Virus record (IMG/VR): IMGVR_UViG_3300034073_002206 | Coordinates: 1 to 41,896 of that record | Strand: one strand, 5' to 3' | Source of the DNA: a virus | Length of the DNA: 41,896 nucleotides | Shown: in pieces, positions 1-41,896 of the stretch | Layout of the letters: every line of letters starts with the position of its first letter | How positions within the stretch are numbered: position 1 is the stretch's first letter | Notes under the pieces: model-generated | What the model was told of the DNA's origin: nothing | The model's input: the letters and a program-made list of their open reading frames with translations, nothing else | The model's database searches: none | Program-made: the position numbers and the translations under genes

Positions 1-1724
1 TTTTTAGTATTGAAGAGGAAAGACTAAGTAGAAATAAATATGATGGCGGACCATTTGCTGCCATGATTAAAACAAAAGAATACACTGATAAAATAGATTA
101 CTTAGTAATATCACATACTCAAAGTTTGCAAGAAACTTGCGCTACAGTAGATTATACAGGTGATTTTGTATATAGTGGATTAGCCAGAAAATTAGGCCTA
201 ATCTCTAGTAAAGTCGACATTAGAAATCATCCACAAGTAATAGATTTTAGTCATCAGCATCATAAAATTCATGCCGCTGTTAGTTTTTATAGAAGTGGTT
301 TTGATGAGTGTGTAGCTGTTATTGTAGATGGGGCGGGTAGTAGTGTACGAGCACAGCATCGAGATGAATCTATTTTACTTTGGGAAGTAGAGTCTATATT
401 TGACTGTAGTTATCCTAATAATATTAAGACTGTTTATAAGCATTATGGATGTAGATCACCTATTATAAATAGTTATAATCCGCATGAAAACAGTGAGCGA
501 TTGCAGGAAACCGGTGAGCATGCAGTACTTATTAGTGGTCACGCAGGGATTACAAAAGTTTATGAGGCCGTAACCGAATATTGCGGGTTTAGTGCTATTG
601 AAGCCGGCAAAACTATGGGATTATTTCCCTATGGAAACCCTAACGATAAAATACCAAACTTATTTACTAAAATAGGCGAATTTAATATCAGCGACAGAAA
701 TGTAGTAATACCTACATATCCAAATAGTGCTATAGTTAATAGTATACTATATAATGAACTTGATACTAAATTTGGGTTTGATGATGCTACAAAGCTTCAA
801 AATCGTCGAGACTTGGCCTATAAAGTTCAACATGAAACGCAAGAACAAGTATTAAATCTTATACTTAAAGCAACAGAACTAACTGGTAAAAATAAAGTAG
901 TATTAAGCGGTGGATATGGACTTAATTGCGTTGCTAACTATTACTATTTAACAAAGTTAAATGAGTTAGGTATTGAACTATATGTAGAGCCTATTAGTAA
1001 CGACGGCGGAACAGCAATAGGTGTTGCTCTAATGTTCTATCATATGTTAGAAAACAGTTCAGAAAAACATCCACAAGAGATATACTTAGGACCACAATAT
1101 AATTATTCTAGTACAGATATTACTGATATTGCTGAAAAGTATAACGCAAGTATTGAACAATGTGATCATAATAAAGTAGTACAACTATTATGTAATAAAA
1201 ATATAGTTGCATTATTTCAAGGTCGTAGCGAGAATGGTCCACGAGCACTAGGCAATCGAAGCATATTATTTGACCCTAGATTTGAAGACGGCAAAGATTA
1301 TGTTAATCAAGTAAAACGCAGAGAGTATTTTAGGCCTTTTGCAGGTTCTATTCTTGAAGAAGATGTGCATGAGTGGTTTGATCTACGTGGCATGAATTCT
1401 AGCCCTCATATGATGTATGCAGTAAATTGTCAATCTGGTGTGGCAGAAAAGATTCCTAGTATAATTCACGTTGATGGAACTTGCCGTATACAAACGGTAA
1501 ACCGTAGTGAAAATGCAAACTACTACGACCTTATAAAATGTTTTAAGGATAAAACAGGAGTGCCCATAGTGTTTAATACAAGTTTTAATTTAGGTGGAGA
1601 ACCATTAGTAGAAACACTAGATGATGCATTACGTACACTTGCAGAAAGTGACATAGAATATTTATATTTACCAGAATACGAAACACTATTAACAATTAAA
1701 AATGACACTGAAAGATCTAACTAG
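1..1724 (+). CDS. Carbamoyltransferase (NodU/CmcH family), 5' end cut off by window
   Basis: The frame is open from base 3, and the residues before the first ATG (63) read FSIEEERLSRNKYDGG, the usual N-terminal region of this family, so the true start lies upstream of the window. About 573 residues are visible, close to full family length. A His-rich metal/active-site segment (SHQHHKIHAA) with a following VDG lies near 250-330. The C-terminal domain signature GRSENGPRALGNRS lies near 1222-1263. The family transfers a carbamoyl group from carbamoyl phosphate to hydroxyl groups of sugars or small molecules. Phage members are thought to modify nucleotides or glycans, but the substrate here cannot be told. 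The stop overlaps the heme oxygenase start by 23 nt, so it is transcribed with the bilin genes. Confidence 0.9.
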   Translation, partial: FSIEEERLSRNKYDGGPFAAMIKTKEYTDKIDYLVISHTQSLQETCATVDYTGDFVYSGLARKLGLISSKVDIRNHPQVIDFSHQHHKIHAAVSFYRSGFDECVAVIVDGAGSSVRAQHRDESILLWEVESIFDCSYPNNIKTVYKHYGCRSPIINSYNPHENSERLQETGEHAVLISGHAGITKVYEAVTEYCGFSAIEAGKTMGLFPYGNPNDKIPNLFTKIGEFNISDRNVVIPTYPNSAIVNSILYNELDTKFGFDDATKLQNRRDLAYKVQHETQEQVLNLILKATELTGKNKVVLSGGYGLNCVANYYYLTKLNELGIELYVEPISNDGGTAIGVALMFYHMLENSSEKHPQEIYLGPQYNYSSTDITDIAEKYNASIEQCDHNKVVQLLCNKNIVALFQGRSENGPRALGNRSILFDPRFEDGKDYVNQVKRREYFRPFAGSILEEDVHEWFDLRGMNSSPHMMYAVNCQSGVAEKIPSIIHVDGTCRIQTVNRSENANYYDLIKCFKDKTGVPIVFNTSFNLGGEPLVETLDDALRTLAESDIEYLYLPEYETLLTIKNDTERSN

Positions 1725-2220
1725 TGCTAAGCATAAGCTAGCAGAAGATCATAGATTTACAAAGTTACTATTAAGTGGCAAGATCTCCAAAGAGATCTAT
1801 GCCACATTTTTAGCGAACCAAATATACGTCTATGAAGTTTTAGAAGGTTGTGCCAAACACATAATTAATGATATTGTAGATATTAATCGCAGCAGTAAGA
1901 TTAAACAAGATTGGCAAGAATTAAAATGTGTAACTACTATACATAATTGTACTAGAGACTACTGCAGGTATATTCGAACACTAGATAATAACAAATTATT
2001 AGCGCATGTATACGTTAAGCATATGGGTGATATGTACGGTGGTCAAATTATTAAACGCTTGGTTCCAGGTAGTGGTACTATGTATGATTTTACGGACCGT
2101 CAAACAGCAATAAAGCAGCTTAGAGAAAAACTAGATATAACTATGGCTGATGAAGCCAATATAGCATTTGACTATGCACTACAACTACTTGATGCTATAG
2201 CAGATGAGTACAATATTTAA
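1702..2220 (+). CDS. ho: Heme oxygenase
   Basis: This 172-residue protein matches the compact core of canonical heme oxygenases, shorter than cyanobacterial HO1 (about 240). The proximal heme ligand is His11 in AKHKLAE. The distal-helix glycine motif GDMYGGQ is at 109-115, equivalent to GDLSGGQ of known enzymes. Family knowledge: it cleaves heme to biliverdin IXalpha, CO and iron, using reduced ferredoxin in cyanobacterial and phage examples. The next gene starts inside its 3' end and encodes a bilin reductase, so the pair should convert heme to a reduced bilin. A 12-bp hairpin followed by a T-run lies about 75 nt into the frame (1776-1810). The start at 1702 overlaps the carbamoyltransferase end. 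Confidence 0.93.
   Translation: MTLKDLTSAKHKLAEDHRFTKLLLSGKISKEIYATFLANQIYVYEVLEGCAKHIINDIVDINRSSKIKQDWQELKCVTTIHNCTRDYCRYIRTLDNNKLLAHVYVKHMGDMYGGQIIKRLVPGSGTMYDFTDRQTAIKQLREKLDITMADEANIAFDYALQLLDAIADEYNI
1776..1810 (+). terminator. Terminator-like hairpin inside the heme oxygenase gene
   Basis: TGGCA (1776-1780) plus AGATCTC (1781-1787), a CAAA loop, GAGATCT (1792-1798), one bulged A, then TGCCA (1800-1804), followed by CATTTTTAG. This gives 12 bp with one bulge and a run of five T. It lies 75-110 nt into the coding sequence. The shape fits an intrinsic terminator or attenuator; activity is inferred. Confidence 0.5.
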
Positions 2221-2863
2221 CCGATTAAAACAACACGAAAAAGCTCTAGAGGAAGTATTATTTTCTAGAGCTTTTTTATCGCCTGTGCCAAACACCTATA
2301 GCTGGACAAATAAAATTTTTACTAGCTCTAGCGTTAGACGTGCTCACTTAGACTGTATAGATGCTACTCAAACAAAAAAGTTGTATATGATGCACCTATG
2401 TATTTTTCCACAAGTTAATCTATCCAGTCCAATCTATGGGTTTGATATAATTGCTGGACCTAACAAAGTAACAGGTGCTTTCCTAGATTTTAGCCCTGTT
2501 GTTATAGGGCATCCGCTAAGTATGTGGTATGCTAATTTTGTAAAAGATTTAACATGGTCTAAACCTAGGCAGTTGCCAGAATGGGCTCAACGTATATTTA
2601 GTAAGAATATGATAGCTGCTGGTAATATTAATACTATAGAAGAATTAGATGTTATACTAGACTTAAGTTTAATAATGCTAAATAAATATTTAGACTTAAT
2701 GGGTAGTATAACCACTACAGAAGACTATACTAGTAACCAAAATTACTATTGCCAACAACAGAAATGCAATCCTCATACGCCTAGAGTTTTACAAAGTATA
2801 GGATTTGACCAGGAGATGGTGCATGACTTTATACATAACTGCTTATTTCCAGAAATTAATTAA
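2204..2863 (+). CDS. pcyX: Ferredoxin-dependent bilin reductase, PcyA/PcyX-like
   Basis: 219 residues. The core PIYGFDIIAG (76-85) with the following GAFLDFSP is the hallmark of the family. His64 and Asp81 are 17 residues apart, as are His88 and Asp105 of PcyA. The C-terminal motif QQQKCNPHTPRVL puts Asn189 where PcyA and PcyX have Asn and PebS has Asp. This favours a PcyA/PcyX-type enzyme over PebS. Family knowledge: it reduces biliverdin to phytobilins with ferredoxin electrons; PcyX is known from marine phage contigs and was reported to make phycoerythrobilin. Product assignment here is inference. The start (ATG 2204) overlaps the heme oxygenase stop by 17 nt. A perfect 13-bp hairpin with a T-tract lies within codons 12-25. 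Confidence 0.9.
   Translation: MSTIFNRLKQHEKALEEVLFSRAFLSPVPNTYSWTNKIFTSSSVRRAHLDCIDATQTKKLYMMHLCIFPQVNLSSPIYGFDIIAGPNKVTGAFLDFSPVVIGHPLSMWYANFVKDLTWSKPRQLPEWAQRIFSKNMIAAGNINTIEELDVILDLSLIMLNKYLDLMGSITTTEDYTSNQNYYCQQQKCNPHTPRVLQSIGFDQEMVHDFIHNCLFPEIN
2238..2278 (+). terminator. Perfect intrinsic-terminator structure inside the bilin reductase gene
   Basis: The left arm AAAAAGCTCTAGA (2238-2250) pairs perfectly over 13 bp with TCTAGAGCTTTTT (2264-2276) across a 13-nt loop. The right arm runs into a T-tract ending near 2277. It starts 34 nt after the reductase ATG. By shape it is as good as the genuine operon-end terminators of this window, yet it lies in coding sequence. Confidence 0.65.
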
Positions 2864-2924
2864 CAATTATCTGGAAATTTTATCAACATACTATATTGGT
2901 AAGTAATTTACCGAGGTACCTTCT

Positions 2925-4691
2925 ATGAGTAAAGCAGCATTATTAGGCAGACTAGTTTCGGCCGGACAGCAGTTAGATGATGGTCAAGTAACCTTAAATG
3001 AAATACCTGGAGTGTTAGGGGCCTTTGACCCAACTGCAATATTTACTATAACAAATACTAGTGACTCTACAAGCCCAATTACTGGAGCTATTCAAGTTAC
3101 TGGTGGTATTGGCATTGGAAAAAAATTATATGCTCATACTGGTATAAATGTTGGCACTGCTACAGGTGGTATAGGACAAAGTCAAATAACTAACCGTAGC
3201 GCTTTAGTGTACCCTAACGGAGCATACGTTTTAAAATTAGATAATCCTGATGCAACCAGCGTATATGCTTTACAGCTTACTAATAGCACTAATTCCGGAG
3301 CTGTTTGGTTAAAAGGCAACGAATTCATACTTACTAGTGGTGGTTCAGAGGTACTATTAGCTAGTCCATCAGTAGTTTCAGTAAAACAAACTACTGCTGC
3401 AACTTCCACAACTACAGGAGCTTTAGTTGTAGGTGGCGGACTTGGTGTTGCCGGAGCACTTTATGCTGGAAGCATACAAAATACTCCTATAGGTTCAACT
3501 ACTGCAAACACGGGTGCTTTTACAACACTAACTTCAAGTAGTACCACAGAATCAACTAGTTCAACTAGTGGGGCCGTAATAATTGCTGGTGGTGTAGGTA
3601 TTGCCAAAAAATTATATGTTGGCGGAACACTTAATGTTGGCGGCACTTTTAGTGGTGCACTTGGTTCTTTTACAAATTTATCTACTAGTGATACAACAGA
3701 TTCTAGCAGTACTAGTACTGGTACTATAACAACTGCTGGTGGTGTAGGTATTGCTAAAAATTTATACGTAGGTGCACAGCTTAATGTAGCCGGTAATGTA
3801 ACAGTTAGTGGTAATTTAACAGTTAGCGGAACAACTACAACTATAAATACTACTAATCTAAACATAGCCGATAATATTATAACGTTAAATAGTGATTTTA
3901 CTGTTGGAACACCTAGCGAAAATGCTGGTATAGAAGTTTTACGAGGTATTAGTCCTAGTGTAAGCATACGCTGGAATGAAGACACAGACGTTTGGCAGTT
4001 TACAAATGATGGTACTAATTTTTATACTTTGCCAACTTCAGATATAAACACAACTTATAGTATTAGCTCCGAGACTACTACTGACGGCGTCCACTTAAGA
4101 TTGACTGGCTCTGATTCAACTACAGATAATTTAAAATTTGCTAATGGTACCGGTATTACGTTAACAAGAACTGATGCAAATACTATTACAGTTACTAACG
4201 GTGGAGTAACAGGCATTACCGGTACTATAAATCAAATTACAGCAAGTGCATCGACTGGATCAGTTACGCTTAGTTTACCACAAAATATTGCTACTGGATC
4301 TAACCTACAGTTTAATTCACTAGGCATAGGTACTCCTGCCAGCGGTAATAGTGGGGAAATACGTACTACAGGCGATATTACTGCTTTTTATTCCGCATCA
4401 GATATTCGTGTAAAAGAAAATATTAGTAGTGTAAGTGGAGTATTAGATAAATTAAGTGAGTTAAATTTATATAGTTTTAATTACATAAATAAGCCAGATA
4501 GAAAAATGTTAGGGTTAATGGCACAAGAGCTAGTAAAAGATTTTCCTGAATTAGTATATGAAACAGCACCGCTTACCGAAATATCAGGCCTAGATAAAAT
4601 ATATGCTATTAATTACTCACTAGTATCTGCTATTTTGGTTCAGGCTATTAATGAATTAAATCAAAAATTAAATAGATTACTAGAGGACTAA
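2925..4691 (+). CDS. Tail fibre with C-terminal S74 self-cleaving chaperone
   Basis: 588 residues. The body has several repeats of the form GGxGIAKxLYVGxxLNV, typical of trimeric beta-rich phage fibres. The last ~100 residues are an intramolecular chaperone of auto-processing (peptidase S74) type: Ser492 and Lys497 in SDIRVKEN match the Ser/Lys spacing of the endosialidase dyad, followed by MLGLMAQELVKDFPELV. Family knowledge: the chaperone drives trimer folding and then cuts itself off at the Ser. The start ATG 2925 follows a 61-nt gap after the reductase. It heads a host-recognition block with the next two genes. Confidence 0.9.
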   Translation: MSKAALLGRLVSAGQQLDDGQVTLNEIPGVLGAFDPTAIFTITNTSDSTSPITGAIQVTGGIGIGKKLYAHTGINVGTATGGIGQSQITNRSALVYPNGAYVLKLDNPDATSVYALQLTNSTNSGAVWLKGNEFILTSGGSEVLLASPSVVSVKQTTAATSTTTGALVVGGGLGVAGALYAGSIQNTPIGSTTANTGAFTTLTSSSTTESTSSTSGAVIIAGGVGIAKKLYVGGTLNVGGTFSGALGSFTNLSTSDTTDSSSTSTGTITTAGGVGIAKNLYVGAQLNVAGNVTVSGNLTVSGTTTTINTTNLNIADNIITLNSDFTVGTPSENAGIEVLRGISPSVSIRWNEDTDVWQFTNDGTNFYTLPTSDINTTYSISSETTTDGVHLRLTGSDSTTDNLKFANGTGITLTRTDANTITVTNGGVTGITGTINQITASASTGSVTLSLPQNIATGSNLQFNSLGIGTPASGNSGEIRTTGDITAFYSASDIRVKENISSVSGVLDKLSELNLYSFNYINKPDRKMLGLMAQELVKDFPELVYETAPLTEISGLDKIYAINYSLVSAILVQAINELNQKLNRLLED

Positions 4692-4694
4692 TTT

Positions 4695-6395
4695 ATGTAT
4701 TATTCTATTACTGGTAGTTATTTAACATACGCGTCTCCATCGCAAGTACAAAATCCTTGGACTAACATTAGCGTATCTGATATACGTAGTCAACTAGGTC
4801 AGACTGGTAGTATAAATTGGGGTGGAACAAAATTAGGTGTTTTACTAAAAGGTGGTGCGGCGGTTACAGATAATACTATTACAAATGTATCTTTAAATCA
4901 GGGATTACCTGGCAAGGGAACTGACTGGATTTATCCTGTTGCTGGAAATAGTTATACAGTTCTTGCTCCAAATGACCTACTGTCTTATTCTAATAGGGGT
5001 AGAGTAAATTATTTTCTTGGTAGTGGAATATTAACCATTCTATATTCTAGCACTCAACAAGGATATAGTGGTCTTAAGTACATAGGTTGGAATAGTGATC
5101 CTAATAATTTATTGGACGGAGATGCTGATTGGACCACTGACGTTCAAAGTGATATTCCTGATGGACAACAGTGGAATAGGAGGCTAAAACAGTATTATAT
5201 AGCAACCAGCAAACAGTCAAAATTGCCACTAAAAATTTATCAAATACCTAGCGGTTGTAGTTCTGTTACTATTCAGGCTTGGGGCGGTGGTGGCGGTGCA
5301 GGAGGTAGTTGGTCTGATTCTTATGGTGGTTATGGGGGAGCCGGGGGATATGCTCAAACAACTCTAGTAGTAGGTAGCACAATTAATCCAGCCACTGGTA
5401 GAACCGTTAAAGTAGGTGACTTATTATATTGTTGGGTGGGCTTAGGTGGTGCTGGATCTTATGATTTATGGTATGGTGGTGTTGGAGGAATGGGTACAGC
5501 TGTTTGGCTATTACACGGCCCAACGTTTGGAGCCATAGGCTATCCAGCAGAAACCGGCAAAGGCGTTAAAGTAGATGGTGACTATTGGGGCATACTTAGA
5601 GAGTGGGTAGGAAAAAGTTATGCTGATAACAATTTTGTAACATATGAACCAAACTTAGGTTTTGAAGATTGTTTAGGTGGAAATGTTGGTCAGTCGTTTA
5701 CTTCATTAGGCACGCAATTAACTAGTAATCCTAAGAATTTATGTGTTTTAATAGCTGGTGGAGGTGGTGGCGGCAGTGCTATTAATTGGAGCGGCGGATT
5801 ACAAGCACCTAGCGGCGGTAGCGGCGGTAGCGACGGAGCTAGCGGTTTCTTTAGTGGAAGTGGTACTGGAGCAACTACTACTGCTCATGGCCAAGGTTTA
5901 ATTACACCTAATACTAGTAGTGGTACTAGTGGCGGATATAATGGTTGTGAAGGCGCAGGTGTTTGGGGCTATAACGCTATGTACTGGGGTACCGGATGGT
6001 CAGAAACCGTTCGTAATGGAGCAGTTGATACACCAGAAGCTAGTTTAGCTGCCCTATATCCCAATGTTGCAGAAGCAATGAACGGATCCCAAACTTTTGG
6101 CATTTATGCTCAAGGTGGAGGCGGCGGCGGTGGAGCTTTTAAAGGTCAAGTCGGCCCAGCGGTACTACACGATGCCCAAAGTAATACTAGAAGCAGAGGA
6201 GGCGGTGGCGGAGCAAATAAAGTATATTTAGGTACTAATCAAGCTACTGTGGCTCAAGGAGTTACTAATACTCCATATAGTAGTGACGGTACACATGGTG
6301 TTGGTGGCAATCCAAGATACGTACAAAGTCCCACTAACTATTGGCGAGGTGGACCTGGTAGAGCTGGAAAAATTATTTTAACTTTTAATGCGTAA
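4695..6395 (+). CDS. Glycine-rich tail adhesin-like protein
   Basis: 566 residues starting 3 nt after the fibre stop. Residues 1-170 form a Trp/Tyr-rich N-terminal region. From about 180 comes the motif SVTIQAWGGGGGAGG, the start of a glycine-rich domain common in phage fibres and adhesins. Further poly-Gly runs (IAGGGGGGSA, AQGGGGGGGA, RSRGGGGGANK) alternate with variable loops. This pattern recalls adhesins whose tips are built from stacked polyglycine helices (such as gp38 of S16-like phages), where the loops bind the receptor. A role as distal receptor-binding protein is inferred from composition and position; the receptor is unknown. Confidence 0.7.
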   Translation: MYYSITGSYLTYASPSQVQNPWTNISVSDIRSQLGQTGSINWGGTKLGVLLKGGAAVTDNTITNVSLNQGLPGKGTDWIYPVAGNSYTVLAPNDLLSYSNRGRVNYFLGSGILTILYSSTQQGYSGLKYIGWNSDPNNLLDGDADWTTDVQSDIPDGQQWNRRLKQYYIATSKQSKLPLKIYQIPSGCSSVTIQAWGGGGGAGGSWSDSYGGYGGAGGYAQTTLVVGSTINPATGRTVKVGDLLYCWVGLGGAGSYDLWYGGVGGMGTAVWLLHGPTFGAIGYPAETGKGVKVDGDYWGILREWVGKSYADNNFVTYEPNLGFEDCLGGNVGQSFTSLGTQLTSNPKNLCVLIAGGGGGGSAINWSGGLQAPSGGSGGSDGASGFFSGSGTGATTTAHGQGLITPNTSSGTSGGYNGCEGAGVWGYNAMYWGTGWSETVRNGAVDTPEASLAALYPNVAEAMNGSQTFGIYAQGGGGGGGAFKGQVGPAVLHDAQSNTRSRGGGGGANKVYLGTNQATVAQGVTNTPYSSDGTHGVGGNPRYVQSPTNYWRGGPGRAGKIILTFNA

Positions 6396-6400
6396 ATACT

Positions 6401-7000
6401 ATGAGCAATGAACAAATACCACAAACTGCTGGTCCACTAATATTAAATACGCCTAGCAGATGGGCCTATATAGATGAAAATAATCATGTTATAGAGGTTA
6501 CCTACTTATCAGAATTTACGCTAAATGGTGTAACTTATCAGCAAAACATATTATTAAGTCCAGAAGCAGAACTAAAAGCATTAGGTTTATATAAAGTAGT
6601 AATAAATTTTCCTACTATTAGTAGTTTTCAATATGTAGTAAGTAATCCCGATATTGCTGCTGGAAACATAGATCATTCCGAAAAAACAATTAACATTATT
6701 TTTGCTGTTAATTCACATACTTGGCCACATATAAAAGAAATTATTAATAGTGAAGTGGCTAAAAAATTAGATGAATTTGCTAGAACACGAGGATATGATA
6801 ATATTATATCATGTACATCATATTTTAATTCTACGAATTTAAGTTATAGACAAGAAGCAGAATATTGTATACAATTACGAGATCAAGTATGGGCAATTAT
6901 TAACGATTGGATAAATAAAGTAGATAACTATGAGGTAGAAATGCCCAAATCTATGGAACAAATCTATAAAAAATTACCGGCTTTTAGTTGGCCAGAATAA
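6401..7000 (+). CDS. Probable tail fibre assembly protein (DUF4376-like C-terminus)
   Basis: 199 residues, no signal peptide or membrane segment. The C-terminal third (KLDEFARTRGYDNI ... YRQEAEYCIQLRDQVWAII) resembles the alpha-helical domain found at the C-terminus of many fibre-assembly or fibre-associated proteins, where an AExxxxLRD motif recurs. The N-terminal part is beta-rich (SRWAYIDENNHVIEV). It lies straight after the two fibre genes and ends in a TAATG overlap with the lysis cassette. It could be an assembly chaperone or a minor fibre component; the family match is from memory. Confidence 0.6.
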   Translation: MSNEQIPQTAGPLILNTPSRWAYIDENNHVIEVTYLSEFTLNGVTYQQNILLSPEAELKALGLYKVVINFPTISSFQYVVSNPDIAAGNIDHSEKTINIIFAVNSHTWPHIKEIINSEVAKKLDEFARTRGYDNIISCTSYFNSTNLSYRQEAEYCIQLRDQVWAIINDWINKVDNYEVEMPKSMEQIYKKLPAFSWPE

Positions 7001-7554
7001 TGTTTATATTAAACTTTATACCTGATTGGTTCTTTCCATTAATAGCAACTATATCTGTTATACTATTTTTCTTAACTAGATTTTTTGCACAACTTATACC
7101 ACAGGCTAAGGTTGTGCACTATACAACAATTCCAGTATTTGCACTAACAGTATTTTTCATGGGTGCGAATTGGAATAATAACCACTGGCAAGCTAAATTA
7201 GCTGAGGAAACTGCAAAGGCAGAACTAGCAGCCAAACAACAAGAGGCGGCTAATCAACAGCTTAAGCAAGAGCGTGAGTCTAAACTGCAAGAACTTAAGC
7301 TTTCAGCAGAACGAGAGCGCCAGCAAAATAAACGGTTTATTGAGGTGCTTAAATCAAAGGACGCCACAGTGCAAAACGTGTTAGCTACCCTTAGTAAAGC
7401 TGAGCAGGATAAATATGCTGCACTGGGTGAAAAAGATAAACTTGCGGCTAATAAAAAGCTAGAGGATGTACTAGCCAATGCTAAAAACTGTCCAACTGTG
7501 CCTGAGCTGTACATAGAAAAACTTAATAATACTGCTAGGGGTGCAAAGCAATGA
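7000..7554 (+). CDS. i-spanin-like inner-membrane protein (Rz type)
   Basis: ATG at 7000 shares its A with the TAA of the preceding gene; an upstream in-frame TTG (6988) is less likely. The 184-residue product has two hydrophobic segments (about 4-32 and 44-62). A long charged coiled coil rich in Ala, Lys, Glu and Gln follows (about 70-150). This fits an inner-membrane spanin, although most have a single N-terminal anchor. It overlaps by ATGA with a lipoprotein gene of the right size to be the o-spanin, the usual Rz/Rz1 order. Together they would bridge and fuse the inner and outer membranes in the last step of lysis. Confidence 0.7.
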   Translation: MFILNFIPDWFFPLIATISVILFFLTRFFAQLIPQAKVVHYTTIPVFALTVFFMGANWNNNHWQAKLAEETAKAELAAKQQEAANQQLKQERESKLQELKLSAERERQQNKRFIEVLKSKDATVQNVLATLSKAEQDKYAALGEKDKLAANKKLEDVLANAKNCPTVPELYIEKLNNTARGAKQ

Positions 7555-7814
7555 GATTAGTAATATTAGCACTAGCCAGCACACTATTAGCCGGTTGCTT
7601 GCAAAGTTTTAAGGTTAACCCACCCTGGCCACAAATAGCGGATCCGGGTATGCTTAAGCCCTGTGATCAACTAAAGTTGGCTAATACACAGGATGTAAGC
7701 ATGGCAGAGCTTGTAGACTTAATACAGCAAAATTACAACCTCTACCATGAATGTAAGTTAAATAATGATAGCTGGGTACGGTGGTATAATACTCACTGGA
7801 AAAAGGAGAAGTAA
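7551..7814 (+). CDS. o-spanin-like lipoprotein (Rz1 type)
   Basis: 87 residues with an N-terminal signal of a few residues plus hydrophobic run, ending in lipobox LLAGC (acylated Cys at 16). It has a Pro-containing segment (VNPPWPQIADPG) just after the Cys and a Trp/Lys-rich C-terminus. It overlaps the i-spanin stop by ATGA and its own TAA shares a base with the endolysin ATG. A lipoprotein between coiled-coil membrane protein and endolysin is the classic outer-membrane spanin arrangement. Its presence implies a diderm host. Confidence 0.7.
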   Translation: MRLVILALASTLLAGCLQSFKVNPPWPQIADPGMLKPCDQLKLANTQDVSMAELVDLIQQNYNLYHECKLNNDSWVRWYNTHWKKEK

Positions 7815-8428
7815 TGGAACTAACACAAGATCAATTAAAACAAATCATTCCAAAGAACCAATATGTTAGTTACTGGTATACTGCCCTACAACAATTATTA
7901 CCACAATATGAAATAAACACGCCCGATCGCATAGCAGCCTTTTTAGCGCAGTGTGCACACGAGTCGGGCGGTTTTGTGTTTATTAAGGAAAATTTAAACT
8001 ACCGCTGGCAAAGCCTGCGTAAAGTTTTTCCTAAGTATTTTCCCACGGATGCATTGGCGCAGCAATATGAAAAAAAGCCTGAAAAGATTGCTAACCGTGT
8101 GTATGCTAACCGCATGGGTAATGGGCCGGAAGAATCGGGTGATGGCTACAAATTTTGTGGACGTGGATTGATACAGGTAACTGGTCGCGAAAACTATAGC
8201 TGGTTTGCCGCTAGCCTACAAATTAGCCCTGAAGAAGCGTCGGAGTACATGGAAACCTTTGAAGGTGCTGCACAAAGTGCTTGCTGGTTTTGGGAGTCAA
8301 ACAATCTCAATCAGTGGGCTGATAAACAAGATATACTAACATTAACCAAACGTATCAATGGTGGTACAATTGGCTTAGAGGATCGCAAGAAACATTACGA
8401 ACATTGTTTACATGTGCTAGCACATTAA
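7814..8428 (+). CDS. Endolysin, glycoside hydrolase family 19 type
   Basis: 204 residues, single catalytic domain without signal peptide. The family hallmark CAHESGGF places the acid catalyst at Glu50, and FIKENLNY gives the second acidic site at Glu59. GDGYKFCGRGLIQVTGRENY is the conserved GH19 block in the middle, and TKRINGG the substrate-groove motif near the C-terminus. Phage GH19 enzymes cut peptidoglycan glycan strands. With no signal sequence it needs a holin to reach the periplasm, and none is obvious beside it; candidate small membrane proteins lie downstream. Confidence 0.92.
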   Translation: MELTQDQLKQIIPKNQYVSYWYTALQQLLPQYEINTPDRIAAFLAQCAHESGGFVFIKENLNYRWQSLRKVFPKYFPTDALAQQYEKKPEKIANRVYANRMGNGPEESGDGYKFCGRGLIQVTGRENYSWFAASLQISPEEASEYMETFEGAAQSACWFWESNNLNQWADKQDILTLTKRINGGTIGLEDRKKHYEHCLHVLAH

Positions 8429-8452
8429 TACGCTCTTGTCAAGGAGACTAAT

Positions 8453-9901
8453 ATGCGTAAAATATTAGCCTTTTTAGTACTGCTCACAGCCACAAGTGTG
8501 TGGGCACAAAACACTAGTACACAGTCCACTACCAGCGGAACAACTACTAGCACTACAGACCTTATCAACCAAGGCAGCTATGATAGCAAAAGCCTTGTAG
8601 ATACTAACAGTACTAGCAATAGTACAAGCAGCGTTACTACTAACAATGTTAGTACTAGCACCAGTACTAATACTAATCTTAGCACCGTTAATAGCACTAG
8701 TACTAATACAAATAATAATGTAAATACTAGTACTGCTACTAGTACTAGTATTAATACTAATAATAATGTACAAAGTGGCACAGTTACTAATAATAACAAT
8801 AATGTTATGAGTGGAAGCGTAACCTACAACAATAATAATGTTAACAGCGGTACTCAAACATTTAATAACAATAACCTTAGCACGGCAACAAATAATAACA
8901 ATAATGTAAATACTAGCACAAGTACAAGTACTAGTGTTAATACTAATAATAATATTAATAGTGGCACAATGACTTATAACAATAATAATGCTAGTACGTC
9001 TACTAATATTAATACTAACAACAATATTAATAGTGGTACACAAACATTTAATAATAACAATATTTCTACTAGCGTTAGTACCAACACTAATAATTCAACT
9101 AGCATAAATACCAATAACAATATTAATACTGGTACAATGACCTATAACAATAATAATCTAAGTACGTCCACAAGTGTAAACACTAATAACAATATTAATA
9201 CTGGTACAATGACCTATAACAATAATAATAATAGTGCAAGTACATCAACGACTAATAATACAAATATGAATACTAATATTAGTACTAATTCTAGTGTTAA
9301 TCAAAATACTTCGTTAAGTACAAATACTAATAACAATATTCAAACCGGTGATATGACCAATCGTAATATTAATACCAGTGTTAGCAATAGCTCAGCAACT
9401 AATGTTAATCAAAATACTAATACCAGTACTAGTGATAGTACTAATCGTAATATTCAAACTGGTGATATGACTAATCGTAACATTAATGACACTACTATTA
9501 CACAAAAGGTTATCCAACCACCACCAACAGCAATTGCTCCAGCCATGATGAGTGGGGGTGGACAAGATCTTTGTACAACAGGCAGTAGCGGTGCTGTGCA
9601 AACACAAATAGTTGGTATGTCACTGGGTGGTACGCAACGTGATCTAAATTGCGAAAGACTAAAGCTTAGCAAAACACTATTTGATATGGGCATGAAGGTA
9701 GCTGCTGTGGCTACAATGTGTCAAGACAGACGAGTGTTTGAGGCTATGATGGCTGCTGGTACCCCCTGTCCATATGAAGGACAAATTGGTGAACGTGCCA
9801 AGGAATTATGGGCACAGAATCCTAACAAGATACCACAATATGATTATAGAACAGTAGCCGAAGTACCACAACCACACAAACCTATTAGTTGGTTTAGATG
9901 A
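8453..9901 (+). CDS. Exported Asn/Thr/Ser-rich repeat protein with Cys-containing C-terminal domain
   Basis: 482 residues with a clear signal peptide (cleavage after TSVWA, about 18). Residues 30-345 are almost only Asn, Thr, Ser, Ile, Val and Gly. They form degenerate repeats such as NTNNNINSGTMTYNNNN, ending in NIQTGDMTNRNIN units. Such Asn ladders suggest a beta-solenoid or amyloid-like fold. The last ~110 residues form a distinct compact domain with four Cys (LCTTGSSG, LNCERL, TMCQD, TPCP). It lacks the codon-level randomness expected of a spurious ORF and has a good RBS (AAGGAG). Function unknown. Position after lysis genes suggests an exported or virion-associated factor. Confidence 0.8.
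   Translation: MRKILAFLVLLTATSVWAQNTSTQSTTSGTTTSTTDLINQGSYDSKSLVDTNSTSNSTSSVTTNNVSTSTSTNTNLSTVNSTSTNTNNNVNTSTATSTSINTNNNVQSGTVTNNNNNVMSGSVTYNNNNVNSGTQTFNNNNLSTATNNNNNVNTSTSTSTSVNTNNNINSGTMTYNNNNASTSTNINTNNNINSGTQTFNNNNISTSVSTNTNNSTSINTNNNINTGTMTYNNNNLSTSTSVNTNNNINTGTMTYNNNNNSASTSTTNNTNMNTNISTNSSVNQNTSLSTNTNNNIQTGDMTNRNINTSVSNSSATNVNQNTNTSTSDSTNRNIQTGDMTNRNINDTTITQKVIQPPPTAIAPAMMSGGGQDLCTTGSSGAVQTQIVGMSLGGTQRDLNCERLKLSKTLFDMGMKVAAVATMCQDRRVFEAMMAAGTPCPYEGQIGERAKELWAQNPNKIPQYDYRTVAEVPQPHKPISWFR
8640..9480 (+). repeat. Degenerate in-frame tandem repeats encoding Asn ladders
   Basis: AAT/AAC, ACT and AGT codons dominate. The clearest copies begin at 9113 and 9185, 72 bp apart, and share a near-identical stretch of about 45 bp encoding NNNINTGTMTYNNN. 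Other units are more diverged. The repeats keep the reading frame throughout. Confidence 0.85.
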
Positions 9902-12321
9902 AAGATAGGTTAGTTAATTGGAGCATATTATTAGCACTAATGATTATAGCTATAATACCTGGTTTTGTACAAAGCCAGGTAGTTAGCGGCAGCACAAATA
10001 CTCCTAGTGGCTATAGTATTGATATGATTAGCGGCAACTTAATATCAAACGGATCGCTAACTAGCGGTACTGGTATTACAACAAATACTGGCAGTCCAAC
10101 CTGGGCAGCATATCCTAGTCCACAAGGTTCATTTGGTCCAGACGGTTATACGTTTAGTTACCCTACTGAATCACTAGGCTGGGCCGGCGTCAGTCTTAGC
10201 AGCATTAATCATGGATATTTAAATAGCAGTGCTGTATTTGTTACAGGATTTAATTATGGAGTTACATATCGTTTTCCTTGTGCTAATAGTATAGGTACGA
10301 ATTGCGATGGAACTAGTCAAACAGCAGCACCTGCTAATCCCACACAAGATAATTTACGAGTAGAAATAGGATATTATCCTGCAACAGGCAGTCCTACATT
10401 TATTACTCATCAGCTAGGGTTAAAAAATATAAATGATGGCAATAATTCCTATAATCCAACTTGGCAAACATTAGCACAAACATATACTTTTGCAGGAGCT
10501 AAACCCCTAAGCCAAGCTGGTGCAGTCAATATGGAAATTATTGGTAGCGACGCAGGTGGTTGGGCCTGTATAGGTATTGACTGTTATGGCCCACAAGTTA
10601 AAAATGCCTATCTCAGAGCAAACTATAGCGTAGATCCATGCATACTTAATCCAGCATACAATCCTAGCTGTCCAGGCTTTCAAAATGTCTTGCAGGGCAG
10701 TAAAAGTCCTGCTTTCTACTATAGTTATAACATTGCCCAATCACTACCACATATAGGTGGCGGTGTTATACTACACGGCTATGATTATGGATTTAATTGG
10801 TGGAACTATGGTGCTTGCTATAACACTTTCTTATTCTGGTGTACAGACTGGCGTACTGATGGCGGCGGTAATATAAACTTTAGAATAAGTGATAAAAATA
10901 ATGCCACCATGTTACAACAACAATGGTATGTAGCCGGTAATAATAGTGGTGGAGGTTATAGTAATAGATACCTATTTACTGAGTCACGCAATAGCCTAGA
11001 TATGGGTAATATACAATGGTGGACAGATAGTGTTTGGAATCACTTTGGTTGGTCGGGCTGGACTAGGCCTATATGGACTCCTGATCCTTGTTATACAAAT
11101 GGATTGTATAGCCCTAACTGTACTAACTTCAAGGAAACACTAGCTAAAACTATTGAAGATATTAAACTACAGCAGGAAAAGATTGCTGCATTAACACCAA
11201 CTATATCAAGCACAAGTACTACACCTGGTGGGTCGGTTACAATTACCGTTAGTGATGCCGCAACTACCAATCCAACTGTTGCTGTAACCACAACTACAGA
11301 GCAAAGTAGTAGAAGTGTTACTAGTACGCAGCTGCAAAACTCACAATCATTAGCTAGTAGTATTATAAGTCATAATGCTAGTGTTACTAATATGGCCGCT
11401 TCAGTTGCACAACGTGCAGTTAATGAGGCTAGTAGTGTGACTAGTGCATCTAGCCGAGAAGCTGAACAAGTTGCTGAAACTTTAACTAACTCAAGTATTG
11501 CTGCTAGTATAGACACTAAAGAATCTGATCAAGTAATAGCTGGATCTATAGCCGTTAATAGAACTGTTCAAACTAATGTTAATGCTCCGGCACCCGTCAG
11601 CATACAAACAACACAGCCGGCTAACACTCAGCAACGACAAGAACCACAGCAACAAACCAGCCAATTGGCAAGTATAACAGTAGAATCAGCAGCACAGCTA
11701 CTAGTGCCAAATGCTACGTTTAAGTCTATAGATCTAGTTGTAAATTTACCACCAACTAATAATTCTGCTAGGTTTATTCAAGAACAACCAGAATTTAGTT
11801 TTAAGGCACAAGAACAAACACAGCCTGTAAGCATGCCATTAGTTGCAGCACAATCGCAAACTAGTTACACTGCCGCAACTACTACAACTAATTTACCACA
11901 ACAATTACCAATTACCACTATAGACGTTGTTGCGCCAGTAGCCTATCAGCCAGCAATTAGTGCTGCTATAGAGATGGAACAGCCACAACAAACTAGAAAT
12001 TTTACTACTGATCGTACTAATCCAATTAACGATATTATAGAAGGTAGATCGCAGTTGGCTGAACAGCAAACTGAGCAACCAGCAACATCATCGGTTAATC
12101 GCAGTGCACAAAACAATGAAGCGGCTGATGGTGTAGATATTAATAATCTAGCTGTTATCCCAGTAGGATTTGCTAGCTATAATATTGCACTAAAAGATGT
12201 AGCGTTTTATCAGCCTAAAGAAATTTATCGTAATCAACGTACCATAGACAACAGGCGTGCGCTGCAAAATTTACGCAGTGATCAACTACACCAACAGATG
12301 ATTGATCAACAGTGGAGGTAA
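9898..12321 (+). CDS. Large exported protein with N-terminal beta domain, unknown function
   Basis: 807 residues, start overlapping the previous stop (ATGA). An N-terminal hydrophobic segment (about 9-27) is a signal peptide or anchor. Residues 30-250 look like a beta-sandwich of carbohydrate-binding type, rich in Gly, Trp and Tyr. Two copies of a Cys-paired linker follow: DPCILNPAYNPSCPGF near 247 and DPCYTNGLYSPNCTNF near 397. Between them lies a Trp-rich domain. From about 420 to 780 it is low-complexity, helical and Gln/Thr/Ser/Ala-rich. No catalytic motif is recognised. It is probably a secreted or virion-surface protein co-expressed with the repeat protein. Confidence 0.75.
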   Translation: MKDRLVNWSILLALMIIAIIPGFVQSQVVSGSTNTPSGYSIDMISGNLISNGSLTSGTGITTNTGSPTWAAYPSPQGSFGPDGYTFSYPTESLGWAGVSLSSINHGYLNSSAVFVTGFNYGVTYRFPCANSIGTNCDGTSQTAAPANPTQDNLRVEIGYYPATGSPTFITHQLGLKNINDGNNSYNPTWQTLAQTYTFAGAKPLSQAGAVNMEIIGSDAGGWACIGIDCYGPQVKNAYLRANYSVDPCILNPAYNPSCPGFQNVLQGSKSPAFYYSYNIAQSLPHIGGGVILHGYDYGFNWWNYGACYNTFLFWCTDWRTDGGGNINFRISDKNNATMLQQQWYVAGNNSGGGYSNRYLFTESRNSLDMGNIQWWTDSVWNHFGWSGWTRPIWTPDPCYTNGLYSPNCTNFKETLAKTIEDIKLQQEKIAALTPTISSTSTTPGGSVTITVSDAATTNPTVAVTTTTEQSSRSVTSTQLQNSQSLASSIISHNASVTNMAASVAQRAVNEASSVTSASSREAEQVAETLTNSSIAASIDTKESDQVIAGSIAVNRTVQTNVNAPAPVSIQTTQPANTQQRQEPQQQTSQLASITVESAAQLLVPNATFKSIDLVVNLPPTNNSARFIQEQPEFSFKAQEQTQPVSMPLVAAQSQTSYTAATTTTNLPQQLPITTIDVVAPVAYQPAISAAIEMEQPQQTRNFTTDRTNPINDIIEGRSQLAEQQTEQPATSSVNRSAQNNEAADGVDINNLAVIPVGFASYNIALKDVAFYQPKEIYRNQRTIDNRRALQNLRSDQLHQQMIDQQWR

Positions 12322-12323
12322 CA

Positions 12324-12431
12324 ATGTTAACTATTGAAAATCCACAAGCATTAGTACATGTAATACTATTTATTCTAGCTCTTTGGATAATAGCAGCCAG
12401 CACAGGTAAATCAGGAGATGGCAATGAGTGA
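12324..12431 (+). CDS. 35-residue single-pass membrane microprotein
   Basis: ATG 12324 is preceded by a strong ribosome binding site (GGAGG). The product has one hydrophobic helix (HVILFILALWIIAA) followed by a short polar tail. It overlaps the next gene by a few bases. No family recognised. By size and topology it could be a small membrane regulator or holin-like peptide; this is inference. Confidence 0.6.
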   Translation: MLTIENPQALVHVILFILALWIIAASTGKSGDGNE

Positions 12432-13077
12432 AGAAAAAGTAAACTTAGATAAAAAAGTTGATGAGCTTGAAGCCGCAGCTAAAAAGTACGCTAGTAAAGA
12501 TACTGTTATTAGCATCGGTGGTTATGATTTTACACCTGCCAAGCTAATGGTTGCTGCTACAATACTTAGCAGTGTATTAGGTGCACTATATGGTGCTTTT
12601 GAGGTCTACAAAGACTATATTGGTATGAAGAAAAAGATTGCTGAATATGTTAGTCCAGACTTTAGTGAGTTTGATAAAAGGCTGGCAGTTATAGAAGAAA
12701 ACTCTACAAAAACTGCTAAAGCTGTGCAAGAAGGGTCGGATAAAACTGCTGAATATACCCGTGATATTAAAAATGATCTCAAGGGTGATATACGCCGACT
12801 AGAAAAGGTTGTTGAGGCCGTAGAGACCAGCAATAAAACACAGCAGCGGGAAATAGATAAAACTGTGCAGGAAATTAAAGTTGAGGTGCGTAGCATACAG
12901 CGAGCGGCTGATCAATCACTTAATAATGCTACCAAAGAAATGAATAAGATGAGTGCAGATAATGCTAAGGCTATTGCTGCAAACAATCGCGAAGTAGATG
13001 CTAAACTTAAGGCACTTGATAAGAAAATTAATGAGGACTTAAAGAAAGCATTAGATAACCCACTGGCTAACAAGTAA
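12424..13077 (+). CDS. Membrane-anchored coiled-coil protein
   Basis: The ATG at 12424 is better placed after AGGAG (12413-12417) than the in-frame ATG at 12418, giving 217 residues. A membrane helix lies at about 36-58 (KLMVAATILSSVLGALYGAF). A long charged helix rich in Lys, Glu, Ala and Asp runs from about 70 to the end, with repeated heptad-like patterns. The layout (short cytoplasmic N-terminus, one helix, long coiled coil) suggests a scaffold or spacer in the envelope. No family is recognised. It belongs to a run of co-directional membrane proteins. Confidence 0.75.
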   Translation: MSEEKVNLDKKVDELEAAAKKYASKDTVISIGGYDFTPAKLMVAATILSSVLGALYGAFEVYKDYIGMKKKIAEYVSPDFSEFDKRLAVIEENSTKTAKAVQEGSDKTAEYTRDIKNDLKGDIRRLEKVVEAVETSNKTQQREIDKTVQEIKVEVRSIQRAADQSLNNATKEMNKMSADNAKAIAANNREVDAKLKALDKKINEDLKKALDNPLANK

Positions 13078-13085
13078 GGACTACT

Positions 13086-13613
13086 ATGGCAGAAGAAGCA
13101 GAAAAGAAACCACTAACTCGTAGTGAAAAAGAAGCTAAGATCAAGGACAAAGCTGGTTTTGTTATTGTATTCTTAGCAGCACTGTTAGCTATCAATACAA
13201 TGATTGGCGGATCTAATAGTAGCAAAATACAAAATAATACTATACAAGCTAACAACATGTGGGCCTGGTATCAAGCTAAAAACGTACGTGGTGTGTTATA
13301 CGAAATTAGTGCTGCGGAAGCAAACAAGTCTGAGAATCGGGATAAGTTTTTAGCAGAAGCCAAGCGTATGAGTGATGATAAAAAAGACATCATGGAAAAA
13401 GCTAAACTACTAGAGCTGGAGCGTGATGAAGCTAAAAAGCGTAGTCCTTGGTTTACCTGGGGTGGAAGTATATTACAAATTAGTATTGTACTATTAACAG
13501 CAAGTATACTAGCAGCTAGCATGGCTATGTTTTATGTAAGTACCGTAGTTGGTGTAGCCGGTGCACTAATAGTTACGCAGGCACTATGGATGTGGTTGCC
13601 ATGGTTAGGATAG
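13086..13613 (+). CDS. Multi-spanning membrane protein with central coiled coil
   Basis: 175 residues with a hydrophobic helix at about 26-42 (VIVFLAALLAINTMIGG). A charged helical stretch spans about 60-120. Two hydrophobic segments fill the C-terminal 55 residues (ILQISIVLLTASILAAS and VVGVAGALIVTQALW). RBS AAGGAC precedes the ATG. The topology is holin-like only in a loose sense, because the central coiled coil is long. No family is recognised. Its 3' end overlaps the following lipoprotein gene. Confidence 0.7.
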   Translation: MAEEAEKKPLTRSEKEAKIKDKAGFVIVFLAALLAINTMIGGSNSSKIQNNTIQANNMWAWYQAKNVRGVLYEISAAEANKSENRDKFLAEAKRMSDDKKDIMEKAKLLELERDEAKKRSPWFTWGGSILQISIVLLTASILAASMAMFYVSTVVGVAGALIVTQALWMWLPWLG

Positions 13614-13822
13614 CACTGCTAACTCTACTTTTAGCAAGTTGTAGTGATATGTACCGCTATCCTTGCCAAAACCCAGATAACTGGGAACATAAAGTTTGTA
13701 AGCGACCCTACTGCAGTGCAAATGGTACTTGCCCAGAAGACTTAACACCCTATGAAAAAGACCGTGTAACAAACGGTAATAAACCTGCAACCTCTATTCA
13801 AGCACCAAAGGATTGTAAATGA
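13601..13822 (+). CDS. Small Cys-rich lipoprotein
   Basis: Starting at ATG 13601 gives 73 residues with signal MVRIALLTLLLASC, lipobox LLASC. The in-frame ATG at 13586 would add five residues and spoil the signal. The mature part has a Cys pattern YPCQNPDNWEHKVCKRPYC followed by NGTCPEDL, plus a last Cys near the C-terminus, probably forming disulfides in the periplasm. Similar short Cys-Asn-Pro lipoproteins seem to occur in other marine phages (from memory). The function is unknown. The stop overlaps the next start (ATGA). Confidence 0.7.
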   Translation: MVRIALLTLLLASCSDMYRYPCQNPDNWEHKVCKRPYCSANGTCPEDLTPYEKDRVTNGNKPATSIQAPKDCK

Positions 13823-14271
13823 TTAAAGACCTATGGGAAGGCCCACGCTATACCGAAGACGAGTTAATGGCTAGGCTGAAGTTTTTTATAGGTATGGTAC
13901 TAGCACTAACACTATTTGGTATCGTATTTGTAGTTCTCTACAGCTTAATATTCGTAACACAGCCAATGAACGGTATTAGTCCTGTAGATAATAAGTTTTT
14001 TGAATTGATCATTCCTATTGCTACTTTTTTAACCGGTACTCTTAGTGGTATTATGTTAGCTAGTGGTGACAAGGAAGCTCAAAAAGCAGCCCTACAAGCT
14101 GCAAACAAAGGTTGGGATAAGCCACCAAGCCCACCACCTATGTCTACACCTACAGTTACCCTAGGTAACAACGGTAGTATAAGCATAGCACCATCAACTG
14201 GTGGCGGCCAAGTAACTGTTGGGTTCGGCGGCAAAGCTGCTCCACCACAACAACCATTTCCAGAACTATAA
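13819..14271 (+). CDS. Two-helix membrane protein with Pro/Gly-rich tail
   Basis: 150 residues. The first membrane helix is about 22-46 (FFIGMVLALTLFGIVFVVLY). The second is about 66-84 (LIIPIATFLTGTLSGIMLAS). The N-terminus is charged and the C-terminal 55 residues are Gly/Pro/Ser/Thr-rich. Two helices with a short loop fit a class II holin topology, making this one candidate for the missing holin, but no family match is seen. It is translationally coupled to the lipoprotein. Confidence 0.7.
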   Translation: MIKDLWEGPRYTEDELMARLKFFIGMVLALTLFGIVFVVLYSLIFVTQPMNGISPVDNKFFELIIPIATFLTGTLSGIMLASGDKEAQKAALQAANKGWDKPPSPPPMSTPTVTLGNNGSISIAPSTGGGQVTVGFGGKAAPPQQPFPEL

Positions 14272-14282
14272 TAGGAAACTAT

Positions 14283-14588
14283 ATGACAAAAGTTATACTA
14301 GCACTTGTAGCTTCAACATTTTTAGTACAATCAGCACTAGCAGCAGATCCAGTTAAAAAAGAAGAAAAAGCTCCTCCTGCTAAAGCAGAAGCTAAAAAGG
14401 ACGAACCTGCTAAGAAAGAAGAAAAGGCCCCTGCTAAAAAGGAAGAAGTTAAAAAAGAAAAAGCTTGTATTGATAAAGTAAAAGATGGTAAACCTGTTAT
14501 TGGCAAGGACGGCAAGCCAGAGCAAGTTTGTAAACAAGTTAAAGTACATGAAAAATTAGACGGACATAAAGTACCCGAAAAGAAATAA
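14283..14588 (+). CDS. Exported Lys/Glu/Ala-rich periplasmic protein
   Basis: 101 residues with a textbook signal peptide (cleavage after QSALA, about 20). The mature part is mostly Lys, Glu, Ala and Pro (KKEEKAP repeats, 25-58). It ends with a short segment holding two Cys (KACIDKVKDGKPVIGKDG ... EQVCKQV). The composition suggests an unstructured, highly charged periplasmic spacer. RBS AGGAAA precedes the ATG. It is the last gene of the envelope cluster before phoH. Function unknown. Confidence 0.65.
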   Translation: MTKVILALVASTFLVQSALAADPVKKEEKAPPAKAEAKKDEPAKKEEKAPAKKEEVKKEKACIDKVKDGKPVIGKDGKPEQVCKQVKVHEKLDGHKVPEKK

Positions 14589-14609
14589 CTTTAACTACTA
14601 GGAATATAC

Positions 14610-15293
14610 ATGGCCAAGAGCAGTGCTAAAAAATTACGCAGCGTACAACCTAATAATGTTGTTCCCCTGGAAATAGGCTTTGAAAATGTAAAACCATTAA
14701 ATTATATTCAAGGCGAATATTTACGGGCCATTCATGAAAATAGTATAATCTTTGGTATAGGTAGCGCAGGCACTGGTAAAACCTATATTGCAGCAACATA
14801 TGCGGCAGGTGAATTATTTCACCGCCGCATTAAAAAGATTATATTAACAAGACCTAATGTAGAAACTGGACGTGGACTTGGCTTCCTACCAGGTACACTA
14901 GAGGAAAAATACGCTCCATACCTAGAACCATTTGATCAAATCTTTAGCAATAGTCTAGGACGCGGATTCTACGAGTATGCACTAAATAAAAATCAAATAA
15001 TACCTAAACCGCTGGGATTTATGCGTGGAACTACTTTTGATGATTGCATAGTATTACTCGACGAAGCACAAAACGCTACTAGGGATGAGATGAAAATGAT
15101 CTTGTCACGCATTGGAAAAAACTGTAAAATAATAATTAGCGGAGATTATGAGCAAAGCGACATTCACAACAGCGGACTCCTAGACGCCAGTACCAGATTA
15201 GAACATATTGAAGGTATTGAAGTTGTTAGGTTTCGTGATGAAGATATTGTACGCAGCAAGCTATGTAAACAAATAATTTTAGCATATAAATAG
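14610..15293 (+). CDS. phoH: PhoH-like P-loop ATPase
   Basis: 227 residues, the size of the ATPase core. Walker A is GSAGTGKT (51-58). The family-specific LTRPNVETGRGLGFLPG follows, then Walker B with DEAQNA, and the sensor-like IISGDYEQ. PhoH proteins are widespread in marine phages of many hosts. They are predicted ATPases, possibly RNA helicases linked to phosphate stress or RNA turnover, but the phage role is unsettled. RBS AGGAA precedes the ATG. The next gene, a small membrane protein, starts 12 nt downstream. Confidence 0.93.
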   Translation: MAKSSAKKLRSVQPNNVVPLEIGFENVKPLNYIQGEYLRAIHENSIIFGIGSAGTGKTYIAATYAAGELFHRRIKKIILTRPNVETGRGLGFLPGTLEEKYAPYLEPFDQIFSNSLGRGFYEYALNKNQIIPKPLGFMRGTTFDDCIVLLDEAQNATRDEMKMILSRIGKNCKIIISGDYEQSDIHNSGLLDASTRLEHIEGIEVVRFRDEDIVRSKLCKQIILAYK

Positions 15294-15304
15294 GAGTATC
15301 GGCT

Positions 15305-15493
15305 ATGGAAACTGTTACAGATGCCGTTGGTAAACTTTGGTTTTTAGGTGCTGGAGTGGTTGCCATAGCTGCCTACGCTGTTACTATTAAAGTAAGATTA
15401 GATTACTTAGAAAAGAACTATGATCGACAAATTACTGCGCTTTGGGATCAAGTTAATAAATTAATAAAAGACGTAAGAAATAATGGAAACTAA
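15305..15493 (+). CDS. Small single-pass membrane protein upstream of the cyclase
   Basis: 62 residues with one membrane helix (about 10-29, LWFLGAGVVAIAAYAVTIKV), then an amphipathic, coiled-coil-like tail (DYLEKNYDRQITALWDQVNK). Its RBS is AGGAG. Its last 11 bases overlap the cyclase start, so translation is likely coupled. The partnership with the cyclase, for example as a membrane tether, is inferred from the overlap only. Confidence 0.7.
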   Translation: METVTDAVGKLWFLGAGVVAIAAYAVTIKVRLDYLEKNYDRQITALWDQVNKLIKDVRNNGN

Positions 15494-16712
15494 ACTAGCT
15501 ACAATAATTTGCAGTGATGTTATTGGCTACAGCACTCAAATGCAGCGTGATGAGGCTGGAACACTAGCTAAACTAGACGCCTGCAGAGCAGTTATTGATC
15601 CACTAATAAGTACGTATAAGGGCAGGTTATTTAATACAGGCGGAGATAGTGTACTCATTGAGTTTGCTAGTGCTGTTGATGCTGTGCGCTTTGCTACAGA
15701 AATGCAGCATAGAATACAAAAGCTAAATAACGGCTTACGCTGGCGTATAGGCATGCATGTAGGCGAAGTTTGGATTTACGGTACTAACCTAATGGGTGAT
15801 GCTGTTAATCTGGCTGCACGTTGTGAAAGTCTAGCAGACTATGGTGGAGTTACTATGACTGATGCCGTATATAAACTAGTTAGTGCAAAAATAAAAGACC
15901 TTAAATTTATTAGTCGCGGTGTGCAGGAATTTAAAAACGTAGAGCCAATGGAAATCTGGAGTGTGGATATACCAGGTTGTGAGCCTAATCCGCACTTAAA
16001 TAAGACAATTAAAAAACCTGTAACCAGTACAAAGAGTCATAATGAGTTAATAAGTGCTATAGTTAATGATCAAGCAGCTAGAAATCGTACACTAAACGAC
16101 GCTATAACCTTTAAGCACGACGGCAGATATGATGCAGCTACGCGTGTATTAATGTGGCGAACCCATCGCGGTGATCAAAAGGCACTAGACGAACTAGTAA
16201 ACCTACTACAAAAAGATGCTGTGCCTGAGCAACTTAAACCATATGTATACGCTGTTTTTAGAGAAATACATCAAAAGGTCGACAGCGACGTTGCACTAAA
16301 AATAGTAGAACTAGTAAAGTCAGACAGTCATAGTTTAGCTATGCAATTTTTACGACATGCTGCTAGAGTTAATGAAGCGGCAAGTCAAACGCTAGCAGTT
16401 ATGGTTTTTGATGATCCACTAAGCAGCCAAAGTGAAATAGAAGCTGTTATAGGTGATCTTAGGGAAAGTGCTATGCAGCGCAAAGTACCGGCTATGTTAA
16501 GTTTAGCAAAATACTATCTACAAATTGGTGATAAGAAAAATGCTTTTCGTTGGCTGTACGCAGCCCGAGCACAGCACAATAGTGAAGCACAAAAGTTACT
16601 AGAAGAACTTAATAAAACAATAACTAAAAGTGACTTCAATAATTTTAAAACTGATGCGGACGCACTAGTTGATGAAATTAAGTTTATAGATGATAATCGT
16701 ATGAGACAATAG
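15483..16712 (+). CDS. Class III nucleotide cyclase with C-terminal helical repeats
   Basis: 409 residues. Residues 4-160 are a class III adenylate/guanylate cyclase domain. The metal Asp pair is Asp12 (CSDVIGYS) and Asp55 (TGGDSVLIEF); GMHVGEVWI and MGDAVNLAAR carry the transition-state Asn and Arg. The Lys that precedes TGDG in typical bacterial adenylate cyclases is Asn51 here, so base specificity is uncertain. Residues 190-390 are helical, ending in a Sel1/TPR-like repeat (AMLSLAKYYLQIGDKKNAFRWLY). The type resembles cyclases common in alphaproteobacteria. A cyclic nucleotide signal made by a phage is unusual. Coupled to a small membrane protein upstream. Confidence 0.88.
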   Translation: METKLATIICSDVIGYSTQMQRDEAGTLAKLDACRAVIDPLISTYKGRLFNTGGDSVLIEFASAVDAVRFATEMQHRIQKLNNGLRWRIGMHVGEVWIYGTNLMGDAVNLAARCESLADYGGVTMTDAVYKLVSAKIKDLKFISRGVQEFKNVEPMEIWSVDIPGCEPNPHLNKTIKKPVTSTKSHNELISAIVNDQAARNRTLNDAITFKHDGRYDAATRVLMWRTHRGDQKALDELVNLLQKDAVPEQLKPYVYAVFREIHQKVDSDVALKIVELVKSDSHSLAMQFLRHAARVNEAASQTLAVMVFDDPLSSQSEIEAVIGDLRESAMQRKVPAMLSLAKYYLQIGDKKNAFRWLYAARAQHNSEAQKLLEELNKTITKSDFNNFKTDADALVDEIKFIDDNRMRQ

Positions 16713-16720
16713 GAGTAGTA

Positions 16721-17356
16721 ATGGCTAAAACATATAAACCAACAAGTGGCATGGCCAGTGCCGCTAGGCGAGCATTAAAGTGGAAAAGCGAAGGAAAGGC
16801 TGGTGGCACACTTGTTGGCTTAGCTAGAGCTAATCAACTAAAAGATCGTGATCCGCTGAGTGCGAATGTAGTGCTAAGAATGTACAGCTTTTTTAGTCGC
16901 CATGAAGTAGATAAAAAAGCCACAGGATTTTATAGCGGCCAAGAAGGGTTTCCTAGTAAAGGTCGCGTAGCCTGGGATCTTTGGGGCGGCGACGGCGGCT
17001 ATAGCTGGAGTAGTGCTAAGCGCAATCAAATTATGCGTGATCGTGAAGGTAAAGCACTGCAGTTAGTTAGGCTAGCACAAAAAGGCATTATAGCAAAACC
17101 ACTGCGTATGGTAGCTGCACAGGTAATTGAAAACTATGCCAATGATAATATCAGCGAAGACCTAGAAGCATTTGGTCAGTTTATGTACCATGCCGAATTA
17201 TTACGCAATGACCACCTAGATGTATACTTAATGGATCTACATCTAGTAGAGCAACCATATCGCGATATACTAATAGATATATTTAGCGAACTAGATAACA
17301 TGGACGATGACCATACTATTGACGATGAAGATAGCAATCTAGATACACCCCTATAA
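16721..17356 (+). CDS. Conserved phage protein with SxxFxRHEVD / WGGDGG domain
   Basis: 211 residues. Residues 5-110 form a basic domain with motifs GGTLVGLARANQL, RMYSFFSRHEVDKK and VAWDLWGGDGGYSW. This pattern recurs in phage proteins near head or DNA-handling genes and sometimes fused to other domains. Its biochemical role is not known to me. Residues 110-190 are helical and the C-terminus is strongly acidic (DDDHTIDDEDSN). RBS AGGAG. It is the last gene of the + operon, ending just before the bidirectional terminator. Confidence 0.7.
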   Translation: MAKTYKPTSGMASAARRALKWKSEGKAGGTLVGLARANQLKDRDPLSANVVLRMYSFFSRHEVDKKATGFYSGQEGFPSKGRVAWDLWGGDGGYSWSSAKRNQIMRDREGKALQLVRLAQKGIIAKPLRMVAAQVIENYANDNISEDLEAFGQFMYHAELLRNDHLDVYLMDLHLVEQPYRDILIDIFSELDNMDDDHTIDDEDSNLDTPL

Positions 17357-17359
17357 AAC

Positions 17360-17388
17360 AAAAAAGCCCGCTATAAGCGGGCTTTTTT
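17360..17388. terminator. Bidirectional terminator between convergent operons
   Basis: AAAAAAGCCCGC (17360-17371), loop TATAA, GCGGGCTTTTTT (17377-17388). The GC core with A-tract and T-tract on opposite sides makes it work on both strands. It closes the + late operon and the - nucleotide-metabolism operon. Confidence 0.95.
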
Positions 17389-17389
17389 G

Positions 17390-17605
17390 TTATTTAACAA
17401 CTTCTAAATTTGGCTGAGCCGTGTCATTAAAATCGTCTTGTTCAGATTTATTTAATTTCTCTAGCTGATTATTAGCCTGTAACTGAATCTCTCTACTTAA
17501 AGGATTACATATTTTAGCAGGTAGTTCCTGCAAGCCTAGTAGAATATTATTTATTTGATTTACGTTTAATGTTAAGGTTAATTCTGTTTTTTCTGGATCA
17601 ATCAT
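17390..17605 (-). CDS. Small hypothetical protein, coupled to RNR
   Basis: ATG at 17605 overlaps the RNR stop (ATGA), giving 71 residues (MIDPEKTELTLTLNVNQ...). The upstream in-frame ATG at 17617 lies inside the RNR end and is less likely. The sequence is beta then alpha: a short strand (ELTLTLNVN) followed by an amphipathic helix (QINNILLGLQELPAK). The tail is Asn/Gln/Asp-rich. This MIDP...LGLQELP layout recurs in small phage proteins, but no function is known to me. Confidence 0.7.
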   Translation of the reverse strand: MIDPEKTELTLTLNVNQINNILLGLQELPAKICNPLSREIQLQANNQLEKLNKSEQDDFNDTAQPNLEVVK

Positions 17606-19566
17606 TTTATTGGGCAAGCTCCTGTACTACAATCATCACCAACAATTTCGTCGAAACTATTAGCACTCTCTAAACTAACTGGTTTTAGGTCTTGTACATA
17701 ATGTTTGAAAGTATACTCATCTACAACTTCTTGCGGTAGGTACAGATAGCCTAAATCTTTAGCTGTCTTAGTAGGATCAGTTCTATAAATAAAACTTACG
17801 CCTACATAACAATCCCAGTTACTTAATAACCAATCAATAATATCATTAACTTCGCTAATGTCGTAACTAATCGTTACACTAGTATTTTGCTGTGTCCAGC
17901 TGGTTTGCAGTAACTTATATCTATCAAGCTGGTGTACTGCACTTTCAAGATTTACTTCTTTACCGTTTTCTTTGTGGAAAGGCACATCTTTCCATTCGAC
18001 TGGAAATGTTACTAGTACGCCTGTAGGATCTGTAGGGTGATTGATTACTTTATAACCTGCTTCGCGAAGTAGTGGAATCATAGGGTCATAGGTACTAAAC
18101 TGTACATTGTTGAAAATGTACTTGCCTAGTGGCTTGTGAACACCTTCTGTACAATCCATGATCTTTGATAAGGTTCCACTAGGCTTAACACAAGTAACAT
18201 TTTTAGGACGTGGCAATCCTAGTTCGTCAGCCATGCTAATAGCAGCACTGGTTGCCGTACGTTTCAGATATTCATAGTCATAGCTATTCATATCAGGACG
18301 CATTGCAATACCTGTTAAGCCAACCCCGCAGAGACGTAGGAAATAGTTGTTAAGGTGCCAAGCTTCTTGTAAGATCCCGTCTTTAAGGTTAACACAGGTT
18401 TGACGATAATTTGCCCTGGCAGCCAGTCTGATTGCATCGTGTAATCCAGCGGTGTCACCTTTAAACTTGGAGATGTCCGTTTCCGTAAGGTTACAGAAGG
18501 ACTTGTTGCCCAATAAGATTTCGACACATGGATTTGCTCCTTTAAACCACGGAGCACGTCTAAGAGCTTCTTGTTCATTGATAAATCCTGGTTCACTACC
18601 TCCAGCCTCCTGCATAAGATTAAATATATGCTTTAGTTCGGTTCTGGTAGGTTTTTCCTTAAATACTAGGCTATTATTACTTTGCTGACGATGTTCACGA
18701 CCATACAACCAAAAATCCTTTTTAGCTATTGCAAATTCTTCCCATTCCGGTTGACCATAGTCAAAAAGCGCGATTTCAGCGCTTCTACGACTGGACAAGA
18801 TCGTTCCGAGATGATTAACAATGTCAAGAATATCCATCCTAGTGAGAAGGCTATCAGCCCTACCATTAAGTATGTTGGCAATTGCAACATAAGCTTTTGA
18901 GATAGCACTGTCACCGCTGCTAATCCATCCATATCCTTTTAACCTTTCCCCAGCAGGTCTGAGTTGACTAAAATCAAGCACAAGAGTATTAGCAGGGTAC
19001 TTGCCAGCAAGGAGCTTGCCGATAGATTTAGCCCAAGCCTCGGCACTGTCTCCAACTTGTATTGTCCAGGTTTTTGTGTTTGCGTCCCAGGTTTCAACAT
19101 TGTGTTCAAGTCCGCCCTTAGCTGTTCGTTGGCTTTTAACGACACGAATATCTTTGACGGGCTTTGAGAATCCATTTAATGTACCTACAATCGGTTTAAA
19201 TCCTACACCACAACCCTGTAACAGTAGCCATAGGACATCTACTACATCATATACAGTTTCTACTTGCGTAAAGCTACAATTAAATTGACTGGCTTCACGT
19301 GTTTGAGCTACTGTTGTACCGCCTAGCCATAGAGTACGACCACTCATTAATACTTTGCGAGCAAGCATAAGCTGCTCTAGTTGATCTAATTCGTCAACTT
19401 CATTAAAATATAGTTGACGACCTACACTACGTTCCCACAACCAGTGCTGATGATCACGTACTCGTCTAACTGTTTGTGCCCACGTTTCAAACTGTTTACC
19501 ATCATCGCTAGTGGGTCTGTTATACGTTCGTCTGGTAATAACTTGTGCTCTTGTACTTACTTCCAT
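17602..19566 (-). CDS. nrdJ: Adenosylcobalamin-dependent (class II) ribonucleotide reductase, monomeric type
   Basis: 654 residues, a compact version of the Lactobacillus RTPR type (739). Thiyl-radical Cys347 sits in NPCVEI, with Asn345 and Glu349. The redox pair is Cys97 (FNCSF) and Cys358 (FCNLTE); the 11-residue Cys347-Cys358 spacing equals that of Cys408-Cys419. The C-terminal DCSTGACPIK gives the shuttle pair Cys646/Cys651. CGVGFKP and VKPSGTLS are further family motifs. It reduces ribonucleotides to deoxyribonucleotides without O2 dependence but needs vitamin B12 from the host or environment. It follows dUTPase in one operon, as expected for dNTP supply during replication. Confidence 0.95.
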   Translation of the reverse strand: MEVSTRAQVITRRTYNRPTSDDGKQFETWAQTVRRVRDHQHWLWERSVGRQLYFNEVDELDQLEQLMLARKVLMSGRTLWLGGTTVAQTREASQFNCSFTQVETVYDVVDVLWLLLQGCGVGFKPIVGTLNGFSKPVKDIRVVKSQRTAKGGLEHNVETWDANTKTWTIQVGDSAEAWAKSIGKLLAGKYPANTLVLDFSQLRPAGERLKGYGWISSGDSAISKAYVAIANILNGRADSLLTRMDILDIVNHLGTILSSRRSAEIALFDYGQPEWEEFAIAKKDFWLYGREHRQQSNNSLVFKEKPTRTELKHIFNLMQEAGGSEPGFINEQEALRRAPWFKGANPCVEILLGNKSFCNLTETDISKFKGDTAGLHDAIRLAARANYRQTCVNLKDGILQEAWHLNNYFLRLCGVGLTGIAMRPDMNSYDYEYLKRTATSAAISMADELGLPRPKNVTCVKPSGTLSKIMDCTEGVHKPLGKYIFNNVQFSTYDPMIPLLREAGYKVINHPTDPTGVLVTFPVEWKDVPFHKENGKEVNLESAVHQLDRYKLLQTSWTQQNTSVTISYDISEVNDIIDWLLSNWDCYVGVSFIYRTDPTKTAKDLGYLYLPQEVVDEYTFKHYVQDLKPVSLESANSFDEIVGDDCSTGACPIK

Positions 19567-19574
19567 AATTGCTC

Positions 19575-20060
19575 CTATTTTCCTGTGCTACCAAATCCTC
19601 CAGTACCACGTTCTGTATCATTCCAGCTATCAACAAAATCGCATAAAATAACTGGCATGATAACCAGTTGAGCAATTCTATCTCCAACTTCTATTGTATA
19701 TCTGTTTTCGCTGATATTTTTTAGTGCGATTTTTATATTTCCACGATAATCACTGTCAATAACGCCTACGCCATTAAGCACAATAATTCCGTTTTTGCCT
19801 TGTCCCGATCTGTTAAATACGAACCCGCCATAGCCCTGTGGAATTTTTACCGCCACACCAGTATCTAAAAGTTTTGTTTCCCCAGGATAGATTTCACACT
19901 TTTCAGTGCTGCGTAAGTCCGCGCCTGCATCTGTAGCATTAGCACGTTTTGGTAGGTATACAGGGTTATCTACACGACACTCTACTACTTGTTTAATTAT
20001 TGCATCACGATTGTGATCATAAGTTTTGTTAATATTAAAAAATTGTATACTTTCTTTCAT
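19575..20060 (-). CDS. dut: dUTP diphosphatase
   Basis: 161 residues with the five trimeric-dUTPase motifs in order: DAGADL (44-49), NRSGQGKNG (83-91), GVIDSDYRG (99-107), GDRIAQLVI (127-135) and the C-terminal RGTGGFGSTG (151-160). It hydrolyses dUTP to dUMP, keeping uracil out of phage DNA and feeding dTMP synthesis. Motif 2 reads RSGQGK rather than the usual RSGLA. It overlaps the exonuclease end by 4 nt and sits 8 nt before RNR. Confidence 0.95.
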   Translation of the reverse strand: MKESIQFFNINKTYDHNRDAIIKQVVECRVDNPVYLPKRANATDAGADLRSTEKCEIYPGETKLLDTGVAVKIPQGYGGFVFNRSGQGKNGIIVLNGVGVIDSDYRGNIKIALKNISENRYTIEVGDRIAQLVIMPVILCDFVDSWNDTERGTGGFGSTGK

Positions 20061-20893
20061 TTGATTGTTAGCTCTAAAATTTGATCAATTTCACTACAAT
20101 TTTCCGGTCCAATGGCATCTTTACAATATGTACACAAATCCATTAGTTGATAATTTAGTTCTAATTGTTCTCGGTTTTGGTTGAGTGCTTCGATATACTT
20201 ATAACGACCCTGTAAAGGAATACTGTTAATAATATCCCAGGTAGTACCATATTCTTCAACAAGTTGCTGAGCACGTTTAGGTCCAACACCAGGCACACCA
20301 GGGACATTATCGCCACTATCACCCATAAGACACTTAACCGATATATATTGCTCAGGTTCAAATGCGTAGTGATCGTTCCAATTTTCCCACGTAACTTCTT
20401 TTCTAGTAACATAGCTAAATCTTCCTACTCCTGGTTTGATTAGCAGATCCCAATCTTTATCACTACTCATTAGCCAAATCTGGTCTAGTGGCAGTCTACG
20501 CTTTTTACTTACAATATAGGCAGCAATATCATCTGCCTCAACTCCTTGAAATCGTAGCACTGGATAGTGTTCGCCAAGTAATTCTAGTGCTCTAGTAAAA
20601 TCTTCAAAGAATAGTTCAAACTCTATGCGTTCTGCTTCAGTTTGTTGGTCGTATTTGTCTTTGCGATTTTGTTTGTATAGTGGATAAATAGCTTTGCGAT
20701 AGCTGCTAGACCCTTGATCTGCGGCAATGATAACCCACTTAGCTTTATAACTCTTTTTTAGGCTTTCAACAGTGCGTAAGTAGTCCTCTGCAAAATCTCT
20801 AGCGCCGCTATGTTTATAGCGAAAAGCAAGATTAAGTGCATCGACTATCATTAATGCTTTTTCAGTTGTTTCAAATTGTGTAAAAGGTTTCAT
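20057..20893 (-). CDS. 5'-3' exonuclease / flap endonuclease (RNase H fold)
   Basis: Starting at ATG 20893 gives 278 residues. The longer TTG start (20947) would begin inside the -35 box of a strong promoter and is rejected. Metal-binding acids lie in MIVDALNL, the helical-arch segment in SYRKAIYPLYKQNR, VEADDIAAYI and MSSDKDWDLL. The helix-3-turn-helix DNA clamp is VPGVPGVGPKRAQQLVEEYG. It matches T5 D15 and PolI N-terminal exonucleases, which remove RNA primers and 5' flaps. The separate DNA polymerase of this phage lacks this domain, so the two proteins together equal a full PolI. Confidence 0.93.
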   Translation of the reverse strand: MKPFTQFETTEKALMIVDALNLAFRYKHSGARDFAEDYLRTVESLKKSYKAKWVIIAADQGSSSYRKAIYPLYKQNRKDKYDQQTEAERIEFELFFEDFTRALELLGEHYPVLRFQGVEADDIAAYIVSKKRRLPLDQIWLMSSDKDWDLLIKPGVGRFSYVTRKEVTWENWNDHYAFEPEQYISVKCLMGDSGDNVPGVPGVGPKRAQQLVEEYGTTWDIINSIPLQGRYKYIEALNQNREQLELNYQLMDLCTYCKDAIGPENCSEIDQILELTIK

Positions 20894-20918
20894 ATCATTT
20901 TTTAGGGTGTAATCTATT

Positions 20919-20947
20919 ATTATATCACCATTGACGTATAAAGTCAA
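20919..20947 (-). promoter_or_regulatory. Sigma70 promoter for exonuclease-dut-nrdJ operon
   Basis: -35 TTGACT (20942-20947), 17-bp spacer, -10 TATAAT (20919-20924), preceded by TG one base away (extended -10). It overlaps the end of the upstream nuclease gene. Confidence 0.85.
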
Positions 20948-21405
20948 GATATAAATTTGATCGTGCTTATGTTAAGCCAATCTTCTAGTAAGAATATGTA
21001 GAACTCGTAGTCATCTGCATTATACATTAACCAGCGACGTTCTAACAATGCATCATCATCAAATACTACAGTAGCCACAAACAATTTACTGCGATCGTGC
21101 TTGAATATAAGCAGCGGTAGTTTGTCTACTTGAGTAGCTTGACGCTGTGTTTGTTGCCACCACTCTATTAGCTGTGGCGTCTTATGTGTTAGCAACCCAC
21201 TATTAATATGATCATCTGCATATCCTTTTACTTCCACGCAAAATCTGTTATTTTCACCAGGTACGTAGAGATCGCCCTTAAGCTGATGTTTAGGGTCCAG
21301 AGCACCTGACCCAGGTACTCGCTCCCAGTTTAGTCCAGTGTGCTTACGCAACATATCGCGCGCTACAGTTTCGGTGCGCGCTCCTTTAGCTCTGCTGTCT
21401 ACCAC
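20944..21405 (-). CDS. PD-(D/E)xK nuclease, possible Holliday junction resolvase
   Basis: 153 residues. The N-terminal helix holds Glu12 (GARTETVARDML). The active site follows as VPGSGA, then Asp45 in KGDLYVP and Glu58-x-Lys60 in CVEVKGY. This is the layout of Hjc-like and related phage resolvase or recombination nucleases, but also of other small PD-(D/E)xK families. The C-terminal half is beta/alpha with aromatic residues. Located after SbcC, it fits DNA recombination or packaging resolution. Exact substrate is inferred. Confidence 0.75.
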   Translation of the reverse strand: MVDSRAKGARTETVARDMLRKHTGLNWERVPGSGALDPKHQLKGDLYVPGENNRFCVEVKGYADDHINSGLLTHKTPQLIEWWQQTQRQATQVDKLPLLIFKHDRSKLFVATVVFDDDALLERRWLMYNADDYEFYIFLLEDWLNISTIKFIS

Positions 21406-21565
21406 TTTTTACCATTTCCTCAGCCTCACGTACTTGTTGTGCTATTTTATCCCAATCTATTTCATAGGGTTTAGCTGCTAGTTCAGCTTCTTCAATTTTT
21501 TCTACAACTCGCTCTTTAGTTTTGCGTCGTTTATTTAATACTTTTTCCCAATTTCTTGCGCGCAT
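21386..21565 (-). CDS. Small Lys/Glu-rich hypothetical protein
   Basis: ATG 21565 gives 59 residues starting MRARNWEKVLNKRRKT. The earlier in-frame ATG at 21610 lies inside sbcC. The product is one long charged helix (KERVVEKIEEAELAAK) with Trp/Ile near the middle. It overlaps sbcC at its 5' end and the nuclease at its 3' end. Function unknown. Confidence 0.55.
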   Translation of the reverse strand: MRARNWEKVLNKRRKTKERVVEKIEEAELAAKPYEIDWDKIAQQVREAEEMVKSGRQQS

Positions 21566-21569
21566 TAAA

Positions 21570-23369
21570 CTATCCTTCAATACGAGATACATTACTACGT
21601 TTGATAACATTTATTTTCTCTAGTAGTGGATGTGTGAAGCCGTGACTAACTAAAAAGGTATTTAAGTGCTCTTCTTTAAGTAACACCTCTACTAACTTTT
21701 CTTTACCATCTACGTCTAGAGCTTCTACTGTTTCATCTAAGATTAGTAGATTAATACGGCTACTACTTAATGTTTGCATTAGTTTTCTAATTGCTAACAA
21801 TGTAGCCACATTTACTCTAGCCTTTTCACCACCACTAAGAGCGTTAATATCAATGTCGCGACCGTTATCAGTAATCACAACATTAAGTTTATCGCTACTG
21901 TTTACCTTAAAACTAATTTGAAATCTACCATCACTGAGATCTACTAAGTACTTATTAGTAATATCCTCTAGGTCTTTGACTAAACATTCTATCTTGTAGG
22001 CAACTAGTCCAGTTGTACTAAAGGTTTTTGTGAGTACTTGTAAGATACTCATGCGCTCATTCATTATGCTAAGCTGAAAGCTATGCTCCTCTAGCTCACT
22101 GCTCATCTCTTGTAACTGTTGCTTGATAGCATCTATACGACTATTATGCTGCTGTGCGCGGCTATTATGCTCTTCAGCTAATTTGATACGTTGTTGAGTG
22201 TCTTGTAATTCTTTAGCTAATTGATTATATTGTGCTTGTAATTCATTTTTGTCTAGTACGCTACTAGGTAATGATCTATCTACTAAGAGCATTAGTTTTT
22301 CAACCTCTTGCTCTACGCGTTTAGCTTCTTTGTATTGTTTATCTTGCGCCTCAAGTTCACTAGCAACTACTAAGTTTGCCACTGCTTCCGCTCTAGCACT
22401 TTCAATCTCATGTGTTTTTACATGTACTAGCTCGCTTACTTTATTTTCATCAATTTTGCTAAAACAAGTAGGGCACACACCGTGTAAGTTATTTAATCGC
22501 TTGATAAATGCTTCGCCATCACGCACTGTTTTCATACACTCAGTTTGCTCTTGCTGTGCAGTTTTAAGTTTGTCCGGATCTATAGCCTGTACACCACTGA
22601 TTAATTCCAGACTATCTAGCTGTTTAACATATGTATTATTTTGATTAATTTTACGATTAGTTTTGTCCACATTAGTTATTTCTAGCTCAAGTTGTGCTAC
22701 TTGTTTGGTTAAGCTATCATCTAATGTTTCTATGCTGCGTAATTGACGCGGCGTTAGATCACTTTTTTCATATTTATCTAGCCAACCGTTGATAGCTGTA
22801 ATCTTGCCTTGACACTCACTAATTTGCTTGCCAAGATCTATACTATGTTCCTTAAAAACTTCACCTGCACGAGTATACTTTGTTAGGTTTAAGATTTCTA
22901 TAAGAAACCGCTTACGAGCAGTATCAGCACTTGTTAAAAACTCTAGGCTGCTAGCATTACTTTGATAAACAATCTGTGCAAAACTTTTATGATCTATGCC
23001 TATAATTTCTTCTACGATTTTGTAAGTTTGCGTAGCAGTATGTGCACTAATGTCTACACCATTTTTTAACAGTTTAACAGTTTGTTGTGTGCCACGAGTA
23101 CACTTAATACTATATTCATTGCCGTCTCGTTCTAAATCTAATTCAATAGTATAGTTTTTATCCTTAATATATCTATTAAGTATATCGGCTTTTTTAATAC
23201 CCTTGCTATTCTTATTAAATAATACTTCTTCTAGGATAAGTGCTACACTGCTCTTACCGTGTCCATTTTTACCAACTAATTGTGTTAATGGTGCTTTAAC
23301 AAAGTTGATAACATTATTTGCACCATAACTAAAGCAATTACTCCAGCGCAGTTCCTTGATTGTTATCAT
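21570..23369 (-). CDS. sbcC: SbcC/Rad50-like recombination ATPase (T4 gp46-like)
   Basis: 599 residues, similar to phage gp46 and shorter than bacterial SbcC. Walker A is GKNGHGKSS (33-41). The coiled coil is broken by the zinc-hook CPTC (299-302), the ABC signature is LSGGEKAR (511-518), and Walker B is LLILDE (541-546) with a VSH switch near the C-terminus. With the SbcD-like nuclease encoded just upstream, it should form the Mre11/Rad50-type complex. That complex processes double-strand ends for recombination-dependent replication and host DNA degradation. Confidence 0.93.
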   Translation of the reverse strand: MITIKELRWSNCFSYGANNVINFVKAPLTQLVGKNGHGKSSVALILEEVLFNKNSKGIKKADILNRYIKDKNYTIELDLERDGNEYSIKCTRGTQQTVKLLKNGVDISAHTATQTYKIVEEIIGIDHKSFAQIVYQSNASSLEFLTSADTARKRFLIEILNLTKYTRAGEVFKEHSIDLGKQISECQGKITAINGWLDKYEKSDLTPRQLRSIETLDDSLTKQVAQLELEITNVDKTNRKINQNNTYVKQLDSLELISGVQAIDPDKLKTAQQEQTECMKTVRDGEAFIKRLNNLHGVCPTCFSKIDENKVSELVHVKTHEIESARAEAVANLVVASELEAQDKQYKEAKRVEQEVEKLMLLVDRSLPSSVLDKNELQAQYNQLAKELQDTQQRIKLAEEHNSRAQQHNSRIDAIKQQLQEMSSELEEHSFQLSIMNERMSILQVLTKTFSTTGLVAYKIECLVKDLEDITNKYLVDLSDGRFQISFKVNSSDKLNVVITDNGRDIDINALSGGEKARVNVATLLAIRKLMQTLSSSRINLLILDETVEALDVDGKEKLVEVLLKEEHLNTFLVSHGFTHPLLEKINVIKRSNVSRIEG

Positions 23370-23532
23370 ATTTCCAAAACTTCTTTTTATTTAAAAACCC
23401 TAGTTGTTCTACTAGTAGTATTATCTCTTTTGCTTCATCGTAGAAATCTTTCCAACATTCTTGTCTACCACATCTACGCTCAGCAATTATTTTAGCGACA
23501 TAAATCATATTAGGACTATAAAATTCAATCAT
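23338..23532 (-). CDS. Small hypothetical protein between sbcD and sbcC
   Basis: 64 residues, MIEFYSPNMIYVAKIIAERR at the N-terminus, with Cys-containing RRCGRQECWKDFYDE in the middle. It starts a few bases after sbcD and overlaps sbcC by 32 nt, so it is in the same translational unit. Amphipathic helical; no family recognised. Confidence 0.6.
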   Translation of the reverse strand: MIEFYSPNMIYVAKIIAERRCGRQECWKDFYDEAKEIILLVEQLGFLNKKKFWKYDNNQGTALE

Positions 23533-23538
23533 TTATAA

Positions 23539-24498
23539 CTAATCCTGTTCTATTTTATCTAAATTGTTTTGTACCTCAACTGCAGCACGTTCAATAATTT
23601 CTTCTGGTAGTGTCAATATATATCGTAAATATTCTCGTACTTCTTCAACCAGTGACATATCACCGTCTAGCATGAGTTGTACATCACTAGTACGCTTAAT
23701 TACCTTGCGGTCAATTAAGTCATTGTCCTCTAGTTCGCCTAATTCTTGCAAGTCACCCTCAACTTGATAAATTGTATGGTGATAGTCGGTTGGCGGTTTA
23801 GGGTCATTTACACCTACAGTTTTACGAATAAGCTGTGGTAATTCTAGCTTTATCCAATTATGCTGTAGTGTATCTGTATCTAGTAAAATTACACCTGTGT
23901 CAACAGGATGGCGGTGAAAACTGGTAGTAACAGGGCTACCAGGATAAAGAATATTGAGTTGACAATTTTCATAGCTATGCAGGTCTCCGGCTAAGACAAC
24001 ATCCCAGCCACTAAAAATCTTTAAATCTACTTCAGGAGTAACATGTGGTGGAATAGCCCCACGGACATGTGTGCACAATACTTGCCCGCCTTCAGGCCAT
24101 GGATTCTTTTGCTCAAATTCTTTTAGGCAATTGTATGGAACAAACTCAATACCATAGTCACTGTAAAATTCATCTACTACAATAACCTTGCGATTCATTT
24201 TATTAGTAACTTTAGCCAAGTTAGTCATAAAGGTTGTAGACTTTTTTACTGCTTCATGGTTACCGCTGTATATTATAGTGTCAATACTACAATGACCTAT
24301 TAGGTCAAAATAAATCTCTAATTCTTCCATGCTAGGCAGCTTGTCGAATACGTCTCCACCTATAACAAATAAGTCGGCATTAGTTTGTTGCTCAGCTAAT
24401 TGCTGCCACAATAAATTGTACCTATTTCTAGCCCAATCTTGTGGTACATTTTTCTGTCCTAGTTTTATATGTATATCTGCTGTAAATAGTACTTTCAT
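23539..24498 (-). CDS. sbcD: SbcD/Mre11-like nuclease (T4 gp47-like)
   Basis: 319 residues. Metallophosphoesterase motifs in order: FTADIHIKLG (Asp8, His10), VIGGDVFD, YSGNHEAV, LCTHVRG and VLAGDLHSY. The C-terminal ~100 residues form a capping and SbcC-binding region rich in Glu/Asp/Leu. It is the nuclease subunit of the complex with the SbcC-like protein. The gene starts immediately after a strong terminator with no promoter of its own visible, so it probably depends on partial read-through from the SSB gene. Confidence 0.93.
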   Translation of the reverse strand: MKVLFTADIHIKLGQKNVPQDWARNRYNLLWQQLAEQQTNADLFVIGGDVFDKLPSMEELEIYFDLIGHCSIDTIIYSGNHEAVKKSTTFMTNLAKVTNKMNRKVIVVDEFYSDYGIEFVPYNCLKEFEQKNPWPEGGQVLCTHVRGAIPPHVTPEVDLKIFSGWDVVLAGDLHSYENCQLNILYPGSPVTTSFHRHPVDTGVILLDTDTLQHNWIKLELPQLIRKTVGVNDPKPPTDYHHTIYQVEGDLQELGELEDNDLIDRKVIKRTSDVQLMLDGDMSLVEEVREYLRYILTLPEEIIERAAVEVQNNLDKIEQD

Positions 24499-24507
24499 TG
24501 TAGTCTC

Positions 24508-24542
24508 AAAAAGAATGGCCCAGTAACCGAAATTACTGGGCC
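24508..24542 (-). terminator. Intrinsic terminator after the SSB gene
   Basis: GGCCCAGTAA and TTACTGGGCC pair perfectly over 10 bp (24517-24526 with 24533-24542) around a 6-nt loop. On the - strand the stem is followed by ATTCTTTTT. It lies between the SSB stop (24548) and the sbcD ATG (24498). Confidence 0.9.
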
Positions 24543-24547
24543 CATTA

Positions 24548-25189
24548 TTAACCTAACTCTTTGATAGCTTCAGCCTGACTTTCATCTAGATCATCACCAT
24601 CGGTACTAGCTGTGGTGATTTTTTCTAGGAGGGCTTTAACTTCATCTGCTGTAGGTCTTGGAAACTTTTCATCAATGTTTTGTGCACTATCAGCTGCTGC
24701 TTTTTCGCTGTCACTAAGGGCACGAGGCTTGCAACGTAATACTTGTAGTGTGTATTCAACATTAAACGCAAGTGGGCCAGTTTTATTACGCTTAAATACT
24801 ACATCCCAACCTGTATCATAATCTGTGGGGTCACCTAAATCTTCTGCTGCTGTAAGAATCTGTTCAAACAGTTTCTTTTTAAGATTAAGTGCCTTAACAC
24901 GCCCATCTTTAGGGTCGATACAATTGATTGAGTAGCTCCAGCTGCATTTCAAATCTGGAAAATAGTCAGGTACATGATCTTTTTCTAGATTGTCAAACTT
25001 CTCTTTTTCACGGCTAAAGGCTAAGCACTCAATAGGAATATCCTTGTTGTTAGTACCTTTAGTCCAGTAAATATAACGTGGCAAAACTCCGCCAACTAGT
25101 CTAACAGTGTTTTCACCGTCTTTGTATTCATAGGTTTCTACTTTATTTGTAGCTGCTTTACCTTTAGTTTGTTTAAAGCTAAGTGCCAT
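24548..25189 (-). CDS. Probable single-stranded DNA-binding protein (gp32-like role)
   Basis: 213 residues. The core is basic/aromatic (ENTVRLVGGVLPRYIYW, CSWSYSINCIDPKDGR, GWDVVFKRNKTGPLAFNVEY). The C-terminal 40 residues are Asp/Glu-rich (TDGDDLDESQAEAIKELG). An OB-like body with an acidic tail is the hallmark of phage SSBs such as T4 gp32 and T7 gp2.5. The gene lies beside the SbcCD and helicase genes and is followed by its own terminator, fitting high expression. Assignment is from architecture and context. Confidence 0.7.
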   Translation of the reverse strand: MALSFKQTKGKAATNKVETYEYKDGENTVRLVGGVLPRYIYWTKGTNNKDIPIECLAFSREKEKFDNLEKDHVPDYFPDLKCSWSYSINCIDPKDGRVKALNLKKKLFEQILTAAEDLGDPTDYDTGWDVVFKRNKTGPLAFNVEYTLQVLRCKPRALSDSEKAAADSAQNIDEKFPRPTADEVKALLEKITTASTDGDDLDESQAEAIKELG

Positions 25190-25546
25190 TTATTCCTCGT
25201 ATTTGAAATATAGTTTGTTGTTGTCGATTGTTAGTAGCGGATTGTATTTTATTGCGTCAATTTTTAGGTCTGGATAGTAAGTTAAGTCTAAATATTTGTA
25301 ACCTAAATCAATATATTGCTGATAACTTCTACGTGCCGCTAGTTGTATATACTGCGATTTAAATAATACGTCTGTGTTACGATCAAAGATAAGTTCTCCA
25401 GGATTAGTTAAATAACTCGAGCCAATTAGTCCGTGCTCAAAACCTTTATAGTATTGTTCAAATAATTGTACTAATTTTATAGGATCGTTTTTAGCCCGCT
25501 GCAATAGCTTATCAAGGCTAAATCGAAAACTTTTTCTTTGATTCAT
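25190..25546 (-). CDS. Hypothetical protein heading the SSB operon
   Basis: 118 residues from the second of two adjacent ATGs (25549 and 25546). The predicted transcription start of the promoter at 25552-25580 falls at 25545-25546, so the first ATG is probably not transcribed and the mRNA would be nearly leaderless. The product is rich in Tyr, Leu and Lys (SYQQYIDLGYKYLDLTYYPD), mixed alpha/beta, and no family is recognised. Its stop touches the SSB start. Confidence 0.65.
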   Translation of the reverse strand: MNQRKSFRFSLDKLLQRAKNDPIKLVQLFEQYYKGFEHGLIGSSYLTNPGELIFDRNTDVLFKSQYIQLAARRSYQQYIDLGYKYLDLTYYPDLKIDAIKYNPLLTIDNNKLYFKYEE

Positions 25547-25551
25547 CATAT

Positions 25552-25580
25552 ATTATAACACAATAGACATACTACTACAA
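25552..25580 (-). promoter_or_regulatory. Sigma70 promoter for the SSB-sbcDC operon
   Basis: -35 TTGTAG (25575-25580), 17-bp spacer, -10 TATAAT (25552-25557) with upstream TG (extended -10, TGTTATAAT). The predicted start of transcription coincides with the downstream start codon. Confidence 0.8.
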
Positions 25581-25590
25581 GTTAAAATTT

Positions 25591-26895
25591 CTATACCGAT
25601 ATAGTTTCCCAGCCCTTTTTCATATACAGGCCTAGCCTATCAGTATTCTGCTTTTTATCTGCCCAACCACTAAATTGAATATCTACTACTATTGGATCAG
25701 GTTTACCTGGATGTGGTCGCATTATTCGGCCAACAATTTGTTCTAGTAAACTGTCATTACTCATTGGTACTGCTAGGATAACGCAGCTGAGTATGTTGAT
25801 TGAGATTCCTTCACTGAAGATTTGGCGGCTACCAGCAATGCACATTTTTGCTTTGCTGAGGATTTGTTCTTTAGCATATTGCCGCTCTTCAAAGCTGGTG
25901 TCGCCAGTAACCAACAAACACGTTTCTCCAACATATTCTTTTACTTTCTCCAAAAATTCAACACGATCGGCTACAACAAGCACACTATGTCCATGTTGTA
26001 TATGATAAGTAGCAAGTGCACTGATATAACGTCTATAGTATTCACTTTGCGTTAGCTCATTAATCTTTTCTACCCAGGGAACATTATGCTTTAGTGCAAT
26101 ATTACTTTTTACTAGATGTACCAGTGGATTAATAGTATTAGCTTGTTCGGGCTTAAATACGGTAGTTCCAAAGTAATCTTGAAACAGCACATGCTTGCCA
26201 TCTTTACGTTGCATAGTACCACTAAGTGCTAGCCTATACCTGCTGTGAAAGCTGTCTATAGTTTGACTAAAAGTTGTAGCAGGACAATGATGTGCTTCGT
26301 CTAAAATAATAGTACCGAACTCTTTATTTATCTTAGCTAAGTTTTTTACTATACTCTGCACATTGCCAACTACAATAAAGTGATCTTCTATGTCAAAATT
26401 ACCGCCGCCTATAACACCAGGACTAATACCAAATAGCGCTTCAATCTCCTCATACCACTGATCACGTAGTGCTGTAGTATGAGTTACTACTAATGTTTTT
26501 TGTCCCCACTTACGTGCGATATGTAAGGCAGTAAATGTCTTGCCCCAGCCTACTAGTGCATTGATAAAGCAAGTATCTGTAACCTGATCGTATACTTCTT
26601 GCTGATCTGGTCGCAGTGCATATCTAGCTGTAGGAAACGGTACAGGATTAACTAAGCGTTTATCTACTACGTTATAGCCTTCTGGTATTAGATCAGTGCG
26701 ACCCTGCGGCACACTAAGCATACCACCACTAAAGCTTTTATAGTTTTTAATGGTTTCTACACTAACAAACTTCTTTGACCCAGTATTTTTATGGATTTTA
26801 TAAGTAAGTGTGTTCATAATAAATTTACTAGCAGCACTACCTGGATTGTCCATGTAGATTCTGTTGCTAATAATAGCTTTCACACTTTTCTCCAA
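25591..26895 (-). CDS. SF2 DNA/RNA helicase (UvsW-like)
   Basis: 434 residues. Q-like region YALRPDQQEVYDQV, Walker A LVGWGKT (Gly-Trp-Gly-Lys-Thr, slightly unusual), motif Ia VVTHTTALRDQW, motif II LDEAHH, motif III ALSGT, motif VI IVGRIMRPHPGK. The N-terminal ~110 residues are a basic DNA-binding region. T4 UvsW-type helicases unwind branched recombination intermediates and R-loops, clearing origins and promoting fork regression. Start overlaps the end of the preceding gene by 16 nt. Confidence 0.9.
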   Translation of the reverse strand: MEKSVKAIISNRIYMDNPGSAASKFIMNTLTYKIHKNTGSKKFVSVETIKNYKSFSGGMLSVPQGRTDLIPEGYNVVDKRLVNPVPFPTARYALRPDQQEVYDQVTDTCFINALVGWGKTFTALHIARKWGQKTLVVTHTTALRDQWYEEIEALFGISPGVIGGGNFDIEDHFIVVGNVQSIVKNLAKINKEFGTIILDEAHHCPATTFSQTIDSFHSRYRLALSGTMQRKDGKHVLFQDYFGTTVFKPEQANTINPLVHLVKSNIALKHNVPWVEKINELTQSEYYRRYISALATYHIQHGHSVLVVADRVEFLEKVKEYVGETCLLVTGDTSFEERQYAKEQILSKAKMCIAGSRQIFSEGISINILSCVILAVPMSNDSLLEQIVGRIMRPHPGKPDPIVVDIQFSGWADKKQNTDRLGLYMKKGWETISV

Positions 26896-27443
26896 GTTGG
26901 TTTAATTGGTTCACTGTAAAATCCATATAATAAGTTTCTGCCGCCATAAGTAAGTATGCCGGCGTATAGTTCGTCATCTTGTGGTACTTGTAGGCTTTTA
27001 AATCGCTCAGCCAGACCCTCAACCTCTAAAACACATCCAATGCCCTGCGCAGGGAAAACTTGTTTAAGCCTGTGTGTTTGCAGTTTGGCGCGTGTAGTTT
27101 TTTTATGTTGAAATAGTTGTCCATGGTTATCTATAAACCATGTAGTACTTTTTGCTAGTTTTATTACGTCTTGTAAGAAGTAGATAGCTGTACCTATAGG
27201 ATACAAGCTATCACTTATTTGCAGTCTACGTAGCCCTAGTGTTGGCTTATCAATATTCTTATCGTCCACTACACGGTATTTATCACTATAGACAACAGTA
27301 TCTTGGTCTACGTACTCTTTACGGTAGAATACTAGGCCACCTAACTGCTGTGGCTCACGTTCACCTAGTCTAAACACGGGCCAGACTATCTCCGTCAGTT
27401 GTATAGGTTTCCTCAAAATGTCCAAAGCTATAATCATCTCCAA
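26880..27443 (-). CDS. Hypothetical protein downstream of DNA polymerase
   Basis: Up to 187 residues if started at ATG 27443, inside the polymerase 3' end. A GTG at 27377 would start just before the polymerase stop and give 165 residues; the start is uncertain. It is a mixed alpha/beta protein with motifs REPQQLGGLVFYRKEYVD and YGGRNLLYGFY. It is tightly packed between polymerase and helicase, so it is probably a replication accessory factor. No family recognised. Confidence 0.65.
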   Translation of the reverse strand: MEMIIALDILRKPIQLTEIVWPVFRLGEREPQQLGGLVFYRKEYVDQDTVVYSDKYRVVDDKNIDKPTLGLRRLQISDSLYPIGTAIYFLQDVIKLAKSTTWFIDNHGQLFQHKKTTRAKLQTHRLKQVFPAQGIGCVLEVEGLAERFKSLQVPQDDELYAGILTYGGRNLLYGFYSEPIKPTWRKV

Positions 27444-29649
27444 TGTCTTGATCTACACCAATAGGAAAGCCACTAATATTACAGCCCCAGTTATATTGCG
27501 TATTCCGCCTTAATATATCACAATACTGTTCTACGTACTCGGTCTTAACAAGTGCCACGATTGAGTCATGGACAAGCATGAAGATTCTTGCGTCAAGTCC
27601 GCGCTCGACAATTTCTCTAGCAGTTCCAATAGCTCCGAGTAGGTTAACGTCACTTGCCAGCGATTGGATTTCTGAATTAATGCCACTTCGTACTTCGTGG
27701 GCTGCGATTCCTTTGTCACTGCTGAATACGTTAGGAAGCCGTCTTTTTCGGCCAAAAAACGAGTAAGTATATCCATTCTGTTGAATAAAGTCCTTGCGAG
27801 TGTCTAACCACTGCTTTAGTTTCTTAAAAGTTGTAAAGTATTGTTTAATATCATCACGCGCACGATCTACTGGATAATGCTGACCTGTTGCTTTAGTAAC
27901 TGTAACACTAACTTTATCTGCCCCACTACCATACAAGATACCAAAACTAATAGCCTTAGCACTTTGACGCATATCTGGATAAATTTTCTTTACGTCTTCA
28001 ACCGGACATGGCAAGTCAAATACCATTTTAGCAATACTGCTGTGAAAGTCTCCGCCATCTGTAAATACCTTTTGCAGATTTTTATCGCCACTGAGTACAG
28101 CAGCATAGTACATTTCAGCAGTTCTTAAGTCTTGCGAAACGATTTTATAACCGTTTGGAGCTTTGATACAACCTTTGATAATAGGGTCGTCTCTTGGTAT
28201 TTGTTGTGCATTAAACTTCCCACTGCTAGAAAGACGACCACTAGTGGTAAAGATAAGATTAAAATTAGTACGAATCCTATCATCCCTATCAAGCTCAGGA
28301 AGTATCTTGTGTATATATGTATTTTGGATTTTGGATAGTTTACGTACTTGTAGGATCGCTTTAGGAAGCTCATGTTCTTCACTTAATTGTTCAAGCACTT
28401 CTGCATCTGTGCTAATAGCGCCTGTGCCGGTCTTTTTACCAGTGGGTGTTAGGCCAACATAGTCAAATAGTATACTGCGTAGCTGCATAACACTATTAGG
28501 ATTAAATTGCTTGCAGTTATGTATCTCAAACTGTTTTACTTCATCAAAAGTGTAAATATGCTGTTTAGCTTCTTCAATCTTAGTTGAGAGATATGTGTCT
28601 GCTAGTTGCATACGTTCACGACTAATAGGGATACCTACTTCTTCCATATCCATTAAGAATAGTGTACCTGGAATTAGGATTTCTGTATATACTTTATGCA
28701 AGTTACTATTCTTTTGTACAATAGGCCAGAACTTGTTGAATAGTTCTAGGGTAACCGCCGTATCTATACTAGCATATTCACTGATAATGTCAAAAGGTAT
28801 TAAGTCGTAGGTAAAGTTCTCATTGAGTATACCATGTTGACGACAATACTCCCGCTTAAATTCATCCAGTTTAGCGTCATAGTCACCATAGTCTGTGTAC
28901 TTTAATGCTAGGTCTTTTAGGCCGTGCCCGTCTGTTTCATCTAGGACATAGTGCATAACCATTGTGTCATGAACTCTAGTACGATCAAAGTCTAGATCTA
29001 GGTGATATTTGAGCATTTTATAGTCAAATTTCATATTATGAAATACTATAGTAAAACGACTACAAATTTCACGCAATAGTTCAAAAGTACTCTCGCCAAG
29101 ACAATCACAGCTAATATATCGGCCATGATTAGGTTTGTAACTCATACTAATACCAAGCACATAACCATCTCTAGGATATAGGCCAGTTGTTTCTGTGTCT
29201 ATGGCCACTACACCCTGTGCGTTATCTAATACTTCTTGAAAGAAGCTGCGTGCGTGTTCTTCATCATCAATACCACAAAAATCACCAGTTTTAACACCAG
29301 CAATTTCGCCACGGACATGTTTGTGTATTTTATCTAGTGCACGCTGGAAATCCGGCTTTCCCTCTGGCTTAAATGCAAGCATTGCAGGATTACTAATTGG
29401 TATAAACTTTTCGTTTACTAATTGACCAGCATAATTAGTTACGCTAGTAATCTTAGCATATTCTTTAGCTGCCTCAGCCCCTACCAAGATCACTAAGTCA
29501 TAGAGATCGGTATCTAAATCAAGATCAACGTCCTTTTTTAGCAATTTAGTAATTGGCTTTGAACTCATGTGAAAGTGATCATAGTCAAACTCAAAATAAT
29601 CACTATATCTTGTGCGATTAGGTGCTTTATCAATTACGGCAATTTTCAT
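27370..29649 (-). CDS. polA: DNA polymerase, family A, with 3'-5' exonuclease
   Basis: 759 residues. An N-terminal ~130-residue segment of unknown role is followed by the proofreading exonuclease: VVAIDTETTG (Asp151, Glu153), FHNMKFDY, EYASIDTAVT. Polymerase motif A is DLRTAE (Asp507, Glu512), motif B is RQSAKAISFGILYG (Arg561 to Gly574) and motif C is VHDS (His694-Asp695). The residue equivalent to E. coli Phe762 is Phe569, as in many lytic phages. The 5'-3' exonuclease domain is absent and supplied by a separate gene. Start overlaps the epimerase end by 20 nt. Confidence 0.95.
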   Translation of the reverse strand: MKIAVIDKAPNRTRYSDYFEFDYDHFHMSSKPITKLLKKDVDLDLDTDLYDLVILVGAEAAKEYAKITSVTNYAGQLVNEKFIPISNPAMLAFKPEGKPDFQRALDKIHKHVRGEIAGVKTGDFCGIDDEEHARSFFQEVLDNAQGVVAIDTETTGLYPRDGYVLGISMSYKPNHGRYISCDCLGESTFELLREICSRFTIVFHNMKFDYKMLKYHLDLDFDRTRVHDTMVMHYVLDETDGHGLKDLALKYTDYGDYDAKLDEFKREYCRQHGILNENFTYDLIPFDIISEYASIDTAVTLELFNKFWPIVQKNSNLHKVYTEILIPGTLFLMDMEEVGIPISRERMQLADTYLSTKIEEAKQHIYTFDEVKQFEIHNCKQFNPNSVMQLRSILFDYVGLTPTGKKTGTGAISTDAEVLEQLSEEHELPKAILQVRKLSKIQNTYIHKILPELDRDDRIRTNFNLIFTTSGRLSSSGKFNAQQIPRDDPIIKGCIKAPNGYKIVSQDLRTAEMYYAAVLSGDKNLQKVFTDGGDFHSSIAKMVFDLPCPVEDVKKIYPDMRQSAKAISFGILYGSGADKVSVTVTKATGQHYPVDRARDDIKQYFTTFKKLKQWLDTRKDFIQQNGYTYSFFGRKRRLPNVFSSDKGIAAHEVRSGINSEIQSLASDVNLLGAIGTAREIVERGLDARIFMLVHDSIVALVKTEYVEQYCDILRRNTQYNWGCNISGFPIGVDQDIGDDYSFGHFEETYTTDGDSLARV

Positions 29650-30412
29650 ATTGTATATGCTTTCTTAGTTTAGTTGTATCTGCACATGTATAAACTTGAT
29701 AACTATTTTTTAGTATTTCTGGCATAGGAATATATTTTATTTTTGCATCATATTGTTCAGCAATATTACTAGCAATAGACGAAAAAGTCGTAGCAGTTCC
29801 TGTGCCTATGTTCCAAATACCGGAATCAGCTACATTTAAAAATTTTAAATGTACATCAATAACATATTCTACAGGTACAAAATCTCTTGCAGGTTCTTGC
29901 TCGCATTTAAATAACGTAATAACTCCATTATTTATTGCTTGTGTTTTAAATGTATGATGTGGACTTGCATTTCCTATTTTATGATCTTGTCCGGTACCAT
30001 ATACGTTAAAGTATCTAAATCCTTGAACTGTTATGCTTTTATTTAAGTTTTTAACATATCGTTCAAATAAATATTTTGTCCACGCATAAGGAGTTCTTGG
30101 ATCCACAGGTGAGTTTTCATTAAATTCTTTACCTAATCCATATACACTTGCACTACTAGAGTATTGTAGATTAACGTTGTACTTAATACATTCATGTAGT
30201 AACCAAACACTAAAATCATAATTTTGCAGCATTATCTTTTCAATGTTACGTTCTGTAGTAGAGCTATTTGCTCCCATATGAATTACCCAGTCATGCTCAG
30301 CAATATCTGGATACTGTTCACCCCATTCAAAGGTTGTAACATTATGATCTTTTAAGGCTTTTAACATGTGCGAGCCAATAAATCCTTTATATCCTGTCAA
30401 TAAAATTTTCAT
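29630..30412 (-). CDS. NAD(P)-dependent nucleotide-sugar epimerase (HldD/GalE-like SDR)
   Basis: 260 residues, extended short-chain dehydrogenase fold. Dinucleotide motif TGYKGFIGSH (6-15), catalytic SSSASVYG plus YAWTK, then GFRYFNVYGTGQ and EPARDFVPVEYV, typical of ADP-L-glycero-D-manno-heptose 6-epimerases. Length is shorter than HldD (about 310). It may reshape a host or phage sugar nucleotide, for example an LPS core precursor or a DNA-modification sugar. It sits between primase and polymerase with overlaps on both sides, so it is expressed with the replisome. Confidence 0.85.
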   Translation of the reverse strand: MKILLTGYKGFIGSHMLKALKDHNVTTFEWGEQYPDIAEHDWVIHMGANSSTTERNIEKIMLQNYDFSVWLLHECIKYNVNLQYSSSASVYGLGKEFNENSPVDPRTPYAWTKYLFERYVKNLNKSITVQGFRYFNVYGTGQDHKIGNASPHHTFKTQAINNGVITLFKCEQEPARDFVPVEYVIDVHLKFLNVADSGIWNIGTGTATTFSSIASNIAEQYDAKIKYIPMPEILKNSYQVYTCADTTKLRKHIQYENCRN

Positions 30413-31257
30413 TGAATATACTCTTTTATGCTGGTTACGTCTAACATATCTAATTCGCCAGGATCTACGCCCTCTGGTAGTTTCATAATCTCTACTATAA
30501 AGTCATCTTCTTCTAATGTTGGCTTAAGTTGTTTTGCTGCTTTTTCGCCTGCTTCATCGCCGTCAAATAAGATGTATATGTTTGTAACACCTTGTGCTTT
30601 AAACGGTAAGAGTTTTTGCTTTGTAGTATTTTGTAGTGTATTTGTGCCAAAACAGCAGACTGCATTTTTAACCCCCTTATCATATAGATTAAGCATATCA
30701 AAAATACCTTCTACTAGAACTATACTACGACTAGGTTGTTCTAAGTAACTCGGAAATAATGGTAGCTGTACGCCGCTAGGATAGTTAATATATCTAGGAT
30801 TTACATTGCTTAATGTATGACGGCCTACAAACACCTTAATTTGATTTGTAACATCTCGTATGGGAAATACAATACGATCCTGTAGTTTTTCTACTTGATT
30901 AGTATAAAATGCATCAAAATGTTTAAGTGTTTGACTACTAATACCGCGAAAAGGCTTTGTCCAAGGAGTATGTCCTAGCGGTATATCTACTTCTCGTTTT
31001 GTAGATAACTCGTGTAGTTTCTTCTTGAGATTAGCGATTCTAAGTGGTACAGGATTAGTAAAAACCCCAAAATATTTAAAGATGTTAGTTTTAAAACCAC
31101 AACTAAAACAATGGGCAGCGCCACTTACTCTGTCAATTCGAAAACTAGGGTTATTATCTTCATGTTCTGGATTCAAGCATTTAATTAAGTAGTCGCGTCC
31201 GCTTATACTGTAGGCTAAGCCGTTTTTTTGTAGTAATTCTAGGATTGGGTCACTCAC
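30409..31257 (-). CDS. DNA primase (CHC2 zinc finger plus Toprim)
   Basis: 282 residues, much shorter than bacterial DnaG (about 580). The zinc-binding domain spans about 23-60: KCLNPEHEDNNPSFRI with HCFSCG. The Toprim domain has LVEGIFDMLN (Glu catalytic) and IYILFDGDEAGEKAA (Asp-x-Asp). It makes RNA primers for lagging-strand synthesis. It lacks the DnaB-interacting C-terminal domain; its partner helicase is encoded directly upstream and their stop/start codons abut. Confidence 0.93.
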   Translation of the reverse strand: MSDPILELLQKNGLAYSISGRDYLIKCLNPEHEDNNPSFRIDRVSGAAHCFSCGFKTNIFKYFGVFTNPVPLRIANLKKKLHELSTKREVDIPLGHTPWTKPFRGISSQTLKHFDAFYTNQVEKLQDRIVFPIRDVTNQIKVFVGRHTLSNVNPRYINYPSGVQLPLFPSYLEQPSRSIVLVEGIFDMLNLYDKGVKNAVCCFGTNTLQNTTKQKLLPFKAQGVTNIYILFDGDEAGEKAAKQLKPTLEEDDFIVEIMKLPEGVDPGELDMLDVTSIKEYIQ

Positions 31258-32637
31258 TTATGCATCCCAAGGTAAGTCTGCACTAGCATCATCTTGTTTT
31301 AAGTTCTTTTTGCCAGCTTTTTTAATTGTTTCTTTTTCTTGCGGTTTATCTATACTTTGTGGACTAATTCTTAATGTTTCCCAATCGATCGGACTGGTAA
31401 ATTTCATCTCTTTTCCGCCACGAATTTTAGTAGTTTCAAAACTAATAGCATTGCTACTCTTATCATGCGCTTCCATTACTAGTGCTATATCAGCGGCATC
31501 TAATATACCTTTAGCAAAGCGTGCTTCACCAGTTGCGTCAATTTGATAGGGACTTACTAAGACAACTTCATACTTTCTAGCTAAGTTCTTTAATTTCTTT
31601 GACACCTCAATTTGAGGCTTCCAGTCGTACATATCAGCGCCTTCAATAACAATTTGATTTAAATAGTCTACTACTACAACCTGCAACTTATCACCAAATT
31701 TAGCTTTTGCTTTGCCAATGTGTAGGTCAATACTGCTAATAGTTAAGTCTCTGTCATCAACAATAATCATTTGATTGTTTGGTTTTAGTTGATGATTTCG
31801 CACTAGCGCTTCCTCAAATTTAAATCTGTCACGATGACGTAAGAAGTCTAGTACTGTTTGATCAGCTTCCAAAAACATACCTGCTCTAGCTTTTACTACT
31901 TTTAGTACTTCGTCATCAGTTAATTTATTCTGCTTTAGTCGTTGTAGGTCTACGTTTGCTAATATGCTGAGATTTCGTTCCATGACTTCATATGCTGTCA
32001 TTTCTATAGAGAAATATATTGAGCTATTCCCATTCTCATACTGATTAATAAAAATATTACTGCTAGTAATACTTTTACCGCTACCTCGCTTTCCGCCGAT
32101 GAGTATGAGTTCTTGTCTAGCCACACCACCAAGAACAGCATCAAAAGTATTATTAAGTCCCAAATAAACACGTTCTTTATCCAAGTCGTCTGGGTGGCGG
32201 AATAACATCATATCAGCCATAGTAAATACTTTTTCACTGGTATGCGTCTTTTCCTCTATAGTCATAGCTATAGTAGATAGGTTTTCTTTTATTTCATTAG
32301 TGTCGTAAAGTGGCAGTTTATCTACAAATTTATCTAGTAGTTTTACAGTTTCGTTTTGTGTATATTGATCTATTAATGCATCTAGTGCAATTTCTGCACT
32401 AACATCTGGCACTTCCGTTAAGCGGAGAGTGGCTAACGTCTTAGACGCTGGACCCTCCCTTATGGTTAATGCTAAATCGTCAAAACTAGGTACACTGTGG
32501 TACTTTTCGTAATGTTTATTGATTGCACTGTAAAGAGAGCTGTACGCAGGGTCTAAAAATACTAGTTTGAGTCTAGCCCATAATTCTAGGTTTTGCTCTG
32601 CTAGTAGTTTATTTAAGACTACTGCACTTGTATCCAA
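31258..32637 (-). CDS. Replicative DNA helicase, DnaB-like
   Basis: 459 residues. An N-terminal ~130-residue helical domain is followed by the RecA-fold ATPase: Walker A GKRGSGKS (182-189), ENGNSSIYFSIEMT (DnaB motif H1a-type), Walker B VVVDYLNQI, and KSSNAISFETTKIRGG near the C-terminus with an arginine finger region. A Lys-rich linker and acidic tail (DDASADLPWDA) end the protein. It would form the hexameric fork helicase working with the adjacent primase and the family A polymerase. Confidence 0.92.
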   Translation of the reverse strand: MDTSAVVLNKLLAEQNLELWARLKLVFLDPAYSSLYSAINKHYEKYHSVPSFDDLALTIREGPASKTLATLRLTEVPDVSAEIALDALIDQYTQNETVKLLDKFVDKLPLYDTNEIKENLSTIAMTIEEKTHTSEKVFTMADMMLFRHPDDLDKERVYLGLNNTFDAVLGGVARQELILIGGKRGSGKSITSSNIFINQYENGNSSIYFSIEMTAYEVMERNLSILANVDLQRLKQNKLTDDEVLKVVKARAGMFLEADQTVLDFLRHRDRFKFEEALVRNHQLKPNNQMIIVDDRDLTISSIDLHIGKAKAKFGDKLQVVVVDYLNQIVIEGADMYDWKPQIEVSKKLKNLARKYEVVLVSPYQIDATGEARFAKGILDAADIALVMEAHDKSSNAISFETTKIRGGKEMKFTSPIDWETLRISPQSIDKPQEKETIKKAGKKNLKQDDASADLPWDA

Positions 32638-32638
32638 A

Positions 32639-32938
32639 TTAACCTACTTTCGATTCATTGTCTATGATAACTTGGTCTATAATTTCTGTTACTTTGTAAA
32701 GTACTTCTTCTCGTAATCGCTTAATATCTTGTTGATAGCTTGCGTCTCGTTCAAAAAGTAGACTAAGCTGTTCGTGTGTTACTAATTGCTGCAGGCCGAA
32801 GTATATATGATCGTAAGCCATTGTAGATTCTGGCATTACCTCAACTTGTGCTGTTCGGCCATAGTTGTCAGTAGCTAATTTTACTACTTCTTCTACTGTA
32901 AAACTCTGATTGTCGTGGTAAGTAATAGTTACTTTCAT
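32639..32938 (-). CDS. Hypothetical protein upstream of the helicase
   Basis: 99 residues, N-terminal beta strands (MKVTITYHDNQSFTVEEVV) and a helical C-terminus (LSLLFERDASYQQDIKRLRE). It lies one base before the helicase start and directly after a strong terminator. No family recognised. It may be a helicase accessory or loader, from position only. Confidence 0.65.
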   Translation of the reverse strand: MKVTITYHDNQSFTVEEVVKLATDNYGRTAQVEVMPESTMAYDHIYFGLQQLVTHEQLSLLFERDASYQQDIKRLREEVLYKVTEIIDQVIIDNESKVG

Positions 32939-32950
32939 ATTGGCCTAAAA

Positions 32951-32987
32951 GTAGAAAAGGCCGGGAGCATTTTACCTCTCCCGGCCT
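32951..32987 (-). terminator. Intrinsic terminator after the HTH-repeat gene
   Basis: AGGCCGGGAG and CTCCCGGCCT form a perfect 10-bp GC-rich stem (32958-32967 with 32978-32987), loop 10 nt. On the - strand the stem is followed by TTTTCTACTTTTAG. It precedes the helicase-primase genes, for which no closer promoter is visible. Confidence 0.88.
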
Positions 32988-33003
32988 GGGTTTTTATTAC
33001 TGT

Positions 33004-33753
33004 TTAAGCAGCTTTTGCTTCTGCTTTAGCACGCTTTGCAGCGCCATCGTAATCAGCAACTTTAATTCCACGACGTGTTAACAGGGTTTTAAGTCCACGC
33101 TCTGTTTTGTCAACAGCAGCTGCGATCTCTGCAACAGTCATCTGATGAATCTTAGCACCAAGTTGGTTAACAGGATCTACACTCTCTTTAGCATAGCTGT
33201 TCTTTTGTGCAGGAATCTTAGCGATTTGACCCTTGCGAGTAAGGCTAAGAGCTTTACCACGAACACTAGCAACAGTTTTGTTAAGTGCTGCGGCAATATC
33301 CTCAATAAACGAACCCTTTTCTGCCATTGCAATAAACTTAGCTTCTTCAGCATCAGTATATGTACGGGCAACCTCAACCTTTTCAGCAGGCTTAACACTG
33401 CCAGTTAATTCAAGTGCCAGTAATTTGCCTTGAATTTGTTTAGCAGTAAACTTGCCATCCATGAATTCTTCAGCGATTTGTTTATAGGTAAGCTCGCCTT
33501 GATTGTTAACTACAAACTCAGCAAGTTCAGCACCTTCATCTTCGGTAAATGCGCTAGTCTTTTCTTTGGCCATGCTAGCAACTTCTACTTCAAGTTGACG
33601 CAGTTTGCTAGCTACGCTACGTGCTGTAAATTCTGCACCAAGTGCTTCAGCAGCATGTTCAACGGTGGCAGCACTAACAGGGCGTTGGCTTCCAACAAGT
33701 TTCATAAGTTGGTCAACTGTAGCGTCTGACCATTTTTTGGCTTTTTCAGTCAT
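33004..33753 (-). CDS. Tandem helix-turn-helix repeat DNA-binding protein
   Basis: 249 residues made of about four Myb/homeodomain-like repeats, each a three-helix unit. Markers are AEFTARSVASKLRQLEV (about 55), KFTAKQIQGKLLALEL (about 110), NKTVASVRGKALSLTR (about 160) and DKTERGLKTLLTRRGI (about 215). The protein is rich in Ala, Lys and Glu, has a basic C-terminus (AKRAKAEAKAA), and lacks any enzyme motif. It is followed at once by a strong terminator, suggesting high expression. It could be a chromatin-like, origin-binding or transcription factor; which is not known. Confidence 0.7.
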   Translation of the reverse strand: MTEKAKKWSDATVDQLMKLVGSQRPVSAATVEHAAEALGAEFTARSVASKLRQLEVEVASMAKEKTSAFTEDEGAELAEFVVNNQGELTYKQIAEEFMDGKFTAKQIQGKLLALELTGSVKPAEKVEVARTYTDAEEAKFIAMAEKGSFIEDIAAALNKTVASVRGKALSLTRKGQIAKIPAQKNSYAKESVDPVNQLGAKIHQMTVAEIAAAVDKTERGLKTLLTRRGIKVADYDGAAKRAKAEAKAA

Positions 33754-34504
33754 TGATATGTTCTCTTAAAAAAGTATTTAAGTTTGTGATAATTTTAATG
33801 CCGAGTTGCTCGGCTTTTTTACGTTTTGTACTACTTTTATCTTCTTCGTCAACTAAATAATCCGTAGTTTTAGTTACTGATTCGCTTATTCTGAATCCGT
33901 GTTCTTGTAATTGCTTGTAGGCTTCGGCTTTGGTTTTATAAGAAGATAGTTTACCTGTAACACATACTACTGGGCCAGCGGTATTTGCTACAGACATTTC
34001 ACTGCGAAATGAGAAGGGTAAAAACTCTCTAACTTCTGGAAAATCTAACGCAAGCCAGTTAAGAAGATTCTGTGTTACCTTCTCTCCTAGTCCGGCTTGT
34101 TTGCAAGTTTCTTGATTAATTTCATCTATGTGGCTAACAACACTAGCAATCTTTGTACTAGCTGTGTTACCTACTAGTGGAATACTAAAACTTGCTAACA
34201 CTTGATTGAGTTTAGCGCTGCGACTACGGTCAATTTCTGCCAACAACTTTTCAGCTGTTTTTACACTGCCTAGTAGATCGCTAACTTCGTCTAGCTCTAG
34301 GTAGTACAGTTCAGTAATATCACCTAGACACAACTTTTCAATAGTCTTTGCGCCCATACCCTTGATGTTCATTGTTTTGCAAAAGTGTTCTACACGTTTG
34401 GTTAACTGAGCATCACAAGCCTGGTTGCGACAAAATAGTTGATCATTAACCAGTTCTAATTTGTAGCTGCAACAGGGGCAATGTGTGGGTATTTCAATCT
34501 TCAT
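33746..34504 (-). CDS. ligA: NAD-dependent DNA ligase, C-terminal subunit (Zn finger, HhH, BRCT)
   Basis: 252 residues matching the C-terminal half of LigA. The four-Cys zinc finger is CPCC...CRNQAC (8-29), then helix-hairpin-helix repeats (NIKGMGAKTIEKL, SIPLVGNTASTKIA), and a BRCT domain from about 170 (GPVVCVTGKLSSYKTKAEAY, TKTTDYLVDEEDKSSTKRKK). It holds no adenylation site. The catalytic half is encoded as a separate gene just upstream, each with its own promoter. T5-like phages also have two-gene NAD ligases. Confidence 0.9.
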   Translation of the reverse strand: MKIEIPTHCPCCSYKLELVNDQLFCRNQACDAQLTKRVEHFCKTMNIKGMGAKTIEKLCLGDITELYYLELDEVSDLLGSVKTAEKLLAEIDRSRSAKLNQVLASFSIPLVGNTASTKIASVVSHIDEINQETCKQAGLGEKVTQNLLNWLALDFPEVREFLPFSFRSEMSVANTAGPVVCVTGKLSSYKTKAEAYKQLQEHGFRISESVTKTTDYLVDEEDKSSTKRKKAEQLGIKIITNLNTFLREHIND

Positions 34505-34528
34505 GTGTATTCTTCAACCTAAGATATA

Positions 34529-34557
34529 ATTATACAGTATTAAGCAGTGTGTTACAA
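34529..34557 (-). promoter_or_regulatory. Sigma70 promoter for ligase C-subunit and replication operon
   Basis: -35 TTGTAA (34552-34557), 17-bp spacer, -10 TATAAT (34529-34534). It lies in the 85-nt gap between the two ligase genes, about 25 nt before the ATG at 34504, with GAAG as a weak RBS. Confidence 0.8.
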
Positions 34558-34589
34558 GCTAAAATTTTTGTTGCCTTGGCAGAGAAAAT

Positions 34590-35543
34590 TTAGGCATCAA
34601 CCTTGTGTAGTATGCAAGGTATGATTTCACCTGCCCTGGCAACTGCCACTGTGTCACCAATTTGTAGGTCTAGGGCTTCTATAAATCCAGGATTATTTAG
34701 TGTTGCTCTGCTAACTAAGGCATCACCAATTTTAACAGGCTCTAGGATTGCTACTGGTGTTACCTTACCGCTTTTACCTACTTGCCACTCTACACCCAAC
34801 AATTTAGTTTCTACATGCTGTGCACGTTCTTTTCTGGCATATGCACCGCGCGGGTGCTTACTAGTGTAACCTAATTGATCGAATTGATGATTATTTTCTA
34901 CTCTAACTACTATGCCGTCACTTGGATAAATTTTAGCAAGATCTGGTTCTAGTACAGTATTAAATCCATGATATTTTAGCACTGTCATATCATCGGACCA
35001 GTGTTTGCGTATACTTGGTGTTACCTGATAAGCAAAGAACTCTATTGCTCTAGTTTTAAATTCTCCTAAATCTTTAAGATTTAGGCTGCCAGCAGCATAG
35101 TTACGACTGTTCTCTACATGTAGAGGAGCCACAATTTCACCCGTAATTTGTATAGTGCCTGTTAGCTCAATATTAAGTGGTACTAACTTACCATGTTCAT
35201 ACATCTTATCCGTAATTAGCTGACCCTCAATACCGTCACCGCGAGTAAGTGCTTGAACCAGTATACCGTTGATATATAATAAGCTGATGGCCGCACCGTC
35301 TAGTTTAATACTAGTAGTAATGTCTAACCCTGCTAATGGATCTGGTTTGCCTTCATCTTCATAATGTTTTTGAAGGCTGTACATTTGATGTAAATGCCTG
35401 GCTTTACGCCCATGTATGGCTGCACCAATTTTATTATATCCGCAACTATCTGCTAGCTGATCAAAAACTTGATCGCCGATTATTGGAGTGCCTGCATAAT
35501 AGGCCTGACTTGCTTGATCTAAGAATTTATGTAATTTGTTCAT
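34590..35543 (-). CDS. ligA: NAD-dependent DNA ligase, N-terminal catalytic subunit (adenylation plus OB)
   Basis: 317 residues. An abbreviated Ia-like NMN-binding start (YYAGTPIIGDQVFDQL, with a YD-type motif) is followed by the nucleotidyl-transferase domain with the adenylated Lys in TSIKLDGAAI. RGDGIEG, ITGEIVAP and DGIVVRVE are further motifs, and an OB fold with GDTVAVARAGEIIP ends it. The zinc finger, HhH and BRCT are in the separate downstream gene. The ATG at 35543 coincides with the predicted +1 of a perfect promoter, so its mRNA should be leaderless. Confidence 0.92.
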   Translation of the reverse strand: MNKLHKFLDQASQAYYAGTPIIGDQVFDQLADSCGYNKIGAAIHGRKARHLHQMYSLQKHYEDEGKPDPLAGLDITTSIKLDGAAISLLYINGILVQALTRGDGIEGQLITDKMYEHGKLVPLNIELTGTIQITGEIVAPLHVENSRNYAAGSLNLKDLGEFKTRAIEFFAYQVTPSIRKHWSDDMTVLKYHGFNTVLEPDLAKIYPSDGIVVRVENNHQFDQLGYTSKHPRGAYARKERAQHVETKLLGVEWQVGKSGKVTPVAILEPVKIGDALVSRATLNNPGFIEALDLQIGDTVAVARAGEIIPCILHKVDA

Positions 35544-35549
35544 CTTAAT

Positions 35550-35578
35550 ATTATAGCAGTTTAGGGTAGGGCTGTCAA
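35550..35578 (-). promoter_or_regulatory. Perfect-consensus sigma70 promoter, leaderless, for ligase N-subunit
   Basis: -35 TTGACA (35573-35578), 17-bp spacer, -10 TATAAT (35550-35555) with TG one base upstream. Six bases separate the -10 from the ATG, putting +1 on the A of the start codon. Confidence 0.9.
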
Positions 35579-35579
35579 G

Positions 35580-35861
35580 TTACTTTTTAACTATCTCATC
35601 GTAGAAGTGTTTAATTACTAGTTCACCTTCAGCTTTGCTGCAAATATCTAAGAGTCCGTATAGTAGACTGTGTATATTTTCTATACTAGCCGGTATACTA
35701 ACTCCTTCTCTAGAAGCTTGCCATTCACCTTCATAGGTAAGAAAATACTTACGTAATTGTATATAGGTAACATCTCTAAAGTCATTTACTACTAGCTTAA
35801 CCTGAAAGCCTTTTTCGATATTTTCTTCGATTAAACGCTCGTATAAGATATTGCTGTCCAT
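35580..35861 (-). CDS. Hypothetical protein
   Basis: ATG 35861 shares its A with the preceding TAA (TAATG), giving 93 residues starting MDSNILYERLIEENIEK; an upstream in-frame ATG at 35873 is less likely. Mixed alpha/beta: KGFQVKLVVNDFRDVTYIQL then a Trp-containing strand and a C-terminal helix. The stop lies directly beside the -35 box of the next promoter. No family recognised. Confidence 0.6.
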   Translation of the reverse strand: MDSNILYERLIEENIEKGFQVKLVVNDFRDVTYIQLRKYFLTYEGEWQASREGVSIPASIENIHSLLYGLLDICSKAEGELVIKHFYDEIVKK

Positions 35862-36034
35862 TACTTGCCGCAAATTAGCATAATATCTGTGGCACTATAT
35901 CGTTCCTTCATGCCCAGTTCAATACAGCTTTGCTTTTGTGCATAACTACCAGCCATAGGTGCACCAATTATTAGTACAAACGCTACGACAAAGATTACTA
36001 CTCCAATTGCGCCCTCTTTAAAGGTATTACTCAT
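35861..36034 (-). CDS. 57-residue membrane microprotein
   Basis: ATG 36034 overlaps the preceding stop (ATGA) and its TAA overlaps the next ATG, so it is translationally coupled on both sides. One membrane helix (IGVVIFVVAFVLIIGAPMAG, about 10-29) is followed by a 28-residue tail with two Cys (KQSCIELG, MLICGK). No family recognised. It might be an early membrane-acting factor, for example in superinfection exclusion; that is speculation. Confidence 0.65.
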   Translation of the reverse strand: MSNTFKEGAIGVVIFVVAFVLIIGAPMAGSYAQKQSCIELGMKERYSATDIMLICGK

Positions 36035-36657
36035 ACCTGAACTCCAAGTTCTCGGATTGATTGTAAGCTGGCTAATTCATAAGCTGGCTGCCAGCAGTAT
36101 TGACGCCATTTATCATCCATTAGCCACATGTGATAGATATACCCATGTTTAGGGTCGAGCTTTTCTTTATAAATTTTAGCCAGTGAGCCATACCTACTAC
36201 TCCACACCACCTCATCTATCATAAACTTATCACGAGCAGCACCATCAGGAATAAGTTGTGGGTTAAAGTAAGTTTGGCCTGGCACTCGCAACGGTACGCT
36301 GTACTCCTCTAGTACCTGTTTGACAATTGTTACGCCACGATAAGTACTTTTAGTTATTGCATCAATAGTACTGCCACTAAGATATTCCTGTATAATAAAT
36401 ATCTTTTCATCCTTAGTAACAGCTTTGCCACGAAGCTTAGCGCGCTGCTCAGCAGTTCTACGCTGACGTTCCTTAAACTGTTCTAGGATTGTGCCAAGTC
36501 TAGTAGTGTTATAGGCCATACCAAGCATTTGGCAGGCATCTTTTTTAGTTATAGGCTTTTTACCTTCTTCTGTAGGTTCTAGCAATCTAATAACGCGACT
36601 AAGATTGCTGTCAGTCATACGCTCTTCTTCAAGCTCAGTTTTACGTTTTCTTGCCAC
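36031..36657 (-). CDS. HTH-containing putative regulator
   Basis: 208 residues from a GTG start at 36657, preceded by GGAG six bases away. It has a basic N-terminus (MARKRKTELEEER) and two helix-turn-helix-like segments: ITKKDACQMLGMAYNTTRLGTIL (about 37-60) and STIDAITKSTYRGVTIVKQVL (about 96-117). The C-terminal half has aromatic motifs (HGYIYHMWLMDDKW). It resembles resolvase- or sigma-type DNA-binding architecture, without the catalytic serine of a recombinase. It may regulate phage transcription. It follows a terminator and likely relies on read-through. Confidence 0.6.
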   Translation of the reverse strand: MARKRKTELEEERMTDSNLSRVIRLLEPTEEGKKPITKKDACQMLGMAYNTTRLGTILEQFKERQRRTAEQRAKLRGKAVTKDEKIFIIQEYLSGSTIDAITKSTYRGVTIVKQVLEEYSVPLRVPGQTYFNPQLIPDGAARDKFMIDEVVWSSRYGSLAKIYKEKLDPKHGYIYHMWLMDDKWRQYCWQPAYELASLQSIRELGVQV

Positions 36658-36670
36658 ACGATTCTCCAGA

Positions 36671-36694
36671 AGTAAAAGGCGGCACTAGGCCGCC
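36671..36694 (-). terminator. Intrinsic terminator after the 124-residue HTH gene
   Basis: GGCGGC and GCCGCC (36678-36683 with 36689-36694), loop ACTAG. On the - strand it is followed by TTTTACTTC. The short T-run suggests partial termination. Confidence 0.75.
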
Positions 36695-36698
36695 AAGA

Positions 36699-37073
36699 TT
36701 AAGCTGCTTTTAAGACACTAGCGAAATAAACTGCGGCTTTGCCTGTAAGTTTGCCAAGGATGTCATCGTCAATAGGACCTCCCTTAGCTTCAATGGCCGC
36801 TTTAAGAGCAGCAATCGAATCTTCTTTCGAGACTCGCTTACTACCTTCGCCTGACGCAGTTTTAGTTGTCTTAGTTGAACTGGAACTGGCGTCTTTCTTA
36901 ACATATACTCCAGCTTGAACGAGCACCATACGTACGCCGTTTGGTGACATTTCAATGTCCTCGGCAATATCTTTGATGATCTCAGTTGAGCTTTCAGGAG
37001 TTGGGCCTGCCTGTTCATACATTTCAATAACTTTAGCTTTGAGTTCATCTGTCCACTGTGATTGAGTTGCCAT
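36699..37073 (-). CDS. Small HTH DNA-binding protein with Ser/Thr/Lys linker
   Basis: 124 residues. The N-terminal HTH is WTDELKAKVIEMYEQAG plus EDIEMSPNGVRMVLVQAGVY (about 7-60). A flexible Ser/Thr/Lys linker follows (about 62-80), then a compact helical C-terminal domain (EDSIAALKAAIEAKGGPIDDDIL). The same body plan occurs in small proteins of other marine phages (from memory). Its own terminator suggests abundant expression. It could be a nucleoid-like or transcription-modulating protein. Confidence 0.65.
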   Translation of the reverse strand: MATQSQWTDELKAKVIEMYEQAGPTPESSTEIIKDIAEDIEMSPNGVRMVLVQAGVYVKKDASSSSTKTTKTASGEGSKRVSKEDSIAALKAAIEAKGGPIDDDILGKLTGKAAVYFASVLKAA

Positions 37074-37084
37074 AATATGTGTCC

Positions 37085-37333
37085 TTAGTGTATATTTGGA
37101 TTTTGTTTAGGGTTAAGTGTTTCTATTAAATCGCGTTCTAGTAGTTTGTGATACATTGCTTCGTTACTAGCGACTAACATATATAATAAGCCGCTAGGAA
37201 CTAAACTGTCAGGTAACTCGTCTAAACTTTTGTTATTTTCTACACATAGTTGTTCTAGTTTAGTACGAAGTTGAATACCGTGATTTACGGTTTCATGAAT
37301 GTGTAGGCTGTCCCATATTCTAAATTTAGACAT
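37085..37333 (-). CDS. Small hypothetical protein
   Basis: 82 residues, helical: MSKFRIWDSLHIHETVNHG, then QLCVENNKSLDELPDSLVP. Starts inside the previous gene's last codons (8-nt overlap). No family recognised. Located in the promoter-led early operon at 37657. Confidence 0.6.
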   Translation of the reverse strand: MSKFRIWDSLHIHETVNHGIQLRTKLEQLCVENNKSLDELPDSLVPSGLLYMLVASNEAMYHKLLERDLIETLNPKQNPNIH

Positions 37334-37598
37334 ACTCTACTTGAACATCAGTCATACCCTCAGGCTTAAAACGCCTGTAGTTATGCTTGAGATCAAAATC
37401 CTGCAACAGTTGCATAGTTTCTTCGTGCTGTCGGCGACGAAGTGCACCCATAGTTTCAGTAAACTTAACAAACTCACTTTCGTCTAAGCCGGTAACATCC
37501 CAGCCTTCAACAAAACTGGTTGGTGTAACAAGTTCAATAACTGCACGTTTACTAACATCACCACCTTGCTTAGTGTACGTAAATTCAAGTAGTTTCAT
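37326..37598 (-). CDS. Small hypothetical early protein
   Basis: 90 residues. N-terminal beta hairpin (MKLLEFTYTKQGGDVSKRAV) with PTSFVEGWDVTGLDESEFVKF, somewhat like the core of WYL-type or related regulator domains, then a charged helix (GALRRRQHEETMQLLQDF). The similarity is weak. It is the first gene behind a near-consensus promoter (37629-37657), about 30 nt upstream. Confidence 0.6.
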   Translation of the reverse strand: MKLLEFTYTKQGGDVSKRAVIELVTPTSFVEGWDVTGLDESEFVKFTETMGALRRRQHEETMQLLQDFDLKHNYRRFKPEGMTDVQVEYV

Positions 37599-37628
37599 GG
37601 TTTGCCTTTTATCGTCAACAGAAATAAT

Positions 37629-37657
37629 ATTATACAGGGTTAAGCATTATAAGTCAA
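37629..37657 (-). promoter_or_regulatory. Sigma70 promoter for early HTH-gene operon
   Basis: -35 TTGACT (37652-37657), 17-bp spacer, -10 TATAAT (37629-37634). It lies directly after the stop of the membrane-protein gene at 37668. Confidence 0.85.
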
Positions 37658-37667
37658 ATGTAAAATT

Positions 37668-37928
37668 TTAGTCTTGTTTTAGGATTTCCGATCTTAGTGC
37701 TTGGCGAAATAGTTTTCCTTTTTCTTCACTAAAAATTGGTATAAATAGGCTAGGAGCTACTAGTATAGATATTACTATGTATACTACGTTACTAATAACT
37801 GGACTACGAGTAAATGTATTTTCTACTCCTAGTCGTCTGGCCTCATTGACTACGGGAACATAAAAGAATAACCAACAACATATACCTGTAGTTATTGCAA
37901 ATACAAGGTATAGTGTTAGCCAGTCCAT
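37668..37928 (-). CDS. Small two-helix membrane protein
   Basis: 86 residues. Helices at about 3-24 (WLTLYLVFAITTGICCWLFF) and 45-66 (VISNVVYIVISILVAPSLFI), with a basic loop between them and a charged C-terminus (KGKLFRQALRSEILKQD). It overlaps the preceding gene by 13 nt. No family recognised; an early membrane-acting factor is possible. Confidence 0.65.
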   Translation of the reverse strand: MDWLTLYLVFAITTGICCWLFFYVPVVNEARRLGVENTFTRSPVISNVVYIVISILVAPSLFIPIFSEEKGKLFRQALRSEILKQD

Positions 37929-38323
37929 GTTGGGCGACCATACCTATCGTGCGCACGCGCACCAATTGTGAAGTCTACACGACTAGGTTGATTTACCTTA
38001 ACGCCAGTCTTTGGCTTATTATATCCCGCCAGTGCTTCTAGTTGAATCTTATGATTGCTGTTAAACATATCGCGATTAACAAATCCTGCAAAGTCTTTGA
38101 ATAGCTTAGCAATACGAATATTTCCAGGAGTCCACTGTGGGTCTTTTGGTGTAGCGCGTCTATACTTAATTGCATGTGTTGCCTGTTCAGCTACTCGATC
38201 ATTGGGATGTTGTTTTAAGTGTTTAGCTAATTTACGTTTGCGATTTGTTTCCCAGACTTTATTGGACTTATACCGTGACCAGTAGTTTTGGTCACTTTTA
38301 CTGCTAGTTTTGCCTTTGGCCAT
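37916..38323 (-). CDS. Basic hypothetical protein
   Basis: 135 residues, strongly basic (MAKGKTSSKSDQNYWSRYKS, TNRKRKLAKHLKQHPNDR), likely nucleic-acid-binding. The middle has TPKDPQWTPGNIRIAKLFKD and the C-terminus HDRYGRPTWTG. No family recognised. It abuts the 69-residue gene upstream, in the operon from the promoter at 38561-38589. Confidence 0.6.
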   Translation of the reverse strand: MAKGKTSSKSDQNYWSRYKSNKVWETNRKRKLAKHLKQHPNDRVAEQATHAIKYRRATPKDPQWTPGNIRIAKLFKDFAGFVNRDMFNSNHKIQLEALAGYNKPKTGVKVNQPSRVDFTIGARAHDRYGRPTWTG

Positions 38324-38533
38324 TTATACCTCAATGCAGTTAATTAATGATTCTTCAGTGTCCCACAACCAATCTTGTAGATCAACAACACTGTCAATTC
38401 CTTCCGGCACATGATCATAGTCTAGAAAGTTTAGCATTGCGTCTAGTGGACTATATGCAAATACTATTTCTAGGTCAATGCCAATATCTTGTGGATGTTC
38501 AAAAGCTACTACATATTTCTTATCTTGTTCCAT
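38324..38533 (-). CDS. Small acidic hypothetical early protein
   Basis: ATG 38533 preceded by AAGGAAAGGA gives 69 residues; an upstream in-frame ATG at 38581 lies in the promoter and is excluded. The protein is acidic (DIGIDLEIVFAYSPLDAML, DTEESLINCIEV), a size and charge typical of early host-takeover proteins. First gene behind a perfect-consensus promoter. Confidence 0.65.
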   Translation of the reverse strand: MEQDKKYVVAFEHPQDIGIDLEIVFAYSPLDAMLNFLDYDHVPEGIDSVVDLQDWLWDTEESLINCIEV

Positions 38534-38560
38534 AGTCCTTTCCTTGAATATCGAATAAAT

Positions 38561-38589
38561 ATTATAGCAAAATACAATCACAGTGTCAA
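38561..38589 (-). promoter_or_regulatory. Perfect-consensus sigma70 promoter for early operon
   Basis: -35 TTGACA (38584-38589), 17-bp spacer, -10 TATAAT (38561-38566) with TG one base upstream. It lies immediately after the tRNA-operon terminator. Confidence 0.9.
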
Positions 38590-38602
38590 TATAATTTTTT
38601 TA

Positions 38603-38630
38603 CAACAAAAAACCCAGCCTAAGCTGGGTT
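38603..38630 (-). terminator. Intrinsic terminator after the tRNA cluster
   Basis: AACCCAGC and GCTGGGTT (38611-38618 with 38623-38630), 4-nt loop. On the - strand it is followed by TTTTGTTG. Only 8 bases separate it from the 3' end of the tRNA gene. Confidence 0.88.
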
Positions 38631-38638
38631 GTGTTGTT

Positions 38639-38717
<79 letters not shown>

Positions 38718-38730
38718 AATAAACTATCGG

Positions 38731-39303
38731 CTAGGTAGCTTGGTCTCCAGTGAAGTTGCCGTTCTGGAAACCAACAGTACCACCTTGTGCTTCTATTCTT
38801 GCATAAAGATCTTCTAGCGTGATTGGAGCAAAGTCTAGACACTCTACGCTGACATTGTAGTACCTTGGGTCAACGTCTCCGTTAAGTTTCACTCGGTTAG
38901 CGTGAAGATGTCCGTGAACATTACAACCAAACCTAGCAAGACTTTCGGGATGGATGGGCACGTGACTAAAGATAATACCGTTAAGCACGTGATATCCACG
39001 GATGTCATCGAAGTATTTAGAGTAATCTTCAAGTTTAAAGATATCGTGATTGCCTTTGATCAGTACCTTGCGTCCGTTGAGCCTGCCAAGTTGGCTGAGA
39101 AACTTTCTGTTGATTACAACATCACCAAGGTAATAAACTCGGTCGTTCCGGCCAACTCGTTCGTTGTTACGGGCGATCATAGCTTCGTCCATTTCCTCTG
39201 CACTGGCAAAGGGACGGAGAGGTGAGCCATCTTCACGCCGAAACACCGTACAGGTTTTCTCGTGTCCAAAGTGTTGATCTGACCAAATCCAAGTTGCTGA
39301 CAT
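38731..39303 (-). CDS. Calcineurin-like metallophosphoesterase
   Basis: 190 residues. Motifs in order: SDQHFGH (Asp, His metal ligands, about 8-14), YLGDVV, KGNHDI, FSHVP and GHLH. This is the small single-domain phosphoesterase type seen in phages and bacteria, acting on phosphomonoesters or cyclic phosphodiesters. The substrate is unknown. Codon use is visibly richer in G and C than that of its neighbours. It lies with two other genes between two near-identical tRNA genes, hinting at acquisition as a unit. Confidence 0.88.
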   Translation of the reverse strand: MSATWIWSDQHFGHEKTCTVFRREDGSPLRPFASAEEMDEAMIARNNERVGRNDRVYYLGDVVINRKFLSQLGRLNGRKVLIKGNHDIFKLEDYSKYFDDIRGYHVLNGIIFSHVPIHPESLARFGCNVHGHLHANRVKLNGDVDPRYYNVSVECLDFAPITLEDLYARIEAQGGTVGFQNGNFTGDQAT

Positions 39304-39632
39304 TAAAACATCCTTTTATGCTTCGTCAGAAAGCGTTCTGCTACTACACGCCACCGCTGCTGTACGGGTACAGGAGCGTGACTACTTCTGTAGTGTAGCA
39401 CAGAAAACACCTTGTGTAAATAGTTTCGGTTATTCCAAGCAAATCTGGGTAGCCAATTATACTGTCCACGTGGTGTCATATGCCGTAGCTGATATCGAAC
39501 TAAGAAGTCCTGCGGACGGAATTTTTTAGTCTTGTTTGGGCCGTCCTCCCAGAGTCCTTCGTGTTTGAGTATGGTTCCGTCTAAGTCAATAAACCAAGTA
39601 TGTGCTAATGTTGAAAGTTCAAATGGTATCAT
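39303..39632 (-). CDS. HAD motif I protein, short
   Basis: 109 residues. FIDLDGTILKHEGLWEDG (about 14-31) is a clear HAD-superfamily motif I (DxDGT), but no motif II, III or IV follows. The rest is rich in Arg, Trp, Tyr and His (RPQDFLVRYQLRHMTPRGQY). Full HAD phosphatases need about 200 residues. So it is either a truncated HAD protein, a minimal phosphatase-like fold, or an unrelated protein with a mimic. It touches its neighbours on both sides. Confidence 0.6.
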   Translation of the reverse strand: MIPFELSTLAHTWFIDLDGTILKHEGLWEDGPNKTKKFRPQDFLVRYQLRHMTPRGQYNWLPRFAWNNRNYLHKVFSVLHYRSSHAPVPVQQRWRVVAERFLTKHKRMF

Positions 39633-39997
39633 TTGTTAAAATAGAGTTTAAATAAATTGTCAATTAAAACCATACAACTTATCCAAACCCATAGTGTGTT
39701 AAACCCAACTAGTGTTGGTAGTAATTTTTTATTGCTAGCCCAAATTAAAGTAAGACTGGTGACAAGTGTAAAGAAAAATAACCACCAAACTTGAATACCA
39801 AATATAAGACCTGGTACAATTATTACTGCCTTGGTTATCCAACTAACGAACTCGACTATATTGTAGTTTGTCCAATATTTACGGTTGAACCACATATGGT
39901 AACACTTAAGTATATTAGTCCATCCTGTTAAGGAATACACAATACCTGACAGTAGTGCCCAACTAATAGTTGCTATAATTATCTGTTCTATTGTCAT
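39629..39997 (-). CDS. Multi-spanning membrane protein
   Basis: ATG 39997 gives 122 residues (MTIEQIIIATISWALL); an upstream in-frame ATG at 40036 lies inside the tRNA. About four hydrophobic segments: 4-22, 50-70 (VIIVPGLIFGIQVWWLFF), 70-85 and 98-117. Aromatic-rich. No family recognised. It is the first gene of the tRNA-bracketed cassette. Confidence 0.65.
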   Translation of the reverse strand: MTIEQIIIATISWALLSGIVYSLTGWTNILKCYHMWFNRKYWTNYNIVEFVSWITKAVIIVPGLIFGIQVWWLFFFTLVTSLTLIWASNKKLLPTLVGFNTLWVWISCMVLIDNLFKLYFNK

Positions 39998-40002
39998 AAA
40001 AT

Positions 40003-40081
<79 letters not shown>

Positions 40082-40082
40082 A

Positions 40083-40157
40083 TGGTACTCAATAACAGAT
40101 TCGAACTGCTGACCCTGGCCGTGTAAAGGCCACGCTCTACCACTGAGCTAATTGAGT
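40083..40157 (-). tRNA. tRNA-Val (UAC)
   Basis: 75 nt with encoded CCA. Acceptor ACTCAAT/ATTGAGT, discriminator A, anticodon arm TGGCC-TTTACAC-GGCCA giving anticodon UAC, T arm CAGTT CGAAT region intact. It reads GUA, a common Val codon in the phage genes. Confidence 0.92.
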
Positions 40158-40163
40158 ATCTAT

Positions 40164-40670
40164 TTAAACCATTATTTTGCTTACTGCAACTATTACACTA
40201 CTAATACGGCCAATATCTCGCAATTGTTCTACACTATAGCCAGCTTTGCGTAGTGTATCATAGTGTGCTTTTACACAAAATTCGCATTTACCTACTATAC
40301 TAGCTGCTAAACTATAGGCCTCAAATTTATCTTTAGTAGTTCCGGCATGGGTACTAATAGCGTTCATACGTAGTTGAGCAGGTAAGTTTTTTAGCTGAAT
40401 ATCTTTGCTCATTTCTATATATGGATACCAAACATTATTCATAGCCATGAGACTAGCTGCTGTAATAGCTGCTTCAGCCTCTTTACTATCCGTCATCTCA
40501 CTATGAATCCAAGTCCACATTTTATGTTGTCCAGTTGCAAAAGCTGCAGCCAGTGCTACATACTCTGCTGTTTCTCCTAGTATACTACGTTTAATAGTAG
40601 TATCTAAATTTAGCTTAATATCCTTGGCATAGTCTGGAATTTCTTTTTTAAGGTCGTCTACCCACTGCAT
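40164..40670 (-). CDS. ahpD: AhpD-like alkylhydroperoxidase
   Basis: ATG 40670 shares its A with the ahpC stop (TAATG), giving 168 residues. The active site matches Mycobacterium AhpD with a one-residue shift: Glu117, Cys129-x-x-Cys132 (CEFC) and His136, with residue spacing preserved. Family knowledge: AhpD reduces AhpC, receiving electrons from lipoylated dihydrolipoamide succinyltransferase. Being coupled to an AhpC gene, it completes a self-contained peroxidase pair needing only host lipoamide. Full length; no truncation seen. Confidence 0.93.
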   Translation of the reverse strand: MQWVDDLKKEIPDYAKDIKLNLDTTIKRSILGETAEYVALAAAFATGQHKMWTWIHSEMTDSKEAEAAITAASLMAMNNVWYPYIEMSKDIQLKNLPAQLRMNAISTHAGTTKDKFEAYSLAASIVGKCEFCVKAHYDTLRKAGYSVEQLRDIGRISSVIVAVSKIMV

Positions 40671-41248
40671 TAGAGTGTACTTCCACCTACTGTGCGATTG
40701 CAAGCACAAAGTTCACCAGTTTGTAGTGCATCTAAGATACGCAGTGTTTCTTCTGGGCTGCGACCAACATTAAGGTTATTTACTGTAACATGCTGAATAA
40801 CATTATCAGGATCAACAATAAATGTAGCACGCAGTGCTGCACCTGCTGGCACATAAAACACACCTAGCTGTTCAATTAAGCTAAGGTTTTTAAATCCAAT
40901 GCCAAATGCATCTTCTTCTGACCACTCATTGCTTCTACGCTGTGTATCAGCAAATTGAATGTGTTTGATCTTAGCCAAGTCCTCATGACTACGCTGCCAA
41001 GCAAGTTTGCAAAATTCGTTGTCTGTGCTGCCTGTTAAGAGTACAGCGTCACGATCCGCAAAATCGTCAAAGAGTTTGTCGTATGCTACGATTTCTGTGG
41101 GGCATACAAACGTAAAATCTTTGGGGTAATATACAATTATCTTCCACTTACCTGGAAAGCTAGTTTCAGTAATATCAAAAAATTGATCACTGCCTGGGTT
41201 AATGCCAGTTACTGAGAATGGTTTTAATTTATCGCCTACTGTTTTCAT
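40670..41248 (-). CDS. ahpC: AhpC-type 2-Cys peroxiredoxin
   Basis: ATG 41248 after AAGGATATT gives 192 residues; the longer frame runs into a tRNA. Peroxidatic Cys49 is in PKDFTFVCPTE. The C-terminal LCACN carries Cys181 and Cys183, the three-Cys pattern of Mycobacterium-type AhpC (61, 174, 176), the kind that is paired with AhpD rather than AhpF. It reduces hydrogen peroxide, organic peroxides or peroxynitrite in the cytoplasm. It lies between tRNA-Gly and tRNA-Val. Confidence 0.95.
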   Translation of the reverse strand: MKTVGDKLKPFSVTGINPGSDQFFDITETSFPGKWKIIVYYPKDFTFVCPTEIVAYDKLFDDFADRDAVLLTGSTDNEFCKLAWQRSHEDLAKIKHIQFADTQRRSNEWSEEDAFGIGFKNLSLIEQLGVFYVPAGAALRATFIVDPDNVIQHVTVNNLNVGRSPEETLRILDALQTGELCACNRTVGGSTL

Positions 41249-41265
41249 AATATCCTTGTGTTGTG

Positions 41266-41341
41266 TGGAGCGGCAAATCGGAGTCGAACCGACAACATCC
41301 TGCTTGGAAGGCAGGTGCTCTACCAATTGAGCTATTGCCGC
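41266..41341 (-). tRNA. tRNA-Gly (UCC)
   Basis: 76 nt with encoded CCA. Acceptor GCGGCAA/TTTGCCGC region with discriminator U (typical of Gly), anticodon arm CCTGC-CTTCCAA-GCAGG, T loop TTCGACT. It reads GGA, frequent in the phage genes. Confidence 0.92.
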
Positions 41342-41342
41342 G

Positions 41343-41418
41343 TGGAGCGGGTGATGGGACTCGAACCCACGACATCAACCTTGGCAAGGTTGCACTCTAT
41401 CAGCTGAGTTACGCCCGC
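41343..41418 (-). tRNA. tRNA-Gly (GCC)
   Basis: 76 nt with encoded CCA. Acceptor GCGGGCG with ACCCGC partner (one wobble), discriminator U, anticodon arm CAACC-TTGCCAA-GGTTG, T loop TTCGAGT. One base separates it from the tRNA-Gly(UCC) gene. Confidence 0.92.
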
Positions 41419-41511
41419 ACTCTAATTAATTCTACTTTAATAAATTTGTAGTTATCCAAGTACCAACGAAGATACAGTTTAGGGTCTGTTAGTTTAATAT
41501 ATTCTAAACTA

Positions 41512-41724
41512 TTAGTCAGCCCAGTTTTCATCGTTTTCATCGTCTTCTGTTTCTTCGCTTTTGTCTGCATAATCGCTCATTATAACAAGACTAACACCAG
41601 TGTGACTGGCAAGCTCTTCAACTAGAGCTGCAATTTTATGTAGCAGATCAACGTGATCGTAATGATCGTCTCCATCACACTCAAAACTAACACTCATACC
41701 TGCATGTTTAAACTCTAGTTCCAT
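41512..41724 (-). CDS. Small acidic hypothetical protein
   Basis: 70 residues, ATG 41724 preceded by AAGGAT. Beta hairpin start (MELEFKHAGMSVSFECDGDD), a helix (LLHKIAALVEELASHTG) and a very acidic tail (DKSEETEDDENDENWAD). It lies between the tmRNA and tRNA genes. The RBS, codon use and acidity suggest a real gene rather than part of the RNA. No family recognised. Confidence 0.65.
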   Translation of the reverse strand: MELEFKHAGMSVSFECDGDDHYDHVDLLHKIAALVEELASHTGVSLVIMSDYADKSEETEDDENDENWAD

Positions 41725-41748
41725 ATTTATCCTTTAGTTGTGTTGTGT

Positions 41749-41896
41749 GGCGGTTGTTGGCTAATAAGGTCAACCGCCTAAACCCCAGCCTAGCTTATGC
41801 TGCTAAGGCAAATACCTCATCGTTGGCATTTATTCTATTCGCTTCTATGGCCAGCTAGTGCTAACCCTACGGCTTCTGCATTGCCGAGTTGTCCAC
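41749..41896 (-). ncRNA. ssrA: tmRNA (ssrA), coding piece, 5' part beyond window
   Basis: On the - strand, 41827 down to 41795 encodes ANDEVFALAA followed by TAA, a canonical proteolysis tag, with resume codon GCC at 41825-41827 preceded by AATAAAT. Upstream lies structured sequence fitting pseudoknot PK1: GGTTAGC and GCTGGCC can pair over 7 bp across 4 nt. Downstream is a helix GGCGGTTG/CAACCGCC (41771-41778 with 41749-41756). No T-arm or CCA half is found between the tag and the next gene, so the acceptor part is either missing or, as in permuted two-piece tmRNAs, lies on the other side, beyond the window. The tag is close to betaproteobacterial tags from memory. Confidence 0.8.

Follow-up and report, generated by a model that had tools for sequence, protein, structure and literature searches.

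A terminator placed behind an Escherichia coli gene was found to be nearly silent a few nucleotides after the stop codon, to show intermediate and sequence-dependent efficiencies (0.12 to 0.8) at 17-18 nt past the stop, and to work fully beyond about 27-30 nt from it, and uncoupling translation restored its activity (Li et al., PMC4824070). In the same work, translation cut the efficiency of a terminator located 30 nt after the AUG by only about 10%, and terminators up to 100 nt into a coding region retained most of their efficiency. Here we analyze a 41.9-kb linear virus record (the window) in which a terminator-like hairpin lies inside the 5' end of pcyX, the gene for a putative ferredoxin-dependent bilin reductase, directly behind the stop codon of the heme oxygenase gene ho.

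The pcyX element resembles intrinsic terminators in that a G-C closed stem is followed directly by a T-run and in that its score falls within the range of the phage's own intergenic terminators, but it differs from them in lying inside the next gene, near the 5' end of its coding sequence, and in being conserved with covariation across phages. With pyrBI-type translation-coupled attenuators (PMC4824070) it shares a stop-to-terminator distance that would allow a closely following ribosome to block the pcyX terminator, although the stop codon concerned ends a full enzyme gene, ho, rather than a leader peptide, no metabolite or codon signal is evident, and no conserved competing hairpin was noticed for pcyX. 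As with the premature termination described inside E. coli ORFs (PMC7815308) and with coding-region terminators (PMC4824070), a putative 3'-end-forming element is found inside an ORF; those cases were mapped or built in bacteria, whereas the pcyX element is an evolutionarily maintained candidate that belongs to viral auxiliary metabolic genes. Published work on pcyX makes no mention of terminators (PMC11480375; open literature), and no paper on phage bilin genes with such elements was found in the open-access literature.

Gene arrangement and hairpin structures

The carbamoyltransferase, ho and pcyX genes form a head-to-tail series in which neighbours overlap, and a tail-fibre gene comes next (Table 1). 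The pcyX start codon precedes the ho stop codon, resulting in a 17-nt overlap, and this start is kept in relatives.

Table 1. Features of the window and their coordinates.
Feature	Position	Strand	Remarks
NodU-like carbamoyltransferase	3-1724		stop ends at 1724; 3' end overlaps ho start
ho, heme oxygenase CDS, 172 aa	1702-2220	+	Pfam Heme_oxygenase PF01126, 1.4e-19
ho hairpin, +74 to +110 of ho	1775-1811	+	13-bp stem 1775-1805, bulged A at 1799, then A and TTTTT (1807-1811)
pcyX, ferredoxin-dependent bilin reductase CDS, 219 aa	2204-2863	+	Pfam Fe_bilin_red PF05996, 7.7e-22
ho stop codon TAA	2218-2220	+	first pcyX stem base 17 nt downstream
pcyX hairpin	2238-2276	+	arms 2238-2250 and 2264-2276; conserved and covarying in relatives
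G-C closed core of pcyX hairpin, +40 to +68 of pcyX	2243-2271	+
pcyX T-tract TTTTTT	2272-2277	+	codons Phe24-Leu25
ORF with strong hairpin near start	9898-12321	+	no clear T-tract
ORF with strong hairpin near start	13819-14271	+	no clear T-tract
ORF with strong hairpin near start	14610-15293	+	no clear T-tract
Near-perfect bidirectional terminator	17352-17396		+ and - gene blocks converge; scored at 17359-17389
Intergenic terminator	24517-24542		in - block; scored at 24542-24517
ORF with strong hairpin near start	25591-26895	-	no clear T-tract
ORF with strong hairpin near start	31258-32637	-	no clear T-tract
Intergenic terminator	32959-32986		in - block; scored at 32986-32959
Intergenic terminator	about 38600-38628		in - block
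tRNA genes, five	38639-41418	-	two are Met (CAT)

Hairpins had been predicted on the coding strand in the 5' coding region of both genes, and both are present, with small coordinate errors only in the original prediction. The ho hairpin, GTGGCAAGATCTC-CAAA-GAGATCT-A-TGCCAC followed by ATTTTTA, is 13 bp long and not 12 bp from 1776 as first described, and has a dG of -19.6 (-18.1 for its G-C closed core). The pcyX hairpin, formed by AAAAAGCTCTAGA and TCTAGAGCTTTTT, is the perfect 13-bp stem with T-tract that had been described (dG -19.8). Among 45-nt windows of both strands, the two hairpins are near the top in stability. According to a terminator score of the d'Aubenton Carafa type, the pcyX hairpin reaches 20.5, compared with 8.5-31 for the three intergenic terminators scored, and the ho hairpin about 0 (0.1), a borderline value, with an A intervening before its five T. 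Both structures have terminator-like form, but they are not the equal pair that had been proposed, as the ho hairpin lies at the terminator threshold.

An Rfam search of the window returned five tRNAs above the gathering score and no other family, with neither hairpin matched. A terminator scan skips both, because by its rule the pcyX loop has 13 unpaired nt (limit 8) and the ho stem is bulged. Hairpins were counted with stem finders, since local-window folding merges neighbouring structures and overlooks both sites.

Excess over synonymous-codon permutations

As a null model, synonymous codons were permuted within genes; a sense hairpin was counted if it had a folding energy of -12 kcal/mol or lower, a closing G-C pair and a T-tract behind it. 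Four such hairpins were observed in all CDSs of the window versus 0.36 expected, and two of them, those of ho and pcyX, lie within the first 120 nt of genes, where 0.11 were expected, in agreement with the excess stability over codon-shuffled sequence that had been anticipated. The ho hairpin was reached in none of 3000 permutations and is the strongest outlier of the window; when 2472 windows of 60 nt were scanned separately, no other site had a z as extreme as its -6.5. Taken by itself, the pcyX hairpin stands out only modestly, being reached in 86 of 3000 permutations (about 3%), because the codons for Lys-Ala...Arg-Ala-Phe favour AAAGC/GCTTT pairing; the strength of its case as a putative RNA element derives from relatives. 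Strong hairpins without a clear T-tract (z -4 to -5.4) were also observed within about 230 nt of the starts of five other ORFs (Table 1).

The pcyX hairpin among relatives

Searches of viral contigs with pcyX yielded 109 loci (L numbers below), from which 74 distinct loci were counted. In these loci, which were gathered via pcyX similarity and share ancestry, so that the counts are not independent events, the first 150 nt of pcyX contained 39 terminator-like hairpins versus 7.1 expected, and the first 150 nt of ho contained 9 versus 1.2. The remaining + strand genes in these loci were near background (22 versus 14.3 in the first 150 nt; 67 versus 61 further inside).

The pcyX hairpins are confined to one clade (support 98/87), whose proteins share 50-75% identity with PcyX of the window. 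A GC-closed hairpin with a T-tract and a terminator score above 0 was found in 36 of its 39 representatives, compared with 1.9 expected from synonymous-codon permutation, with scores such as 10.7 (L013) and 22.4 (L085) and core dG values from -11 to -29. In nearly all, five or more of the 8 nt that follow the core are T, and in all 36 the T-tract is placed precisely where the G-C core ends. The hairpin has been lost in three lineages of the clade (the L014 group, L038 and L070), and no such hairpin was found in ho-pcyX cassettes outside it, including that of the cultured Pelagibacter phage Mosig, implying that it is dispensable for cassette function. Homologues from cultured pelagiphages and cyanophages likewise had no such terminator.

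The 3' end of the hairpin and the T-tract are common to all (codons 23-24, +68 to +70 of pcyX), and the 5' arm occurs in three registers (A, B and C), starting near +38, +30 or +28. Both the window's group and L040 have register A; L040 is placed among register B and C sequences, and supported tree branches force the conclusion that register A arose at least twice. Pairing survives double changes, and some of these replace an amino acid: GCTCTAGA/TCTAGAGC of the window is replaced by GCCTTAGA/TCTAAGGC in L002 and L003, with Arg22 changed to Lys, and AAAAGCTC/GAGCTTTT by AAAGGCCC/GGGCCTTT in L096, L106 and L109. Paired cells amounted to 97.6% in a set of 22 sequences (5 double-changed pairs; 31-55% with slid partners), 97.1% in a set of 5 (3 double-changed pairs) and 92.9% in a set of 9 (2 double-changed pairs), with slid-partner controls at 31-66% over all three sets; for the smallest register C set, shuffled controls were not separable from the observed values.

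The pcyX pairings include 27 G-U cells but 6 A-C cells, which favours a structure in the sense RNA. An antisense terminator was considered and rejected, as the antisense score was above 0 in only 22 of the 36 hairpins and the sense score in all of them. A conserved protein-binding hairpin was also rejected as the main idea, because the loop sequences are not conserved. By these comparisons the pcyX hairpin is a conserved element, predicted to act in the sense-strand RNA. The conservation with compensatory change that had been named as a test is found in pcyX (36/39, double changes); the ho hairpin is patchy, covaries weakly and is absent from L001-L003, the window's three closest pcyX relatives.

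Within the hairpin clade, residues K9, A23 and F24 of PcyX are invariant or nearly so, whereas they are variable (2.4-2.8 bits) in relatives without the hairpin. The Ala23 codon is always GCT or GCC in the clade, never GCA or GCG; at other Ala positions GCA is the commonest codon, and GCA and GCG together account for about half.

The ho hairpin among relatives

A related hairpin occurs at the same ho site in L009, L085 and L086, with weaker forms in L004, L070 and L097, and strong forms are limited to a part of one ho clade. In some sequences the tip consists of different pairs that encode other amino acids (CTC/GAG, ACC/GGT, GTT/AAC). With all 11 sequences included, 81% of cells are paired; shuffled controls often reach the observed covariation. 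Strong hairpins elsewhere in the 5' part of ho are common, with z below -2 in 37% of 67 loci, compared with 4.5% in the middle of the gene. The ho hairpin is real, but as a putative terminator it is not firmly conserved.

Several other features of ho were observed among these loci. L014, L015 and L022, of a lineage that lost the pcyX hairpin, have a very strong hairpin at +41 to +90 of ho (-24 to -26 kcal/mol, z -5.5 to -7.8); a rule of one hairpin per cassette, in either ho or pcyX, was rejected because L038 has neither. A recurrent hairpin without T-tract is located at about +125 of ho, around ACTGGAAACAGT, in L012, L013, L016, L024, L026 and L095. In L062, L063, L066 and L069, the 5' parts of pcyX are nearly identical and the adjacent ho genes differ clearly, suggestive of a replacement of ho, and in L053 and L055 a gene resembling 2OG-Fe(II) oxygenases replaces ho directly upstream of pcyX.

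Proposed mechanism and alternative explanations

We favor, with moderate confidence, a joint reading in which the pcyX hairpin is a conserved intrinsic terminator that throttles pcyX, with an efficiency that probably depends on translation through the ribosome on ho. Termination, its strength and its coupling to ho translation are inferred from structure, excess, conservation, covariation, orientation and position. An intrinsic (Rho-independent) terminator on the sense strand, in codons 12-25 of pcyX and directly behind the ho stop, would end a share of transcripts after ho, so that ho would be expressed above pcyX and the downstream genes. Its efficiency would probably be set by translation: a ribosome finishing ho close behind the RNA polymerase would cover the stem base and let transcription proceed into pcyX, and when the ho message is untranslated or slowly translated the transcript would end at the pcyX hairpin. 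The ho hairpin may be a second, borderline element of the same kind, and as it is located 50 nt past the carbamoyltransferase stop it would be little affected by ribosomes.

The gap between the ho stop and the pcyX stem is 2-4 nt in most of register B, 7-11 nt in most of register C and 16 nt in register A, that of the window (16-17 nt to the stem and 22 nt to the G-C core). These gaps of 2-16 nt are within the published reach of a ribosome, whose threshold of about 27 nt was obtained in E. coli and may not be that of the host (PMC4824070), making the ribosome that finishes ho the likely governor. The window's own gap, however, falls where efficiencies from 0.12 to 0.8 were measured (PMC4824070), which counts against the proposal. 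The original prediction had instead a ribosome translating the same gene melt each hairpin, which is unlikely given the loss of only about 10% measured 30 nt past an AUG (PMC4824070); a ribosome initiating pcyX itself would probably come too late to block folding. Translation-coupled attenuation, as originally suggested, therefore agrees with the form and position of the element but not with the ribosome proposed for it, and the analogy with PMC4824070 points to the upstream one on ho. Inspection by eye revealed neither a conserved competing antiterminator pairing nor a leader peptide with a regulatory codon run, so regulation would rest on ribosome position alone. In register B the 5' arm GCTCAT is complementary to the start ATGAGY, a pairing that register A, L096 and L106 do not allow.

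The main rival, which we regard as rather unlikely, is a fixed leaky terminator that would set the ho : pcyX : downstream ratio independently of translation or host state. Terminator form and conservation fit it too, a terminator near the start of a coding region (first 100 nt) keeps most of its efficiency (PMC4824070), and the register A gap (16-22 nt) would permit substantial termination despite a ribosome at the ho stop. What speaks against it are registers B and C, whose stems lie 2-11 nt from the ho stop, where repression by the ribosome was almost full (PMC4824070), so that some translation dependence is expected there.

An RNA 3'-end or processing element, which would block 3' exonucleases or provide a nuclease site and let ho mRNA outlive pcyX mRNA without termination, seems improbable: it would account for a sense-strand structure selected without a conserved loop sequence, but has no need of a T-tract exactly at the core end in 36 of 36 hairpins. 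Still less probable is a translational role, in which a hairpin past the overlapping start codon would pause ribosomes or aid re-initiation at pcyX. The hairpin does lie just past the stretch that an initiating ribosome covers, and structure in the first 60 nt is below expectation (z +1.9), but the T-tract is left unexplained and the 5' arm shifts by 12 nt among registers while the end of the T-tract stays fixed. Coding constraint, chance or palindrome-making mutation without selection is the least credible account of the pcyX hairpin, since, although 86 of 3000 codon permutations reach the window's hairpin and template switches that create hairpins are a known type of mutation, it faces 36 of 39 against 1.9 expected, the double changes, the three registers and the background level of other genes; it is more serious for the ho hairpin, which is patchy and weakly covarying.

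Significance

Transcriptional control of phage auxiliary metabolic genes is, to our knowledge, barely known. Our results suggest that in a family of uncultured phages carrying ho and pcyX the transcription of pcyX is throttled at the gene junction, and a covarying hairpin whose position with respect to the preceding stop codon is fixed provides a testable candidate for how a phage may set the ratio of the two enzymes of a pathway. The hairpin is also a case of RNA structure that shapes the N-terminal protein sequence of an enzyme. More tentatively, and with some doubt, the junction may be a translation-gated switch in which the ribosome finishing ho licenses pcyX transcription and the hairpin dictates K9, A23 and F24 of PcyX. 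If so, the phage would make the second enzyme only while the first is being translated.
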